From Alphaproteobacteria bacterium (lineage in GTDB: Bacteria; Pseudomonadota; Alphaproteobacteria; UBA8366; Aestuariispiraceae), in contig JANSXE010000006.1 in NCBI GenBank assembly GCA_024743195.1, positions 62,001 through 126,000 on the forward strand: DNA of 64,000 bases, given 5' to 3'. The notes under the pieces were generated by a model that saw only the letters and a program-made list of their open reading frames with translations, was not told the DNA's origin and searched no databases. The position numbers and the translations under genes are program-made. Positions 1-64,000 of the stretch are shown here, one piece after another (the stretch's first letter is position 1; every line of letters begins with the position of its first letter).

Positions 1-518
1 CCAAGGGCAACGTCACGCTTGCCAACGCGGTCGGCACCGGCGTCGCCGACGACAAGGCGGTCTACGCCTACATGCCGCGGGTGATCGACTATTATCTCGG
101 GGAAGAGCCGATCATCCAGAACGTGGAGACCCACATCTGCGGCGAGGCGGAGGGCCTGCGCTACACGCTGGACAATCTGGCGGAGCTCGTGGTCAAGCCG
201 GTCGGCGAATCCGGCGGTTACGGGATCCTGATCGGGCCGCAGGCGAGCCGGGAGGAGTTGGAGCAGTTCCGCGCCAAACTGACCGCGGATCCCGCCAACT
301 TCATCAGCCAGCCGGTGGTCAGCCTGTCCGTCTGCCCCACCCTGGTGGACGGGCGGATCGAACCGCGCCACGTCGATCTGCGCCCCTTCTGCCTGACCGG
401 CCGCGACAGTTGGGTGCTGCCGGGCGGCCTGACGCGGGTCGCGATCAAGCGCGGCTCGCTGGTCGTCAATTCGAGCCAGGGCGGCGGCTCCAAGGATACG
501 TGGGTGCTGACGGAATGA
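1..518 (+). CDS. Circularly permuted type 2 ATP-grasp protein, C-terminal part
   Basis: The gene is cut by the left edge; codons are in frame from base 3 and end at TGA 516-518, leaving about 171 residues. The visible part carries a glycine-rich [11 protein letters not shown] segment and ends [13 protein letters not shown], the typical finish of COG2308 (DUF404/DUF407) proteins. These are peptide-bond-forming ATP-grasp enzymes known to travel with alpha-E and transglutaminase-type partners in a proposed peptide synthesis or tagging module; the substrate is not established. The stop overlaps the start of the alpha-E gene (ATGA), so the two are translationally coupled, which fits the family's usual pairing. 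Confidence 0.88.
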
Positions 519-1471
519 GCCAGCCGCTTCTCGCCCGCTACGCCAGCTGCATCTTCTGGATGGCGCGCTACATGGAGCGGGCGGAGAATCTCGCGCGCCT
601 GATCGAGGTCAACGAGGTCTTCGCGCGCGACCGGCGCGGCGCCCACAACTGGGAGGCCATCCTGCGCCTGAACGCCGACTGGGAGCGCTTCGAGAAGCGC
701 TACGGCGCGCCGAGCGAGGAGACGGTGCAGTATTTCTACATGCTCGACCCCGGACACTCGGGATCGATCCTCTCCACCGTCACCATGGCGCGCGAGAACG
801 CCCGGACGCTCAGGCCCTTCATCTCGACCGAGATGTGGACCCACCTGAACGAGATGTACAACCGGCTGCGCGCGATCGAGTCCGGGCCGGACCGGCTGCC
901 GAACATCGCGGATTTCTGCACCAAGCTGAAGTACGGCGCCCAGGCGCATTCCGGCATTACCGAGGGCACCTTCTACCGCGATCAGGGGTGGCGCTTCTAT
1001 CGGCTTGGCAAGTATCTGGAGCGCGCCGACCAGACCACGCGGCTGATCGACGTGAAGTACCATGCGCTGCTGCCCAGCCCGGAAGACGTCGGCTCTCCGC
1101 TGGACGAAAGCCAATGGAACGCGCTGCTGCGCTCGGCCGCCGGCTATCACGCCTATCGCCGGGTGCATCCGCGCGACCTGACCCCGGCGAAGGTCGCCGG
1201 ATTCATGCTTCTGAACGCCCAGTTCCCACGCTCGGTGCGCTATTGCGTGGGCGAATGCGCGCGCAACCTGTCGGAGCTGATCCAATTGTTCGAACTGCCG
1301 CGCGGCGTCGAGGCGCGGGACCTTCTCGACGCGCTGCTTAAGCGCTTGGAAGAAACCGACATCGAGCGCATCATAGCCGAGGGTCTGCACGAGCACATGG
1401 ACGCGGTTCAACTCGAATTGATCGAGGTTGCCCGGGCGTTGGGCCGCGCCTATTTCGGGAGTGAAGAGTGA
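515..1471 (+). CDS. Alpha-E domain-containing protein
   Basis: A 318-residue, mostly helical protein of the alpha-E family (COG2307), the obligate neighbour of COG2308 ATP-grasp proteins. The start ATG at 515 overlaps the ATP-grasp stop by four bases; an earlier in-frame ATG at 410 lies deep inside the upstream gene and is rejected. The N-terminus ([20 protein letters not shown]) is characteristic: this family begins with a membrane-proximal helix rich in R/E pairs. Its biochemical role is unknown; by association it acts with the ATP-grasp protein. The usual third partner (transglutaminase-like peptidase) is not next door; bpt follows after 46 bases instead. Confidence 0.9.
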
Positions 1472-1517
1472 CCGGGGCCGCGCGCGGCCGGACCGGTCGG
1501 TTGAACGGGACTCCGCC

Positions 1518-2267
1518 ATGACGCTGCAGCGCAGCCCTTCCCTGCTGGTCTTCCATCGATCGGGCGCGATGCACTGTCCCTACCTGTCCGGCCATGTGGA
1601 GCAGCAACTCTTCGCCGAACTGAGCGGCCCCGACGCGCAGAGCCAGTTCGAGCATCTGAGCCGGCACGGCTTCCGCCGCTCGCACCACATCGTCTACCGG
1701 CCGGCCTGCCGCGGCTGCGAGCAGTGCATCCCGGTGCGCATCCGCGCGGCCGATCTGGTCTGGACCCGCTCGCTCAAGCGGATCGCGCGGCGCAACCGCG
1801 ACCTTGAGGTGACGGATGTCGGCCCGAACGCCACGGAGGAGCAGTACGCGCTCTTCGCGCGCTATGTCGGCGTGCGCCACGGCGACGGCGACATGGCCGA
1901 CATGAGCTTCCGCGACTACGCCAATCTGGTCGTAGCGAGCCCGGTGGAGACGACCCTGCTCGAGTGGCGGGACGCGGGAGGCGCGCTGCGGGCCGGCTGC
2001 ATCACGGACCGGCTGAGCGACGGCTTCTCAGCCGTCTACAGCTTCTTCGACCCGTCGATGGACCGGCGCAGCCTCGGGACGCAGGTGATTCTCTCCCTGG
2101 TTCAGATGGCGGCGGATCAGGGGACGCCCCACGTCTATCTGGGCTTCTGGGTGCCGCACAGTCCGAAAATGGCCTATAAGGCGCGCTTTCAACCCCTGGA
2201 ATGCTTCGGTCCGGACGGCTGGGGGCCGCCGCCCGTTGCACCGTCCGATACCGCTGAGCGTTCGTAG
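1518..2267 (+). CDS. bpt: Aspartate/glutamate leucyltransferase (ATE/Bpt family)
   Basis: A 249-residue aminoacyl-tRNA-protein transferase that adds an amino acid (leucine in characterised bacterial Bpt) to N-terminal Asp or Glu of proteins, making them substrates for ClpS/ClpAP in the N-end rule pathway. The N-terminal ATE domain shows the conserved CPYL cluster near residue 17 and CRGCEQCIPVRI near 65; the C-terminal GNAT-like half contains YSFFDP and YLGFWVPHSPKMAYK. The length is normal for the family. ATG 1518 was chosen because the upstream in-frame stretch from 1428 overlaps the alpha-E gene and lacks family similarity. Cytoplasmic. The close spacing to the ATP-grasp/alpha-E pair suggests a shared transcript. 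Confidence 0.93.
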   Translation: MTLQRSPSLLVFHRSGAMHCPYLSGHVEQQLFAELSGPDAQSQFEHLSRHGFRRSHHIVYRPACRGCEQCIPVRIRAADLVWTRSLKRIARRNRDLEVTDVGPNATEEQYALFARYVGVRHGDGDMADMSFRDYANLVVASPVETTLLEWRDAGGALRAGCITDRLSDGFSAVYSFFDPSMDRRSLGTQVILSLVQMAADQGTPHVYLGFWVPHSPKMAYKARFQPLECFGPDGWGPPPVAPSDTAERS

Positions 2268-2659
2268 CGACCGCTATTGCGCGGCTTGCGGGGGAATCCC
2301 GCATGCGAACCTGTTGCAAGGACACAAAATTGCGCTATAACTCGTCGCAATCGGTTGCACGAAGAAAGCCGAGCTTGACGAACAAACCGCTCCGGGAAGA
2401 ACCGTCGCACCGCTCTTCAAATGGGAAAGCGAAGCGGGTCCGGGTCGGCGATAGGGACTGCTGAACGTCAGGGGGCGCACGCACCTAGCGGTATAGGGCT
2501 TTCCGAACAACAAGACGGGCTTTCGCCGTAACCGTCCGGCGGTCCTTCGTGCAGGACCGCGATCGAGGGCTTGCAGCGACGCCGGCTCAGGGGGACTCCG
2601 AGGGGCGTCCGCCGGCGGCGAAGCGACAATCCAGGGACCTCAATGAAAGGGAGATATAG
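2268..2659. other. Gene-free gap before the TRAP operon
   Basis: This 392-base stretch has no convincing gene. It holds a small hairpin with TGCGGG/CCCGCA arms at 2287-2303, without a T-tract, just after bpt, and a candidate promoter at 2314-2341. The rest is a long leader of about 310 bases before the binding-protein gene, in which I see no known riboswitch. Confidence 0.6.
2314..2341 (+). promoter_or_regulatory. Candidate sigma-70 promoter for the TRAP operon
   Basis: TTGCAA at 2314-2319 and TATAAC at 2336-2341 are separated by 16 bases, a fair -35/-10 pair in a locally AT-richer patch. It points toward the binding-protein gene and would give a leader of roughly 310 bases. Judged by eye only. 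Confidence 0.45.
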
Positions 2660-3760
2660 ATGAAACGTCGCGATTTTATTAAGGGCGCCGGCCTTGCGGC
2701 CGGGGCGGGCGTCGTCGCCGCCGCGTCCAACCTGTCGAAGCCCGCCATCGCGCAAGAGCGCATTCCGATGGTGATCGTATCGACCTGGCCGCGCGACTTC
2801 CCCGGCCTGGGCACCGGCGCGCAGCGCTTCGCCCAGCGCGTCAGCGACATGTCGGACGGCCGCATCCAGGTCGAGTACTACGCCGCCGGCGAGCGCGTCG
2901 GCGCGTTCGACGCCTTCGACGAGGTCGCCGCGGGCAACGCGCAGGCCTATCACGGCGCCGACTACTACTGGAAGGGCAAGCACCCGGCGTGGGCCTACTT
3001 CACCGCGGTGCCGTTCGGCCTGACCTACATCGAGCTGAACGCCTGGATCCGCTTCATGGGCGGCCAGGAGCTCTGGGACGAGGTCGCCGGCGAGTTCGGC
3101 CTGAAGAACTTCATGTGCGGCAGCACGGGCGTTCAGATGGGCGGCTGGTTCAACAAGGAAATCAACTCCGCCGACGACCTGAAGGGCCTGAAGATGCGCA
3201 TCCCGGGCCTGGGCGGCGACGTGATGGCGAAGCTCGGCGCCTCGCCGGTCTCGCTTCCGGGCGGCCAGATCTACGAGAACCTGGTCTCCGGCGCCGTGGA
3301 CGCGACCGAGTGGGTCGGCCCCTGGAACGACTATGCGATGAAGTTCTACGAGGCCGCCAAGTACTACTACTACCCGGGCTTCCACGAGCCGGGCTCCATG
3401 CTGGCGGTGGGCTGCAACAAGTCCTGGCTGACCAGCCTCTCCGCGTCCGACCAGCTTCTCATCGAGGCGGCCGCCGCGATGGAGAACGACGTCATGATGT
3501 CGGAGTACAACGCCAAGAACGGTCAGTTCCTGGCCCGGCTCATCGACGAGCAGGGCGTCGAACTGCGGCGCTTCAACGACGACGTCTACGACCAGTTCGG
3601 CGACGCGTCGGCGGAGGTCTTCGAAGAGGTTCGCGCGCACAGCGACCTGGCCAACCGGACGCACGAGAGCTTCCTCGTCGCGCGTCGCGAGGTCGGCGCC
3701 TGGGGCAACCTCGCGGAGACGGCCTACGTCGCGCAGCGCAACCGCGTGCTGGGCGTCTGA
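2660..3760 (+). CDS. TRAP transporter substrate-binding protein, Tat-exported
   Basis: A 366-residue periplasmic receptor of a TRAP transporter (DctP superfamily, mannitol/chloroaromatic FcbT1 and TakP-like branch). The N-terminus MKRRDFIKGAG followed by a hydrophobic stretch and AIAQ is a twin-arginine signal, so the protein is folded before export. The mature part contains MRIPGLGGDV and ATEWVGPWND; the latter lies where TakP-type proteins bind the carboxylate of 2-oxo acids. Ligand is unknown, but an organic acid is likely. A clear ribosome site (GGGAGATATAG) precedes the ATG. It is the first gene of a binding protein, small permease, large permease operon and is separated from the permeases by a strong stem-loop. 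Confidence 0.92.
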   Translation: MKRRDFIKGAGLAAGAGVVAAASNLSKPAIAQERIPMVIVSTWPRDFPGLGTGAQRFAQRVSDMSDGRIQVEYYAAGERVGAFDAFDEVAAGNAQAYHGADYYWKGKHPAWAYFTAVPFGLTYIELNAWIRFMGGQELWDEVAGEFGLKNFMCGSTGVQMGGWFNKEINSADDLKGLKMRIPGLGGDVMAKLGASPVSLPGGQIYENLVSGAVDATEWVGPWNDYAMKFYEAAKYYYYPGFHEPGSMLAVGCNKSWLTSLSASDQLLIEAAAAMENDVMMSEYNAKNGQFLARLIDEQGVELRRFNDDVYDQFGDASAEVFEEVRAHSDLANRTHESFLVARREVGAWGNLAETAYVAQRNRVLGV

Positions 3761-3790
3761 GCCTTGCTCTGACCGCAAGGGTCTGTGACG

Positions 3791-3816
3791 GACGGGGCGC
3801 CAGCCGGCGCCCCGTC
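3791..3816 (+). terminator. Perfect stem-loop between TRAP binding-protein and permease genes
   Basis: An 11-bp perfect stem (GACGGGGCGCC, loop AGCC, GGCGCCCCGTC) lies 30 bases after the binding-protein stop. No T-tract follows, so it is more likely a 3' stabiliser or partial terminator that gives more receptor than permease, as in many transporter operons. Confidence 0.7.
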
Positions 3817-3909
3817 CAGTCATAGAGGGACCCGCATCGCGCAATCATCTTTCCTTGAGTTATTTCTGTTTGGTCATTTGTTGCGGCGTTTTTGTGAAAA
3901 GGGGTCGCC

Positions 3910-4923
3910 ATGAACGAGGTAGCCGCCGGCGTCGATGAGGCGCTGGGACACTCCGGGGGGCGGACGAGCGGGCTCGTGATCAGAGCTCTCGGCTGGATCT
4001 CCGTCGCCATGATCGGCGCCTATATCCTCAATATCGTCTTCACGGTCTATCTCGACCAGCCGGGTCTGGCCGCACTGGCGGGCGAGGCGCAGGCCGGCGC
4101 CTCCAGCTTCGTCATCCTGTTGATCTACGCGGCCGCCATCGCGGTCCCGATCGCGCTGACGGTGCGGGCGCCCGAGCGCAGCCTGCGCGCCGACGCGATG
4201 GCGATCAACGCGATCGTCACCTACCTGATCCGGGCCGCCTTCTGGGCCGTCGTCTTCGTCGGCGCCGCCGACGCCTTCATCTCCTTCCTGCGCGTCGAAG
4301 GGCTGCTTGAGACGATCATGGGCCCTGAACTTGCCGGCGATCTGGGCCGGTCGCGTTTCCGCGGGCCCTATGTGCATGTGCCGCTGATCATCCTCGGCGC
4401 GCTGCTGGCGCTCCGCACCAAGACGCTCGGCTTCCACTGGCTGGCGCTGCTGGTGGTTCTGGCCGAGTTGGCGATCGTGATCGGCCGCTTCGTCTTCTCC
4501 TACGAGCAGGCCTTCCAGGGCGACCTTGTGCGCTTCTGGTACGGCGCGCTGTTCCTGTTCGCCAGCGCCTACACGCTGTTCGACGACGGCCATGTGCGCG
4601 TGGACGTCGTCTACGCCGGCCTCAGCGAACGGACCAAGGGCCTGATCAACGCGATCGGCTCGATGGTGCTCGGGCTGGTGGTCTGCTGGATCGTGCTGCT
4701 GTTCGGGATGGGCGACAAATCGAGCATCATCAACAGCGCCCTGTTGACCTTCGAGGTCTCCCAATCCGGCTTCGGCATGTATGTGAAGTACTGGATGGCG
4801 GTGTTCCTCGGCCTCTTCGCGGTCGCGATGGGGCTTCAGTTCAGCAGCACCTTCGTCGAGGGCATGGCCAATTGGCGCGGCGAACCGGGCCAACGCAAAG
4901 CCTCCGGCGGATCGGGACACTAG
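3910..4923 (+). CDS. TRAP transporter small permease (DctQ), long form
   Basis: A 337-residue integral membrane protein, about twice the usual DctQ length. Roughly eight hydrophobic segments are visible, at about residues 22-46, 67-88, 98-122, 157-170, 177-200, 213-233, 245-266 and 285-310. The standard four-TM DctQ signature (HVRVDVVYAGL followed by LINAIGSMVLG) is in the C-terminal half, and the N-terminal half is an extra four-TM block as in the mannitol/chloroaromatic branch of the family. It pairs with the large permease in the inner membrane to drive Na+- or H+-coupled uptake. ATG 3910 follows an AAAAGGGG ribosome site. Confidence 0.88.
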   Translation: MNEVAAGVDEALGHSGGRTSGLVIRALGWISVAMIGAYILNIVFTVYLDQPGLAALAGEAQAGASSFVILLIYAAAIAVPIALTVRAPERSLRADAMAINAIVTYLIRAAFWAVVFVGAADAFISFLRVEGLLETIMGPELAGDLGRSRFRGPYVHVPLIILGALLALRTKTLGFHWLALLVVLAELAIVIGRFVFSYEQAFQGDLVRFWYGALFLFASAYTLFDDGHVRVDVVYAGLSERTKGLINAIGSMVLGLVVCWIVLLFGMGDKSSIINSALLTFEVSQSGFGMYVKYWMAVFLGLFAVAMGLQFSSTFVEGMANWRGEPGQRKASGGSGH

Positions 4924-5025
4924 AACTAGGCGGACGCGCGAGGGGGCGCGCTCTACAGGGTTGGCCGCAGCGACGGTCGTTCGGATTTCGAGGCCCGCGA
5001 CAGGGTCCAGGGGCACGGGGCAGAC

Positions 5026-7698
5026 ATGGAACTTTTCTTCCTCCTCATTCTTGTCGTGTTGATGGCGGGGGCGCTCGGCTCCGGCTTTCCGGTCGCCTTC
5101 GCGCTGCCCGGCGCGGCGATTCTGACGATCCTGCTGGCCGCGGGCTCCGGCTACCTGTTCGCAGGCAATCCCGACGCGTTCTTCGCGGAAGGCGGTCCGA
5201 CCAACTGGCTGAGCGCGGGGGTGACGAACCTACGCGGCATCTATTGGGAGGTCGAACGAGATACACTGATCGCGATTCCGCTGTTCGTCTTCATGGGCAT
5301 CATGCTGCAGCGCTCCAAGATCGCGGAGGATCTGCTGATCTCGATGGCGCAGCTGTTCGGCCCGGTGCGCGGCGGTCTCGGCATCTCGGTCATCTTCGTG
5401 GGCGCGCTGCTCGCCGCCACCACGGGCATCGTCGGCGCGACCGTGGTCGCGATGGGCCTGATCTCGCTGCCCGCCATGATGCGGAACAACTACGCCAACT
5501 GGCTGTCGACGGGCACCATCGCGGCGTCCGGCACGCTGGGCCAGATCATCCCGCCCTCGATCGTCCTCATCATCCTGGCCGACCAGCTTTCCAGCGCGGT
5601 CGACCAGGCGGGCGCGATCCGCACCCAGATGTACAAGGATCTGACCGGCAACTTCTCGATGCCGAGCGAATTCGGCGTGATCTCCACCAGCGCCGGCGAC
5701 ATGTTCATGGGGGCCATGATCCCCGGCCTCGTGCTGGTCGGGGTCTACATGCTGTTCATGCTCTCGGCCGCCTTCCTTAAACGCAGCATCGCCCCGCCGG
5801 TGCCGTACGACGGGGGCTTCGACTCCCTCTTCTTCACGCGGGTCGCGATCTCGCTGGTGCCGCCGTTGACGCTGATCTTCATCGTGCTCGGCTCGATCAT
5901 CACCGGCATCGCGACGGTCAACCAGGCGGGCGCCATCGGGGCCATCGGCGCGACCGTGATGGCCGGCTATCGGCTGTATGAGGGGCGCAAAGGCGCGTTC
6001 ACGCCGGGAGTCATCGCGCTCTTGTCCGTCGTCGTGATCCTGATGATCACGAACATGCATCCCGTGAACGTGCGCGCGGTGCAGACGCAGGCCGACGTGA
6101 TCGCGCTGACGCTCGCCGTGATCGCGGTGCTGGTGTTCCTCGTCGCGGTCGGATGGAGCTTCTGGCGCACGCTCAATGTCGAGAACACGCTGGTCGGCGT
6201 GCTGATCGAGACGGCGAAGACGACATCGCTCGTCTTCATCATCCTGCTGGGCGCGGCGATGCTCACCTCCGCCTTCCGCGCCTTCGGCGGCGAGCACATC
6301 GTGCGCGACTTCCTGCAGGGCCTGCCCGGCGGCTTCTGGACCCAGTTCATCATCGTGATGATCGTGATCTTCGTTCTGGGCTTCTTCCTGGACTTCATCG
6401 AGATCGCGGTCGTCGTCGTGCCGATCGTCGCCCCGATCCTGCTGTCCGACCCGCAGGCGAACGTCACCGCAGTGTGGCTCGGCGTCATGATCGGCCTGAA
6501 CATCCAGACCTCGTTCCTCACGCCGCCCTTCGGGTTCGCGCTCTTCTATCTGCGCGGCGTCGCAAGCAAGGCCGTGAAGACGCTGGAGATGTACAAGGGC
6601 GTCATACCCTTCATCGCCCTGCAGCTCATCGCGCTCGTCATCGTCGGCTACAACCCGTCCTTCGTGAACTATCTGCCGACGCGGATGTCGCTGACCTCGG
6701 AGACGGCGCCGCCGCCCTCCAACCCGCGCCTGCAAGGCTGCATCGAGGACTTTATCGCCCTCGAGTTCGAGCAGAACGGCGAGACGATCCGCGGCGCCAT
6801 CGCCCGGGCCGGGCAATGGGACCTCACCGTGCTGCCGGAGGATATCGCGAACGATGTGGAGCGCGCCGTCGGACAGGCGGGCGAGGCCTTCGCGCTCTTC
6901 GACGAAGCGCGCGAGACCAGCCGCACGATCGAGGCCGCGTTGGTCGACTACCAGCCCCTGCGCGATCAGGTCCGCCGTCTGGAGGCGCGCATGTCCCGCG
7001 ACGTCGACCTGATCGATGAGGTAGAGACGCAGATCGGCCGCACCCAGCGCTTCGATCCGGAGAATACCGAGCGGATCGCCGATTTGGAGACGGAGTTGGT
7101 GCGCCTGCAGGACGAGATCGACGAGCTGACCTCCCAGATCCCGGCCGAGTGGCAAAGCGCCTACGCCGACATGAAGAAGCTGCTGGCGCAGGAGAACCGG
7201 GCCTACCTCACCTATCGCCGCACGGTCGATCAGGCCTATGAGCCGATCGTCGAGCTGATGCGGGCCATGGAGGACGCCGACGCCCTCGCCGGCCTGCAAG
7301 AGGCGGCCGAAGCGGTCGCCGACCCGGTGCGCGCCGGCGACTACGCGGCGGCGGAGGAGGCGATCGGCGATCTGTTGAGCCGCATCCGGGAGCTGACCGC
7401 GACCAGCGATCTGGCCAATCCCTTCTCCGACATGCGCCGCGCGATTCGAACCACCGGCTCCAGCGAGCCGAACCCGGAGGAGGCGCTGGAGCACCACCAG
7501 ACGGGTATGACGCTCCTGGCCCGGGAGATCGCCTGGCGCACCGACGCGCAGCGGACGCTGCTGCCGCAGGTCACGGCCTACGAAGAGACGATCAACCGCA
7601 CCATCGGCCTGCGCCAACAGGATCGCCTGCCGCGCGATGTGGCGCTCTTCGTCGCCTCCTGCCGGGCGGATCACCAGGACGTGTCGGTCTACTTCTGA
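5026..7698 (+). CDS. TRAP transporter large permease (DctM) with long soluble coiled-coil tail
   Basis: An 890-residue protein. Residues 1 to about 550 are the DctM transport domain: many TM helices, with GALLAATTGIVGATVVAMG near 125-143 and the second-half repeat GLNIQTSFLTPPFGFALFY near 488-506. This domain carries out ion-coupled substrate passage. Residues about 551-890 are hydrophilic and helical, with a heptad-rich segment at about 638-710 (for example RIADLETELVRLQDEIDEL). Ordinary DctM proteins are about 430 residues, so the tail is a major addition; its role is unknown and could be scaffolding, regulation or receptor docking. The frame is continuous, with no sign of a fused second start. 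Last gene of the operon, followed by a terminator. Confidence 0.9.
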   Translation: MELFFLLILVVLMAGALGSGFPVAFALPGAAILTILLAAGSGYLFAGNPDAFFAEGGPTNWLSAGVTNLRGIYWEVERDTLIAIPLFVFMGIMLQRSKIAEDLLISMAQLFGPVRGGLGISVIFVGALLAATTGIVGATVVAMGLISLPAMMRNNYANWLSTGTIAASGTLGQIIPPSIVLIILADQLSSAVDQAGAIRTQMYKDLTGNFSMPSEFGVISTSAGDMFMGAMIPGLVLVGVYMLFMLSAAFLKRSIAPPVPYDGGFDSLFFTRVAISLVPPLTLIFIVLGSIITGIATVNQAGAIGAIGATVMAGYRLYEGRKGAFTPGVIALLSVVVILMITNMHPVNVRAVQTQADVIALTLAVIAVLVFLVAVGWSFWRTLNVENTLVGVLIETAKTTSLVFIILLGAAMLTSAFRAFGGEHIVRDFLQGLPGGFWTQFIIVMIVIFVLGFFLDFIEIAVVVVPIVAPILLSDPQANVTAVWLGVMIGLNIQTSFLTPPFGFALFYLRGVASKAVKTLEMYKGVIPFIALQLIALVIVGYNPSFVNYLPTRMSLTSETAPPPSNPRLQGCIEDFIALEFEQNGETIRGAIARAGQWDLTVLPEDIANDVERAVGQAGEAFALFDEARETSRTIEAALVDYQPLRDQVRRLEARMSRDVDLIDEVETQIGRTQRFDPENTERIADLETELVRLQDEIDELTSQIPAEWQSAYADMKKLLAQENRAYLTYRRTVDQAYEPIVELMRAMEDADALAGLQEAAEAVADPVRAGDYAAAEEAIGDLLSRIRELTATSDLANPFSDMRRAIRTTGSSEPNPEEALEHHQTGMTLLAREIAWRTDAQRTLLPQVTAYEETINRTIGLRQQDRLPRDVALFVASCRADHQDVSVYF

Positions 7699-7722
7699 CC
7701 CGACCGTTCGGCGCGAAGATAT

Positions 7723-7755
7723 GGGGTCGGCTGCTGAACGCGGCCGGCCCCTTTT
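7723..7755 (+). terminator. Intrinsic terminator of the TRAP operon
   Basis: A 9-bp stem (GGGGTCGGC with GCCGGCCCC, one G-T pair, 11-base loop) is followed directly by TTTT and further T/C. It starts 25 bases after the dctM stop. Confidence 0.8.
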
Positions 7756-7788
7756 CCTTCGGTCGCCCGGCGCCTCCGCGCTGACGGA

Positions 7789-8157
7789 TCAGGCGTCGCG
7801 CGTGTCGAAGTCGGCGGGCGCGGTGATTTCGAGGAGTTCGCACTCGTCGGAGCAGGCGACGAGTTCATGCACGATCCCCGGCGGCTGGTGGACGCAGGCC
7901 CCCGGCTCAAGACGCATCCGGCCCTGACCCTCATACTCGAACTCCACCCAGCCCCGGAGCACATACACCATCTGGAAGTCGAGGCTGTGGGTGTGCCGGC
8001 CCGTCCCCTCCGGACAGGCCTGCTTGGCGCGGATTACCTGGGCGTGGAACCGTCCGTCCGTCGCCGCGTCGATCCCCAGATCGCGATACTCGAAGAAACT
8101 GCGCAGCCCCTTGTCGTCGAAGCGCCCGTCCTTCGCGTGCTGCACCGAAAAGCGCAT
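7789..8157 (-). CDS. Cupin domain-containing protein
   Basis: A 122-residue single-domain cupin. Motif 1 has the HTHSLDFQMVYVLRGW pattern (metal-binding His pair and Gln) and motif 2 has PGACVHQPPGIVHEL with its His. Such small cupins bind a metal ion and act as dioxygenases, isomerases or small-molecule sensors; the substrate cannot be read from the sequence. ATG 8157 was preferred to an upstream in-frame ATG at 8310, because the extra 51 residues are low-complexity and unrelated to cupins. It is convergent with the TRAP operon and lies downstream of the aminotransferase on the same strand, possibly co-transcribed. Confidence 0.85.
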   Translation of the reverse strand: MRFSVQHAKDGRFDDKGLRSFFEYRDLGIDAATDGRFHAQVIRAKQACPEGTGRHTHSLDFQMVYVLRGWVEFEYEGQGRMRLEPGACVHQPPGIVHELVACSDECELLEITAPADFDTRDA

Positions 8158-8240
8158 GGCCGTCCTCCTGCCGCCGGATGGGTTTCGGGAATGGTAGGCC
8201 GCGGGCGGCGCCGGGTCGAGCGCCCGGCGCCGTGCGCCAT

Positions 8241-9428
8241 TCAAGGACCGGCGCCGAAATGGCGCTCCATCCGGTCGAAGGCGGCGTTGATCACCGCCTC
8301 CTCGACGCAATAGGCCATGCGCACATGCTCCTCTCCCGTCGGGCCGAAGGCCTCGCCGGGCGTCACGGCGACATGGGTCTCTTCCAGCAGCGACAGAGCG
8401 AAGGCGTGGGAGGTCTCGTGCGGAACCAGGATGCGCGGGAAGACGTAATAGGCCCCTTCGGGTCTGACATAGCTGAAGACGTGCGGCAGCCGGTCGAGGC
8501 GCGCGCAGATCAACGCCCGGCGCTTGGCGAGCCGCTCCTGGAACTGGCTCAGATGCGCCCGATCGCCGGAGAGCGCCGCAACGCCGGCCGCCTGGGAGAT
8601 GCGCGGCGCGCAGATCAGGGTGGCGTCATGCACTTTGAGGACTTCCCGCTTCAACGCCTCGGGCAGGATCGCGTATCCCAAGCGCCAGCCGCTCATGGCG
8701 TAGGCCTTCGAGAAGGTGAAGAGATAGGCCAGATCGTCCTCCATGCCGTCTATGGCCCCGGGATTGAAGGACGCCGCACGATTCTCATAGGTGAAATGGC
8801 GGTAGGGGTCGTCGACGATCAGAAGCAGGCCGCGGGCGCGGGCCAGCTCCGCGGTCCGGCGCACTTGCGCTTCGGTGAAAATGGCCCCGGTTGGATTGGA
8901 CGGCGTCACCAGCAGCACCGCCTTCGTGCGTGCGTCGATCCGCTCCGGCAGTGTCTCGGGGTCGAGCGCCCACCCGGCCTCCTCATCAAGCGGCCAGAAG
9001 ACCGGCTCGCCGCCGCACAGCCTGATCTGCTGCAGGTGGGAGGCGAAGCAAGGGTCCGTGACGACGACGCGGTCGCCCGCATCCAGGATGGCGTGCAGGA
9101 CAGCGTTGACGCCCTGCATGTTGCCCGCGGTGATCAGCACATTGCGATCGGGATCGACCGCGCGGCCGGTGACCGACCGGTAATCCTCCGCCGCCAAGCG
9201 ACGCAGCTCCGGCAGGCCGTCGGGCAGCGCGTACTTGCCGATGTCGGGGTCCTCCTCGAGCGCGCGGCCGACGGCGCGCCGGATGGGCGCCGGGGTGCGG
9301 AACGACGGCAATCCCCAGGTCAGGGAAGCGGCGTCGGGCAGACGCGCGCTCAGGATCGCCATCTGCTTGATGGCGGACACCTCGATTTCCGAGATATGAC
9401 GGGCGACCCTCTGACGGTGGGCAGACAT
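8241..9428 (-). CDS. PLP-dependent aminotransferase, class I/II
   Basis: A 395-residue fold-type I aminotransferase. It shows GLPSFRTP near the N-terminus, the SNPTGAIF substrate/PLP loop near 180, DDPYRHF near 210 and the PLP lysine in FTFSKAYAMSGWRLGY near 245. It transfers amino groups between amino acids and 2-oxo acids in the cytoplasm; the exact substrate pair is not determinable, with aspartate/aromatic/methionine-type the likely class. ATG 9428 is preceded by a good ribosome site (GGAAGGAG), while the in-frame start 69 bases further up has none. The cupin gene follows 83 bases downstream on the same strand. Confidence 0.88.
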   Translation of the reverse strand: MSAHRQRVARHISEIEVSAIKQMAILSARLPDAASLTWGLPSFRTPAPIRRAVGRALEEDPDIGKYALPDGLPELRRLAAEDYRSVTGRAVDPDRNVLITAGNMQGVNAVLHAILDAGDRVVVTDPCFASHLQQIRLCGGEPVFWPLDEEAGWALDPETLPERIDARTKAVLLVTPSNPTGAIFTEAQVRRTAELARARGLLLIVDDPYRHFTYENRAASFNPGAIDGMEDDLAYLFTFSKAYAMSGWRLGYAILPEALKREVLKVHDATLICAPRISQAAGVAALSGDRAHLSQFQERLAKRRALICARLDRLPHVFSYVRPEGAYYVFPRILVPHETSHAFALSLLEETHVAVTPGEAFGPTGEEHVRMAYCVEEAVINAAFDRMERHFGAGP

Positions 9429-9544
9429 GGCGCGCTCCTTCCGGCAAGCTCCGACAGGATAGCCGGCGCAGGCCGTCCCGACCTTGCGCTGCGTCAAGGA
9501 TCGGAGGGTCGGGCGGCGTCCGACGGGTCTGCGAAGGGAGCATG

Positions 9545-10186
9545 ATGGGAAACCTTGTCCTGAAACTCGCCGCGCTCCTCTGTGCGGGCTGGCTGGCCGC
9601 CTGTGCTCCGACGCCGCCCCTGCTCCCAGCGGACGCCGGGCCGGCGATCCGGGAAATCCACGTCGTCAGCAATGGCTGGCATACGGGGATCGTCGTCTCC
9701 CGCGATGACGCCGCCGCCCTCGGCGCGCTGCCGGAGGTCGGGGACCTGCCCGACGCGGCCTATCTGGAATTCGGCTGGGGCGACCGCGTCTATTATCCGG
9801 CGGGGGAGAAGACGCTCGGCATGACGCTGAGCGCCGCCCTGACGCCCACGCCGTCGGTCATGCACATGGCCGGCCGCTCACAGCCGCCTCGGGGCGCCGA
9901 TGAAGGATGGGAGGCGGCCGCGCTGATGCTGCCGCAGGGCGCGTTCGACGCGCTCGTTCTGGCCATCGCGGACGGGTTCAAGCGGCCCGACGGCGGTCGG
10001 GCCGCGCCCGTCTCCCCCGGGTTGACGTCCAGAAGCTTCTTCTACGACGCGCACGGCCAGTTCCACCTGTTCAACACCTGCAACACCTGGACCGCCCGCA
10101 TGCTGCGCGCCGCCGGGATCGCGGTCTCGCCGGCCGGCGTCATCACCGCGGACGATCTGATGACGCGGCTTCGCGCGGCGATGTGA
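9545..10186 (+). CDS. DUF2459 (TIGR02117-type) lipoprotein
   Basis: A 213-residue protein with a lipoprotein signal (hydrophobic core ending LAAC, lipid-anchored Cys at residue 20). The mature part begins EIHVVSNGWHTGIVV and contains YLEFGWGDRVYYP and FHLFNTCNTWTARML, hallmarks of DUF2459, a conserved protein family of unknown function sometimes found near urease genes; the HTG, GWGD and CNTW motifs look like a hydrolase-type active site, which is inference. Two adjacent ATGs exist at 9542 and 9545; the second has better spacing from the GGGAG at 9536-9540. No urease genes are nearby. Divergent from the aminotransferase. Confidence 0.85.
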   Translation: MGNLVLKLAALLCAGWLAACAPTPPLLPADAGPAIREIHVVSNGWHTGIVVSRDDAAALGALPEVGDLPDAAYLEFGWGDRVYYPAGEKTLGMTLSAALTPTPSVMHMAGRSQPPRGADEGWEAAALMLPQGAFDALVLAIADGFKRPDGGRAAPVSPGLTSRSFFYDAHGQFHLFNTCNTWTARMLRAAGIAVSPAGVITADDLMTRLRAAM

Positions 10187-10301
10187 TGCGAAATCCGCGT
10201 GCTTCCGCCGCTCGCGGACGCATGCCGCGCGGGAGCGAGCCGCCGGCGACGAGGACGCCGGCGCGTCGCCGCCAGCCTCGGCTCGCGCGCGGGGGCGACG
10301 C

Positions 10302-11480
10302 TCAGGGCGCCGATATCGGAGCGAAGACTTCGTGCCGCCCCGCAACGCCTTTCATTGCGCGCCGTCCCAACGACCGCGTTTCGACCGAGACCGACTGGGC
10401 GAACTGCGAAGACATCAGCAGTGGCGTTCCAAGCTCCTTCGTCAGGCTCTCAAGCCTGGCCGTCCTGTTCACGGCAGGGCCCATAACCGTGAAGTCGAGA
10501 CGCTCCCGGGCGCCGACATTTCCGTAGATCACTTCTCCCAAATGAAGGCCTACGCCGAAACTGATGGTCGGCCGTTGGGAGCGCGTGCGGCGCCGGTTCA
10601 AGGCGGCGAGGCCGCTGAACGCGTCATCGGCGGCGTCAAGCGCGGCGTCGCAGGCCTGGTTCTCCGATGAGGCCCCTTCGACGGGGAAGACGATGAGCAT
10701 GGCGTCGCCGATGAAGCGCAGCACCTCCCCGCCCCGCGCGGTGACGGCGTCGGAGACGGTCTCGAAATAGGCGTTGAGGAGGTCGAGCAATGCTTGCGGT
10801 TCAAGGTTTTCGGTCAACGGCGTGAAGTCTCGCAAATCGCTGAACCATATGGCCGCGTTGATCAGTTCCCCGTCGCCCCGCTTGATCTGCCCGGACAAGA
10901 CGCGTTCGCCCGTTCTGGGTCCGACATAGGTGTTGAGGATCGTGCGCGCCAGCCGGCGAACGATGAAGGTCTCGAAGACGGGCGCCACATATGAGGCGAG
11001 TTCCTCGCACTCAGCGACCTCTTGGTCCGTGAAGCCGCCATCGGCCTTGGTGGCGACGACGAAGGGGGCGACGCGCCCATCGGACATCCGCATCGGAACG
11101 CCGAGGTAATCCGTCACCCCCTGCGCCGCGAGAGTGAACAGCACTCGATGGTCCCTGCCGTCGACGAGTTCGGGCGTCCGACGTCGAAACCTCTCGCCGG
11201 TTTCGGAGACATGCTGCAAGGGACTGCCGATATACGCCTCGCGGTCGCGATACCCGTGGTCCGGCTGGACTTCCGTGGCGCCCTCCTGGTCGACGGACCA
11301 AGCGAACGACAGCCCGCCGAACAGCGGGTGAATGATCCGACATCCCAGACGTAGGCGACAGAGCGGAAAGCCGCTCTCGATCATCCGACGGCCAAGCTGC
11401 TCAACGAAACGCTTGCCGTCCCTGATCGAACGCGCGTCTCCGAAAAGCCAGGCGACCGTGCTGTCCCGCGTCCACGCCAT
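10302..11480 (-). CDS. Class III adenylate/guanylate cyclase with N-terminal sensor region
   Basis: A 392-residue cytoplasmic protein. Residues 1-180 form a GAF-like region with no TM segment; residues about 200-385 are a class III nucleotide cyclase catalytic domain. Both metal-binding aspartates are present (FSDLRDF near 213 and GDAMLI near 259). DFTVMG near 330 supplies the Asp that usually selects adenine, and VNRTARLE supplies the transition-state Asn and Arg. It is therefore probably an active adenylate cyclase making cAMP. The N-terminal half would bind a ligand or report on a partner; the ligand is unknown. It stands alone between DUF2459 and parC. Confidence 0.88.
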   Translation of the reverse strand: MAWTRDSTVAWLFGDARSIRDGKRFVEQLGRRMIESGFPLCRLRLGCRIIHPLFGGLSFAWSVDQEGATEVQPDHGYRDREAYIGSPLQHVSETGERFRRRTPELVDGRDHRVLFTLAAQGVTDYLGVPMRMSDGRVAPFVVATKADGGFTDQEVAECEELASYVAPVFETFIVRRLARTILNTYVGPRTGERVLSGQIKRGDGELINAAIWFSDLRDFTPLTENLEPQALLDLLNAYFETVSDAVTARGGEVLRFIGDAMLIVFPVEGASSENQACDAALDAADDAFSGLAALNRRRTRSQRPTISFGVGLHLGEVIYGNVGARERLDFTVMGPAVNRTARLESLTKELGTPLLMSSQFAQSVSVETRSLGRRAMKGVAGRHEVFAPISAP

Positions 11481-11581
11481 ACCGTCACTCTAGGGCACGG
11501 CGATCGAGCGACAAAGCGCCCGATGCGCGCGCTTGCTGCGCGATGCGGGCCGTCGGGCGCACGGTCCCAGCGCACGCCGTC

Positions 11582-13816
11582 CTAGTCGAACCGGTTGGAG
11601 CGCGGGAAGCCGGCCGGCGGCATGCGGCCCGCCTGGGCGCGCTTGCCGATCCAGCCGGCCAGGTCGGTCTCGGTGCGGGTGCGTTCGCCGATCCGCCAGG
11701 AGAGCCCGTCCTTCAGCGTGAAGGTCTTGGCGTCGCTCAGCCCCCCGTCGCGGTACTTCTGCAGCATCACGCCGCGGCCGCGGGTCATTTCCGGCAGCTC
11801 GTCCCGCGCGAAGATCAGGAGCTTGCGGTTGCGCCCGATGACGGCGACATGATCGCCCTCGGCCGGGCGGCAGATCGCCGCCTCCACCTTGCCGGAGACG
11901 TTGAGCACCTGCTTGCCGTTGCGGGTCTGGGCGACGAGCTCCTTCTCCGGCGCCAGGAAGCCGCGCCCGTCGCTTGAGGCGACCAGCAGCGTGCGCGCCG
12001 GATCGTGCACCAGAAGCTGCACGAACTCGTGCTCGTTCGAGAGGTCGAGCATGAGCCGCAGCGGCTCCCCGTTGCCGCGTCCGCCCGGCAGCTTGTCGCA
12101 GCCGATGGTGTAGAAGCGCCCGTTGGTGGCGAAGACCAGGAGCCTGTCCGTCGTCTGGGCGTGCAGCAGGAAGCGCGGGCCGTCGCCCTCCTTGAACTTG
12201 ATCTCCGCGTCCGAGGCCAGATGCCCCTTCATGGCGCGGATCCAGCCCTTCTTGGAGCAGACGACGGTGATCGGCTCGCGCTCGATCATCGCTTCGAGCG
12301 GCACCTCGACAGCCTGCGGGGCGTCCGCGATCTCGGTGCGGCGCCGGCCGAGCTCGGTGTCCGGCCCGACGGTCTTCTTGAGCGCCTTCAACTGCTCGGC
12401 GATCCGCTTCCAGCGCAGCCCCTCGTCGTCCAAGAGCGCGATCAGCCCCTCCAGCTCCTCGGCGAGCTTGTCGTGCTCCTTGCGGATTTCGAACTCTTCG
12501 AGCTTGCGCAAGGAGCGCAGACGCATGTTCAGGATCGAGTCCGCCTGCAGCTCCGTCAGTTCGAAGGTCCGCATCATCACCTGCTTGGGCTCGTCCTCCT
12601 CGCGGATGATGCGGATCACCTCGTCGAGATTCAGGTAGCAGACGATGTAGCCTTCCAGGATCTCCATCCGCCGCTCGATCTGCGCCTTACGGTGCTCCGT
12701 GCGGCGCACCAGCACCTCGTGCCGGTGGTCCAGGAAGGCCTGCAGCGCCTCGCGCAGATTGACCAGCTTCGGGACCCGGCCGCCGTCCATCAGGACGTTC
12801 ATGTTGAGCGAGAAGCGGGCTTCCAGGTCGGTCTGACGGAACAGCGTCTCCATCAGCACGTCGGGCTCGACATTGCGCGACTTCGGCTCGAGGACGATGC
12901 GCACGTCCTCGGCGGATTCGTCGTGGATGTCGGCCAGCATGGCGATCTTGCGCTCCATCACCAGTTCGGCGATGCGCTCGACCAGCCGGGACTTCTGCAC
13001 CTGATAGGGGATCTCGGTGATGACGATCTGATATTGGCCGCCCTTCAGCTCTTCCCGACGCCACTTGGCGCGCATGCGAAACGCGCCGCGGCCGGTGGCG
13101 TAGGCCTCGGTCACGGCGGCGCGATCCTCCGCCAGCACGCCGCCGGTCGGGAAATCCGGGCCGGGGACGAACTCCACCAGCTTCTCGATGGTCGCCTTGG
13201 GATGCTTGATCAGATGGATCAGCGCGTCGCACAGCTCGGCCGCATTGTGCGGCGGGATCGAGGTCGCCATGCCGACCGCGATGCCCGACGCGCCGTTGGC
13301 CAGCAGGTTCGGCAGGCCGGCGGGGAGCACCACCGGCTCCTCCCCCTCCCCGTCATAGGTGCCGCGGAAGTCGATCGCGTCCTCGTCGATGCCGTCGAGG
13401 ATCAGTTCCGCGATCTCGGTCAGCCGCGCCTCGGTGTAGCGCATGGCCGCCGCGTTGTCGCCGTCGATCGAGCCGAAATTGCCCTGCCCGTCGACCAGCG
13501 GATAACGCACCGCAAAATCCTGCGCGAGACGCACCATCGCCTCGTAGATCGCGGCGTCGCCGTGCGGATGGTATTTACCCATCACGTCGCCGACGATGCG
13601 CGCGCATTTCTTGAAGCCGCTGGCGGGGTTCAGCTTCAACTCCCGCATGGCGTAGAGCAGCCGCCGGTGCACCGGCTTCAGCCCGTCGCGCGCGTCCGGA
13701 AGCGAGCGGCTGGTGATGGTGGAGAGCGCATAGGCGAGATAGCGCTCGCTCAGCGCCTCGTCGAACGGCGCGCGGCGCACCTCGGCCGCGGGGCCGTCGG
13801 TCAACTCGTCGGTCAT
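11582..13816 (-). CDS. parC: DNA topoisomerase IV subunit A
   Basis: 744 residues, a normal ParC length. It forms a heterotetramer with ParE and decatenates daughter chromosomes. The winged-helix catalytic domain shows [13 protein letters not shown] near 45 and the catalytic tyrosine in RYTEARL near 127; the C-terminal domain has degenerate beta-pinwheel blades such as [11 protein letters not shown]. In the quinolone-determining segment the sequence is [10 protein letters not shown], so the position equivalent to E. coli Ser80 is Ala while Glu84 is kept. GyrA is excluded by the short C-terminal domain lacking a clear GyrA box. Start ATG 13816 lies 68 bases downstream of the NicO gene's end on the same strand. 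Confidence 0.93.
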
Positions 13817-13884
13817 GGGCGGAAACTCCTAGTCGCTACCGGATAGTGTAGCGGCTCACCGCGATCACGCAAGATATTGCGGGC

Positions 13885-14952
13885 TTACAAGGCCCCGCCG
13901 CGGCTGACCGCGCCCATCAGCAGCAGCGCGCCGACGCCGGCGACGCAGAGGCTGCCGAAGACCGCGAGCGCGCGCAGCGCCGTCTCCGCGCGACCGAAGG
14001 CGCCCGCGCCGTCGGCGCCGAGCAGGCTGAGCCGCACGAGCCCGCGGCGGGCGAGGATCGCCGCCACGCCGATCGCCGAGACGGTGAGCGCCACGCCGGC
14101 CGCCATGGCGAAAGCGGAGGCCACGCCGATCGCGAAGATGCCCGTCCCCAGCGCGAAGAAGAGCACGATCAGCGCGCCGGTGCAGGGGCGCAAACCCGAC
14201 ACGACAGCGGCGGCCAGGAACTCCCAGCGCCGCCCCTCGCCCGCGTGGGACGCGCGCCCGTGCGCGTGCGGATGGCCGTGATCGTGGCCGCACCCCGCCC
14301 CGTGATCGTGCGCGCATTCGCGCCCCGTCAGCGCCGCCCAGGTCATGGCGAGGCCGAGCAGCAGCACCAGCGCATAGGACACCGCCTCCACCAGCGGCAT
14401 GGCGCCAAGAATGGCGGTTCGAGAGCCGGAGAGCAGCAGCCCGACGCCGCCGACGATCGCGATCGCGGAGACCGCCTGGATCGCGGCGATCAGCGCGCCC
14501 AGCGCAAGCCCCCTGCGGATCGAGGCCGCACGCGCCAGGAAATAGGTGGAGACGACGGCCTTTCCGTGCCCCGGCCCGACCGCGTGGAAGACCCCGTACA
14601 GGAAGCTAAGGCCGATCAGCGCCAGCGCCGGGGCCAAGGCCCCCTCGCTGCGATAGGCGGCGATGCTGTCGCGCAGCGCGCGATTGAAGGCGGCCTGCTG
14701 GCGCGCGGTCCACACCACCGCATCGCGGACCGGGCCCGGCAGGGCGGCCATCCAGCCGTCGCCCCCGGCAGCCGGCGCGCGTGCGCCCAAAGCGCTGGAG
14801 GGGGCGTTCGACGGGGGCGCGGCCTCGTCGGTCTGTCCGGCGCGCTCTCCGCCGAGCAGCGCATTCGCCCCCGCCGGCGCCGGCGCGACCAGAAGGCCCG
14901 CGAGCGCGAGCAACAGCGCCGCCAGCACCGGGCGCAAGCCGACCCCACCCAT
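13885..14952 (-). CDS. NicO-family nickel/cobalt efflux-type transporter
   Basis: A 355-residue inner-membrane protein with a cleavable-looking N-terminal hydrophobic segment and about six further TM helices. GVFHAVGPGHGKAVVSTYF near 143-161 and SGLRPCTGALIVL near 275 are the NicO/RcnA signatures; a cytoplasmic or periplasmic loop is very His-rich (HDHGAGCGHDHGHPHAHG). It probably exports Ni2+ or Co2+, though some relatives import. ATG 14952 was chosen over an upstream in-frame ATG inside the preceding gene. It follows a DUF1007 protein with a 5-base gap, a well-known pairing for this family. Confidence 0.87.
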   Translation of the reverse strand: MGGVGLRPVLAALLLALAGLLVAPAPAGANALLGGERAGQTDEAAPPSNAPSSALGARAPAAGGDGWMAALPGPVRDAVVWTARQQAAFNRALRDSIAAYRSEGALAPALALIGLSFLYGVFHAVGPGHGKAVVSTYFLARAASIRRGLALGALIAAIQAVSAIAIVGGVGLLLSGSRTAILGAMPLVEAVSYALVLLLGLAMTWAALTGRECAHDHGAGCGHDHGHPHAHGRASHAGEGRRWEFLAAAVVSGLRPCTGALIVLFFALGTGIFAIGVASAFAMAAGVALTVSAIGVAAILARRGLVRLSLLGADGAGAFGRAETALRALAVFGSLCVAGVGALLLMGAVSRGGAL

Positions 14953-14957
14953 CGCCC

Positions 14958-15596
14958 TCACCCCTGGCCGCCCGTCCGGGCGCAGGAAAGCCGGGCAATG
15001 GGCGGGTGGTAATAGCCGAAATAGAGCGGGTTGGAGAGATCGCGCTCCACCGTCGCCGCGCACTCGAAGGGCGCGGCCTCGGCGACGCGGATCGGCGCCG
15101 CGACCTCGTCGAACTCCAGGCTGACATAATGCTCCGGATCGTAGATCGACAAGCTGACGGGCGCGGCCACCGGGTCCACCGGGTCGGTCAGCAGCAGGGT
15201 CAGGCGATAGGTCACGGTCCCGGCCGCCCGGTCCGCCGTCACCCCGAACTCGGGCGACGCGGTGAGCGCCAGCAGCGTCCCGTCGGCGCGGATGTCGGTG
15301 AACCAGCCGACCTCCGACAGGCCGGAGAAAGCGCCGGCGCGCATCGCCTCGACTTCGTCCGGCGTGAAGGCGCCGTCGCCGTTCCAGTCGAAATCCTCAT
15401 AGAGGATGGCGCTGAAGAACTCGTCGAAACGCCAGGACAGGCGCACGCCGGACAGCGCGCCCTCAGCGTGCAGCATCTCCGCCTCGGCCAGAATCCAGAC
15501 ATGCGGATGGGCGCGCGGCCCCTCGCCGCCGCGCGACGGCGCAAGCAGCAGAAGCGCCGCCAGCAGGGCCAGAAGGATGCGCGTCGGGCCCTTCAC
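14958..15596 (-). CDS. DUF1007 family periplasmic protein
   Basis: A 212-residue exported protein. After a Sec signal the mature part begins AHPHVWI, the N-terminal metal-binding His pair of DUF1007 proteins, which partner NicO transporters and probably hand over metal. An EF-hand-like loop (DWNGDGAFTPDEVEAM) is present near residue 70. The start is GTG 15596, overlapping the recO stop (GTGA), so translation is coupled to recO; no better start exists. Function as a periplasmic metal chaperone or sensor is inferred from the gene pair. Confidence 0.85.
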   Translation of the reverse strand: MKGPTRILLALLAALLLLAPSRGGEGPRAHPHVWILAEAEMLHAEGALSGVRLSWRFDEFFSAILYEDFDWNGDGAFTPDEVEAMRAGAFSGLSEVGWFTDIRADGTLLALTASPEFGVTADRAAGTVTYRLTLLLTDPVDPVAAPVSLSIYDPEHYVSLEFDEVAAPIRVAEAAPFECAATVERDLSNPLYFGYYHPPIARLSCARTGGQG

Positions 15597-16342
15597 GCCG
15601 CCGCCTCCTTGCGGAACCGCGCTTCCAGCCGCGCGCGGGCGTCCGGCATCGGCTTGCCCTGCGGATCGAAGACATGGCGGGCCAGGAAATGGCCGCTCAG
15701 CGCCAGTGCGTCGGCGAGATCGGCGCCCCCCTGCGCGGCCCCCTGCGCGCCCCCCTGCGCGCCGGGGCCGCCCAGCGCCGCCGGCAGGCGGAACAGGCGT
15801 TCGCGATAGGGCCGCCCCGCCTCGCGCGAGACGGCGCGCCCGGTCTTCGGCGAGAGGTAGACCAGATCCTCCGTCACCCCCGTCGCCGCGCAGGCGGAGA
15901 GATCGAGCCCGAAGCCGAGATCGCCCAACAGCCCGACCTCCCAGCGCACATAGGTGCGCGCCCAGTCCGGCCCTTGCAGGGCGGTCATCAGGGCGTCCAG
16001 GCTCTCATAAACGTGCGGGTGGGGTTCGCGCTCCGCCAGGCCGGCCTCGACCAGCGCGAGCGCGGCGGTCAGCGCGGACAGGCGTCCCGCGTCCAGCATC
16101 AGGGCGGCGGCGTGGCTCGCGGACAGTTCGACGGTGAGCGAGCCCAGATGCTCCTCCAGCCGCGCGCGCCAGTGCGCGGTCAGCCGGTTGCCGGGCTGCA
16201 GCACGCCGCGCAGGCGGCGCGATTGGCCGCCGCGCACCAGGCCCGCGTGCCGGCCGTGCGCGCGCGTCATCAACGAGGCCACGATCCCGGCCTCGCCATG
16301 GCGCCGCGCGCCCAACAGGATCGCCTCATCCCGCCATTCCAT
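15593..16342 (-). CDS. recO: DNA repair protein RecO
   Basis: 249 residues with the N-terminal OB fold (MEWRDEAILLGARRHGE, HAGLVRGG) and the C-terminal helical domain with CAATGVTEDLVYLSPKTGRAVS. RecO works with RecR and RecF to load RecA on SSB-coated single-stranded DNA. An alanine/glycine/glutamine-rich insertion (GAQGGAQGAAQGG) near residue 200 is encoded by three 12-bp tandem repeats and is not a usual RecO feature. It is the first gene of an apparent recO, DUF1007, NicO transcription unit with four-base overlap to the second gene. Confidence 0.9.
   Translation of the reverse strand: MEWRDEAILLGARRHGEAGIVASLMTRAHGRHAGLVRGGQSRRLRGVLQPGNRLTAHWRARLEEHLGSLTVELSASHAAALMLDAGRLSALTAALALVEAGLAEREPHPHVYESLDALMTALQGPDWARTYVRWEVGLLGDLGFGLDLSACAATGVTEDLVYLSPKTGRAVSREAGRPYRERLFRLPAALGGPGAQGGAQGAAQGGADLADALALSGHFLARHVFDPQGKPMPDARARLEARFRKEAAA
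15726..15761. repeat. In-frame 12-bp tandem repeat inside recO
   Basis: Three copies of a 12-base unit (CCCCCCTGCGCG and one-base variants) encode repeated Ala-Gln-Gly-Gly-type residues. The period of 12 keeps the reading frame, so copy-number change would lengthen or shorten the protein without breaking it. Confidence 0.75.
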
Positions 16343-16446
16343 GCCCGTCTTCCGTCAGCCGCCGTTCGGCGCTCCGGTCCTATCCGATTCCGGCCGCTCA
16401 CGCGATAAGATAGGGAGCCCGCCGTGCGGTTCGAAGGGGCGCCGGT

Positions 16447-17700
16447 TCATGCGCCGTCGCTGAAGGCCTTCTCCAGCACGCTGTCGACGCGTTTGGTGGG
16501 TGCGGGACCCTGGTCCCAGGTCGTGGTCAGGTCGCGCACCTTCATCACGCGCTTGTAGATCTCGGCGTCCAGCGAGTCGTCCATCCAGGAATGGAACTCC
16601 TTCACCGCACCGGCCTTGAGGACCATGGGATTGCGATCGCGGCGGGCCTGGACGGCGGGGTCGTCCTCCAGTTCCGACGGCGGCGCGGGCATGTTGCGCA
16701 GGATGTAGGCGATGACGGCGTTGCGCGTCGGCGTATCGTCCTCGTCCACGGTCAGCCAGCGCGTCGCATGACTGGCCCAGCCGTCGAGCGCGAAGGAAAT
16801 CTTGATCCGCTCCTCCCGGATCAGGGCGATCAGCCCGTCATAGCGGGAATCGTTCAGATAATAGGTCTCGTCCAGCATGGCCTGGCGGATTGTCTCCGCG
16901 CGCGACAGCGCGTAGTCGACGAAGCTGGAGAGGTTGAAATCGATCACCTCGCCCGCCTCGCGCAGTTCTTCCGTATTCTCCGCGCAATAGGCGGCGACGC
17001 CCTGCTGCAGCGCCTCCAGAAGGCGCAGTTGGCGGCTCAGATAGCCGACGGAGCGCGAACTGTCCCGCACCACGATCGAGCAGATCGGCGACGCGAACTC
17101 GCTCAGGGCGTCGAGACGGGCCTGCAGCGCGTCGCGGCCGATCTTGGTTCCTTGCACCACCGCGCCGACGATGATGCGCACCAGCCGCAGCATCGCCTCC
17201 GGCGATTCCTCGCTGAGCGACAGCAGCACCTTCCGATCGACCGCCGCAAGCTCGCGGTTGCCGGTCAGCATCGCGAAGCGCCGGCCGAACATCGCCAACA
17301 CCTCCAGAAAGCTGCTCTGCACGTCCTGCGCGGCGATCTTCATTTCCTGCGCCGCCTGGCGCCGATCCGTCTCGTCGCCGGCCTCGACATCGACTTCGAG
17401 ACGCAGTTCGCGCATCATGATCGGGTCGAGATGGCCCTGGTATTTGGCCCGCCCCTCCATGATGCGCCGGTGCAGCACGTCGTCCCGGCCGATCAGGTCG
17501 GTCCATTTCGGCAGGTCGGCGAACATCATCACGAGATCGTTCGACCGGCCGAGGTCGGAGCCCGCCCAGTTGGGGATCAGCGCCTCATAGTCGTCGGCGT
17601 CCGCGCGGCGCGGCAGCCGACAGCGGGCGAGTTCGACCGTCCGGCCGTGAAAGCCGACATAGACGCCGCGGTCGCGGAAGCTCTTGTACTGAACGGCCAT
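16447..17700 (-). CDS. Conserved-looking protein of unknown function, 417 aa
   Basis: I do not recognise this family. The 417-residue protein is soluble, acidic-mixed and largely helical, with no signal peptide or TM segment. It starts MAVQYKSFRDRGVYVGFHG, ends LEKAFSDGA, and has helical stretches around 120-140 and 230-275 rich in Leu/Ala/Arg. No nucleotide-binding, metal-binding or catalytic motif is evident. The codon pattern and lack of competing frame make it a confident gene. It is monocistronic: recO starts 104 bases downstream on the same strand and bisC-like ends 162 bases upstream. It could be a regulatory or envelope-associated protein, but nothing in the sequence decides this. Confidence 0.8.
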   Translation of the reverse strand: MAVQYKSFRDRGVYVGFHGRTVELARCRLPRRADADDYEALIPNWAGSDLGRSNDLVMMFADLPKWTDLIGRDDVLHRRIMEGRAKYQGHLDPIMMRELRLEVDVEAGDETDRRQAAQEMKIAAQDVQSSFLEVLAMFGRRFAMLTGNRELAAVDRKVLLSLSEESPEAMLRLVRIIVGAVVQGTKIGRDALQARLDALSEFASPICSIVVRDSSRSVGYLSRQLRLLEALQQGVAAYCAENTEELREAGEVIDFNLSSFVDYALSRAETIRQAMLDETYYLNDSRYDGLIALIREERIKISFALDGWASHATRWLTVDEDDTPTRNAVIAYILRNMPAPPSELEDDPAVQARRDRNPMVLKAGAVKEFHSWMDDSLDAEIYKRVMKVRDLTTTWDQGPAPTKRVDSVLEKAFSDGA

Positions 17701-17820
17701 CGGTCCAGGGTCGCTCCTCGCTCAGCGGCGGAAGAGGCGTCTTCTACGGCATTAGACGCCCAACTGCGCATCCGCGTCAAAGGGGTGATCGCTGCGGACA
17801 GTCGTACCGCGCTATGCGCC

Positions 17821-17850
17821 GCGGGGCTGTGACGCAGGTTACAGCCCCGC
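17821..17850 (-). terminator. Stem-loop after the BisC-like gene
   Basis: A perfect 10-bp inverted repeat (GCGGGGCTGT / ACAGCCCCGC) with a 10-base loop, 12 bases beyond the molybdoenzyme stop. There is no T-tract, so termination may be rho-assisted or the hairpin may only protect the mRNA end. Confidence 0.6.
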
Positions 17851-17862
17851 GGCCGCCGTGCG

Positions 17863-20211
17863 TCACGCGCCGGCGGGCGGCTCGAAGGCCCGCACGGGCG
17901 GGGCGTCCTCGGCGACCCGCTCGAGCTGCACCAGCGCCGAATGGGCCGACGGCCCCTGCGCCAGACGCGAGGTGCCCCGGTCCGCGGTCAGCACGTTCGG
18001 ATTGCCGTGGCGGTCGAGGCTCGCCGGCGCGGTCGGATCCGCCGGGTCGTACCAGGCCCCCGTCGCCAGCTCCACGACGCCCGGCGCGACGGCCGCGTCG
18101 ACCACCGCGCCGGCGAGGCAGGCGCCGCGCTCATTGAAAAGCCGCACCAGGGCGCCCGACGCGATCCCGCGCGCCGCCGCGTCGTCGGGATTGATCCGGC
18201 AGGGCTCGCGGCCGGCCACCTTGGCCGCCCGGCTCGCCGCGCCGTGGTCGAGCTGGCTGTGCAGGCGCTTCCTCGGCTGGTTCGAGATCAGATGCAGCGG
18301 AAAGCGCGCGGCCGCCTCCGCCCCCAGCCATTCCTGCGGCGGGATCCAGGCCGGATGGCCCGGGCAGTCGTCATAGCCGAAGGACTCGATCCGCTCGGAG
18401 AAGATCTCGATCCGGCCGGACGGGGTCTTCAGCGGATGCGCCGCCGGGTCGGCGCGGAAGTCGGCGGCGAAGACGCGCTCCACCGGCCCGCCGGGAAGCT
18501 CGAAGATCTCCTGCGCCCAGAAGCTGTCGAAATCCGGAATCTCGAAGCCCGCCTTGCCGCCGCGCTGGCGCGAGACGTCCCAGAGATGGCGCAGCCAGCC
18601 CATCTCGTCCCGCCCTTCGGTGAAGGCCTCGGCGAAGCCCAGCTTTTGCGCGATCCCGCTGAAGATGGCGTAGTCGTCGCGCGCCTCCCCCACCGGATCG
18701 ACGGCGCGCTTCAGCGCGACCGCGTGCCCGGCGAGACTGGTGGCCATGAAGTCGTTGCGCTCCAGGGCCGTCGTCGCGGGCAGCACCAGATCGGCGTGCC
18801 GGGCGAGCGGGTTCCAGAAGATCTCGTTGACGATGATCGTCTCCGGCCGCGCCCAGGCGCGCCGAAGGCGGTTCAGATCCTGATGATGATGGAAGGGGTT
18901 GCCGCCCGCCCAGTGCACCAGACGGATGTCCGGATAGCGATAGTCGGCGCCGTCGTAGCTGAAGGTCTCGCCCGGATGCAGCAGCATGTCGGCGATCCGC
19001 GCGACCGGGATGAAGGCGCCGACCGGGTTCTTCGGCTGCGGCAGCGCGCCCCAGCCGGACTGCGGCGCCGGATCGCCGACGCCGTGCAGCGCCGACAGGC
19101 CGACCGTCAGCCCGCCGCCCGGCAGGCCGATCTGGCCCAGCATGGCGGCCAGCGTCACCGCCATCCAATAGGGCTGTTCGCCGTGCTCGGCGCGCTGCAG
19201 CGACCAACTCACATTGATCACCGTGCGATGCGCCGCCATGCGCCGCGCCAGCGCGCGGATCGTCTCCGTCTCGATCCCGCAGATCGCGGCGGCCCAATCG
19301 GCCGACTTCGGCGTCCCGTCGCTCTCTCCCATCAGATAGGGGCGGAAGCGCTCCCACCCCGCGCAATGGCGCTCCAGGAACGCCCGGTCCGCCAGCCCCT
19401 CCGCCTCCAGCGTATGGGCGAGGCCCAGCATCAGCGCCGTGTCGGTGTTCGGCCGGATCGGCGTCCAGTCCGGCGCGACGAAATCGGGCGTGTCGTCCTG
19501 AAGCGGCGCGATGGAAACGAAGCGCACGCCGTTCGCGGCGCAGCGCCCGAGCCAGTGCTTGGTCGTGTGGATGGCGAGCCCGCCGGAGTTGTTCTGCGCG
19601 TTCTTGAGGGGCAGGCCGCCGAAGGCGACGACCAACTCCGCATGCTCCGCGATCGAGGCCCAACTCGTGCTCCCGGCGGTCAGATCGCGCAGGCTCGCGA
19701 TCACATGCGGCAGGATCACCTCGGCCGCCGCATAGGAGTAGGCGTTGACGGAGCGCGCATAGCCGCCGGCCATGGCGTAGAAGCGATGGATTTGGCTCTG
19801 CGCGTGATGGAAGCGCCCGGCGCTGGCCCAGCCGTAGGAGCCGGCGTAGATCGCCTCGGCCCCGTGCGCCGCCCGCACGCGCTCGATCTCGGCGGCGGCG
19901 AGCGTGAAGGCCTCGTCCCAGTCGAGCGGAACGAACCCGTCGGCGCCGCGCGCAGCGCCGGCGCGCTCGGCCGGATCGGCGCCGGCGCGCACGGCCTCCA
20001 GCCAGCCGCGCCGGGCGAAGGGTTGCGCGATGCGCGCCGGACCTTCCAGCGTGTCCTGCATCGAGGCGACCATCGCCGCCGGATCCTCGTCGCCCTCATA
20101 GGGGCGGATCGCGGTCACCCGGCCGGCCTGCGTCTCCACCCGCACCGCGCCCCAGTGATGGCCGCTCATCACCGTCTTGCGGGCGGCGCCGTCCTGCATC
20201 GTCTCGCTCAT
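17863..20211 (-). CDS. Cytoplasmic molybdopterin oxidoreductase, BisC-like
   Basis: A 782-residue bis-MGD molybdoenzyme of the DMSO/TMAO/biotin sulfoxide reductase branch. SYGWASAGRFHHAQSQ near 125 carries the serine that ligates Mo in this branch; there is no N-terminal Cys cluster for Fe-S and no Tat signal. It is therefore most like BisC, which reduces biotin or methionine sulfoxide in the cytoplasm. NAQNNSGG, WSLQRAEHGEQPYWM and LISNQPRKRLHSQLDHG are further family motifs. ATG 20211 was chosen because GAAGG lies nine bases upstream; in-frame ATGs at 20220 and 20298 lack spacing or a site. No dedicated redox partner is adjacent. Confidence 0.87.
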   Translation of the reverse strand: MSETMQDGAARKTVMSGHHWGAVRVETQAGRVTAIRPYEGDEDPAAMVASMQDTLEGPARIAQPFARRGWLEAVRAGADPAERAGAARGADGFVPLDWDEAFTLAAAEIERVRAAHGAEAIYAGSYGWASAGRFHHAQSQIHRFYAMAGGYARSVNAYSYAAAEVILPHVIASLRDLTAGSTSWASIAEHAELVVAFGGLPLKNAQNNSGGLAIHTTKHWLGRCAANGVRFVSIAPLQDDTPDFVAPDWTPIRPNTDTALMLGLAHTLEAEGLADRAFLERHCAGWERFRPYLMGESDGTPKSADWAAAICGIETETIRALARRMAAHRTVINVSWSLQRAEHGEQPYWMAVTLAAMLGQIGLPGGGLTVGLSALHGVGDPAPQSGWGALPQPKNPVGAFIPVARIADMLLHPGETFSYDGADYRYPDIRLVHWAGGNPFHHHQDLNRLRRAWARPETIIVNEIFWNPLARHADLVLPATTALERNDFMATSLAGHAVALKRAVDPVGEARDDYAIFSGIAQKLGFAEAFTEGRDEMGWLRHLWDVSRQRGGKAGFEIPDFDSFWAQEIFELPGGPVERVFAADFRADPAAHPLKTPSGRIEIFSERIESFGYDDCPGHPAWIPPQEWLGAEAAARFPLHLISNQPRKRLHSQLDHGAASRAAKVAGREPCRINPDDAAARGIASGALVRLFNERGACLAGAVVDAAVAPGVVELATGAWYDPADPTAPASLDRHGNPNVLTADRGTSRLAQGPSAHSALVQLERVAEDAPPVRAFEPPAGA

Positions 20212-20351
20212 CGCTTGCATCCTTCGGCGCTGCAGCGCAGGCTCAGGGTCCCATTTCGGCGCATTCGCGGTCACAATATCGCCTCTATCCGGGGACACAA
20301 GGCGAGCCTCGCCGCCTCGCCGCCTCGCCTCATCGCACGAGTTCCGACGCC

Positions 20352-21416
20352 ATGACGCGCTTCGTCCCCGCCCGATCGCCGCTTCGCGCCGCCGCCCCGG
20401 TCTGGGTCCTGATCGGCGCGCTGGCGTTGGCGGCGCCCGCCGCCGCGCAATCGGCCGGGCCGTTGGCCGAGGCCGAACGCCCTCGGGCGGAGAAAGGCGG
20501 CACGGCCGTCTTCGAGTTCGAGAACGATTTCTTCTCCAATACCGACCGGCACTTCACCCACGGCACGAAGCTGACCTATGTGACCGCGGAACGCGCGCCG
20601 GAGGACGACGACCTGATCTCCCAGGCCGCCGCCTACATCCCCTTCTTCCCGGATCAGGCGCGGGCGCGGGCGACCTATGCGCTGGGCCAGAACATGTACA
20701 CGCCCGAGGACATCAAGCTCGAACCGTTGATCCGGGACGACAGGCCCTACGCCGGCTGGCTCTATGTCGGCTTCGGGCTGGTCGCCGAGGACCCGGACCG
20801 CAAGCGGATCGACAATCTGGAGATCGACCTCGGCGTCGTCGGACCCTGGTCGCAGGCGGACCGCACCCAGCAGCATTGGCACCGCTGGTTCGGCTTCGAC
20901 GACCCCAAGGGGTGGGACAACCAGCTCGACAACGAGCCGGGCGTGATGATCCTGTTCGAACGCCAGCAGCGCTTCGCCAAGATGGAGACGCCGTTCGGCG
21001 TGGAAGCCGAGCTGCTGCCGAGCTTCGGCTTCGCCCTGGGCAATGTGATGACCTACGGCTCCCTGGGGGCGACGGTGCGGATCGGCGGCGATCTGGACGT
21101 CGACTACGGGCCGCCGCGCATCCGCCCCAGCCTGCCGACGGGCGGCTTCCTGCGCCGCAGCGAAGGCTTCAATTGGTACCTGTTCGCCGCCGTGGGGGGA
21201 CGCGCCGTGGCGCACAACATCTTCCTGGACGGGAACACCTTCTCGGACAGCCACAGCATCGACAAGAAGCTGCTGGTCGGCGACCTGCAGGCCGGCGCGG
21301 CGCTGCAATATGACGGATGGCGGCTCGCCTACACGCACATCCTGAGGACGCGCGAGTTCGACGGCCAGGACACGCCAGACCGCTTCGGGTCGCTCAGCCT
21401 ATCCTATCAGTTCTGA
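20352..21416 (+). CDS. LpxR-like lipid A deacylase family outer-membrane protein
   Basis: A 354-residue protein with an N-terminal signal (hydrophobic core ending APAAAQS) and a mature part that is a predicted 12-strand beta-barrel ending in SLSYQF, the C-terminal Phe signature for BAM insertion. The first strand contains FEFENDFFSNTDRHFTHG, matching the Asn-Asp catalytic region of LpxR, and QQHWHRWFG supplies the His region. LpxR removes the 3'-acyloxyacyl group of lipid A in a Ca2+-dependent way; whether this homologue does so is not shown. Known in databases as DUF2219. Divergent from the BisC-like gene with a 140-base spacer. Confidence 0.86.
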   Translation: MTRFVPARSPLRAAAPVWVLIGALALAAPAAAQSAGPLAEAERPRAEKGGTAVFEFENDFFSNTDRHFTHGTKLTYVTAERAPEDDDLISQAAAYIPFFPDQARARATYALGQNMYTPEDIKLEPLIRDDRPYAGWLYVGFGLVAEDPDRKRIDNLEIDLGVVGPWSQADRTQQHWHRWFGFDDPKGWDNQLDNEPGVMILFERQQRFAKMETPFGVEAELLPSFGFALGNVMTYGSLGATVRIGGDLDVDYGPPRIRPSLPTGGFLRRSEGFNWYLFAAVGGRAVAHNIFLDGNTFSDSHSIDKKLLVGDLQAGAALQYDGWRLAYTHILRTREFDGQDTPDRFGSLSLSYQF

Positions 21417-21441
21417 GACCCTGCGGGCGGGGCCGGCGCGG

Positions 21442-21648
21442 TCACCCGCCTGAGCCGGGGCGCGTCAGCCGGCGGAAGGCCGATTCCTCGTCCGGGCTTT
21501 CGAACGGGGCGGCGGCGAAGACGCCGTCGCGCCAAGCGGACCAGAAGTCGTCCGACTCGGACGCCTGCGACCGCGCGGCGGCGGTCGAGAAAGCCGCGTC
21601 CCCGTCCTCGGTTTCCCGCGGGTCGAACGTCTCGAATCCATGGTCCAT
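21442..21648 (-). CDS. Small acidic protein under a CtrA-type box
   Basis: A 68-residue unrecognised protein rich in Asp, Glu and Ser (MDHGFETFDPRETEDGD near the start, FWSAWRDG in the middle). No TM or signal. Two in-frame starts exist: ATG 21648, preceded by a GAGG six bases away, and ATG 21678. The shorter form fits better with transcription starting just downstream of the CtrA box at 21703-21717. The composition differs from neighbouring shadow frames and supports a real gene, but no family is recognised. Possible cell-cycle or motility accessory protein, on promoter evidence only. Confidence 0.55.
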   Translation of the reverse strand: MDHGFETFDPRETEDGDAAFSTAAARSQASESDDFWSAWRDGVFAAAPFESPDEESAFRRLTRPGSGG

Positions 21649-21702
21649 CGCCGCCTCGCCTTCGTCATGGCCCCCCACCTGTCGGAGCGTACGCGCGAGG
21701 CC

Positions 21703-21717
21703 TTAATCAAGGGTTAA
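21703..21717 (-). promoter_or_regulatory. CtrA-type binding site (TTAA-N7-TTAA)
   Basis: TTAATCAAGGGTTAA is an exact match to the full alphaproteobacterial CtrA consensus TTAA-N7-TTAA. It lies 25 bases before the longer and 55 before the shorter start of the small acidic gene on the minus strand, and no plus-strand gene follows. A -35-like TTGATT overlaps it. Confidence 0.65.
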
Positions 21718-21860
21718 AGCCTTGCATTTTAAAGAAAAATGGCGCCCTGATACCGCAGGGGCCGCAGGGTGGCGAAACCGCACCGGAAAGCCGCGGCGAG
21801 CCGCCGTGGGCGTGAGCGGTCGGGGGCTAGGCGAGGCGCACGCCTCAACGGCGAGCCGCG

Positions 21861-22514
21861 TCAGTCCTCTGTCGGCCGGTCGGCTGCGTCCAGAAGCCCG
21901 GTGACTTCGTCGTCCGACAACTGGTGGAAGTCACGGTAGAACTGGCCGATCGCCATGAAGCGCTCCGGCGTCTCCAGACAGACCACCGCATCGACCTCCC
22001 GCGCGAGCGCCGCGATCGCATCCGGCGGCGCCACCGGCGTCGCGATGACGAGCGAGGTCGGTCCGCGGCGCTTCAGCGCGCGCACCACGGCGCGCACCGT
22101 CGTTCCGGTGGCGATCCCGTCATCCACCAGAATCAGGTCGCGCCCTTCCAGCGGGATCGGCGCGCGGTGCGGGCGATAGAGCGCGCGGCGCCGCGCGATC
22201 TCCGCCGTCTCCTGGGCGATCGTCGGCTCCAGGTCGGCCCGGCGCAGCCCGGTGAGATGCATCACCTCCTCGTTCAGCACCACCTCAGGCGTCGCGCCGT
22301 CGACGATGGCGGCGGCCGCGAGCTCGGGCTGCGCCGGAACCCCGATCTTGCGCACGAAGACGACGTCGAGCGGCGCCTTGAGCGCGCGGGCGACCTCCAG
22401 CGCCACCGGCAGCCCGCCGCGCGGCAGGGCGAGCACGACCGGATCGGCCGGCGGCGCCTCGGCCAGCCGCGCGCCCAAGGCGCGGCCCGCCTCGCGTCGG
22501 TCGGCGAAACGCAT
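21861..22514 (-). CDS. Phosphoribosyltransferase family protein (COG1926)
   Basis: A 217-residue type I PRTase-fold protein. LPRGGLPVALEVA near 30, the PRPP-binding loop DLILVDDGIATGTTVRA near 127-143 and the VVFVRKIG segment near 52 are diagnostic of the COG1926 group. Exact base or substrate is unknown. This group is repeatedly found in stress and low-oxygen clusters with universal stress proteins and FtsH-like proteases. It lies 37 bases downstream of a small 91-residue protein gene on the same strand, suggesting one transcript starting in the divergent region at 22828-22962. Confidence 0.85.
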   Translation of the reverse strand: MRFADRREAGRALGARLAEAPPADPVVLALPRGGLPVALEVARALKAPLDVVFVRKIGVPAQPELAAAAIVDGATPEVVLNEEVMHLTGLRRADLEPTIAQETAEIARRRALYRPHRAPIPLEGRDLILVDDGIATGTTVRAVVRALKRRGPTSLVIATPVAPPDAIAALAREVDAVVCLETPERFMAIGQFYRDFHQLSDDEVTGLLDAADRPTED

Positions 22515-22551
22515 CGCTCAGCGCCTCACAGAGGGCGGGCGGCGCATGGCC

Positions 22552-22827
22552 TCACCCATCCTCCGGCGCCGATGCGCCGCGATAGACGTCGTCGCGCTGC
22601 AACGTCCCGACAATGCGCCCGGGCGTCCCGGTCAGCGGATGGCCCGCACGGTCGGGCTCCTCGCCCGATCCCTCCAGATAGGCGAGCGCGACCTCCACAT
22701 CCTCCATCGTGGGATTGAGCGCCATGATCTCGGCCAGCGTATGGTCCGAGACCGGGCCGAGGGCGCGCCGCACGGCGCCCGACTCTGCGGCGCCGCGCCG
22801 CGGCGTCTCCTCCTGGCTTTCGGACAT
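22552..22827 (-). CDS. Small hypothetical protein, 91 aa, upstream of the phosphoribosyltransferase
   Basis: A 91-residue protein with no recognised domain. The central part (DHTLAEIMALNPTMEDVEVALAYLEG, residues about 29-54) looks like a compact helical motif and the tail (GRIVGTLQRDDVYRGA) is polar. ATG 22827 has a strong ribosome site AGGGAGA; a much longer open frame that runs up to 24402 is antisense to other genes and is rejected. Operon with the phosphoribosyltransferase and divergent from the hibernation-factor gene, so probably part of the same stress regulon. Confidence 0.7.
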   Translation of the reverse strand: MSESQEETPRRGAAESGAVRRALGPVSDHTLAEIMALNPTMEDVEVALAYLEGSGEEPDRAGHPLTGTPGRIVGTLQRDDVYRGASAPEDG

Positions 22828-22962
22828 GACCCGTCTCCCTGTAAGGTAATCGCATTGCGAGCGTCCGGAACCCGGCGCTCCGATAACACAGTAGGCGCCG
22901 GCGGCGGATGCGAAAAGAGCATCGCCCGATCGTCGGCGCCGCCAGGGCGAGAGGACATCGAC

Positions 22963-23529
22963 ATGCAGGCGCCGCTTCAGATCCATTTCGAGCATCTGGA
23001 CCCCTCCGAGACCGTCGAAGCCAGGATCCGCGAGGAAGCGGAGAAGCTGGAGCAGTTCGAACCGCGGCTGACCACCGCGCGGGTTGTCGTGGCCCGACCG
23101 CAGCGCCGGCGCCATCACGGCGACGCGTTCCAGATTCGCCTGCATCTCACCGTTCCCGGCGCCGCGGATATCGTGGTCAGCCGCGAGCCGGGCGACAACG
23201 ACGCCCATACCGACATGTATGTGGTGATCCGGGACGCCTTCTCGGCCGCGCGCCGCCAGCTGCAGGACCTGGCGCGCAAGCGTCAGGGACACGTGAAGAC
23301 GCACGAGGAGCCGCCGCACGGCGTCGTGCGCGCGCTCAATCCTGAGGCGGATCACGGTTTCATCGCCGCCGCCGACGGGCGCGAGATCTATTTCCATCGC
23401 AACAGCGTGGCCAATGACGGCTTCGACGCGCTGTCGCTGGGCGACCCTGTGCGCTTTTCGGAAGCGGTCGGCGACAAGGGCCCGCAGGCCAGCTTCGTGC
23501 AGCCCGACGGCAAGCCGCATCCGGCCTAG
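22963..23529 (+). CDS. HPF/RaiA ribosome-associated protein fused to a cold-shock domain
   Basis: 188 residues with two domains. Residues 1-110 are an HPF/RaiA-type fold (IHFEHLDPSETVEARI, then a basic strand RPQRRRHHGD), which binds the decoding centre of idle 30S subunits. Residues about 118-180 form a cold-shock OB domain (HGVVRALNPEADHGFI, REIYFHRNSV). It differs from long HPF, whose C-terminal half is a dimerisation domain. It likely couples ribosome hibernation with single-stranded RNA binding during stress. ATG 22963 follows GAGAGGAC. The next gene starts six bases after its stop. Confidence 0.88.
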   Translation: MQAPLQIHFEHLDPSETVEARIREEAEKLEQFEPRLTTARVVVARPQRRRHHGDAFQIRLHLTVPGAADIVVSREPGDNDAHTDMYVVIRDAFSAARRQLQDLARKRQGHVKTHEEPPHGVVRALNPEADHGFIAAADGREIYFHRNSVANDGFDALSLGDPVRFSEAVGDKGPQASFVQPDGKPHPA

Positions 23530-23535
23530 GCCGAG

Positions 23536-24426
23536 ATGGCGCGGCACGCAGTCGACCCACACGACGCGACCGACGGGCCGGACAATCCGGCGATCGCCGC
23601 CAAGCTGCGCGACATGGCGGACCTGCTGGACGCGCAGGACGGCGACCGATTCCGTGTGGCGGCCTATCGGCGCGCCGCGGCGACGATCGACGCCTTGCCC
23701 GTCTCCGCCGCGGAGATCGCGCGGCGCGAGGGGCTGCCCGGCCTGACCAACCTCCCCGGGGTCGGAACCGGCATCGGGTCCGCCATCGCGGAGATGGCGA
23801 CGACGGGCGGCTGGGGGGCGCTCGACCGGCTGACCGGCGACAGCGCGCCCGAGACGCTGTTTCGCAGCCTGCCGGGCGTCGGCCCCAAGCTCGCCGCACG
23901 GCTCCACGAGAGGCTCGGCGTCGATACGTTGGAGGGGTTGGAGAGCGCGGCGCATGACGGGCGCCTGGAAACGGTCCCTGGCGTCGGGCCGCGCCGGGCG
24001 GAGGCGATCCGCCTGGCCCTCGCCGACCGGCTCGGCCGCAAGCGCCTGCGGTCGGCGCAGCCGGTCGAGCCGCCGCCGATCGGTCTGATCCTGGAGATCG
24101 ATCGGCTTTATCGTCTGGGCGCATCGCGCGACGCTTTGCCGCGGATCGCCCCGAGGCGCTTCAATCCGGACGGCGCGGCCTGGCTTCCCGTCCTGCACGA
24201 GGAGATCCCGCCCTGGAGCGTCACCGCGCTCTTCTCGAACACCAGGACCGCGCATGATCTGGGCAAGACGCGCGATTGGGTGGTACTGTATTTCCACAAG
24301 GACCACGGCCCCGAAGGTCAGTGCACCGTGGTGACGGAGCGCCGGGGCCCGCTGGCCGGCCGGCGCGTGGTGCGCGGGCGCGAGGGTGCGACGGCCGCCC
24401 ACTACGCCGCGACAGAGGGCCAGTGA
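23536..24426 (+). CDS. HhH protein resembling the N-terminal half of PolX
   Basis: A 296-residue protein. Residues about 20-100 match the 8-kDa HHH_8 domain of DNA polymerase beta/PolX (NPAIAAKLRDMADLL, AYRRAAATIDALP, LTNLPGVGTGIGSAIAEM). Two further helix-hairpin-helix motifs follow (FRSLPGVGPKLAARL near 115 and LETVPGVGPRRAEAI near 145). The polymerase palm and PHP exonuclease of PolX are absent; instead a roughly 100-residue C-terminal domain (VTALFSNTRTAHDLGKT, VVLYFHKDHGPEGQ) is present. It probably binds gapped or damaged DNA, perhaps protecting or nicking it; catalytic activity is not evident. It is in operon with the upstream hibernation factor. Confidence 0.8.
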   Translation: MARHAVDPHDATDGPDNPAIAAKLRDMADLLDAQDGDRFRVAAYRRAAATIDALPVSAAEIARREGLPGLTNLPGVGTGIGSAIAEMATTGGWGALDRLTGDSAPETLFRSLPGVGPKLAARLHERLGVDTLEGLESAAHDGRLETVPGVGPRRAEAIRLALADRLGRKRLRSAQPVEPPPIGLILEIDRLYRLGASRDALPRIAPRRFNPDGAAWLPVLHEEIPPWSVTALFSNTRTAHDLGKTRDWVVLYFHKDHGPEGQCTVVTERRGPLAGRRVVRGREGATAAHYAATEGQ

Positions 24427-24483
24427 GGCGTAAGGCCTGGGAGGCGTAAGGCCTGGGAGGCGTGAGGCCTGGGAGGCGTGAGG
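24425..24483. repeat. 16-bp tandem repeat, 3.7 copies
   Basis: The unit GAGGCGTAAGGCCTGG (with a G variant at one position) is repeated three times plus eleven bases. The array begins inside the stop codon of the HhH gene and ends within the AGGAG ribosome site of the DUF3775 gene, filling the whole intergenic gap. Confidence 0.9.
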
Positions 24484-24491
24484 AGTTGCTG

Positions 24492-24907
24492 ATGAGCGAC
24501 GGCGAGGACGGCCCCGACCTCAATCTCTCGATCGAGACGATCTGCGAACTGATCGACATGGCCTTCGCCTTCGACGCCAAGGACGTGCTGACCGATGAGG
24601 CGTCCGGCTCCAGCGCCGCCGACGACAAGATGATCGACGTCCTTGAGGCGCATGGGAGCGACAGCGTGGCGGACATCTTCACCAGCGCCGTCGACGATCT
24701 GAGCGCCGACGGTCAGATCGATCTCGTCGCGCTGATGTGGCTCGGCCGCGGCGATGAGACGGCCGAGGACTGGGCGACGCTGCGCGCCGAGGCGGAAGCG
24801 GCGCACAATGGGCGCACCGCGAGCTATCTGCTCGGCGTTCCGCTGCTCGGCAGCCATCTGGACGAAGGGCTCGCCAAATTGGGCGTCAGTTGTCGGGACG
24901 CACGCGC

Positions 24908-24911
<4 letters not shown>
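24492..24911 (+). CDS. DUF3775 family protein
   Basis: A 139-residue acidic cytoplasmic protein matching DUF3775: LNLSIETICELIDMAFAFDAKD near the N-terminus, QIDLVALMWLGRGD in the middle, and TASYLLGVPLLGSHLDEGLA near the end. Its function is unknown. ATG 24492 has AGGAG six bases upstream; this ribosome site is made by the tandem repeat. The stop overlaps the start of the downstream FtsH-type gene (ATGA), so the two are translationally coupled, suggesting that this protein assists or regulates the protease. Confidence 0.85.
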
Positions 24912-26941
<2,030 letters not shown>

Positions 26942-26966
26942 GCGGTATCGCGCCCCGCCCCAATGG

Positions 26967-27006
26967 GGCGGCGTTCGGCGGCGTTCGGCGGCGTTCGGCG
27001 GCGTTC
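26967..27006. repeat. 10-bp tandem repeat, 4 copies
   Basis: GGCGGCGTTC is repeated exactly four times just after the ftsH stop. It is preceded by a CGCCCC-AAT-GGGGCG hairpin at 26956-26970 that could act as a weak terminator. Confidence 0.85.
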
Positions 27007-27110
27007 CGGGCGGCGAAATCCGGCAAGTCGCGCATCGCCTCCCATTCGGAAGACGCCTCGAGATCGGCCGTTCGGGCGCACTGGCGGGCGCGCGTCTCGA
27101 CGGGCCGTCC

Positions 27111-27155
27111 GATCACCCTGGGGCCGATCACCCCGGGGCCGATCACCCTGGGGCG
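27111..27155. repeat. 15-bp tandem repeat, 3 copies, over the marR stop
   Basis: GATCACCCTGGGGCC and near-identical copies occur three times in a row. The third copy contains the stop codon of the minus-strand MarR gene, so repeat gain or loss would change only sequence beyond the stop. Confidence 0.85.
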
Positions 27156-27646
27156 CCGCGCCGCCGGACGTCGACGCTGTCGGGCGCTCGCTCGACGCCT
27201 TTCGGCCGCGCCGTCAGACGGAGCGCTTCCGAATAGGCTTCGAGGCCGTCAACCACGCATTTGACCTCGCGCTCGCTCAGGGCGGCGAGCGCCGAGGCGA
27301 CGCGCTCGCTCGCGCTGCGGGTGATCTCGGCGAAGGCGGACAGTCCGCGCTCCGTGAGGTGCAGACGCTTGCGCCGCGCGTCGTCGGGATCGCGACGCTC
27401 GATCACGTACCCTTTCTTGACCAAGGCCTTGAGCAGCCGGCTCACGGTCGACTTCTCCAGCCGCAGGGCGATCGCCAAGTCTCGGGCGGTCATACTCCCG
27501 CGCGATCCGAGTTCGATGATCGCGAAGACGGCGGATGCGGACAGGCCGGTCCCCGCCAGGGTGTCCTCCATGAAGCCCAGTTCGCGCACCAAGCCGCGCG
27601 ACGCCTCGCGCACTCTTTGGACGGCCGGCGCGTTCGGATCCAGCAT
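27143..27646 (-). CDS. MarR family transcriptional regulator
   Basis: A 167-residue winged-helix regulator. The recognition region MTARDLAIALRLEKSTVSRL is followed by the wing ERRDPDDARRKRLHLTERG, as in classical MarR proteins; flanking helices provide dimerisation. It is expected to repress the divergent SDR gene and itself and to be released by a phenolic or oxidant ligand, but the ligand is unknown. ATG 27646 was chosen as the first Met after the operator. The 60-base divergent spacer carries a perfect palindrome. The C-terminal 20 residues are basic and end in the tandem repeat. Confidence 0.88.
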   Translation of the reverse strand: MLDPNAPAVQRVREASRGLVRELGFMEDTLAGTGLSASAVFAIIELGSRGSMTARDLAIALRLEKSTVSRLLKALVKKGYVIERRDPDDARRKRLHLTERGLSAFAEITRSASERVASALAALSEREVKCVVDGLEAYSEALRLTARPKGVERAPDSVDVRRRGAPG

Positions 27647-27663
27647 GGTCTTGCATCCATTTT

Positions 27664-27678
27664 GTTGTACGATACAAC
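27664..27678. promoter_or_regulatory. Operator palindrome of the MarR/SDR pair
   Basis: GTTGTA-CGA-TACAAC is a perfect 6+6 inverted repeat with a 3-base centre, in the 60-base spacer between the divergent marR and SDR starts. Size and position are typical of a MarR dimer site. Confidence 0.75.
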
Positions 27679-27706
27679 TACCTGACATCTCGCAGGGGAG
27701 GCAAGC

Positions 27707-28468
27707 ATGACGCAGGGCGCAGACTGGGCGGAGAAAGTGGCTCTGGTGACCGGCGGCGGCTCCGGCATCGGACGCGCGACGGCGATCGCGCTGGCGAGCC
27801 GCGGCGCGCAGGTCGTGATCGCCTCGCGCCGCGTCCCCGAAGGCGAAGCCGCCGTGGAGGAGATTGCGCAGGGCGGAGGACGCGCCGCGTTCGTCCCCAC
27901 GGACGTCACCGACCCGGCCGCGCTCGCCGCGCTCCACGAGGACCTCCTCAGCCGCTTCGGCCGACTGGACGTCGCCTTCAACAACGCCGGCTTTCAGGAG
28001 CGGCGCGCGCCCCTGTGCGAGCAGTCCGACGCGGTCTACGACACGGTGTTCGACACCAACGTCCGCGCCGTGTTTCAGTGCCTGCGCCTGCAGATCGAGG
28101 CCATGGCCGCGCGCGGCGGCGGGGCGATCGTCGTGAATGCCTCCGTGAGCGGCCTGCGCAACCCGAATCCCGGGTTCTCGCTCTATTCCGCCTCGAAGGC
28201 GGCGGTCATCTCCTTGACCAAATCGGCGGCGATGGAGGCGGCGGAGCGCGGCGTGCGGATCAATGCGGTGGCGCCCGGACGCGTCGAAACGCACATGATG
28301 CTGAATTCGAACGTGATGGCCATGAAGGACGTCGCCGCGGGCCTGCCGGTCCGACGCCTCGGAAGGCCCGAGGAAGTCGCCGACGCCGTCGTCTGGCTGG
28401 CCTCCGACGCGGCGTCCTTCGTCGTCGGCCACGTATTGTGCGTCGACGGCGGATTCATGGCGGCGTAG
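27707..28468 (+). CDS. SDR family NAD(P)-dependent oxidoreductase
   Basis: 253 residues, classical short-chain dehydrogenase. The cofactor motif TGGGSGIG is near residue 15, NNAG near 90, the catalytic Ser near 145 and YSASK near 160; C-terminal GHVLCVDGG is typical of the 'glucose 1-dehydrogenase' type subgroup. It oxidises or reduces a small alcohol/carbonyl compound; the substrate is unknown. SRR after the second strand suggests NADP(H) preference. It is divergent from and likely repressed by the adjacent MarR protein. Confidence 0.9.
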   Translation: MTQGADWAEKVALVTGGGSGIGRATAIALASRGAQVVIASRRVPEGEAAVEEIAQGGGRAAFVPTDVTDPAALAALHEDLLSRFGRLDVAFNNAGFQERRAPLCEQSDAVYDTVFDTNVRAVFQCLRLQIEAMAARGGGAIVVNASVSGLRNPNPGFSLYSASKAAVISLTKSAAMEAAERGVRINAVAPGRVETHMMLNSNVMAMKDVAAGLPVRRLGRPEEVADAVVWLASDAASFVVGHVLCVDGGFMAA

Positions 28469-28534
28469 CGCCCCCGGCCTCGGAGGGCGCCGCTCAGGGC
28501 GACGACATCCGTGCGCCAATCCGATCGCGCCGGG

Positions 28535-28975
28535 TCAGTCCTCCCGCGCGAGACGCGGCCAGAGATCGCGCATCTCGGCCGGGAACAGCTGGATCAGCTT
28601 GGCGATCTCGCCCGCGTCGATCCGCTCCCACAGCAGCGTGAAGACGGCGCGGACGTCCGCTTCCACGTCGCCGTGCAGCGCGTGGCCGGATTCCGCCTGG
28701 ACATGCTCCAGAAAGGCCGCCGTGCGGCGCTCCTTGCTCTGTGAGGCGGCGCCGCGCCAGCCCTCGTAATAGACGCCGCGCAACAGGATCGGAAGCTGCG
28801 CGCCGAGATGCAGCGCATTGCCCTCGCCGATCCGGTCCCTGAGGGCGTGAAGGGTCGCGCGCAATATCCGGTAGGCGGCCTTGCGGTCTTCGGTTCCCAG
28901 GAGCTGCATCAAGTCCTTGAGCCACCCATTGGTTTCCTGGAGCGTGTGGTCGAAGACATCCAATCCCGTCGACAT
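28535..28975 (-). CDS. DUF2267 domain-containing protein
   Basis: A 146-residue cytoplasmic helical protein of the DUF2267 family (LGTEDRKAAYRILRATLHAL, RDRIGEGNALHLGAQLPILL, RGVYYEGW). Its function is unknown; members co-occur with BON-domain, universal stress and other stress-cluster genes. ATG 28975 has a strong GGAGGG ribosome site seven bases upstream; the in-frame ATG 36 bases earlier lacks one. It is divergent from the BCAM0308-family gene, and the FNR-like box lies between them, 65 bases upstream of this start. Confidence 0.87.
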   Translation of the reverse strand: MSTGLDVFDHTLQETNGWLKDLMQLLGTEDRKAAYRILRATLHALRDRIGEGNALHLGAQLPILLRGVYYEGWRGAASQSKERRTAAFLEHVQAESGHALHGDVEADVRAVFTLLWERIDAGEIAKLIQLFPAEMRDLWPRLARED

Positions 28976-29039
28976 GGCGCGTCCCTCCGAACCGAGTGAT
29001 GGGGGTCGCAAAGCCTCGCACGCGCCGATCGGTTGCGCC

Positions 29040-29053
29040 TTGATCTAGATTAA
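29040..29053 (+). promoter_or_regulatory. FNR/FixK-like box with spaced -10
   Basis: TTGAT-CTAG-ATTAA differs at one base from the Anr/FNR/FixK consensus TTGAT-N4-ATCAA. CAGAAT at 29076-29081 lies where the -10 of a class II FNR promoter would be (box centred near -41.5), giving a start near 29088 and a 62-base leader for the BCAM0308-family gene. Confidence 0.55.
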
Positions 29054-29149
29054 CGCGCCCGGACCGCCCTTGGGTCAGAATAGGACGCTGTCCCGGGGCG
29101 CAGGTCGCGTCTCCGCGCGCAGGAGTTCACCTTTCGAGGGAGTTGCGCC

Positions 29150-29677
29150 ATGTCGCCCGCCTCACCCCCGCCGCAGAAGCCGGACCGCCGGGACCGGCTG
29201 ATCGAGCCCTTCGACGTCGACCCCTATCACGCCCGCGAGAAGCCGAAAGGCGCCGCGACCTGCAGCGAATGCGGCGTCGTCTTCCGCAACGGCCGCTGGA
29301 CCGCGCCGGCGGCAGGCGCAGCGGCCGATGCGGATCGCCCCGCGGCCGAAGAGACCGTCGTCTGCCCCGCCTGCCGGCGCGTGCAGGACGCGTACCCGGC
29401 CGGCTGGGTGACGCTCTCCGGCGCCTTCGTGGCGGGCCGGCGCGACGAGTTGATCGGGCTGATGCGCAACGAGGAGGCGATGGAGCGCGGCGAGCATCCG
29501 CTCAACCGCATCATGGCCATCGAGGAGACGGAGGACGCGCTCACCGTCACCACGACCGACGTCCATCTGCCGCAACGCATCGCCCGCGCGGTGGAGCGCG
29601 CCTATGGCGGCGAGCTCGAGATCAAGAGCGAGCCCGACGAACACCGCGTGCGCGCAAGCTGGCGGCGCGACGACTAG
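29150..29677 (+). CDS. BCAM0308 family zinc-ribbon protein
   Basis: A 175-residue cytoplasmic protein. A zinc ribbon is formed by CSECG near residue 38 and CPACRR near 72, separated by an Ala-rich linker; the C-terminal half (EHPLNRIMAIEETEDALTVTTTD) resembles the NMD3-like RNA-export domain reported for this family. The name comes from a member of the low-oxygen activated locus of Burkholderia cenocepacia. Function is unknown; ribosome or RNA association is inferred from the NMD3-like fold. It is preceded by an FNR-like box. Confidence 0.82.
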   Translation: MSPASPPPQKPDRRDRLIEPFDVDPYHAREKPKGAATCSECGVVFRNGRWTAPAAGAAADADRPAAEETVVCPACRRVQDAYPAGWVTLSGAFVAGRRDELIGLMRNEEAMERGEHPLNRIMAIEETEDALTVTTTDVHLPQRIARAVERAYGGELEIKSEPDEHRVRASWRRDD

Positions 29678-29690
29678 GCGAGGCGTCGGC

Positions 29691-30542
29691 TCACTCGGTG
29701 ACGGTGATTTCGACCCGGAACGGCCCGCTGTTGAACTGAACGGTGGCGCCGCCATTGTCGATGATCGTCATCCCGGCCGTGGTGTTGAAGCCGAGATTCA
29801 TGCCCGTGACGATCTCGCCCACGGTGATCGGACTGGAGAAGGTCTGCACGCCGACCAATCGCTGGACGGCGGCGGCGCTCGCGGCCAATTGGCCGGTATT
29901 GGTCACCAGCCACGCGTTGACCGAAACGGAGCCGGCGGTCCCCGAGAAGGTCTCGCTGGCGCTGTTGGAGAACCCGGCGCCCCCGTCGAAATCCGTGACC
30001 GGCGCCTGAAGCGTGGCGCCGGTGATCGAGACCGCGCTGCAGGTCGCCGTGTTTCCGGTCGAAACGGATCCGGCGTTGGTCGCGCAGAAGCGTCCGTTCC
30101 CGCCCGCGTCGCCATTCGTCGCGGCGCCGAAATCGACGCTGGCGGCGATTTGGAAATCCTTGTCCACGATGATGTAGCCGTGGGTGTAGGTCCCCGCAGG
30201 CGGCGCCGTGAAGGTTCCCGACAGGGCGGACGTCGCGCCCGTGCTGACGGACACGGTCGATCCGGCGGCGTTGCTGAAGGTCGTCTCGCAGGCGCCGGTC
30301 GCGAGCGCCGATGTCGCCGTCGGGCCGCTGGGGGCGGATGTGCAAAGCCCCGCCTCGTAAACCGTGACCGAGAAGCTCGTCGGCTCCGCAAAGCAGGCGG
30401 TGCCGGTGGGATAGGTCGTCACCCCCGCGGCGACGGTGCAGGCGCTGAGCGACTGGGCGCCGGCGGAGGCGGCGCCGACCGCCGAGAGGGCGCCGACGAG
30501 GAGGCCCATTCCGAGGGCGCGAGGCGCGGTGCGATGCGTCAT
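29691..30542 (-). CDS. Secreted beta-rich protein of unknown function, partner of the inverse-autotransporter barrel
   Basis: 283 residues with a Sec signal (hydrophobic core ending ASAGAQS) and a Thr/Ser/Ala/Gly-rich mature part that should be almost all beta strand, with no TM segment. Six cysteines (SACTV, TACFA, GLCTS, GACET, RFCAT, ATCSA) could make three disulfides. No lipobox, sortase or barrel signature is seen. It starts 11 bases after the barrel gene stop; its ribosome site GAGGAGG overlaps that TGA, so the two are translated from one message. I infer a surface or periplasmic protein linked to the barrel, possibly a separated passenger. Confidence 0.75.
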   Translation of the reverse strand: MTHRTAPRALGMGLLVGALSAVGAASAGAQSLSACTVAAGVTTYPTGTACFAEPTSFSVTVYEAGLCTSAPSGPTATSALATGACETTFSNAAGSTVSVSTGATSALSGTFTAPPAGTYTHGYIIVDKDFQIAASVDFGAATNGDAGGNGRFCATNAGSVSTGNTATCSAVSITGATLQAPVTDFDGGAGFSNSASETFSGTAGSVSVNAWLVTNTGQLAASAAAVQRLVGVQTFSSPITVGEIVTGMNLGFNTTAGMTIIDNGGATVQFNSGPFRVEITVTE

Positions 30543-30553
30543 GAGCCGCCTCC

Positions 30554-31480
30554 TCAGAACCCGCTCGCCGTCACGGCGAAGCTGTTGATGCCGCGACGCT
30601 CCTTGCGGATCAGATTCTCGCGCCGCACCTTGTCATAGAGCGCCGGCTCCATGCTGGAGAGCGCATAGGCTTGGTCCGCGACCAGCCTGAAGTCGTCGTC
30701 GCCGGCCCAGACATCCAAGACGTCGACGCGCACGGCGCCGAAATCCTCATTGTCCTGCTTGTCGTAGTAGCGATGGCCGACGGCGAGCGTCAGGCCCGCC
30801 AGGACCTCGGCTTCGAAGGCGATCTCGCGGCCGTTTTCGCGGAAGTCGCCGCTTTGCGCCTTCCATTCGAAGTGCCGCGCGGACAGCCGCGTGGTCGGAA
30901 GGTACGGCAGCGGCGCGGCCAGTTCGACGTCGTAGCCGTCCATCGCGCGCTCCTCGAACCCGTCGGCCGAGTCGCGCCACCCGCTGAGCCCGAGATAGTA
31001 GTTCGCATTCACCTCGAAGATGGTGGTGCGCACCTCCGCGCCGATGCTGGCGCGGTCGTGGTGATAGTCCCATTCATGGTCGTAGAAGGCGTTCGTCCCG
31101 ACAAGCAGCCGCTTGTCCAGCAGCAGCCGCCGATAGCCAAGCCCGAGATTCGTCGTCAGCCGATCATCGAAATGGGAGATCGACCCCTGGGTGAAGAGCG
31201 CGCCCTCACCGCCCTCCTGCTCAACCAGGGGCGCCACGAAAAGCGCGCGGCCGACGGGCTTGTAATTGTCGCTGAACCGGAGCTCGAGCTCCAGCGTCGG
31301 CAGGACGTCCTGCAGGCCGCGCTCGGCCTCCCCGGCGGCCGCGGCGGCCGCGAGGTTGAGCGCCGCCGCCGGCTCGGCGCTCCCCGCGCCCGAACTGTCG
31401 GACGGTTCCGCCGCACGGGCGGGCGCGGACGATGCGACGCTCGCGACCGCGAGCGACAAAAGCAGTTTGCGGGCGTTCAT
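30554..31480 (-). CDS. Stand-alone inverse autotransporter beta-barrel protein
   Basis: 308 residues with a Sec signal and then an intimin/invasin-type barrel (IAT_beta). The conserved block is clear: LVGTNAFYDHEWDYHHDRAS, ANYYLGLSGWRD, ERAMDGYDVELAAPLPYLP. It ends shortly after the linker-like DKVRRENLIRKER, the place where intimins continue into Ig-like passenger domains; here there is no passenger. In the family, the barrel sits in the outer membrane and exports its own C-terminal passenger. ATG 31480 was chosen over 31519 because of GGGGGAG upstream. It is the first gene of a two-gene operon. Confidence 0.85.
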   Translation of the reverse strand: MNARKLLLSLAVASVASSAPARAAEPSDSSGAGSAEPAAALNLAAAAAAGEAERGLQDVLPTLELELRFSDNYKPVGRALFVAPLVEQEGGEGALFTQGSISHFDDRLTTNLGLGYRRLLLDKRLLVGTNAFYDHEWDYHHDRASIGAEVRTTIFEVNANYYLGLSGWRDSADGFEERAMDGYDVELAAPLPYLPTTRLSARHFEWKAQSGDFRENGREIAFEAEVLAGLTLAVGHRYYDKQDNEDFGAVRVDVLDVWAGDDDFRLVADQAYALSSMEPALYDKVRRENLIRKERRGINSFAVTASGF

Positions 31481-31674
31481 GCGGCTCCCCCAGACCAGCC
31501 GATCCGGAATCCTACCCAACCCGATGATCTCAAGAAACCCTATACCCCGTATCCCAGAGGGGCATTTTTTGCCTTTTCATCCGAAAACAGCCCCGACGCC
31601 GCGCACCGGTGGAGGGACGACGGAAAACGCACGCGCGGCGCGCCGCGCAGCGGAGGCCGTCCGCAGACGCCGCC

Positions 31675-33051
31675 TCAGAACGGCTCCACAGAGACGGCCC
31701 CGGTCTGGGCGTTGCGCCGGCAGCGGATGTCGGACGGTCCCCCTTGCCGGTTCGACAAGGCCACCGCCTGCCCCAGACACCGGGCCAAGGCGGCGTGCCC
31801 GTTGGCGTTGGGGTGCGCCGCGTCCTGGCATCGGGCGAAGATCCCGGTGTCGGCGTTCGCGCAGGCCTCGGCCAGATCGGCCCACTGCGCGGCCATGGGG
31901 CGGGTTCGAACCTGAGGCAGTTCCCGCTGGATTTCGTTGTTCTCGGCGTCGCGGAACCAGATCGGGTTGAACAGCGCCCCGGCCGGGCTGTTGGCGCGCT
32001 CGCACAGCCGGTCTCCGTCGAACGCCCTCTGGACGTCCAGATAGACGATGTCCTCGCCGGGGAACTCTGCGCGCAGCAGCGCCGCCGTATCCTGCGCGAT
32101 CTCCGACAGAGTATTTGCGAGATCGTCGGCGACGCGCATCGTCTCCAGGTGCAACGGGCACCCCGCGGCATAGCGCTCGCGCGCCAGGGCCCGGAAGCGC
32201 CGGTCCGCATCCGTCTGGCCGGCTTCCCGTTCGAAGGACGCATCGGGCGTCGGCGCGAAGGGCGATCCGTAGCCGTGCAGCACCAGTTTCCAGGACCCCG
32301 CCGGATACCCGCGCAGGCGCATGCCGGCGATCAGCTGTTGCAGCCCGTCGCGATAGGCGTCGCGGATGCCGTTCAACTCAGCCTGCGAATAGAAATCCGT
32401 CGCGGTGCAGCCGTTGTTCTCCAAGGCGTCCTGAACGCTGGGAAACACCGTATTGTCCTCGTCGTTGTAAGCCTCGATCACCGCGTTGACGGCGGCGCGG
32501 CCGGCCGGACCGGCGGCCGCGTCCGCCATGAAGACCGCGTGGCAGAAGCCGAGGGCGCCGCTGAAATTGTTAACGGCGTTGTTGGCGCCGAGCCCGACCA
32601 CGACGAGCGCGACGGTCTTGCCCGCCGTGGCCCGCCAATACTGCTCCAGCTGCGGCGCGACGTTCTGCGTCGCGAGACCGCCGGTCACCTCGACGAAGTC
32701 CGGATTGGCGCGCAACAGATCCTCCGGCTCGGCGCCGCTGCAGGCCAAATTGAGGCGCTCGTCGACGCCGGGCAGGGTCGCCACCTCGATCAGCGCATTC
32801 TCCGACAGGTGGCAGAAATAGGGATCGGTCTGGTTGTCGACGGCGAAGAGCGGGGTCGGCGCCGTCCCCGCGTAGTCGGCCGCGCCGTCGCCGGTGATGA
32901 AATCCTGCGCGCCCTCTCCGCTGATGAAGCTGTCGCCCAACGCGACCGCAACCGTCGGCGCATCGCCCCGATCCGCGGCGCAGGCGCCAAGACCGACCGC
33001 ACACGCCGCCGCGGCCGCAACGGCGCGGCCTGCCCTGATCCATCCAATCAT
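31675..33051 (-). CDS. SGNH/GDSL-type hydrolase lipoprotein
   Basis: 458 residues with a lipoprotein signal (LGAC, Cys24) and a GDSF block (ALGDSFISGEGA, catalytic Ser41). The C-terminal catalytic pair appears as DAAHPNANGH near 425-434, with an Asn-containing block III (VVGLGANNAVNNF) near 157. Together these mark an SGNH esterase/lipase acting in the periplasm or at the outer membrane, larger than typical (about 200-300) because of a long middle region with several Cys. Substrate unknown. ATG 33051 has GGAGGGGAG upstream. Not obviously in an operon with the barrel pair, which starts 194 bases downstream. Confidence 0.82.
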   Translation of the reverse strand: MIGWIRAGRAVAAAAACAVGLGACAADRGDAPTVAVALGDSFISGEGAQDFITGDGAADYAGTAPTPLFAVDNQTDPYFCHLSENALIEVATLPGVDERLNLACSGAEPEDLLRANPDFVEVTGGLATQNVAPQLEQYWRATAGKTVALVVVGLGANNAVNNFSGALGFCHAVFMADAAAGPAGRAAVNAVIEAYNDEDNTVFPSVQDALENNGCTATDFYSQAELNGIRDAYRDGLQQLIAGMRLRGYPAGSWKLVLHGYGSPFAPTPDASFEREAGQTDADRRFRALARERYAAGCPLHLETMRVADDLANTLSEIAQDTAALLRAEFPGEDIVYLDVQRAFDGDRLCERANSPAGALFNPIWFRDAENNEIQRELPQVRTRPMAAQWADLAEACANADTGIFARCQDAAHPNANGHAALARCLGQAVALSNRQGGPSDIRCRRNAQTGAVSVEPF

Positions 33052-33204
33052 GGCGTCTTCTCCCCTCCGAATGCTCCGTGCAGCGCACCGCACACGGTAC
33101 CCGGATAAGCGTACGCCAGATGCGCGCGCCCGTCACCCGGATCGACGCGGAGCGGTCGGACGCCTGTCGACGCCGCACAATGGTACTGATCGGGAAAGGC
33201 GGAG

Positions 33205-33280
33205 TGGCGACCCCTACGGGACTCGAACCCGTGTCTTCACCGTGAAAGGGTGATGTCCTAGGCCACTAGACGAAGGGGTC
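33205..33280 (-). tRNA. tRNA-Glu (anticodon TTC)
   Basis: The minus strand reads GACCCCTTCGTCTAG then a D-loop GTGGCCTAGGAC, an anticodon arm CACCCTTTCACGGTG with TTC, a T-arm CGGGTTCGAGTCCCG and GGGGTC, discriminator G and an encoded CCA. All four arms pair. The length is 76 bases including CCA. Confidence 0.97.
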
Positions 33281-33417
33281 GCTGAGCGGCCGGCGGGCCG
33301 TGGGGCCCGCGCCTTGCGAGGGCGTGTTTAGCGATTGGCCGCGCCGCGGTCAAGCGTTCGGGAGCGCGGGCGCCGAGGCGCGGGATCCCGCGCGCATCCT
33401 GCCCGAAACCCAGTCTC

Positions 33418-33433
33418 TGGCGCCATGTTTGCA
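33418..33433 (+). promoter_or_regulatory. Sigma-54 promoter of the hook-type gene
   Basis: TGGC-GCCATGT-TTGCA fits the RpoN consensus TGGCACR-N4-TTGCA, with GG at 33419-33420 and GC at 33431-33432 exactly ten bases apart. Transcription should start near 33444, leaving a leader of about 55 bases before ATG 33500. Confidence 0.75.
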
Positions 33434-33499
33434 TTGCTGGAACGAGGCTGCGTCCGTCCCCGGTCGGCCGCGGTCCGAAGCAATGGAGACCCGCAAGCG

Positions 33500-34786
33500 A
33501 TGCCTTTCTACGGCGGTTTCACCAGCGGTCTGTCCGCCCTGCGCGCCCAATCCGTGGCGTTCGACACGATCCGCGGCAATATCGAGAACCAGACGGTTCC
33601 GGGCTACAAGGCCGCCGACGTCCGGTTCGCCGATCTGGTCGGGACGAAGACGCCCGTGCAGAACAGCGAGCAGCTTCTCGGCGTACAGCCCTTCCAGCAG
33701 GTCTTCGTCGAGAAGTCGGGCCAGATCATTCCGACGGAGAACCGGTTCGACGCGGCCATGGTCGGCAGCGGCTTCTTCGTTACCCGAACGAGCTTCGATG
33801 CGAGCGGCGACATCGAACTGACGGATTCCGGCTTCTTCAACGAGGCTCTGATCGAGGAGAACGGCGAGGAGCGCGTTTTTCTGACGGACTTCAAGGGCAA
33901 TTACCTGTTGGGCTACAACGCCGATCCGGTGACCGGCGTTCTGAACGTCGACACCTCGAGCGTCGCCGCCCTGGAGCCGATCGAGGTGACCCGCGAGCGC
34001 GCCCTGTCGACGGCGACCGCAACCAGCTTCCTATCGGTCGCGGGCAACCTCGCGCCCGACACGCCGGTGGGCGAGACCGAGAGCTTCAACTTCACCGTCC
34101 TGGACGGCAGCGGCCTCGCGGACGGGGTCGCCGACGAACGGCTGCTCACCCTGAGCTTCGAGAAGGCGGCCGAGACCGACGAATGGGACATGACCATCTC
34201 CGGAGAGAACGGCGTGGTGAGCGCCGCCGGCGGGCAGCCGATCCGCGTCGTTTTCGGGGCCGACGGGCAGATCGAGAGCCTCGGCGGCTCGACGACCCCG
34301 ACGCTGGACTTCGGCGTCACCTGGGCCGAACCGGCGGCGACGAACGCGATCACCCTCAATCTGCGGAATTTCCAGCAGGCGGCGGGCCTGTCCGGGATCG
34401 AGCGGGTCGACAATGACGGCAATACGGAAGGCCTGCTGACCGACGTGTTCTTCGGCGAGAACGGCTATGTCGTGGGGTCCTTCAGCAACGGGATCACGCG
34501 GCCGATCGCGCAGGTCGCGCTCGGCGACGTGGTGGCGCCGAACCGGCTCGCCGTCTTGAACGACAACCATTTCCGACTGACCACGAACTCGGGGCCGCTC
34601 GACCTCTACGACCTGACGCAGACGGGTCGGGCCAAGTTCCAGCCGGGCGCCTTGGAGGAATCGACGACCGAGGTGACAAAGGAGTTCTCGAACCTGATCG
34701 TCACGCAGCGCGCCTATTCCTCGGCCGCGACCGCGGTGCGCACCGTGGACGAGATGCTGCAGACCGCCAACCGGATGAAGAGCTAA
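33500..34786 (+). CDS. flgE: Flagellar hook (FlgE-like) protein
   Basis: A 428-residue axial flagellar protein. The N-terminal rod/hook motif (FTSGLSALRAQSVAFDTI, then GNIENQTVPGYKA) and the C-terminal partner helix (EFSNLIVTQRAYSSAATAVR, DEMLQTAN) form the coiled-coil core; in between are FlgE-type D1/D2 domains with DFKGNYLLGYN and GYVVGSFSNG. The N-motif is divergent (NIENQTVPGY rather than NIANxxTxGY). No other flagellar gene is nearby, so it is an orphan hook gene or a paralogue. ATG 33500 was preferred over in-frame ATGs upstream of the sigma-54 promoter. Secreted through the flagellar export apparatus. Confidence 0.82.
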   Translation: MPFYGGFTSGLSALRAQSVAFDTIRGNIENQTVPGYKAADVRFADLVGTKTPVQNSEQLLGVQPFQQVFVEKSGQIIPTENRFDAAMVGSGFFVTRTSFDASGDIELTDSGFFNEALIEENGEERVFLTDFKGNYLLGYNADPVTGVLNVDTSSVAALEPIEVTRERALSTATATSFLSVAGNLAPDTPVGETESFNFTVLDGSGLADGVADERLLTLSFEKAAETDEWDMTISGENGVVSAAGGQPIRVVFGADGQIESLGGSTTPTLDFGVTWAEPAATNAITLNLRNFQQAAGLSGIERVDNDGNTEGLLTDVFFGENGYVVGSFSNGITRPIAQVALGDVVAPNRLAVLNDNHFRLTTNSGPLDLYDLTQTGRAKFQPGALEESTTEVTKEFSNLIVTQRAYSSAATAVRTVDEMLQTANRMKS

Positions 34787-34847
34787 GCGGGGCGCGCCGG
34801 CGCCGCCGCGGCCGGGCTGAATCCGCAACCATCTGGGAGACCGGTCG

Positions 34848-35486
34848 GTGAATGCACTGGACCACATCGCCATCATCGCCCCCAGCCTCGCCGAAGGCGT
34901 CGCCCATGTGCGCGAGAGCCTCGACATCGACGTACCGTTCGGGACGCGCCATCCCTATATGGGAACGCACAATCACAGGCTTCAGCTTGGAGACGACGTT
35001 TATCTGGAAATCGTCGCCCGCGACCCCGACGGGCCCGATCCGCGGCGTTCGCGTTGGTTCGGCCTCGACGATCGGACGCAGGTGCGGGCCGATTGGGAGG
35101 CGGGCCGCCGCCTGCGCGGCTGGGTTGCGCGCACGGAGGAGCTGGACCGGATACTGGCCGCCTATCCGCACGTCTTCGGCGAGGCCGTCGCGCTTCCGCC
35201 GCAGAAGCCGGAGTTCGCCTTTTCCATTCCCCAAGACGGAACGCTGCCCCTCGGAGGGGCCGCTCCGTCCTTTATCGACCATCGGGGCGCTCCGACATCG
35301 ATGGCCGAGATTCCGGACCGGGGCGCCCGGCTCGTCTCCTTCAGGCTTGAGCACCCCGACCCAACAGCGGTCTCCGCCCTGTATCGCGCTATCGACATCC
35401 ATCGATGTCCGACGATCCATTCGGCATCGGCGTTACGCTACGCGGCCGAGATAGAAACGCCGTCCGGCCTCAGAGTGCTGAGCTGA
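34848..35486 (+). CDS. VOC-superfamily (glyoxalase-like) protein
   Basis: A 212-residue protein starting LDHIAIIAPSLAEGVAHV, the opening beta-alpha unit of vicinal oxygen chelate proteins, with metal-ligand candidates His6 and Glu in YLEIVARD near 54. LVSFRLEHPDPTAVSALYRA near 165-185 begins the second module, so it fits the Glyoxalase_3 type that fuses two modules. The reaction is unknown. The start is GTG 34848 with GGGAGA upstream; it lies 61 bases after the hook gene but is probably functionally unrelated. Confidence 0.8.
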   Translation: MNALDHIAIIAPSLAEGVAHVRESLDIDVPFGTRHPYMGTHNHRLQLGDDVYLEIVARDPDGPDPRRSRWFGLDDRTQVRADWEAGRRLRGWVARTEELDRILAAYPHVFGEAVALPPQKPEFAFSIPQDGTLPLGGAAPSFIDHRGAPTSMAEIPDRGARLVSFRLEHPDPTAVSALYRAIDIHRCPTIHSASALRYAAEIETPSGLRVLS

Positions 35487-35561
35487 GGCGACTCCGAGAT
35501 CGCCGGGCCCGGACCGGCGGACATTCGAAAACCGATGGAGGGGCGCTCGGGCTGACGGTCC

Positions 35562-37388
35562 TCACCGCGCCGCCCCAGGCTCGGCCGCGTCGTCGATCAT
35601 CACCTGCGCCTCCTCGCGATCGCGCCAGCTGTCGACCCGCACGCGGCCGGCCAGATGGATCGGCGCCCCGCCGCGCGCGCGCAGCAGCGTCTCCCCCAAC
35701 GGCTGATCCGCGCAGCGGAAGGCGATCGCCTTCACGCGCCCGCCGTCGCCGCCGGCGAGGATCGCGCGCACATGGTCGCGGCCCACCACGTCCGCCTGCA
35801 CCACCCGCGCGTCGCTCAGCGCGAAGCGCGGCTCCGCATTGCCGGGCCCGAAGGGCTGAAGGCGCTCCAAGGCGCGCGCGAGGTCGAGCGACGCGCCGGC
35901 CACATGCAGCGCGCCGTCCAACGACAATTCGGGAACCACCCCGCCGGGCCCGGTCTGGTCCGCGATGCGCGCGGCCAGGAAGGCGCAAAACGCCGCCCCG
36001 CCGCCGGGGGGCGTGGTGAAGCCGGCGGCCATCTTGTGGCCGCCGCCGTTCACCAGCAGCTCGGACTGCCGCGCGGCGATCACGGCGGCGCCCAGATCCA
36101 CCCCCTCGACCGATCGGCCCGAGCCCTTGCCGACGCCCTTGTCGTCAAGCGCGACGACGCAGGCCGGGCGGTTGTAGCGCTCCTTCAGGCGGCCGGCGAC
36201 GATGCCGATGACGCCGGGATGCCAGCCGGCCGCCTCGACATAGACGAGCCCTTCCGAGAGCCCATCGCCGGCCTCCAGCCTCTCCACGGCCTGTTCGAGG
36301 CACAGGCGTTCGATCTCCTGGCGCTCCGCGTTGTAGCCGTCGAGCCGCTGGGCAAGCTCCGCCGCCAGACGCGGATCCTCGGTCGAGAGCAGCCGCACGC
36401 CGAGGTCGGCCTCCCCCACCCGCCCGCCGGCGTTGACCCTTGGCCCCATCAGAAAGCCGGCGTGATAGGTTCCCGGCGCGCTGTCGACCCGCGCGACGTC
36501 GGCGAGCGCCGCCAGGCCGATGTTGCGCCGCCGAGCCATCACCTTCAGGCCTTGCGCCACCAGAGCCCGATTGACGCCGACCAGCGGGACCACGTCGCAC
36601 ACGGTGCCGAGCGCGACGAGATCGAGCCACTGGCGCAGGTCCGGCTCGGGACGCGACGCCCCGTACCAGCCCGCCTCGCGCAGCGCCTTGTTGACCGCCA
36701 CGACCAGCAGGAAGGCCACGCCGACGGCGGCCAGATGGCCATGTGGGCTCGCGTCGTCGAGCCGGTTCGGATTGACCACCGCGGCGGCGGGCGGCAGACG
36801 CGGCTCGGCGGCGTGATGGTCCACCACGATCATGTCCAGGCCGAGCGCCTCGGCGTGCGCCAACGGGTCGAAGGCGGTGATCCCGCAATCGACCGTAATC
36901 GCCAGCGTGCAGCCGCGCTCCCGGCGCAGACGCTCCAACGCGGCCGCGTTCGGGCCGTACCCCTCCTTCAGCCGGTCGGGGATATAGGGGATCAGGTCGG
37001 CGCCGACCGCGCGGAAGAAGCGGATCAGCAGCGCCGAGGCGGTCGCCCCGTCGACGTCGTAGTCGCCGAAGACCGCGGCGCGCTCGCCGTCGCGGATCGC
37101 GCGCACGATGCGCGCGACCGCCTGCTCCATGCCCTTGAGGTGGAACGGGTCCGGCAGATCGCGGCGCAGGGTCGGCTGCAGGAAGTCCTCGGCGCGATCC
37201 AGCGTCACGCCGCGCGCCGCCAGCGCCCGGCCCAACGCCTCGGGAAGATCGAGGCGCTGCGCGAGCGCGAGGCCGAGGCGGTCGTCGCCCGCTCTGAGTC
37301 GCCAGCGTTTGCCCGAGGCAGAGCGCGCGACGCCGAGAAACGGGGCGTCGCCGTCGGATACGCTCAGCCGCGCCGCGCTCTCAGCCAA
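35562..37388 (-). CDS. recJ: Single-stranded-DNA-specific exonuclease RecJ
   Basis: 608 residues, the normal length. DHH-family motifs are present: FGDYDVDGATASAL near 95, VDCGI near 155, VVDHHAAEPRLPP near 185 and a DHHA1 domain with NGGGHKMAAGF near 445. RecJ degrades single-stranded DNA 5' to 3' in RecFOR recombination and mismatch repair. The start is TTG 37388, overlapping the last eight bases of glpX, with AAGGA five bases upstream; this fits translational coupling. Last gene of hom, glpX, recJ. Confidence 0.92.
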   Translation of the reverse strand: MAESAARLSVSDGDAPFLGVARSASGKRWRLRAGDDRLGLALAQRLDLPEALGRALAARGVTLDRAEDFLQPTLRRDLPDPFHLKGMEQAVARIVRAIRDGERAAVFGDYDVDGATASALLIRFFRAVGADLIPYIPDRLKEGYGPNAAALERLRRERGCTLAITVDCGITAFDPLAHAEALGLDMIVVDHHAAEPRLPPAAAVVNPNRLDDASPHGHLAAVGVAFLLVVAVNKALREAGWYGASRPEPDLRQWLDLVALGTVCDVVPLVGVNRALVAQGLKVMARRRNIGLAALADVARVDSAPGTYHAGFLMGPRVNAGGRVGEADLGVRLLSTEDPRLAAELAQRLDGYNAERQEIERLCLEQAVERLEAGDGLSEGLVYVEAAGWHPGVIGIVAGRLKERYNRPACVVALDDKGVGKGSGRSVEGVDLGAAVIAARQSELLVNGGGHKMAAGFTTPPGGGAAFCAFLAARIADQTGPGGVVPELSLDGALHVAGASLDLARALERLQPFGPGNAEPRFALSDARVVQADVVGRDHVRAILAGGDGGRVKAIAFRCADQPLGETLLRARGGAPIHLAGRVRVDSWRDREEAQVMIDDAAEPGAAR

Positions 37389-38346
37389 CCCAATCCTTCC
37401 GGTCGAAGTTATGCAGGGTTTCGATCTTGCGGACGGTGCCGGTGCCGGAGCGCATCACGATCGTATTCGTCGCGCAGGTAGAGCCCGCGCCGCGAACCCC
37501 GTGCACCAGCGACCCGTCGGTGACGCCGGTGGCCGCGAAGATCACATCGCCGGTGGCGAGTTCGTCGAGATCGTACTTGCGGTCGAAATCCTCGATGCCG
37601 CAGCGCCGCGCGCGCTCGCGCTCCTCGTCGTTGCGGAACAACAGGCGCCCCTGGAACTGGCCGCCGATGCACAACAGCGCCGCACAGGCCAGCACCCCCT
37701 CAGGCGCGCCGCCGGAGCCCATGTAGATATCGACCCCGTTCTCGGCCTGCGACGTCTGGATCACGCCATAGACGTCGCCGTCCCCGATCAGCTGGATGGG
37801 GGCGCCGGCCTCGCGCACCGCCCTGATCAGGTCGGCGTGCCGCGGGCGGTCCAGGATGCAGACGGTCAGCTCGGAGACGCTCTTGCCCTTGGCGTCGGCG
37901 ACGTTCTTGAGGTTCTGCGCCGGGCTGTTGTCCAGATCGACGATCCCCTTCGGCAAGCCGCCGCCGACGGCGATCTTGTCCATGTAGACGTCCGGCGCGT
38001 TCAGGAACTTGCCCTTCTCCGCAAGCGCGATCACGGCCAGCGAGTTGGGCAGCCCCTTGGCGCAGATCGTGGTGCCCTCCAGCGGATCGAGCGCGATGTC
38101 GACCTCGGGCCCCTCGCCGGCGCCGACCTCCTCGCCGATATAGAGCATCGGCGCCTCGTCGCGCTCGCCTTCGCCGATCACCACGGTGCCGCGGATCGCG
38201 AGGCCGTTGAGCGCGGTGCGCATGGCGTCGACGGCGGCCTGGTCGGCCGCCTTCTCGTCGCCGTTGCCGCGCAGCTTGGCGGCTGCAATGGCGGCCGCCT
38301 CGGTCACCCGCGCCGCGTCCAGCACCAGATTGCGATGCATCAGCAT
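37381..38346 (-). CDS. glpX: Class II fructose-1,6-bisphosphatase
   Basis: 321 residues. GTVVIGEGERDEAPMLYIGE near 55-75, the metal/phosphate motif DPLEGTT near 88 and GSGGAPEGVLA near 190 are GlpX signatures. It hydrolyses fructose 1,6-bisphosphate in gluconeogenesis (Mn2+-dependent). Start ATG 38346 has GGAGGAAGGA upstream; a second Met lies two codons in. It lies 92 bases downstream of hom, and its final codons overlap the recJ start. Confidence 0.94.
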   Translation of the reverse strand: MLMHRNLVLDAARVTEAAAIAAAKLRGNGDEKAADQAAVDAMRTALNGLAIRGTVVIGEGERDEAPMLYIGEEVGAGEGPEVDIALDPLEGTTICAKGLPNSLAVIALAEKGKFLNAPDVYMDKIAVGGGLPKGIVDLDNSPAQNLKNVADAKGKSVSELTVCILDRPRHADLIRAVREAGAPIQLIGDGDVYGVIQTSQAENGVDIYMGSGGAPEGVLACAALLCIGGQFQGRLLFRNDEERERARRCGIEDFDRKYDLDELATGDVIFAATGVTDGSLVHGVRGAGSTCATNTIVMRSGTGTVRKIETLHNFDRKDWVG

Positions 38347-38438
38347 GAAGTCCTTCCTCCCGAAAGCCCTGTTGTTCCCTTTAGGCGGAGTCGCCCGGTG
38401 CGTCCATCCCCGTCCCGTCTCCCGGCGCGCGCCGCCCC

Positions 38439-39737
38439 TCAGGACCGGTCGATCCGGATCACCGTGGGCGGCTCGACCACGGCGTCCAGCCCGTCGATGC
38501 CGGCCAGCACGTGCTGCATCGCGGCTTCGCTGGTGTCGTGGGTGGTCATGACGACGTCGACCGGCTCCTCCGGATCGCGGCCGCGCTGGATGATCGATTC
38601 CATCGACACCTTGTGGTCGCGCAGCACCGCCGTGACGTCGGCGATCACGCCCGGCCGATCGATCACGCGCAGGCGGACGTAGTAGGCCCCTTCGTGGCGC
38701 GCCATCGGCAGCGGCGCCGGCGCGCTCAGGCGGTCCGCCGGAACGCCGAAGACCGGCGCGCGCCGGCCGGCCGCGACGTCCAGCACATCCGCGATCACGG
38801 CAGACGCCGTCGGCCCCGCGCCGGCGCCGGCGCCTTGCAGCACCGTCGCGCCCACGAAGTCGCCCACCGTCTCGACCGCGTTGGTCACCCCTTCGACGGC
38901 GGCGATCGGCGCGTCGACAGGCACCATGGTGGGATGCACCCGCTGGGAGATCCCCTCCGCCGTCTTCTCGGCGATGCCGAGCAGCTTGATCTTGAACCCG
39001 AGTTCGTCGGCGAAGTCGATATCGAGCGGGGCGATGCGCCGTATCCCCTCGATATGGACGGACGTGAAATCGACCTCGGTCCCGAAGGCGAGGCTCGCCA
39101 GGATCGCCAGCTTGTGGGCGGCGTCCACCCCGTCGACGTCGAAGCTCGGGTCGGCTTCGGCGTAGCCCAGCTTCTGCGCCTCCTCCAGCACCTCCGCGAA
39201 GGGCCGGCCGGTCTCGCGCATCTCGGTCAGGATGTAGTTGCAGGTGCCGTTCAGGATGCCGTGGACCCGCTCGATCCGATTGCCGGCCAGCCCTTCGCGG
39301 ATCGCCTTGATGATGGGAATGCCGCCGGCGACCGCCGCTTCGAAGCCGAGCGAGACGCCCCCCGCCTCCGCCGCCCGGGCGAGCGCGGCGCCGTGATGGG
39401 CGATCAGCGCCTTGTTGGCGGTCACCACATGGCGCCCGGCGCCGATCGCGGCTTCGCACACCGCCTTGGCGACGCCGTCCGAGCCGCCGATCAGCTCGAC
39501 CACGACGTCGCAGTCCGCCTCACGCGCCATCGCCACCGGATCGTCCCACCAGGCGAACGGCGACAGGTCCACGCCGCGGTCGCGCGACCGGTCGCGCGCG
39601 CTGACCGCCGTCACCGCGACGCCGCGTCCGGCGCGGTCCGCGAGAAGATCCCCTTGCGCCTCGATCAGGGCGATCGTTCCGGCGCCGACGGTGCCCAACC
39701 CCGCAATCGCCAGTTTCACCCTGTCCTGCCCGGCCAT
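38439..39737 (-). CDS. hom: Homoserine dehydrogenase
   Basis: 432 residues in the three-part layout: Rossmann domain with GLGTVGAGT near 14, a catalytic domain with NGTCNYILTEM near 178 and ADPSFDVDGVDAAHKLAILA near 207, and a C-terminal ACT domain (RVIDRPGVIADVTAVLRDHK) near 350-430 for feedback control, usually by threonine. It makes homoserine for threonine, methionine and isoleucine. ATG 39737 has GGGAG six bases upstream. In many alphaproteobacteria an aminotransferase gene lies directly upstream; here a nitroreductase/MarR pair intervenes on the other strand. Confidence 0.94.
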   Translation of the reverse strand: MAGQDRVKLAIAGLGTVGAGTIALIEAQGDLLADRAGRGVAVTAVSARDRSRDRGVDLSPFAWWDDPVAMAREADCDVVVELIGGSDGVAKAVCEAAIGAGRHVVTANKALIAHHGAALARAAEAGGVSLGFEAAVAGGIPIIKAIREGLAGNRIERVHGILNGTCNYILTEMRETGRPFAEVLEEAQKLGYAEADPSFDVDGVDAAHKLAILASLAFGTEVDFTSVHIEGIRRIAPLDIDFADELGFKIKLLGIAEKTAEGISQRVHPTMVPVDAPIAAVEGVTNAVETVGDFVGATVLQGAGAGAGPTASAVIADVLDVAAGRRAPVFGVPADRLSAPAPLPMARHEGAYYVRLRVIDRPGVIADVTAVLRDHKVSMESIIQRGRDPEEPVDVVMTTHDTSEAAMQHVLAGIDGLDAVVEPPTVIRIDRS

Positions 39738-39857
39738 GAACCGCTCCCGTCGCTTTCCGCCGCGTTCCAAACACGGCATCCCGTTACCTGCCGGAACCGC
39801 TCGTGACAAGGATTCAGTAGGCCGGCGCCGCCGCGGTGACGGGCGCGACAGGTTCTC

Positions 39858-39900
39858 TTGCATTTAGTGCGATATCGCACTATATAGTTCGATATCGCAC
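39858..39900 (+). promoter_or_regulatory. Promoter with two phased palindromic operators
   Basis: TTGCAT at 39858-39863 and TATATA at 39881-39886 are 17 bases apart. A perfect 14-bp palindrome GTGCGATATCGCAC fills the spacer (39867-39880), and a second near-copy GTTCGATATCGCAC lies just past the -10 (39887-39900), 20 bp centre to centre. Binding would block RNA polymerase. The MarR gene of this operon is the likely regulator. Confidence 0.75.
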
Positions 39901-39919
39901 CAATTAGGAGACGAAAGCC

Positions 39920-41017
39920 ATGCCCCTGTCCCGACGCGGCGCCCTCACGCTTATCGGCGGCGGCGCCATCCTGGCGGCCGGCGGCGCCGCCGGCTTCGCC
40001 CTGACGCGCACGCCGACCGCCGCCCTGGCGCCCTGGTCGGCGGCCGGCGAGTATCGCGAACCGCGGATGCGCGCGCTGTCCTACGCCATCCTGGCCCCGA
40101 ACCCGCACAACCGGCAGCCCTGGGCGGTCGATCTGACGATCCCCGACCGGGTCGTGATCTGGCGCGACGAGACGAAGGATCTGCCGGAGACCGATCCGTA
40201 CGACCGCCAACTGACGATCGGGATGGGATGTTTTCTCGAGCAGCTGGCGGTCGCGGCCAGCGAGACCGGACATCGCGTCGCCTTCGATCTGTTCCCGGAC
40301 GGGGCGGACGGGCCGGTCGCGGTCGCGCAGTTCTCCGACGGCGCGGCGCGCGATCCGCTGGCCGCCCACATGCTGGACCGGCGCTCCTGCAAGGAGCCTT
40401 TCGCGGACCGGGCGGTCGAGCCGACGCCGGCCCTGAGCGCGCTCGCCGACATCCACACGGACCCGGATCGGGTCGCGCGCCTCAAGCGCCTGACCTGGGA
40501 CGCCTGGATGGTCGAGGCGACCACGCCGCGGACGCTCAATGAGAGCGTCGACCTCTTCCGCCTGGGCAAGGCGGAGATCGAAGCCAATCCGGATGGAATA
40601 GACTTGGGCGGCCCGTTCCTGGAGACGTTGATGCTGGTCGGCGCGCTCACCCGCGAGGGCCAGCGCCAGCCCGGCTCCTCGGAATTCCAGCAAGGCGTCG
40701 CGATGTATCGCGAGATGCTGCAGGCGACGCCCGCCTATGCGGTGCTGCGCAGCCGCGGCAACGGCCGGCGCGAGCAGATCGAGGCCGGGCGGCGCTGGCT
40801 GCGCCTCAACCTGACGACAACGGCGCTCGGCCTGTCGCTGCACCCGGTGAGCCAGGCGTTGCAGGAGTACCCGGAAATGGCCGAGCATTACCGCGCCGCG
40901 CACGCGCTGCTGGCCGAGCCCGGGGAGACGGTTCAGATGCTGGGGCGACTCGGCTACGGTCCGCAAAGTGCGCGAAGCCCGCGCTGGCCGCTGGAGGCGA
41001 AGATCGTGAATGGCTGA
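39920..41017 (+). CDS. Tat-exported nitroreductase-like (Acg-type) protein
   Basis: 365 residues. The N-terminus (SRRGALTLIGGGAILAAGG) is a twin-arginine signal or signal anchor. The core begins APNPHNRQPWAVDL near 58, the FMN-phosphate binding motif of Acg-type nitroreductases, and ends with MLGRLGYGPQSARSPR. Such proteins resemble a fused pair of nitroreductase subunits that bind FMN, but physiological electron donor and substrate are unknown; some lack redox activity. Tat export suits a cofactor-loaded protein. The ribosome site AGGAG precedes ATG 39920. The stop overlaps the marR start by eight bases. Confidence 0.82.
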   Translation: MPLSRRGALTLIGGGAILAAGGAAGFALTRTPTAALAPWSAAGEYREPRMRALSYAILAPNPHNRQPWAVDLTIPDRVVIWRDETKDLPETDPYDRQLTIGMGCFLEQLAVAASETGHRVAFDLFPDGADGPVAVAQFSDGAARDPLAAHMLDRRSCKEPFADRAVEPTPALSALADIHTDPDRVARLKRLTWDAWMVEATTPRTLNESVDLFRLGKAEIEANPDGIDLGGPFLETLMLVGALTREGQRQPGSSEFQQGVAMYREMLQATPAYAVLRSRGNGRREQIEAGRRWLRLNLTTTALGLSLHPVSQALQEYPEMAEHYRAAHALLAEPGETVQMLGRLGYGPQSARSPRWPLEAKIVNG

Positions 41018-41510
41018 CGAGCAGGCGGAGGAGATCCGCAGCGACCGAGGAGGCGAACCAGGCTGCGAACCGGACGGGCCGCTCGGCGTCTGGTTCGCCT
41101 TCTTCAACGAGGTCGGGATCCTGCATCAATTGAGCCGCACGCTGTTCGAAGCGCGGCTGCCCGACGGCGTGACGCTGCCGCATTTCAGCGTGCTCAATCA
41201 CCTGATCCGGGTGCGCGACGGCCAGACGCCGCGCGCGCTCGCCGAGGCGTTCCAGGTTCCGAAGACCTCGATGACGCATACGCTGGCGGGGCTGGAGGCG
41301 CGCGGCCTGATCGCCATGCGCGCCAATCCCGAGGACGGCCGCTCGAAACAGGTGTGGCTGACCGAGGAAGGCCGTCGGTTCCGCAATGAGGCGATCCGTC
41401 TGCTGTCGGACGACGTCGCCGCGATCGCCTCGGCGATCGACACCGAACGCATCGCCGCGGCCCTTCCGCTGCTGGCCGAGGTGCGCCGCTATCTCGACGA
41501 AAACCGATAG
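41010..41510 (+). CDS. MarR family transcriptional regulator
   Basis: 166 residues: helices LGVWFAFFNEVGILHQLSRTL and PHFSVLNHLIRV, recognition region TPRALAEAFQVPKTSMTHTL, and wing RANPEDGRSKQVWLTEEG. It is translated from the same mRNA as the nitroreductase-like protein, with an eight-base overlap (ATGGCTGA), which implies it regulates its own operon. The two palindromes over the promoter at 39867-39900 are the obvious sites. Inducer unknown; a nitroaromatic, quinone or redox signal is plausible from the partner. Confidence 0.88.
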   Translation: MADEQAEEIRSDRGGEPGCEPDGPLGVWFAFFNEVGILHQLSRTLFEARLPDGVTLPHFSVLNHLIRVRDGQTPRALAEAFQVPKTSMTHTLAGLEARGLIAMRANPEDGRSKQVWLTEEGRRFRNEAIRLLSDDVAAIASAIDTERIAAALPLLAEVRRYLDENR

Positions 41511-41519
41511 GGTCGCGCG

Positions 41520-42722
41520 CTATCCGACGTCGGCGCGGCTCAGGAAGGACCGGACGCCGCGCAAGGCCTGGCGCGTGCGGTGGGTGTTCTCGACCAGGCC
41601 GAGGCGGACATAGCCCTCGCCATACTCTCCGAAGCCGACGCCGGGGGCGACGGCGACCTGGGCCTCCTCGAGCAGCAGCTTGGAGAAGGCGAGCGAGCCC
41701 ATATTGTGGAAGGCGGTCGGCAGCGGCGCCCAGACGAACATGGTCGCCTCGGGCGTCGGGACCGCCCATCCCGCCTTGTTCAACCCCTCGACCAACACGT
41801 CGCGCCGCTCGCGATAGAGCGCGCGGACTTGATCGACGCAGTCCTGCGGCCCGTTGAGCGCCGCCGTCGCGGCCACCTGGATCGGGGTGAAGGCGCCGTA
41901 ATCGACATAGGATTTGATGCGCGCCAGCGCCGCGATCAGCGTCGGATTGCCGGCGGCGAAGCCGATCCGCCACCCCGGCATGGAGTAGGTCTTGCTGAGC
42001 GAATAGAACTCGACCGCGATCTCCTTGGCCGACGGGATCTGCAGGATCGAGGGCGGCGGCTCCCCGAAATAGATCTCCGCATAGGCGATGTCGGAGAGGA
42101 TGTAGATGCCGTGACGGCGGCAGAACTCGACCACCTCGCCGTAGAAGTCGAGATCGACGCACTGCGCGGTCGGGTTCTGCGGGAAGTTGAGGACCACCGC
42201 CAGCGGCTTCGGGATGGAGTGCGCGACCGCGCGCTCCAGCGCCGCCATGAAGTTCTCGCGGAAGCTCAGGCTCGGGTCGCCGCCGGCGGGCAGGCTGCGG
42301 ATCGCGCCGCCCGCCATGATGAAGCCGAAGCTGTGGATCGGGTAGCACGGGTTGGGGGCCAGGATGACGTCGCCCGGGCTGGTGATCGCCTGGGCGAGAT
42401 TGGCCAGCCCCTCCTTCGAGCCGAGCGTGACGATCGCCTCCCGCTCCGGGTCGAGCTCGACGCCGAAGCGCCGGGCGTAGTAGGCGGCGAGCGCGCGGCG
42501 CAGGCCGGGGATGCCCCGGCTGGTCGAATAGCGATGGGTCTTCGGGTCCTGCGCCGCCTCGACCAGCTTGTCGACGATGTGCTGCGGCGTGGCGCTGTCG
42601 GGATTGCCCATGCCGAAATCGATCACGTCCGCGCCGTCCTGGCGCAGCTTCGCCTTGGCCTGGTTGACCTCCGCGAAGACGTAAGGCGGCAGGCGTTTGA
42701 TGCGGTGAAAATCGGGCTCCAT
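41520..42722 (-). CDS. PLP aminotransferase, AlaC/LL-DAP aminotransferase type
   Basis: 400 residues, fold-type I. DFGMGNPDSATP near 35, LGSKEGLANLAQAI near 100, NFPQNPTAQ near 180 and the PLP lysine in SLSKTYSMPGWRIGFAAG near 240 match the group of glutamate-pyruvate (AlaC) and related aminotransferases. It is the aminotransferase normally found in front of hom in alphaproteobacteria, so a role in alanine or aspartate-family metabolism is likely. ATG 42722 was chosen because the 28 upstream in-frame residues are low complexity. It is convergent with the MarR gene, nine bases apart. Confidence 0.9.
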   Translation of the reverse strand: MEPDFHRIKRLPPYVFAEVNQAKAKLRQDGADVIDFGMGNPDSATPQHIVDKLVEAAQDPKTHRYSTSRGIPGLRRALAAYYARRFGVELDPEREAIVTLGSKEGLANLAQAITSPGDVILAPNPCYPIHSFGFIMAGGAIRSLPAGGDPSLSFRENFMAALERAVAHSIPKPLAVVLNFPQNPTAQCVDLDFYGEVVEFCRRHGIYILSDIAYAEIYFGEPPPSILQIPSAKEIAVEFYSLSKTYSMPGWRIGFAAGNPTLIAALARIKSYVDYGAFTPIQVAATAALNGPQDCVDQVRALYRERRDVLVEGLNKAGWAVPTPEATMFVWAPLPTAFHNMGSLAFSKLLLEEAQVAVAPGVGFGEYGEGYVRLGLVENTHRTRQALRGVRSFLSRADVG

Positions 42723-42820
42723 GGCGGGAACGGCCTCGGCGTCTCGTGATGGGGCGCGACCGGCGCGCGACGCCCGTTTCATAGCGGGCGCTGCGCCCGG
42801 GAGCAATCGACGCGCGCCGC

Positions 42821-42865
42821 CCCCGTCCCGGCCGTCCCCGTCCCGACCGTCCCCGTCCCGACCGG
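42821..42865. repeat. 15-bp tandem repeat, 3 copies
   Basis: CCCCGTCCCGGCCGT, CCCCGTCCCGACCGT and CCCCGTCCCGACCGG follow directly on each other, three bases before the stop codon of the histidine kinase gene and upstream of the aminotransferase start. Confidence 0.85.
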
Positions 42866-42868
42866 CGA

Positions 42869-45448
42869 TCAGCCGGTCCCTTCGGGTTCCGGAGCCCGCG
42901 CCGGCGCGGAGGCCGCGGGCGTCCCGGCCTCGCCCGGCCGGCCGGCCGTCGGCAGGATGACGGCGGCCCGCACCCCCTCGCCGGGCCGGCTCTCGACCTC
43001 AAGGCGCCCGTTCATCCGCTCGCTCAGCCGCTTCGAGATGGCGAGGCCGAGCCCCGTCCCGCCGGCGCCGGCTTTCAGCGGATCTCCCGCCTGGGTGAAG
43101 GGTTCGCCGAGCAGCTTCAACTTGTCCGCCGGGATGCCCGGGCCGTTGTCCGCGACCGAAAACCTGACCGCCTCCGCCCCGCATCGCTCGGCGCGCACCG
43201 TGATGCGGCCCGCGGTCGCCGGCGCGAACTTGGCCGCATTGGAGAGCAGGTTGAGGAGGATCTGCAGCAAAGCGCGCCGATCGGCCAGCACAGGCGGCAG
43301 ATCGTCGGGCGCCCGGAACCGGACCGACACCCGTCGGCGCCCGGTTTCGACCAGCATGGTGCGCAGCGCCTCCTTGACGACCTCGCGGGGCGCGATCGGC
43401 TCGACGGCGATGGCGACCTTGCCGGCCTCGATCTTGGACAGATCGAGGATGTCGTTGATCAGGGACAGCAGATGCTCGCCGCTGCGGTGGATGTCGTCGA
43501 GATAGCCGGCCCGCCGGTCCGGGTCGATATCCCGGCCGATGTCGCTGCGCATCAGATCGGCGAAGCCGAGAATGGCGTTCAGCGGCGTGCGCAGCTCGTG
43601 GCTCATCGCCGCCAGGAAGCTGCTCTTGGCCGCGCTCGCCTGCTCGACTTCGCGCAGCTTGATGATCAGGCGGTCGGTCAGCGCCTCGAGCTTCTGGCGT
43701 TGGTCCTCGATGCCCGACATGTCGCGGATGATGGCGATCACGACCGGCCGGCCGCCGTCGATCGTCCGCGACAGGGTCACCATCAGCGGAACCGTCCGGC
43801 CCGACTTATGCAGCCCGCGCACGACGCGCCAATCCGCCATCCCGTGGGGATGCGCCGGCCCCTGCTGCACGAACGCCGCGGACAGGCCGGCGTGCTTGGC
43901 GCGCAGGTCGGCGGGCAGCAGACGGTCGATCGGCTGACCGACGATCTCATCCGCGCGCCAGCCGAACAGGCGTTGGGCGGCCGGGTTGAAGCTGTCCACC
44001 AGAGAGTCGGCGTTCAAGGTCAGAATGCCGTCCGGCGCCGCGGCGATGGTGGATTCGTACTTGCGCGACACGGAGGCGAGTTGCTCGTTCGCGGCCTTGA
44101 GCTCTGTGATGTCGATATGCGTGCCGACGACGCGCTCCGGCTCGCCGTCCGCACCCCATTCGCTCACGCGGCCGGTGTCGCGCACCCAGACCCAATGTCC
44201 GTCCTTGTGCCGCATGCGCACGTCGCAATGATAGAGGTCCCGACGCGCGGAGAAGGCCGCGCGCATGGCCGCATCGGCCCGCGCCAGATCGTCCGGGTGG
44301 CAGAGCGTCCGCCAGGTGTCGATCGACACCGGCTCCAATTCCTCGAGACGATAGCCGACGATCTCCGCCCACCGCGGGTTCAAGGCGACCTCGCCGGTTC
44401 GCGGCCGCCAGTCCCAGACGCCGACGCCGGCGCTCCGGATCACGAAGTCGAGCCGGTTCTTCTGGCGCTCGGTCTCCTCCGCGAGGCGGTGCTCGCGCGT
44501 GATGTCGCGCATGGCGCAGACGACCCGATCGGATTCCAGCATCGGCCGGACATTCAAGGACAGCACGGCCGTCGTGCCGTCCGGCCGGGTCACGCGCAGC
44601 TTGGCGTCGCGCTCCGGGCGGCGCGTGCGGACGACGCGCGCGACCGGCGCGTCGGCGATCGCCATCGGACGGCCCTCGAGGTCTGATATCCTCCAAGGGC
44701 GGTTCTCACCCGCCGACGCGCCCAGTTGCTCGGCCGACACGCCCAGCATGTCGCACGCGGCTTGGTTGAAGAACTCGAAGCGTCCGCCGGGCGCGATGAC
44801 GGCAACCGCCTCCGCCCCGGTATTGAGGATGCGGTCGAGATAGTCGCGCTGGCGGCGCGCCATCCGGTCCGCGCGCTTGATCGACCGGTCGAACACCAGC
44901 AACGCGCCCACCAGCACGGTCGCGCCGAAATTGATCAGCGAGATCGGGGCGGCCGACACGCGCCAGACCGTCAGGGCCGTCTCGACCGGCTGGATGAAGA
45001 GAAAGGCCAGGTTCGTCGTCGCGGTCACGCCGAGCGCCGCGGTCGTGATATGGCGCAGACCGACCGCCTCGCCCCGGCGACGGGTCCAGAACAGCACGCC
45101 GGCCCCGACGAGGGTGGCCATCGCATTGCCGATCAAGCCGGCGCTCAAGCCCGCGCCGCCGATGTCGAGGCGATAGAGCTCCGCGGCCAGAAGCGTCACC
45201 CCGCCGACCAGATAGCCGCCGATCAGCACGGAAAGAACGAGCAGGGCCCCGCGCAGGTCGCCGATGACGCCGTGACCGAGTTCGACCGCGGAGTGCATGG
45301 ACATCAGCAGGGCGCCGACGAACACGAGCGCCAACAGGGCCCGCGACAGACGCTGCGAGCGCAGCGGCAGCAGATTGACCAGAACGAAGCCGGCGAAGAC
45401 CAGCGCCGCCTGCTCGGCCAGTCCCAACAATCCGAGAAAAAGCTCCAT
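42869..45448 (-). CDS. Membrane sensor histidine kinase with 5TM-5TMR domain and PAS repeats
   Basis: 859 residues. The first about 190 hold 5-6 TM helices of the 5TM-5TMR_LYT type (VFAGFVLVNLLPLRSQRLSR). Three PAS modules follow at about 205-320, 335-455 and 465-590 (for example ILNTGAEAVAVIAPGG, WNPRW-type signatures and ERVVGTHIDIT). HisKA carries the phospho-acceptor His in SHELRTPLNAILGF near 614; HATPase motifs are NLLSNAAKFAP, VADNGPGIP and GGTGLGLAISK. No receiver domain and no cognate response regulator nearby, so the partner is orphan. The LYT region in relatives senses envelope or murein state. Confidence 0.88.
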   Translation of the reverse strand: MELFLGLLGLAEQAALVFAGFVLVNLLPLRSQRLSRALLALVFVGALLMSMHSAVELGHGVIGDLRGALLVLSVLIGGYLVGGVTLLAAELYRLDIGGAGLSAGLIGNAMATLVGAGVLFWTRRRGEAVGLRHITTAALGVTATTNLAFLFIQPVETALTVWRVSAAPISLINFGATVLVGALLVFDRSIKRADRMARRQRDYLDRILNTGAEAVAVIAPGGRFEFFNQAACDMLGVSAEQLGASAGENRPWRISDLEGRPMAIADAPVARVVRTRRPERDAKLRVTRPDGTTAVLSLNVRPMLESDRVVCAMRDITREHRLAEETERQKNRLDFVIRSAGVGVWDWRPRTGEVALNPRWAEIVGYRLEELEPVSIDTWRTLCHPDDLARADAAMRAAFSARRDLYHCDVRMRHKDGHWVWVRDTGRVSEWGADGEPERVVGTHIDITELKAANEQLASVSRKYESTIAAAPDGILTLNADSLVDSFNPAAQRLFGWRADEIVGQPIDRLLPADLRAKHAGLSAAFVQQGPAHPHGMADWRVVRGLHKSGRTVPLMVTLSRTIDGGRPVVIAIIRDMSGIEDQRQKLEALTDRLIIKLREVEQASAAKSSFLAAMSHELRTPLNAILGFADLMRSDIGRDIDPDRRAGYLDDIHRSGEHLLSLINDILDLSKIEAGKVAIAVEPIAPREVVKEALRTMLVETGRRRVSVRFRAPDDLPPVLADRRALLQILLNLLSNAAKFAPATAGRITVRAERCGAEAVRFSVADNGPGIPADKLKLLGEPFTQAGDPLKAGAGGTGLGLAISKRLSERMNGRLEVESRPGEGVRAAVILPTAGRPGEAGTPAASAPARAPEPEGTG

Positions 45449-45585
45449 ACCCTCGGCCCCGCCCCTCTTCGATGCGAGAAAAAACCGAACGATGCAGCTT
45501 TTAAGGTACGGGCGTTTCCCTAACGAGACGTTACCGCCCGGCGGCCGGACTGGTCCGCGGGCGCGGGCGGGCGAGGCTCGGCGCG

Positions 45586-46632
45586 TTAGAAAACGATGTA
45601 GACCTCGGCGCGGCGGTTGCCGGCGACGCCCTCCGCGGTCGTCTCGGCGTAGCGCAACTGGTTGGCGCCGCGGGCGTCGATGGACAGCGCGTCGCGCGGC
45701 ACCCCGTACTCCGCCAGCGCGCCCGCGACGGCGCTCGCCCGGTCGAGCGACGCCTTGTAATTCACCAGCGAACGCTGCTGCGACGGATCCCCCCCGTCGA
45801 GCGACGAGTGTCCGACCACTTGCACGGCCCGCCCGCCTTGCGCGTAGATCTCGGCCACCTGACGCAGAATGTCGCGATCGTGCGACGTCAGCGCCGCGCC
45901 GCCGCCCGGGAAATAGATCGTCGCGATCAGACGCCCGGCGTCCGCAGCGGACGCGTCCTGGCCAGAGCCGGACCCGGACGCCGCCGTCGCAGCGAGGGAG
46001 GCCGCGCTTTCGGGCGGCGGCGCCGCCTGCTGCGCGGCGTCGCTCTGGCCCGCCGAAAGCGGCTCCGGGGCCGGGGCCGGCTGGGGCGTCTCTGTTGCAG
46101 CGCCTTCCTGGAGATCCGGGGCCGGCGCCGCGGCCGGTTCCGGGGCCGGCCCGTCCGGGGCGGTGATCGGACTCGGAGCCGGTGTCGCCGCCGGCGCCGG
46201 GGCGGACACGGCGGGCGCAGGGCTTGTGGGGGCCGCGGCCGCCTCGGCGGTCGGCGCGTCGACCGTCGGCGGCTCGTTCGGCTCCGCCCGCAGCGCGGCC
46301 ATGGCCGCATCGGCGCGCGCGCGATCCGGCGGCGGCGTCCGGCGCACCTCCTCGTCGGAGTAGCGCGCGTTCTCCCGGTCGGCGACGAGACCGGAGCGCA
46401 ACTCCTCGAACCGGCTCTTGATCTCGGGCGGCGCCGGGCGCTCCGGCGTCGTGCCCAGCGCCGGGTAGTCGCCCTCCTCGCCCGGCGGACCGCGCTCGTC
46501 GACCGGTTGGGCCGACGCGTCGGCCTCGTCATCCTCGAACCAGTTCACCGGATTGGCCGCGTCGACCACGTCGCGGGTCGTGTCGCAGGCGCCCAGCGCG
46601 AGGGCGAGCGCGATCGCCGCAACGGTCCGCAT
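45586..46632 (-). CDS. OmpA-family lipoprotein with Pro/Ala-rich linker
   Basis: 348 residues. A lipoprotein signal (MRTVAAIALALALGAC, Cys16) is followed by a Pro/Ala-rich linker of about 150 residues and a C-terminal OmpA/MotB peptidoglycan-binding domain (IYFPGGGAALTSHDRDILRQ, VQVVGHSSLDGGD, RASAVAGALAEYGV, GNRRAEVYIVF). It should tether the outer membrane to the murein. ATG 46632 gives a textbook lipoprotein signal; an in-frame ATG at 46698 is possible. A very long open frame continuing to 48714 is antisense to phaC and is rejected. Confidence 0.85.
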   Translation of the reverse strand: MRTVAAIALALALGACDTTRDVVDAANPVNWFEDDEADASAQPVDERGPPGEEGDYPALGTTPERPAPPEIKSRFEELRSGLVADRENARYSDEEVRRTPPPDRARADAAMAALRAEPNEPPTVDAPTAEAAAAPTSPAPAVSAPAPAATPAPSPITAPDGPAPEPAAAPAPDLQEGAATETPQPAPAPEPLSAGQSDAAQQAAPPPESAASLAATAASGSGSGQDASAADAGRLIATIYFPGGGAALTSHDRDILRQVAEIYAQGGRAVQVVGHSSLDGGDPSQQRSLVNYKASLDRASAVAGALAEYGVPRDALSIDARGANQLRYAETTAEGVAGNRRAEVYIVF

Positions 46633-46840
46633 GCGCCTTGGGGCGCGCGCCGTCGGTCCGCTGCGCGCGCTCTCGGGGATGTCGACGGTAAGACCCATGA
46701 TGCAGAAATCCGTAACAATCGCCGGCCATGATCCGGTCGCCGGGCCCCTTGGCGGCTGGCGGCGACTGGTGGGCGGCTGGGGTCGGCATAGTATGAACGC
46801 CGACCCGGGCGGGCAACAACCCAAAGCCGATCCCGCCGCC

Positions 46841-46907
46841 CGCTTGGCGCGCCCCGCTTGGCGCGCCCCGCTTGGCGCGCCCCGCTTGGCGCGCCCCGCT
46901 TGGCGCG
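46841..46907. repeat. 14-bp tandem repeat, 4.8 copies, at the phaC promoter
   Basis: CGCTTGGCGCGCCC is repeated four times perfectly and a fifth time for 11 bases. Each copy carries a TTGGCG hexamer; the last one supplies the candidate -35 of the phaC promoter. Confidence 0.9.
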
Positions 46908-46928
46908 TATAGTGCGCTGCGGTATAAG
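46900..46928 (+). promoter_or_regulatory. Candidate phaC promoter
   Basis: TTGGCG (46900-46905, inside the last tandem repeat) and TATAAG (46923-46928) are 17 bases apart. A further TATAGT at 46908-46913 is out of register. Confidence 0.5.
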
Positions 46929-47037
46929 GGCGCCGGTTGAATTGGCGCGGCGACGGCCAAGCTAGGAGAGACGCGGCGCCGGCGTCCGGCCGGGACGCGG
47001 GACGCACGGATCTTCCAAACGGGGGGCGAACCGGAAC

Positions 47038-48855
47038 ATGACCGACAGCCAAGGCACGGAGCTGGAAAGCGGAGAAACCGCGCTCGACCCGATCGAGTGG
47101 TCGCGCAACATGGCCGAGATCGCCGAGCGCAGCCAGCGCCTGGTGACGGACTTCCTGAGCCGTCAGGCCGAGCATCCCGAAAGCCCGCTCGGTCACGGCG
47201 ACCCGCTGAACATCGGCGCCGCCTTCTTCGACATGACCCGGGCGTTGATGAACAACCCGACCGCCCTGATGCAGGCCCAGATCAATCTCTGGACCGACTA
47301 CATGAACCTCTGGCACCACACCACGCGGCGCATGCTGGGCCAGGAGGAGGCGCCGATCATCGAGCCGGAGCGCGACGACCGCCGTTTCCGCGACGAGAGC
47401 TGGTCCGAGAACACGATCTTCGACTTCATCAAGCAGTCCTATCTGCTGAGCGCGCGGTGGATGCAGAACACGGTCAAGGAGGCCGACGGGCTGGACGACA
47501 AGACGGCCCGCAAGGTCGATTTCTACACCAAGCAGTTCGCCGACGCGCTCGCCCCCACCAACTTCCTGATGACCAATCCGGAGGTGATCAAGGCCACCCT
47601 CGACAGCAAGGGCGAGAACCTCGTCCACGGGCTGGAGAACCTGCTCGAGGATCTCGAGCGCGGCAAGGGCACGCTGAAGATCGCGATGACGGATGCGGAC
47701 GCGTTCGAGGTCGGCGAGAACATCGCCACCACGGAGGGCGCGGTCGTCTATCAGAACGACCTCATGCAGCTCATCCAGTACGCGCCGCGCACCGAAACCG
47801 TGCACAAGCGCCCGCTGCTGATCGTCCCGCCCTGGATCAACAAGTTCTACATCCTGGATTTGCGCCCGAAGAACAGCTTCATCAAATGGGCCGTCGAGCA
47901 GGGTCTGACCGTGTTCGTCGTCTCCTGGGTGAACCCCGACGAAAAGCTCTCCCACAAGCGCTTCGAGGATTACATGCTCGAAGGGCCGCTCGCCGCCATG
48001 GACGCCATCGAAAAGGCGACCGGCGAGAAGGACCTGAACATGATCGGCTATTGCCTGGGCGGCACGCTGACGGCGGCGACGCTGGCCTATATGGCCGCCA
48101 AGGGCGACAAGCGGGTGAAGTCGGTCACCTACTTCACCACCATGATCGATTTCGAGGAATCGGGCGAACTCTCCGTCTTCATCGACGAGGAGCAACTCGC
48201 CGCGCTCGAGGAGAAGATGAACGAGCGCGGCTATCTGGAGGGGTCGGAGATGGCGACCACCTTCAACATGCTGCGCGCCAACGACCTGATCTGGTCCTTC
48301 GTGGTCAACAACTACCTGTTGGGCAAGGACCCCTTCCCGTTCGACCTGCTCTATTGGAACAGCGATTCCACGCGCATGCCGGCCACCATGCACAGCTTCT
48401 ATCTGCGCAAGATGTATCTGGAGAACAAGCTGATCGAACCGGGCGGGATCGAGCTGGAAGGCGTGCCCATCGACCTCACCAAGATCAAGACCCCGAGCTA
48501 CATCCTCTCGACCCGGGAGGATCACATCGCGCCTTGGAAGCCGACCTTCGCGGGCCTGAACACCTATTCCGGCCCGGTGAAGTTCGTGCTCGCCGGCTCC
48601 GGCCATATCGCGGGCGTGATCAATCCGCCCAATCCGGACAAGCCCAAATACGGCTATTGGACCGACGGCGACGCCAAGACGCCGGACGAGTGGGTGCGCA
48701 ACGCCGAGCACCATGAGGGCTCCTGGTGGCCGGATTGGAAGCAGTGGGTGGCGAAATACTCCCTGAAGCAGGTCCCCGCCCGCCAGATCGGCGAGGGCGC
48801 GTTGAAGCCGATCGAGCCGGCGCCCGGCTCCTACGTGAAGGCCCGCATCACCTGA
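47038..48855 (+). CDS. phaC: Class I poly(3-hydroxyalkanoate) synthase
   Basis: 605 residues, typical of class I PhaC. The N-terminal PhaC_N domain is followed by an alpha/beta hydrolase domain with the lipase-like box GYCLGG (catalytic Cys near 338), STREDHIAPWKPT (catalytic Asp) and AGSGHIAGVINPP (catalytic His). It polymerises 3-hydroxyacyl-CoA into granules used as carbon and energy store. Other PHA genes (phaA, phaB, phaR, phasin) are not adjacent. ATG 47038 is chosen from the family N-terminus (MTDSQGTELESGETALDPI). The promoter region has a minisatellite, and an inverted repeat after the stop acts as terminator. Confidence 0.95.
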   Translation: MTDSQGTELESGETALDPIEWSRNMAEIAERSQRLVTDFLSRQAEHPESPLGHGDPLNIGAAFFDMTRALMNNPTALMQAQINLWTDYMNLWHHTTRRMLGQEEAPIIEPERDDRRFRDESWSENTIFDFIKQSYLLSARWMQNTVKEADGLDDKTARKVDFYTKQFADALAPTNFLMTNPEVIKATLDSKGENLVHGLENLLEDLERGKGTLKIAMTDADAFEVGENIATTEGAVVYQNDLMQLIQYAPRTETVHKRPLLIVPPWINKFYILDLRPKNSFIKWAVEQGLTVFVVSWVNPDEKLSHKRFEDYMLEGPLAAMDAIEKATGEKDLNMIGYCLGGTLTAATLAYMAAKGDKRVKSVTYFTTMIDFEESGELSVFIDEEQLAALEEKMNERGYLEGSEMATTFNMLRANDLIWSFVVNNYLLGKDPFPFDLLYWNSDSTRMPATMHSFYLRKMYLENKLIEPGGIELEGVPIDLTKIKTPSYILSTREDHIAPWKPTFAGLNTYSGPVKFVLAGSGHIAGVINPPNPDKPKYGYWTDGDAKTPDEWVRNAEHHEGSWWPDWKQWVAKYSLKQVPARQIGEGALKPIEPAPGSYVKARIT

Positions 48856-49039
48856 CGGCGACGCGCAAGCGGCCCGAAACGTCGAAAGCCCCGCGGTCGC
48901 CGTGGGGCTTTCGATGTTTCGGGGTCCGCTTGTAGGCCTTTGCCGAGGGCTCGACCCGACGGCCGCGTCGGAAAGCGTGCAGCGCCTCCGCGCTGCGACG
49001 CTTCGGCGGGCCCGCAGGGGGCCGCTTGTCTTTGCTCAT
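48848..49039 (-). CDS. Small very basic protein coupled to gamma-carbonic anhydrase
   Basis: A 63-residue Arg/Lys-rich protein (MSKDKRPPAGPPKRRSAEAL, then HAFRRGRRVEPSAKAYKR). No family recognised; it could bind nucleic acid. The start ATG 49039 overlaps the carbonic anhydrase stop by ATGA and has a GGAGA ribosome site, supporting translation. Oddly, its last third runs through the phaC terminator hairpin and overlaps the phaC stop by eight bases on the opposite strand, so the C-terminus may not be conserved. Confidence 0.55.
   Translation of the reverse strand: MSKDKRPPAGPPKRRSAEALHAFRRGRRVEPSAKAYKRTPKHRKPHGDRGAFDVSGRLRVAVR
48879..48917. terminator. Strong hairpin after phaC
   Basis: TCGAAAGCCCC pairs with GGGGCTTTCGA around an 11-base loop, and the stem can extend by a G-T wobble and two more pairs. 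It starts 24 bases after the phaC stop. The T-tract is weak (TTTCG). Confidence 0.7.
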
Positions 49040-49578
49040 GTCAGGCTCTCCGCATGCTTCTTCGCCAGATCCGCATAGTGCGTGCGGGTCCAGCGCATCA
49101 TCTCCAGATCCTCGTCGGTGAGGGCGCGCTTCGGCTTGGCCGGCCAGCCGGCCCAGAGTTCGCCGCGCTTCACCACCTTGCCCGGCGTGACCAGCGCCCC
49201 GGCGGCGACCATCGCGCCGCCCTCGACCCGGGCGCCGTCCATCACCACCGCCTTCATGCCGACGAAGCCGCCCGCCTCGATCGTGCAGGCGTGCAAGAGC
49301 GCCATGTGACCGACCGAGACCTCGTCGCCGATATAGGCGCCCTGCCCGTGCGTCGCCACATGGATCACGGTCCCGTCCTGGATATTGACCCGGGCGCCGA
49401 TGCGGATCTCGTTCACGTCGCCGCGCAGGACGCAGTTGTACCAGATCCCGCTGTCGTCCCCGATCTCCACATCGCCGATCACCTGCGCGCCGGGCGCGAC
49501 GAAGACCCGGGCGCCCAAGCTCGGCCGCACGCCGTCGAAGGGCAGCACGCCGCCGTGGCGACTGTCCGCCTCGCTCAT
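49036..49578 (-). CDS. Gamma-class carbonic anhydrase-like protein
   Basis: 180 residues forming a left-handed beta-helix of hexapeptide repeats (VIGDVEIGDDSGIWYNCVLR). The expected metal-ligand histidines appear in TVIHVATHGQ and VGHMALLHAC. This is the YrdA/gamma-CA-like type, a homotrimer; real carbonic anhydrase activity varies among members. ATG 49578 lacks a competing start. The gene is followed, with stop-start overlap, by the small basic protein, and preceded by a 90-base gap from murI on the same strand. Confidence 0.9.
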   Translation of the reverse strand: MSEADSRHGGVLPFDGVRPSLGARVFVAPGAQVIGDVEIGDDSGIWYNCVLRGDVNEIRIGARVNIQDGTVIHVATHGQGAYIGDEVSVGHMALLHACTIEAGGFVGMKAVVMDGARVEGGAMVAAGALVTPGKVVKRGELWAGWPAKPKRALTDEDLEMMRWTRTHYADLAKKHAESLT

Positions 49579-49667
49579 TGTCGAGCCTCCCTCGTTGTTC
49601 CGTCGTTGCTTCGCCGGCGTTGGACCGCCGGTCGGGCGTCGGCTGATAGCACGCCCGCAGCTCAGGG

Positions 49668-50576
49668 TCACCCTGCTGGCGGCTCGGCTGCGGCGGCTTC
49701 GTCGCCGCCCTGCGGCGGCAGGTCGCCGCGCAGATGCTCGAAGGGGACCGCGGCGCCGAAGAAGCGCTCCGAGATCAGGGCGATCGCCTCCGGGTCGCCG
49801 GACGTCAGGAAACGGCTCGCCCCGGCGGGCTCGTCGGCGCGCCGGGCGAACCGTTTGCGCCGGCCGAGATAATCGGCCAGCCCGTCGGCGCACAGCGTCG
49901 GCTGATCGAGCATCGTCACGCCCTCGGGCAGGTGTTTCCGGAAGAGGTCCTGAACCAGCGGATAGTGGGTGCAGCCCAGCACCGCCAGATCGACCGGCGT
50001 TCCGCCCGCCTTCGCCATCACCGCGCCGACATAGCGCGCGATCCCGCGGTCGATGTCCTCCTGCGCCCAGCCTTCCTCGATCGCTTCGGCCAGGCGCGGG
50101 CAGGCCTGCTGCAGCACCGTCAGGTGGGGCGCGCGCGCCTTCAGCTCGCGCCCGAAGGCGTTGCTCTGGACGGTGGTGCGGGTCGCGAAGACGGCCACGG
50201 TCCGGGCCGGCCGCCGGGGGCTGTATCGCGTCGGGCCGGGCGCGGTCCATTTGCGGCCGCTCAGCGCCTCGATCACCGGCACGAAGACGCCCAGGATGTT
50301 GCGGTCCGGCCAGGCCGTCGGCAACCAGGCCTGCTGCAGCCGCCGCAGGGCCACCGCGGAGGCCGTGTTGCAGGCGATCACGACGAGGCCGCAGCCTTCC
50401 CGGAACAGCCGGTCGACGGCGCGCCGTGTCAGCGCGTAAATCTCGTCCGCCGGCCGGCGACCGTACGGGGCGAAGGCGTGGTCGCCGAGATAGAGGAAGC
50501 GCTCCTCCGGGAGACGGGCGACCAGGGCGCGCAGCACCGTCAGCCCGCCGACGCCGGAATCGAAGACGCCGATCAC
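49668..50576 (-). CDS. murI: Glutamate racemase
   Basis: 302 residues. VIGVFDSGVGGLTVLRAL at the N-terminus, CNTAS (first catalytic Cys) near 72 and GCTHYPLV (second catalytic Cys) near 203 define MurI, which makes D-glutamate for peptidoglycan. The start is GTG 50576, overlapping the argC stop as GTGA; a longer frame reading back through argC is out of frame with it and rejected. Length is slightly above the usual 265-285 because of an extended Ala/Pro-rich tail (GGDEAAAAEPPAG). Confidence 0.92.
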   Translation of the reverse strand: MIGVFDSGVGGLTVLRALVARLPEERFLYLGDHAFAPYGRRPADEIYALTRRAVDRLFREGCGLVVIACNTASAVALRRLQQAWLPTAWPDRNILGVFVPVIEALSGRKWTAPGPTRYSPRRPARTVAVFATRTTVQSNAFGRELKARAPHLTVLQQACPRLAEAIEEGWAQEDIDRGIARYVGAVMAKAGGTPVDLAVLGCTHYPLVQDLFRKHLPEGVTMLDQPTLCADGLADYLGRRKRFARRADEPAGASRFLTSGDPEAIALISERFFGAAVPFEHLRGDLPPQGGDEAAAAEPPAG

Positions 50577-51538
50577 AGCAACAGCGGCCGATCGAGCCCG
50601 CAGCCCTCCGGCGCGCCCAGCATCAGGTTGAGATTCTGCAGCGCCTGGCCGGACGCCCCCTTGCCCAGATTGTCGATCAGCCCGACGACCAGCGCCTGCC
50701 CCGTCGCCTCGTTGGCGAAGACATGGAGCCGCAGCTCGTTCGTCCCGTTCAGCCCTTCCGGATCGAGCGTCGCGATCGACGCCGTCTCCCGCAGCGTCGG
50801 GACCGTAACGTAGGGTTCGCCGGCGTAGTGGTCGGCGAGCACGGCGTGGATGTCTGCCGGCTTCGGCGCGCCGGGCAGCGCGCCGAGCTGCAGCGGCAGG
50901 CTCACCAGCATGCCCTGGCGATAGCGGGCGACGCTCGGCACGAAAAGCGGCGGGCGGGCCAATCCGGCCCAGTGCTGGATCTCCGGCACATGCTTGTGGG
51001 CGAGCCCGAGGCCGTAGAGGCGGAACGGCTCGCGCGTATAGCCGTCGGCCGTCTCGTCTTCGAAGGCCCGGATCAGCGCCTTGCCGCCGCCGGAATAGCC
51101 GGAGACCGCGTTCAAGGTTACCGGCCAGTCCGCGGGCAGGATCCCCGAGGCCGCCAACGGATGCAGCATCGCGATCGAGGTGATGGCGTAGCAGCCGGGA
51201 TTGGTGACGCGTTTCGAGGCGGCGATCAGGTCGCGCTGCGCGTCCTCGTATTCCGGGAAGCCGAAGGTCCAGCCGTCCGCGGTGCGGTGTGCGCTGGAGG
51301 CGTCGATCACCCGCACCGCCTCGTTCTCGATCATCGCTACGGCCTCGCGCGCCGCGTCGTCGGGCAGGCAGAGGACGACGATGTCCGCTTCGTTCAGCCG
51401 GGCGCGGCGGCGCTCGACGTCCTTGCGCTCGGCCTCCTCCAGCCCGATCAGGCGGATGTCGTCCCGGCCCTCCAGCCGGCTTCTGATCTGCAGGCCGGTA
51501 GTGCCGGCCTCGCCGTCGATGAATAGCGTGGTCTGCAT
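50573..51538 (-). CDS. argC: N-acetyl-gamma-glutamyl-phosphate reductase (short type)
   Basis: 321 residues, the type 2 ArgC length. IDGEAGTTGLQIRSRL near 7 is the NADP-binding start and NPGCYAITSI near 113 contains the catalytic Cys. The enzyme reduces N-acetylglutamyl phosphate to the semialdehyde in arginine synthesis. ATG 51538 is clear. Its stop overlaps the start of murI (GTGA), so the two are translationally coupled, although arginine and murein synthesis share only glutamate. Confidence 0.94.
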   Translation of the reverse strand: MQTTLFIDGEAGTTGLQIRSRLEGRDDIRLIGLEEAERKDVERRRARLNEADIVVLCLPDDAAREAVAMIENEAVRVIDASSAHRTADGWTFGFPEYEDAQRDLIAASKRVTNPGCYAITSIAMLHPLAASGILPADWPVTLNAVSGYSGGGKALIRAFEDETADGYTREPFRLYGLGLAHKHVPEIQHWAGLARPPLFVPSVARYRQGMLVSLPLQLGALPGAPKPADIHAVLADHYAGEPYVTVPTLRETASIATLDPEGLNGTNELRLHVFANEATGQALVVGLIDNLGKGASGQALQNLNLMLGAPEGCGLDRPLLL

Positions 51539-51636
51539 GAAGCGTCCCCGAAATGCGCGGGTCGAATGCCGGGCGGCAGATGTAGCGGATGCACAGCGCC
51601 CGCGAAAGCGCCTTCCCCGCGCTGCGCTCGCGGCGC

Positions 51637-52125
51637 TCAGCCCTCCGCCAGTTCCGCCAGCGCCTCGTCCTCCAGGCGCCACCGGCGCACGTCCTCATAG
51701 AGACCGCCGGGAACCTTGTCGAAAAAGTCCTGGCCGGCCGCGTCCCCGCGCCCGACTTCCGTGACCAGCGCCCGGCACTTGAGCGCCGCCGCCCGTTTCG
51801 CCGCCGCCTGCAGCAACAGCCGGCCGACGCCGCGCTCGCGCGCGCTCGCCATCACGTAGAAATCGCCGAGCCACAGGGTCCGGGCGCCGCTGTGCGGCTC
51901 GAAGGCCCGAGACAGGGTGACATAGCCGAGCGCCCGATGATCGCGGTCCACGGCGATAAACGCTTCCGACCATCGGTCGGAGCCGAACAGCAGATTGGCG
52001 AGCGCATCCTTGTCGACGCCCTCGGGCGGGCGGTCGATCGAATCGGCCAAGGCCCGGGCCATGCCGGTCAGGACGGAGATGTCCCGGTGCAAGGCCGGGC
52101 GCACGGTGATGTCGCGGATGGACAT
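51637..52125 (-). CDS. GNAT family N-acetyltransferase
   Basis: 162 residues, single GNAT domain. Acetyl-CoA binding is marked by YVMASARERGVGRLLLQAA near 92-110; N-terminal strand ITVRPALHRDISVL. The acetyl-group acceptor is unknown; the adjacent ALVTEVGRGDAAGQDFFDKV is typical of small-molecule acetyltransferases. It starts at ATG 52125 and ends 98 bases before the start of argC on the same strand, so it might share that transcript as the first gene. Confidence 0.85.
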   Translation of the reverse strand: MSIRDITVRPALHRDISVLTGMARALADSIDRPPEGVDKDALANLLFGSDRWSEAFIAVDRDHRALGYVTLSRAFEPHSGARTLWLGDFYVMASARERGVGRLLLQAAAKRAAALKCRALVTEVGRGDAAGQDFFDKVPGGLYEDVRRWRLEDEALAELAEG

Positions 52126-52212
52126 GAGAACGGCTTCGCTATTGAGAATTCGCGGGGCCGCAAAGCTACGCCGAACGGGCCGCCGGGGACAAGCGTCCGG
52201 ATCGCGCAGCCC

Positions 52213-52254
52213 CCCGTCAGGCCGACGCCGCCCGTCAGGCCGACGCCCCCGTCA
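52213..52254. repeat. 18-bp tandem repeat over the DUF2061 stop
   Basis: CCCGTCAGGCCGACGCCG is followed by a copy ending in C and then a partial third CGTCAGG. The DUF2061 gene's TGA (TCA on this strand) lies in the third copy, again a repeat at a gene end. Confidence 0.75.
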
Positions 52255-52551
52255 GGCCGCTACAGAGCGCAGCGCGTCCCGGACGGGCCGCGCCGCATTC
52301 GCCGACGACGCCCCGCGTTCGGCCGCGCGACGCCAAGCCCGCTCATGCAGCGTGTAGGCGACGGTCTGAACGGCGGGTTCGATCAACCCGATTCCCAGCG
52401 CGAGGGCCCAACTCCCGCTCAAGGCATAGGCGACGGCCATCGCCACCACGAGATGCATCACAGCGTAGGTCGCCGTCTTCGCCAGCGACAGACGACGCGG
52501 CGCGGCGATCGGCAGTCGATCGACGATCCACGTGATTGAAGTCCGGCGCAT
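52252..52551 (-). CDS. DUF2061 family small membrane protein
   Basis: 99 residues. MRRTSITWIVDRLPIAAPRRL is followed by two TM helices (about 28-62) and HERAWRRA, as in DUF2061 proteins, sometimes found fused to sulfate transporters or phosphotransferases; function unknown. ATG 52551 is favoured because AGAGGA lies nine bases upstream; GTG 52560, in frame, abuts the same site. The basic tail (RPVRDALRSVAA) may be extended by the tandem repeat. Divergent from the PPOX-type flavoprotein. Confidence 0.83.
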   Translation of the reverse strand: MRRTSITWIVDRLPIAAPRRLSLAKTATYAVMHLVVAMAVAYALSGSWALALGIGLIEPAVQTVAYTLHERAWRRAAERGASSANAARPVRDALRSVAA

Positions 52552-52590
52552 CAACTTCACTCCTCTTTCGCTCCGTACCAGAGATAGTGC

Positions 52591-52601
52591 GAGTCGGACT
52601 C
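52591..52601. promoter_or_regulatory. Paired GANTC sites in a divergent promoter region
   Basis: GAGTC-G-GACTC is a perfect palindrome made of two GANTC motifs (the CcrM methylation sequence of alphaproteobacteria) in an AT-rich divergent region. A palindromic TTGCAA follows at 52604-52609. Whether methylation controls transcription is unknown. Confidence 0.4.
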
Positions 52602-52722
52602 ATTTGCAAATTAGAATTACTATAGATTATGAGACGCTTTGCCCGAGCGTCGCGACGGTTCTAGGATGTGCGGGCGTCGCGCCGACGGGCGGGCGCGCCA
52701 TCCGACGGAGTCCCGACCCACC

Positions 52723-53349
52723 ATGAGCCGGATCGACAGCGAAACCGCCCTCGAAGCGCTCTACGGCGCTCCGTCCCGCGCCTCCCTGGTCAAGGAAAGC
52801 GCCGTCCTCACGCCCGAGTACCGGCGGCTGATCGAAGCCTCCCCCTTCTTCGCGCTGGCCACTGCGGGACCGGCGGGCCTCGATTGCTCCCCACGCGGCG
52901 AGTTGGGCGGTGCGATCCATATCGAGGACGAGGCGACCCTCTTGCTGCCCGACCGCAAGGGCAACAACCGGCTCGACAGCCTGCGCAACATCGTGCGCGA
53001 TCCGCGCGTGGCGCTCTTGTTCCTGATCCCTGGCTCGGGCACGACGCTGCGGATCAACGGTCGGGCGGAGATTCACGCCGGCGCCGAGTTGCTCGCGCGC
53101 TTCGCGGTCGATGGCAGGCCGCCGCGCAGCGTCGTCGTGATCCGCATCGAGACGGTCTATTTCCAGTGCGCCCGGGCGATCCTGCGCGCCGAGTTGTGGA
53201 ACCCCGAACGCCATATCGACCCGAAGACGCTGCCGACGCCTGGAGAGATCCTGCAGGAACGCAGCCTCGCCGACCCGACGGGCGAGCGGATCGACGCCGC
53301 CGCCTATGACGCCGAATGGCCGGGCCGGGCCGCAAAAAGCCTCTGGTAA
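52723..53349 (+). CDS. PPOX-type FMN flavoprotein (MSMEG_1061-like)
   Basis: 208 residues of the pyridoxamine 5'-phosphate oxidase fold. FFALATAGPAGLDCSPRGEL, LLLPDRKGNNRLDSLRNIVR and VALLFLIPGSGTTLRINGRA are the FMN-binding blocks. The family is annotated as FMN-dependent PPOX-type flavoproteins with unknown substrate. ATG 52723 was chosen; the 28 residues upstream in the same frame are not family-like. GGAG lies about 13 bases upstream. It is divergent from DUF2061 and its stop is four bases from the end of the convergent acetyltransferase. Confidence 0.85.
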   Translation: MSRIDSETALEALYGAPSRASLVKESAVLTPEYRRLIEASPFFALATAGPAGLDCSPRGELGGAIHIEDEATLLLPDRKGNNRLDSLRNIVRDPRVALLFLIPGSGTTLRINGRAEIHAGAELLARFAVDGRPPRSVVVIRIETVYFQCARAILRAELWNPERHIDPKTLPTPGEILQERSLADPTGERIDAAAYDAEWPGRAAKSLW

Positions 53350-53353
53350 GCCC

Positions 53354-53821
53354 TCACGGGCCGGCGTCGAGCGCAAGCTCCAGCAGCGGCAGAAACCGTC
53401 CGGCGATCGAGCCGGAGGGCGCCTCGCCGACCCGCACGGCGCCCATCCGGCGATAAAAGGCTTCCGCGTGGGGATCCGCCTCGATGCGCATCCGCCGGAT
53501 CCCGCGCCGCCGCGCCTCGCCGACGGCCCAGTCGAACAGCGCCCGGCCGACGCCGCGCCCCATCGCCGCCGGCTCGACATAGAGCAGCATGAGGTCGCAG
53601 GGGTCGCCCGCCGCCGCGATCTGCGCCACGCCGAGAAGATCGCCCGGCGCCTCCTCCGCGACGGCGAAGACGCCGTCCAGGACGTCCTGCGGGCGGATCG
53701 TCAACTCCTCGCGGCACGCCGCCATGAACGCGGCGTCGTAGCCCCAATGAGCCTTCGAGCGCAGGCAAAGCGCCGTCAGGGCGGCCGCCTCCTCGTCCTG
53801 GGCTTTGCGGATGCAAATCAT
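53354..53821 (-). CDS. GNAT family N-acetyltransferase
   Basis: 155 residues, single GNAT domain. The acetyl-CoA loop MGRGVGRALFDWAV follows the strand CDLMLLYVEPAA near 80, and RRMRIEADPHAEAFYRRMGA near 115 is the C-terminal part of the fold. Acceptor unknown. ATG 53821 is the only good start. It lies head to tail with rpsI upstream on the same strand, but the strong rpsI terminator at 53896-53924 should keep transcription separate. Confidence 0.85.
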   Translation of the reverse strand: MICIRKAQDEEAAALTALCLRSKAHWGYDAAFMAACREELTIRPQDVLDGVFAVAEEAPGDLLGVAQIAAAGDPCDLMLLYVEPAAMGRGVGRALFDWAVGEARRRGIRRMRIEADPHAEAFYRRMGAVRVGEAPSGSIAGRFLPLLELALDAGP

Positions 53822-53895
53822 GGCGCGACTTTAAGGGGCGCCGACAAAGCGCCAAGCGCCATTTTCGTCGGTCAGAAGGGCCGGCGGCCAAGAAA

Positions 53896-53924
53896 AACCC
53901 GCGGGAGACGATCTCCCGCGGGTT
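53896..53924 (-). terminator. Intrinsic terminator of rplM-rpsI
   Basis: A perfect 13-bp stem (AACCCGCGGGAGA / TCTCCCGCGGGTT) with a CGA loop. On the minus strand it ends in GGGTTTTTC, giving a T-tract directly after the stem, 30 bases past the rpsI stop. Confidence 0.92.
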
Positions 53925-53953
53925 AATCCGGCGCCGCCAGGATTCGGAAGCGC

Positions 53954-54463
53954 TTAGCGCTTCGAGAACTGGAAGCTGCGGCGCGCCTTCGCGCGGCCGT
54001 ACTTCTTACGCTCGACCTTACGATCGTCGCGGGTCAGGAAGCCGCCCGGCTTCAGGCTCGCGCGCAGGGCGGGCTCATAGGCCACCAGCGCGCGGCTGAC
54101 GCCGTGGCGCACCGCGCCGGCCTGGCCCGACAGACCGCCGCCGGAGACCGTGCACATCACGTCGAACTGGTCGGCGCGCTCGGCCGCCTCGAAGGGCTGG
54201 CGCACGATCATCTGCAGGGTCGGCCGCGCGAAATACTGGCCGAGCTCCTTGCCGTTCACCGTAACCTTGCCGGTGCCCGGCTTGATCCATACGCGCGCGA
54301 CCGCGTTCTTGCGCCGGCCGGTCCCGTAGGCGCGGCCGAAGGCGTCGATCTTCGGCTCGCTGTCGACGGCGGCCGCGGCCGCGGCGGCCGCCGGGCCCCC
54401 GGCGCCGGCGACGGCGTCGCCCAGCTGCGACAGATCGGTCAGGGTCTGGGTCTCGTCCGCCAT
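53954..54463 (-). CDS. rpsI: 30S ribosomal protein S9
   Basis: 169 residues. The S9 core begins [18 protein letters not shown] and has [20 protein letters not shown] and the conserved basic end [17 protein letters not shown]. The roughly 35-residue Ala-rich N-terminal extension ([15 protein letters not shown]) is seen in alphaproteobacterial S9. It binds 16S rRNA, with the C-terminal tail reaching the P-site tRNA. The start is ATG 54463, one base after the rplM stop, with a GGAG ribosome site inside the rplM end. Followed by an intrinsic terminator. Confidence 0.97.
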
Positions 54464-54464
54464 C

Positions 54465-54929
54465 TCAGTAGCTCCGCTTGTTCTTGGCGTTGCGCGCGCC
54501 GATGTCGAGCGCGACCGGCTGCTGCGCCTCGTGCGGGTGCTCCGCGCCGGCGTAGACCCGCAGGTTCTTCATCTGCTGCCGGCCCAGCGGACCGCGCGGC
54601 ACCATGCGCTCAACCGCCTTCTGGACCACACGCTCCGGGAAGCGGCCGTCGAGCACCTCCGCGGCCGTGCGGCTCTTGATGCCGCCGGGATAGCCGGTGT
54701 GCCAGAAATAGGTCTTGTCGTTGCGCTTGCGGCCGGTCAGCCGGACCTTGCCCGCATTGACCACGATGACGTTGTCGCCGCAGTCGATATGCGGGGTGAA
54801 GCCCGCCTTGTGCTTGCCGCGCAGGATCTTGGCTATCTCGGCCGCCATGCGGCCCAGCACCAGATCTTCGGCGTCGACGAGGTACCAGGTCTTCTCGACC
54901 TCGGACGCCTTCATGGAATAGGTCTTCAT
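54465..54929 (-). CDS. rplM: 50S ribosomal protein L13
   Basis: 154 residues with [20 protein letters not shown] near 15, [19 protein letters not shown] near 50 and [18 protein letters not shown] near 107, all L13 signatures. It is an early-assembly protein on 23S rRNA. ATG 54929 lies after AAGGA; the longer frame to 55049 is not conserved. It forms the universal rplM-rpsI operon. Upstream lies a good promoter (-35 ATGTCA, -10 TAAAAT, 17-base spacer on the minus strand). Confidence 0.97.
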
Positions 54930-55087
54930 CGCCCGGTCCATTCCTTGCCTGAAACAAAAGGACGGCGCGCGCCGCGTCGACGCGTCCGTCCCACCAGCGC
55001 GGGTTTTATCCCTACCGCCCGGGCCGGTCAAACCCTTTCTCGTGCACACAATTCGTAAAGCTTCTTGTAAAACAGCACGTTACACCT

Positions 55088-55105
55088 GCGGTATCATTTT
55101 ACCGC
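55088..55105. promoter_or_regulatory. Inverted repeat over the rplM promoter -10
   Basis: GCGGTA-N6-TACCGC surrounds the TAAAAT -10 of the rplM promoter and the expected start of transcription. It could be a repressor site or an RNA hairpin at the 5' end. Confidence 0.4.
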
Positions 55106-55124
55106 GAAAATAACCGACTGACAT
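55096..55124 (-). promoter_or_regulatory. Promoter of rplM-rpsI
   Basis: On the minus strand ATGTCA (55124-55119) and TAAAAT (55101-55096) are 17 bases apart in a strikingly AT-rich patch. The leader to ATG 54929 would be about 160 bases. Confidence 0.6.
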
Positions 55125-55185
55125 AAAGGCGAAAATCGCGCCGGCGGAATCAACCGCAATATCTCCTTTAAATCAAAAGGTTATG

Positions 55186-55623
55186 CTATTTCCGCGCGGC
55201 GTCCGGCGGCACCGAATAGGTGCCGGCGACGTGGGCGACAGGGGCTTCGTCGGGATCGTCGGCGCCGAAGATCACCACCTCCCCGACGCACAGGCGCCGG
55301 CCGGCCTTGAGCAGCCGCGCCTCCCCGATCAGGTCCATCTTGCCGGGTTTGGAGAGGAAGTGGATCGTCATGTCCGTGGTGACGGCCAGCGACACGGGGC
55401 CGACCTCGCTCATCACCGCGATGTAGAGCGCGAAGTCGGCGAGCGCGAACATGGCCGGACCGCTGATCGTCCCGCCGGGACGGATCGAGACGTCCGAATA
55501 GGGCAGCCGGCAGCGCGCCGTACCCTCCCCGATCTCCTCCACGACGAAGCCGAACAGGTCGGCGAAAGGCGCGTCGTCGGCCAGGATCTCATCGAGCTGG
55601 GCGCGGGACAGATGTGACGGCAT
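55186..55623 (-). CDS. PaaI-type hotdog-fold thioesterase
   Basis: 145 residues, single hotdog domain. VSIRPGGTISGPAMFALADFALYIA near 45-70 is the active-site region of PaaI-like acyl-CoA thioesterases, followed by TTDMTIHFLSKPGKMDLIG. It probably hydrolyses an acyl- or aryl-CoA thioester in the cytoplasm. ATG 55623 is clear. It lies upstream of the rplM promoter on the same strand; it is divergent from the enoyl-CoA hydratase, which suggests a common CoA-ester context. Confidence 0.85.
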   Translation of the reverse strand: MPSHLSRAQLDEILADDAPFADLFGFVVEEIGEGTARCRLPYSDVSIRPGGTISGPAMFALADFALYIAVMSEVGPVSLAVTTDMTIHFLSKPGKMDLIGEARLLKAGRRLCVGEVVIFGADDPDEAPVAHVAGTYSVPPDAARK

Positions 55624-55831
55624 CGACGGCGGCTCCGGTTACGGTCGGGGGGCGGCCCGACGGGGCGATGAGGAACGGGCGGCGGGATTGTGGCGCGCGG
55701 CGCCGGGCGAGGCAACGCCCGCCGCTCCCTCCCTCCGCTCCGACCCGGCGCCCCCGGCGGACGCCGCCTCGACGGACGGCCGGCGGCGCGATATGGTTCC
55801 CGGCGCATCGTCCGAAGGAGGAGCCGCGCCC

Positions 55832-56644
55832 ATGTCCGCCGTCGCCGAGAGCCGAAGCCCCGAGACCCCGATCCTGCTGCGCCGCGACGAGGGGCCGGTC
55901 GCGCGCGTAACCCTGAACCGGCCGCAGGCCTATAACGCGCTGTCCGTCGCCCTGATGGAGGCCGCGCTGCGGGAGCTTCAGCAGATCGACCGCGACCCGG
56001 CCGTCGCCTGCGTCGTGATCGAGGGCGCGGGCCGCGGCTTCTGCGCCGGCCACGACCTGCGCGAACTGCAGGGCGACCCCTCGACGGAATTCCGGGAGAA
56101 GACCTTCTCGCTGTGCTCCCGGATGATGCAGGCCGTGGTCGGGCTGCGCCAGCCGGTGATCGCCAAGGTGCACGGCATCGCGACCGCCGCGGGCTGCCAG
56201 CTGGTGGCGAGCTGCGATCTGGCGCTCGCCGCCGCGGACGCGCGCTTCGGCACGCCGGGGGTCAATATCGGCCTCTTCTGCTCGACGCCGATGGTCGCGC
56301 TCAGCCGCGCCGTCCCGCGCAAGCAGGCGATGGAGATGCTGCTGACCGGCGACATGATCGACGCGGAGACCGCGACCGCCTACGGGCTCATCAACCGCGC
56401 CGTGGACGGCGGGCCCGAGGCGCTGGAAGAGGCCGTCGTCGCGCTCGCGTCCAAGATCGCGGACAAGTCCTCCAAGGTCCTGAAGACGGGCAAGGACGCC
56501 TTCTACCGTCAGATCGAAATGGGGCTCGCCGACGCCTATGGCTACACGTCCGGCGTGATGGTCGAGAACATGGGCTATCGCGACGCCGCGGAAGGCGTCA
56601 GCGCCTTCCTGGAGAAGCGCAAGCCGGTCTGGACGGGGGAGTGA
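55832..56644 (+). CDS. Enoyl-CoA hydratase/isomerase family protein
   Basis: 270 residues, crotonase fold. [19 protein letters not shown] near 25, [15 protein letters not shown] near 65 (oxyanion-hole loop) and [20 protein letters not shown] near 115 mark the family; the [13 protein letters not shown] stretch near 148 resembles the ECHDC3-like subgroup. It acts on an acyl-CoA in fatty- or amino-acid breakdown; the exact reaction is uncertain. ATG 55832 has AAGGAGGAG upstream. The CoA-binding-domain gene follows almost without a gap. Confidence 0.88.
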
Positions 56645-56652
56645 GCGCGGCC

Positions 56653-57183
56653 ATGAAGGCGACGCACGCCGCATTGCACGCCCCGGTCGACGCCGACCAC
56701 GCGGCCGATCGCTACGCCGACGCCTATATCCGCGACATCCTGCGGGACGTCCGCACGATCGCCCTGGTCGGGGCCAGCGCCAACTGGAACCGACCCAGCT
56801 ATTTCGCGATGAAGTACCTGCAGCAGAAGGGCTATCGCGTGATCCCGGTCAATCCCGGCGCGGCCGGCCAGACGCTGTTGGGGGAGACGGTCGTCGCCGA
56901 TCTGCAAAGCCTGCCCTGCCCGGTCGACATGGTCGACGTCTTCCGCAGGTCTGAGGCCGCGGGCGCGATCGTGGACGAGGCGCTGGCGCTCCACCCGACG
57001 CCCAAGGTGATCTGGCTGCAGCTCGGCGTCGTCGATCATGCGGCGGCCGCGCGCGCCGAGGCGGCCGGCCTGCGGGTCGTGATGAACCGCTGCCCGAAGA
57101 TCGAGTTCGCGCGGCTTTCGGGCGAATTGGGCTGGAACGGGATCAACACCCGGGTCGTAACCGCGAAGAAACGCTGTCTCTAG
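56653..57183 (+). CDS. CoA-binding domain (YccU-type) protein
   Basis: 176 residues of the small CoA-binding fold: [23 protein letters not shown] near 30, [10 protein letters not shown] near 57 and [13 protein letters not shown] near 115, then NRCPKIE (conserved Cys). Homologues include YccU; the physiological role is unclear, possibly a CoA-ester or acylation sensor. Two starts are possible: GTG 56641, overlapping the hydratase stop as GTGA, or ATG 56653 with GGGGAG at 11 bases; I prefer the latter slightly. Coupled expression with the hydratase suggests a common CoA function. Confidence 0.85.
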
Positions 57184-57194
57184 CGGGCGCGCGC

Positions 57195-57389
57195 TCAGAG
57201 CAGGCAAAGCACCCCGTAGCAGCGCGCCAGCCCGAACCGGAACACGGCCCACAGCATGACGTCGAGCAAGAGACAGCCCGCCAGGAACCAGGCGATGGTG
57301 CGCCCGGTCAGCCGCGGCGTGCGCGCCGCCTTCGGCTTGGCGACGCCGGGCGTCGGGCCGGCGGCGCGACGGCGTTTGCTCTCCCCCAT
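57195..57389 (-). CDS. Small single-pass membrane protein, 64 aa
   Basis: 64 residues: a basic N-terminal half (MGESKRRRAAGPTPG, KPKAARTPRLTGR) and one TM helix (TIAWFLAGCLLLDVMLWAVF, about 30-49) ending in RCYGVLCLL. Orientation would put the basic part in the cytoplasm. No family is recognised. It has an excellent ribosome site (AGGAGGGG) four bases before ATG 57389, and it is divergent from the FemAB-like gene with a 36-base spacer. Small proteins of this kind are often missed by gene finders. Confidence 0.65.
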   Translation of the reverse strand: MGESKRRRAAGPTPGVAKPKAARTPRLTGRTIAWFLAGCLLLDVMLWAVFRFGLARCYGVLCLL

Positions 57390-57425
57390 GTCCCCTCCTG
57401 ATCGCGGCGGCGCGCGGCGCGGCCG

Positions 57426-58379
57426 ATGACCGAACTGCGCGTCGATTGGGACCAACCGGGCGCGATGGGTCAAGAGGGTTGGGACGCGCTCCTCGCCCAA
57501 TGCCCGCGCGCCAACCCGTTCCAGAGCTGGTCCTTCGGCGCGGCGACGGCCGTCACCCATCGAAGCCGCAATCGGCGGGCCGTGATCCTGGCCGGCGCCC
57601 GGCCGATCGGCCTGATGCAGGTGACGGAGCGGCGCTACGCCGGCTGCTTCACCTTCGCGCAACTGATCCGCGGCCCCCTTTTCGTCGGCGGGCCGGAGAC
57701 GGCGGCGGCGCTGCCGCTGGTGCTCCGGCTTCTGCGCCGAGACTACCGGCCGAGCCGCCTGTCGGTGCTGGCGCTGACGCCGGAACTGGACGAGGGGCCG
57801 CTGGCCGACGCCTTCCTGAAGCAGGCCGGCTACAACCGCGTGAAGACCGGCTACAGCTCGGCCTGGCTCGACCTGACGCCGAACCAGCGTCTGTTGCGCC
57901 GCGGTCTGCGGCACAATTTCCGAAACCAGCTCAAACGGACCGAAGAGGAAGGCGCGCTCGAGATCGCAATCGGCGGCGATCCCGAGCGCGACTGGCTGCT
58001 CGCCCGGCATCGGGAGCATCGCCGGGCCGGGCGCTACACCGGCCCCAAGCCGGAACTGCTGGCCGCGCTGCCGATCGAGGAAGTGCTGGCCCTGACCGCG
58101 CGCCCCGTCGGCGCCGGGCCCGACGCCCCGCCGATCGCCGGCGTCCTCTTCCTCCGGCACGGCCGCACGGCGACCTACGAAGTCGGGTGGAGCGGCGAAG
58201 AGGGGCGCGCGACGCACGCCCATAACCTGTTGCTCTGGCGCGGGCTTCTGGAGCTCAAGGCGCGCGGGGCGAGGCGTCTCGACCTGGGCGGTTTCGACGA
58301 CGCGGACGCCGGCGGGGCGGCCCATTTCAAGCGCGGATTGGGCGGCGAGCCTTTCACGCTGGCCGGGACTTTCGTATAA
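57426..58379 (+). CDS. FemAB/GNAT-like acyltransferase
   Basis: 317 residues resembling the peptidoglycan-bridge FemAB-type and COG2348 proteins that use aminoacyl-tRNA or related donors: [19 protein letters not shown] near 30, [20 protein letters not shown] near 140 and [19 protein letters not shown] near 260. Function cannot be fixed; polysaccharide or lipid II modification is possible. It is followed by hisI 44 bases later on the same strand. ATG 57426 is the first start and no better one is seen. Confidence 0.75.
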
Positions 58380-58423
58380 GCGGCCGGTTCGCACCCGCCC
58401 ATTCCGCCGTCCGGAGGCCCGCC

Positions 58424-58843
58424 ATGCCCGCCCCCCTCGCCGACCCCGACAGCCTGAGCCGCACGGCGTTGGAGACCGGCGCCGTCTTCGCTCCGCGCTT
58501 CGACGCCGACGGGCTGATCCCGGCGATCGCCCAGGACGCCGCGACGGGCGAGGTGTTGATGCTCGCCTACATGAACGCCGACGCGCTCGCCCGCACGTTG
58601 GAGACGGGCGAGGCGCACTATTGGTCGCGCTCGCGCCGCGAGATCTGGCGCAAGGGCGCGACCAGCGGACAGATCCAACGCGTCGAAGAGCTGCGCACCG
58701 ATTGCGACCAGGACGCACTCCTGCTGCGGGTGACGGTGGGCGGCGACGGCGGCTGCTGCCACGTGGGCTACCGCGCCTGCTTCTACCGGCGGGTCGGCGC
58801 CGACGGGGCGTTGCAGACGACGGCGCACCCGATCGGCGGCTGA
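58424..58843 (+). CDS. hisI: Phosphoribosyl-AMP cyclohydrolase
   Basis: 139 residues, the normal size of single-function His[20 protein letters not shown] near 42, [19 protein letters not shown] near 64 and the metal-binding [11 protein letters not shown] plus GGCCHVG near 107 are diagnostic (catalytic Cys residues near 90 and 108). It opens the imidazole-precursor ring in step 3 of histidine biosynthesis. The other his genes are not adjacent. ATG 58424 was chosen on family length; upstream is the FemAB-like gene. Confidence 0.94.
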
Positions 58844-58848
58844 CGCCC

Positions 58849-60102
58849 CTACTCCGCCGCCGCGGCGGCGCGCGCGCCCCGGTCGGCCGGCAGGAACAGC
58901 ACGGCGAGCACCGCGACGGCCGCCAGCGCGGCGAGGCCCAGCAGGATCGCGGTGAAGTCGCCGGTCCACTCGCGCCCGTACTTGATCATGAGCACGCCGA
59001 TCGGCCCCGCCCCGAAGGCCAGGACGAACTTGACCCCGAAGGCGAGGCCCTGATGGCGCGCCGGCGCGAAGCGCGCCAGCATCAGGTTCTCCGCCGGCAG
59101 GGCCGAGGAATTGACCACCACCAGCGCCATCGCGGCCAGGATCAGCGCCATCTCCCCGAACTGCGCCATGATCAGGAGCAGCGGACCCATGACGAGCCAG
59201 CTCACCCCATAGACCAGCTTCAGCGAATAGCGGTCCGCGAGCCGCCCGCCGACAAGCTGCATCACCGCGCCGACGCTGTAGACCGCGCCCACCGCCAGCC
59301 CGATCCGCCCGATGTCGCCGCCGAGCCAGCCGCGCGCCTCCTCCTCGAACAGCTTGGGCAGGGCGGCCTGCGTCGTGGCGTAGATCAGGCCGATCGCGAA
59401 CATCGGGAACAGAAGCGCCGCGAAGGCGAGGCCGTCGCCCCGCCCGTCGCGCCCGCCGGCGGCGCCGGCCGCGGCGCTTGCCCCCTCCACCACCCGGCCG
59501 GTGCGCAGGTGCCAGACGAGCGCCAGCCCGACCGCCACGCAGGCGAGGCCGGGCGCCAGGAAGGCGCCGCGCCAGCCGACGATTTCGACCAGGAGGCCGG
59601 TCAAGGCGCCCGCCGCCGCCGCACCCAGGCCGCCGAAGACGCCGTTCAGCGCCAGCTTCTGACCCGTCGCCCCGGCCGACGTTCGGATCAGCCAGGAAAT
59701 GCCCACCGGATGGTAGATCGCCCCGAACAGCCCGATCCCGGCCAGCATCACGCCGAGCATGACCGGCTCCGAGGCGAAGCCGCAGGCGGCCGTGGCCGCG
59801 CCCATGCCGAGGAACATCACCGCCAGCATCCCCGGCGCGCTCCACCGATCCGCCAACCGGCCGGCGGGCAGGGCGGCCAGCCCGATCAGCGCGCTCGCCG
59901 GGGTCCAGAGCGCGATCAGCGCCTCGTAGTCGCTCGCCGTCCAGTCCTGGGCGATCGCCAGCACGAGGGTGAAGTACATCGCCGCGAAGTAGTGGAACAG
60001 AAAATGGCCCGCCGCGCTGTAGGCCAGCGCCCGGCGGCCGCGTCTGGCGGCTTCGCGACGGTCGGAATCGATTCTCATGGGCGGCGAGGATGGGCCGCCC
60101 AT
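58849..60102 (-). CDS. MFS transporter
   Basis: 417 residues with twelve predicted TM helices and the MFS loop motif PAGRLADRWSAPGML near 77 and its second-half counterpart VGGRLADRYSLKLVY near 285. The cargo cannot be assigned; small-molecule export or organic-acid uptake are both possible. Two starts are possible: ATG 60102, preceded by GGGAGG, and ATG 60078, eight codons later; I use the first. It is convergent with hisI. Confidence 0.88.
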   Translation of the reverse strand: MGGPSSPPMRIDSDRREAARRGRRALAYSAAGHFLFHYFAAMYFTLVLAIAQDWTASDYEALIALWTPASALIGLAALPAGRLADRWSAPGMLAVMFLGMGAATAACGFASEPVMLGVMLAGIGLFGAIYHPVGISWLIRTSAGATGQKLALNGVFGGLGAAAAGALTGLLVEIVGWRGAFLAPGLACVAVGLALVWHLRTGRVVEGASAAAGAAGGRDGRGDGLAFAALLFPMFAIGLIYATTQAALPKLFEEEARGWLGGDIGRIGLAVGAVYSVGAVMQLVGGRLADRYSLKLVYGVSWLVMGPLLLIMAQFGEMALILAAMALVVVNSSALPAENLMLARFAPARHQGLAFGVKFVLAFGAGPIGVLMIKYGREWTGDFTAILLGLAALAAVAVLAVLFLPADRGARAAAAAE

Positions 60103-60126
60103 CGCCTCCCGGCAAGAGCCATAAAG

Positions 60127-60825
60127 CTAGTCGTCAGGCGTCCAGTGCCAGGTGACCTTGCGGTCGACGACGCGCCAGCCGGCGGACTCGTAGAGGCGGC
60201 AGGCGGCGTGATTGGTCTCCTGCGTGCCGGCGCGGCCGACGCGGCGCCGGTCCGCGCAGGCGGCCGACAGCGCGGTCAGCAGGCGGCGCCCGACGCCCCG
60301 GCGCTGAGCCCGATCGTCGACCGCGATCAGGTCGATGACGGCGGCGTCGCGCCGCTCCAGGACCAGCAGGAAGCCCTCCACGGCGCCGCCGGCGTCCTCC
60401 GCGATCAGCACCGCGTCGGCGCGCCCGCGCACGTCGTTTTCCACCCAGGCGCGTTTGAAGGCGTCCGCCGCCGGGTCGGGGATGCGCGGGTCGGCGTGCC
60501 ACCGGTCGAGCGTGAAGGCCCGCACTGCGATTTCCGCGCAGGCGGGGGCGTCCTCCGGCCGGCCGGCCCGGATCCCCGGCGGCGTCTGCGCCGTCGGGTC
60601 CAGCGGGCCTTCATAGGTGACCAGCGTCTCGATCCGCCGGAACCCTCGAGCGCTCAAATCCTGCGCCGGGTCGAGACGGGCGGAGATCAGCCGCACCCCG
60701 AAGACGCGCGCCGCCGCAACCGCCTGGTCCGCCTGGACCGGATCGTCCAGCCGCCAGACCGGCCCCTTCAGGAACTTCGCGTCGAAGGACTGGTCGACGA
60801 CGCCCGGCGGCAAACCGCCGGCCAT
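60127..60825 (-). CDS. GNAT family N-acetyltransferase (WecD-like)
   Basis: 232 residues: an N-terminal region (MAGGLPPGVVDQSFDAKFLK, with RLDDPVQADQAVA) plus a C-terminal GNAT domain (LIAVDDRAQRRGVGRRLLTAL near 175, GTQETNHAACRLYESAGWRV near 205). Layout and C-terminal block resemble WecD, the dTDP-4-amino-4,6-dideoxygalactose acetyltransferase. ATG 60825 overlaps the methyltransferase stop by one base (TGATG), so the two are coupled. Together they point to acetylation of an amino sugar in surface glycan synthesis. Confidence 0.82.
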   Translation of the reverse strand: MAGGLPPGVVDQSFDAKFLKGPVWRLDDPVQADQAVAAARVFGVRLISARLDPAQDLSARGFRRIETLVTYEGPLDPTAQTPPGIRAGRPEDAPACAEIAVRAFTLDRWHADPRIPDPAADAFKRAWVENDVRGRADAVLIAEDAGGAVEGFLLVLERRDAAVIDLIAVDDRAQRRGVGRRLLTALSAACADRRRVGRAGTQETNHAACRLYESAGWRVVDRKVTWHWTPDD

Positions 60826-61649
60826 CACGCCGCCTCGGCTGCGGTCAGGACGCCGCGCAGCGTGTATTTGCCGCTCGGCTCGACCAGCCGCTCCATCAGG
60901 TCCAGGCGGAACCCGGCCCGATGCGCCAGCAGGGCGTAGGAGACGGCGGAAAAGGCGCAGTAATGCTCGATCGCGAACTCTTCGCGCGCGGCTCCGTCCG
61001 GGTCTTGCAGCGCCGCCTCCCCGTCGGGGAGCTCGACATAGACGATCCCGCCGGGCGCCATCGCGTCCCGCGCCCGCGCCAGCATGGCGACCGGGTCCGG
61101 CACATGCTCCAGCACCTTGTTGAAGCTGATCAGACCGAAGCGACGGTCGAGCCGGTCGGTCATGAAGTCCGCCGCCAACCCCTCGACGCCCGCGGCCTCC
61201 TCCGCGTGGCGCGCGGCGCGCGGGTCGGGGTCGAGGGCGGTGGCGCGCCAGCCCAACTCCCGCATCGCGGCGGGAAAGACGGCCAGCCCGGAGCCGACGT
61301 CGAGCAGCGTGCGCGCCTCCTCCGCCAGCCGCGGCCGGCAATAGCCGTCGACGAAGGCCGCCCGGCCCCGGTTGTCCGAGCGCTCCGCCGGCAGGGCCAT
61401 GATCTTCTCGAAGATGGCGCGGATCCGATCCCCGCCATAGGTCCGGTCCCAGTAGTCGCCGGCGTAGAGCGCGGACAGGTCCATCTCGTGCCGGTTCACC
61501 ACATGGCCGGTCGAGGGGCTGCGCCAGACCTCGCGATGGTAGGGCGCGATGCCGAAGTCGGTCTCCACCGGCGGCGGCGCATTGAACGTCGCGACGCGCT
61601 CCCAGTCCTCGGCCCCCGTCACGGGGCAATCGATTCTGGCGGCGCTCAT
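60825..61649 (-). CDS. Class I SAM-dependent methyltransferase (sugar-modification type)
   Basis: 274 residues. An N-terminal segment with CPVTG and ALYAGDYWDRTYGGDRIRAI near 62, characteristic of methyltransferases in glycan loci, precedes the Rossmann-like core with TLLDVGSGLAVFPAAMRELG near 113 and FNKVLEHVPDPVAMLARA near 175. The acceptor is likely a nucleotide sugar or lipid-linked glycan. ATG 61649 is the first good start. It is the first gene of a pair with the acetyltransferase; a 503-base gene-free gap lies upstream. Confidence 0.85.
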   Translation of the reverse strand: MSAARIDCPVTGAEDWERVATFNAPPPVETDFGIAPYHREVWRSPSTGHVVNRHEMDLSALYAGDYWDRTYGGDRIRAIFEKIMALPAERSDNRGRAAFVDGYCRPRLAEEARTLLDVGSGLAVFPAAMRELGWRATALDPDPRAARHAEEAAGVEGLAADFMTDRLDRRFGLISFNKVLEHVPDPVAMLARARDAMAPGGIVYVELPDGEAALQDPDGAAREEFAIEHYCAFSAVSYALLAHRAGFRLDLMERLVEPSGKYTLRGVLTAAEAA

Positions 61650-62152
61650 GGTGGTCCCTGGGATCGCTGCGCACCGGCGGGGCGCGGCGCGTTTCGGAGG
61701 ATGGTGAGAATGGGGCCGCCAGGCGCTCCGGGGCGACGCCGGTTGGAACGACGCCAAGGCGCACGACGCGGCGCGGAGCCAAAACCGCCGGCCCCGTCCC
61801 CGTACTTCGCCCCTTTCGACCGGGGCGTCGACTGCGCATTTCGCCGGACCATGGCCTTCAGCTTCATCGGATTACCAGAAATGACGGGATTACTCGATTT
61901 GAGTAATGCCCCTCCTCCATCCGGGCTTCTGCGCTGCGCGCTCCGACCCGACCACTCAGCCGCCGCCAGACCTCGCGTCTTTCACGCAAACGCCGTCGGG
62001 CGCACCACCGCTCCGATGCAGACGATGCGCCGTGCGCCCATCGTCTGGACGCCCGGACAAATCGCCGTGGCGGCGCGGGCAAGCGCGCCGTTCGCGTCGG
62101 CATAGCTAGCACCGATTCGCGAGCTTCCGCAGCCCATGCAAGCGGCGCCGGC
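61650..62152. other. 503-base gene-free gap in the glycan locus
   Basis: No supported gene. It contains an AT-rich patch with a perfect inverted repeat at 61889-61907 and otherwise GC-rich sequence without a clear coding pattern. It separates the formyltransferase stop from the methyltransferase start, both on the minus strand, and probably holds the latter's promoter. Confidence 0.6.
61889..61907. promoter_or_regulatory. Inverted repeat ATTACTC-N5-GAGTAAT
   Basis: A perfect 7+7-bp inverted repeat with a 5-base centre in an AT-rich patch about 240 bases upstream of the methyltransferase start. It could be an operator; no T-tract follows, so it is not a typical terminator. Confidence 0.5.
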
Positions 62153-62890
62153 TCATAGGCTTTCCGTGAACGCCTGGAACTGGCGCACGCATCGGTCCTT
62201 CAGCACCGCCGGCATGAAGGAGTAGTAGCGCCCGACATAGAGCTGCGGCTGGCTGATGAACTGGCCGTAATCGCGCAGCATCTCCAGCGACCTGACCGTC
62301 AGGTCGAGGCAGACCTCCGTGTTGGCCTTGCGAAGCTGGTGCAGCGCCATGCCCCGGTGGATCGGGATCGGGGCCTTCATCACCACCCCGCCGCGGTCTA
62401 GCTCCGGGCGCACCCGGTGCAGCGCCGTGATCAGCCCTCGGAAGTCCTTGTGGTAGACGGCCCAGAGATGGGTGTCGAGGCCGCGATACTTCTCCGGATC
62501 GGCGCCGTGCAGATTGACGATGCGCTCCGGCGCGACGTCGAGAACCGCATCCTCCAGCCGCCCGGTCCCGAACACGATCAGCGCGTCGGGCGCGGCCGCC
62601 TTCATGCGCGCCACCGCCTCCGGCTCGTTCAGGTCCCGATAGGTCTCGACCTCGGCTGCGTCCGAAAGACGGGGCGTGCGGCCGGCGAACCACTCCGCGC
62701 ACTCATAGGCGTCGCGCGCCTCCTCGAACGGATGGCGGGTCTCGAACTCGGCGGAGGGCGCGCGCCGCTCCTCGAAAACCCGCACGATCTCGACGTGCTC
62801 GCCCAGCTTTTGGACGAAGCGCACGTGATGCGGCGTCTCGGTCGTCAGAACGGCGACCCGCAAAGGGCGATCGAAAGGCTCAACGCTCAC
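62153..62890 (-). CDS. Formyltransferase family protein
   Basis: 245 residues matching the N-terminal domain of Fmt/ArnA-type formyltransferases: RVAVLTTETPHHVRFVQKLG at the start, VARMKAAAPDALIVFGTGRL near 100 and NLHGADPEKYRGLDTHLWAVYH near 125 with the catalytic-type His/Asp region. It would formylate an amino sugar using N10-formyl-THF. The start is GTG 62890, overlapping the amidotransferase stop (GTGA). No tRNA-binding domain is present, so it is not the translation initiator enzyme. Coupled with the upstream gene. Confidence 0.82.
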   Translation of the reverse strand: MSVEPFDRPLRVAVLTTETPHHVRFVQKLGEHVEIVRVFEERRAPSAEFETRHPFEEARDAYECAEWFAGRTPRLSDAAEVETYRDLNEPEAVARMKAAAPDALIVFGTGRLEDAVLDVAPERIVNLHGADPEKYRGLDTHLWAVYHKDFRGLITALHRVRPELDRGGVVMKAPIPIHRGMALHQLRKANTEVCLDLTVRSLEMLRDYGQFISQPQLYVGRYYSFMPAVLKDRCVRQFQAFTESL

Positions 62891-64000
62891 CACGACCAGT
62901 CCTCGATCAGGAAGCCGGGGATCTTCCAGATCCCCCCCTCCTTCACCCAGATATCGGGATTGCGGAAACGCTCCGCCGTCTCCCAGAACCAGCTTTCCGA
63001 ACGGCCCGCGAAGGCGCAGAAGCGGCGGATGTCCTCGCCGGGGACCTGCATGCCGACGTCGCGCAACCGCTCGACCGCCTCCTCGCGGCTCATATCTCCG
63101 CGCCTGATCTGGACCGATAGATTGTCGAAGGCGCGCGTGATCCCGAACTTGTACCACTTCAGGAAATGATGCAGCGAAATGAAGTGGCAGTCGATGTCCG
63201 CGAAGGCCCAGGAGCCGGTCTTGAGGTCGCCGGCGTCATGGGCGAAGCCGCGCGAGGCCGCGATGCGCGTGTTCTCGAAACTGTCCCAGGGAAAGAAGGC
63301 GCCCAGGAAGACGGAGCGCACCGCGAAGTCCGGCTGCGTCGGGAAGCGGTAGGGAACGAGGTCCGCCTCCGTCAGCCCCTGCTTGCCGACCCAGTAGTCG
63401 GCGTCGGTCGATTGCAGGCAGCCGTGCTTGGCGAGCCAGGCGGCGTCGAGCTCCTCGGCGAGGCGCTCGACCTCGTTCCCGCCGTATTCAAGCTGCGGAT
63501 TTTCGCCCCATACGATCAAGGGCACGCGCAGCCGCACCGCCAGGGTGATCGGAATGGCGAAGAGCGCCATATGCATCGGCAGCCCGGTTGCGCCCTTCTC
63601 CTCATAGGCGGCGATCATGAACTTGCGCTCGACCTCCGGGTCGATCGTGTAGTCGATGTGGTCGACGCCCAGCTTGCGGATCATCTGGTCGAGATTGCGT
63701 TGGCCGATTTCGGTGCGCGCGGGCGTGCGCCAGGTGACGCCAAGCGGCCTCAGGCCGTGCTCCTGCGCCTTGATGATCTGATACCAACTGTCCTTGCCGC
63801 CGGAGACGGGCACGATGCAGTCGTAGCCGGTCGAGCGCGCCTTGGCCTCCGCGACCACCTGCTCGAAGGCGCGGGCCCGCGCCGGCCAATCGATGCGCGC
63901 GCGCTTGTCGCGGTCGCCGTGACAGGCGGTGCAGACGCCGTCTTCGTCGATCTCAATCCCCGGCCGCGTGTCGGGCAGGATGCAGCGGGTGCAGTACTTC
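62887..64000 (-). CDS. N-acetyl sugar amidotransferase (WbpG/PseA-type), cut by right edge
   Basis: At least 371 residues are visible; only a few N-terminal ones are missing. On the minus strand the frame opens KYCTRCILPDTRPGI with a four-Cys zinc site (CTRC ... CTACHG), then the PP-loop VPVSGGKDSWYQIIKAQEHG. This fits the N-acetyl sugar amidotransferase family (WbpG, PseA, LegG-like), which put an amidino or amino group on sugars for LPS or flagellin glycans. The stop overlaps the formyltransferase start. With the methyl- and acetyltransferase pair nearby, a surface-sugar pathway is likely. Confidence 0.88.
   Translation of the reverse strand, partial: KYCTRCILPDTRPGIEIDEDGVCTACHGDRDKRARIDWPARARAFEQVVAEAKARSTGYDCIVPVSGGKDSWYQIIKAQEHGLRPLGVTWRTPARTEIGQRNLDQMIRKLGVDHIDYTIDPEVERKFMIAAYEEKGATGLPMHMALFAIPITLAVRLRVPLIVWGENPQLEYGGNEVERLAEELDAAWLAKHGCLQSTDADYWVGKQGLTEADLVPYRFPTQPDFAVRSVFLGAFFPWDSFENTRIAASRGFAHDAGDLKTGSWAFADIDCHFISLHHFLKWYKFGITRAFDNLSVQIRRGDMSREEAVERLRDVGMQVPGEDIRRFCAFAGRSESWFWETAERFRNPDIWVKEGGIWKIPGFLIEDWSW

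Follow-up and report, generated by a model that had tools for sequence, protein, structure and literature searches.

The locus was studied in a 64,000-nt window, which is the whole stretch of DNA analysed here. Along the minus strand, a phosphoribosyltransferase-family gene is followed by a terminator-like hairpin with its T-tract, a CtrA-type box, a small acidic ORF and the convergent LpxR-family gene (Table 1). The box is intergenic, and of the genes that could lie directly downstream in either direction, only the acidic ORF is plausible. A plus-strand target was rejected, since no coding-like ORF lies before the phosphoribosyltransferase gene, which reads the opposite way. On the minus strand, the box is separated by 24 nt from GTG 21678 and by 54 nt from ATG 21648, in agreement with the 25-55 bases given in an earlier note on this DNA.

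Table 1. Features at the locus of the small acidic ORF (positions in the window)
Feature	Position	Strand	Remarks
LpxR-family outer-membrane protein gene, convergent neighbour	20352..21416	+	PF09982
Small acidic orphan ORF	21442..21648	-	68 aa from ATG 21648; 78 aa from GTG 21678; codon score 0.40-0.44 per codon
Possible Shine-Dalgarno sequence GAGG	21654..21657	-	5 nt before ATG 21648; read from sequence
Possible -10 element TACGCT	21686..21691	-	11 nt after the box; weak
Full CtrA-type box TTAA-N7-TTAA	21703..21717	-	minus strand reads TTAACCCTTGATTAA; no C after the second TTAA
Terminator-like hairpin with T-tract at the end of the phosphoribosyltransferase gene, just upstream of the box	21731..21765	-	stem 21760-21745, tail CGCCATTTTT
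Phosphoribosyltransferase-family gene, upstream neighbour	21861..22514	-	PF00156

The acidic ORF is probably a real, separately transcribed orphan gene, since its codon score is the highest among 120 ORFs of similar size and it lies behind the terminator-like hairpin, whose fold is not better than that of shuffles (z -0.34). Scored against the codon usage of nine neighbouring genes, the acidic frame reached 0.40-0.44 bits per codon, the highest of the six frames; this value is low but falls within the spread of true genes, whose 5th percentile is 0.34 and median 0.61. Few sequences matched the in-frame score of 0.40, namely 0-2% of open off-frame stretches taken from known genes and 0 of 5958 open shuffles. 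Among the 120 window ORFs of 60-110 aa it ranked first, and the other two ORFs with scores of at least 0.38 lie within an assigned 890-aa gene. An alternative ATG at 21668, in another and Arg-rich frame, has a better Shine-Dalgarno sequence than ATG 21648; this frame was rejected as non-coding with a codon score of -0.81. The product of 21442-21678 has a pI of about 4.2 and no match in Pfam, NCBIfam or PHROGs, so that its earlier description as an unrecognised acidic protein of 68-78 residues holds. A single-sequence AlphaFold model (mean pLDDT 67, pTM 0.36), with helices at residues 22-46 and 52-61, suggests two helices and a flexible N-terminus, and says little more.

The box (TTAATCAAGGGTTAA at 21703-21717) is the sole exact TTAA-N7-TTAA in the window, and none was found in 100 dinucleotide-preserving shuffles of the window. 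The earlier note had called such a match rare in GC-rich DNA. The shuffle test understates chance, since the box sits in an AT-rich pocket and the genome rate is about 1.9 places per other TTAA-TTAA spacing. The pocket of 40 bp around the box holds 3 of the 12 TTAA words of the window. The possible -10 element follows the box at the same offset, 11, as TAGTGT follows a chemoreceptor-type box (L002). Over 99 family boxes, TANNNT at offsets 9-14 was not clearly commoner than at control offsets, and a fixed -10 element was dropped as an extra box test for this reason.

To obtain a chance rate that respects the TTAA content of the genome itself, we counted TTAA pairs separately for each spacer length between 2 and 20. 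TTAA-N7-TTAA occurs at 8 places genome-wide, compared with 34 over the 18 other spacers of N2-N20 (1.9 each), for which a Poisson tail calculated by hand is about 0.001. When a C after the second TTAA was included, on either strand, spacer 7 had 7 places, and the remaining spacers between 3 and 15, twelve in all, shared 9. The family pool consisted of four genomes, namely the host (G000), its sister (G001), G009 and G011, with spacers 5, 6, 8 and 9 as neighbouring spacers; in this pool there were 30 spacer-7 boxes with C compared with 5.0 per neighbouring spacer. TTAA-N7-TTAA is a genuine, spacer-specific signal in the host genome and its family.

The seven C-bearing boxes of the host genome precede or flank a CheZ gene, two confirmed chemoreceptors, a third HAMP-type receptor (judged by eye, the gene being cut by the end of the retrieved sequence), an Hpt-receiver protein, a methyltransferase and one unknown. 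Since spacer 7 is over-represented and the other boxes adjoin mostly chemotaxis and signalling genes, CtrA boxes are real in this lineage. The motif is thus a working signal in the host genome, and its targets are mostly chemotaxis and signalling genes, as described for CtrA in other Alphaproteobacteria. The strong TTAA-N7-TTAAC boxes L005 (G000:C15:341619) and L007 (G000:C20:392267), near a methyltransferase-like gene and a 427-aa protein without a Pfam match, are better candidates for unrecognised CtrA targets than the window ORF.

Of the genome's eight boxes, the one in the window is the weakest, and it alone has no flanking C after the second TTAA; the word "perfect" in the earlier note is accurate for the TTAA-N7-TTAA core and not for this C. 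A different explanation, which we regard as distinctly possible though not probable, is that the orphan gene is real and the box is a chance TTAA pair in an AT-rich pocket made by the upstream terminator T-tract and an ordinary promoter, with no role for CtrA. In the host genome alone, C-less boxes number 1 at N7 and about 1 at neighbouring spacers, as expected by chance. In addition, three TTAA words are clustered in the 30 bp of 21703-21732, next to the T-tract, where they also form TTAA-N11-TTAA, and a chance pair is likelier at such a place. Against this, the four family genomes contain 18 C-less spacer-7 boxes compared with 4.0 per neighbouring spacer, so that about three quarters of them are above background, and the window box is in promoter position with a gene downstream. 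Given the family enrichment of C-less N7 boxes, the C is not strictly required, and our first idea that its absence excludes the window box was not upheld. A C-less spacer-7 box in this family is real more often than not; for the one in the window, only its position speaks in its favour.

Conservation in related genomes, proposed earlier as a check, was found neither for the ORF nor for the box. Searches for relatives of the ORF found none in 59 near genomes, the single sister species among them, in a class-wide draw of 385 genomes, in 84,980 species genomes screened for close relatives, or in plasmids or viral contigs. The weak hits of the near-genome and class searches were noise, and the best one inspected (L131) runs antisense to another gene and out of its frame. 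We also rejected a link of the ORF with the phosphoribosyltransferase gene, as no ORF relative was found near 80 homologous phosphoribosyltransferase genes. Upstream of the phosphoribosyltransferase gene, 22552-22824 encodes a 90-aa protein that has no match in Pfam, NCBIfam or PHROGs and was not found beside 80 other phosphoribosyltransferase genes.

The LpxR gene and a molybdopterin oxidoreductase gene are syntenic in the sister species (77-80% identity). Beyond the LpxR stop codon synteny is lost until near window 33.2 kb, and the ORF sits at the break. The segment 21417-33200 is not common to the sister, which has 24.6 kb of other DNA between the same syntenic blocks. It contains the phosphoribosyltransferase, an S30AE/cold-shock fusion, a helix-hairpin-helix protein, a DUF3775 protein and an FtsH protease, and looks like a stress-tolerance island. 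The fusion (22963-23529) joins an S30AE ribosome-hibernation domain (Ribosomal_S30AE, PF02482) and a cold-shock domain (PF00313) in one protein of 188 aa, and the helix-hairpin-helix protein (23536-24426) resembles the N-terminus of PolX.

After LpxR, the sister has a different box with C, TTAATTTCGCATTAAC (TTAA-N7-TTAAC, L030:2560-2575, G001:C11), before a different gene, which encodes a 204-aa protein (L030:2658-3272) that by eye resembles a PAS-type regulator. The box-LpxR distances are about 46 and 287 nt in the two species and the flanks are unlike, so the two boxes were not taken as the same site. No counterpart of the window box at the same place with the same target was found in the sister, which lacks the ORF. 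The absence of relatives in all the genome, plasmid and viral sets searched, together with the stop of synteny at the end of LpxR, would also fit an ORF that is not a gene, in which case a rearrangement would have left the region as spacer between the convergent genes for LpxR and the phosphoribosyltransferase; the gene-like codon composition and phase of the ORF speak against this, and we consider it improbable.

Also improbable is that the box belongs to a dyad, GGCTTTAA-N7-TTAAGGCC on the minus strand, which would act as an RNA hairpin or be bound by a different dimeric regulator. In favour of this, the minus-strand transcript folds with a stem of 9 pairs and a loop of 7 nt (-8.9 kcal/mol, z -1.94), and 11 of 200 shuffles did as well. 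Against it, half of the stem is automatic, since any TTAA-N7-TTAA can pair with itself, the other boxes of the genome do not show the extra GGC/GCC arms, and no second T-tract follows the dyad.

The host genome encodes a CtrA ortholog that is 66% identical over its length to the Caulobacter CtrA sequence used as query. Against the Caulobacter query, its DNA-binding domain is near-identical, with LTGKEY, LTKEMFLNHLYGGMDEPE and a nearly unchanged recognition segment. The full CtrA site is TTAA(N7)TTAA, located near -35 for activation (PMC6180460), and motility and signal transduction are enriched functions of the CtrA regulon in Alphaproteobacteria (PMC6180460, PMC2877005).

The reading of box and ORF as a CtrA-controlled small-protein gene is plausible, and we hold it tentatively. 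The short, lineage-specific gene for the acidic 68-aa protein would form its own transcription unit behind the phosphoribosyltransferase terminator. Phosphorylated CtrA is predicted to bind the TTAA-N7-TTAA box from a -35-like position and to activate, rather than repress, both this gene and the chemotaxis and signalling genes at the other boxes; transcription would start near 21680 and the ORF would be translated. The earlier proposal of a new small protein controlled by CtrA thus keeps the CtrA ortholog, the spacer-7 signal, the box position and the coding-like ORF on its side, and has a box without C and an ORF without relatives against it. Its further suggestion of a link to the cell cycle or motility gained no support from the gene itself, as nothing ties the protein to either except the presumed regulator. 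That the product is a small adaptor or regulator is a default guess. A recently born or acquired orphan gene, wired into a chemotaxis-type CtrA regulon and encoding a new small acidic regulator or adaptor of that pathway, seems unlikely.

If CtrA control is true, an unannotated small-protein gene joins the CtrA regulon of this alphaproteobacterium, where chemotaxis and signalling seem to be under CtrA control. This would be a small example of regulon growth through a species-specific gene, with the known role of CtrA unchanged; at most, a known regulon would gain a further lineage-specific member, and no new kind of system would be involved. The spacer-resolved count is the more useful by-product, with seven TTAA-N7-TTAAC boxes that adjoin mainly chemotaxis and signalling genes.

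SciP is a small CtrA-related regulator. The window ORF is like SciP-type small regulators in encoding a small protein in a CtrA context, but its product is acidic, matches no Pfam or NCBIfam family and has no detectable relative, and there is no reason to call it SciP-like. Compared with the CtrA full-site promoters of Caulobacter crescentus and other Alphaproteobacteria, the window site is predicted from sequence, lacks the C of the host's other boxes and has an orphan as its target. It is alike in its intergenic TTAA-N7-TTAA core upstream of a gene, in a host genome that has ctrA and whose other boxes stand before chemotaxis and signalling genes.
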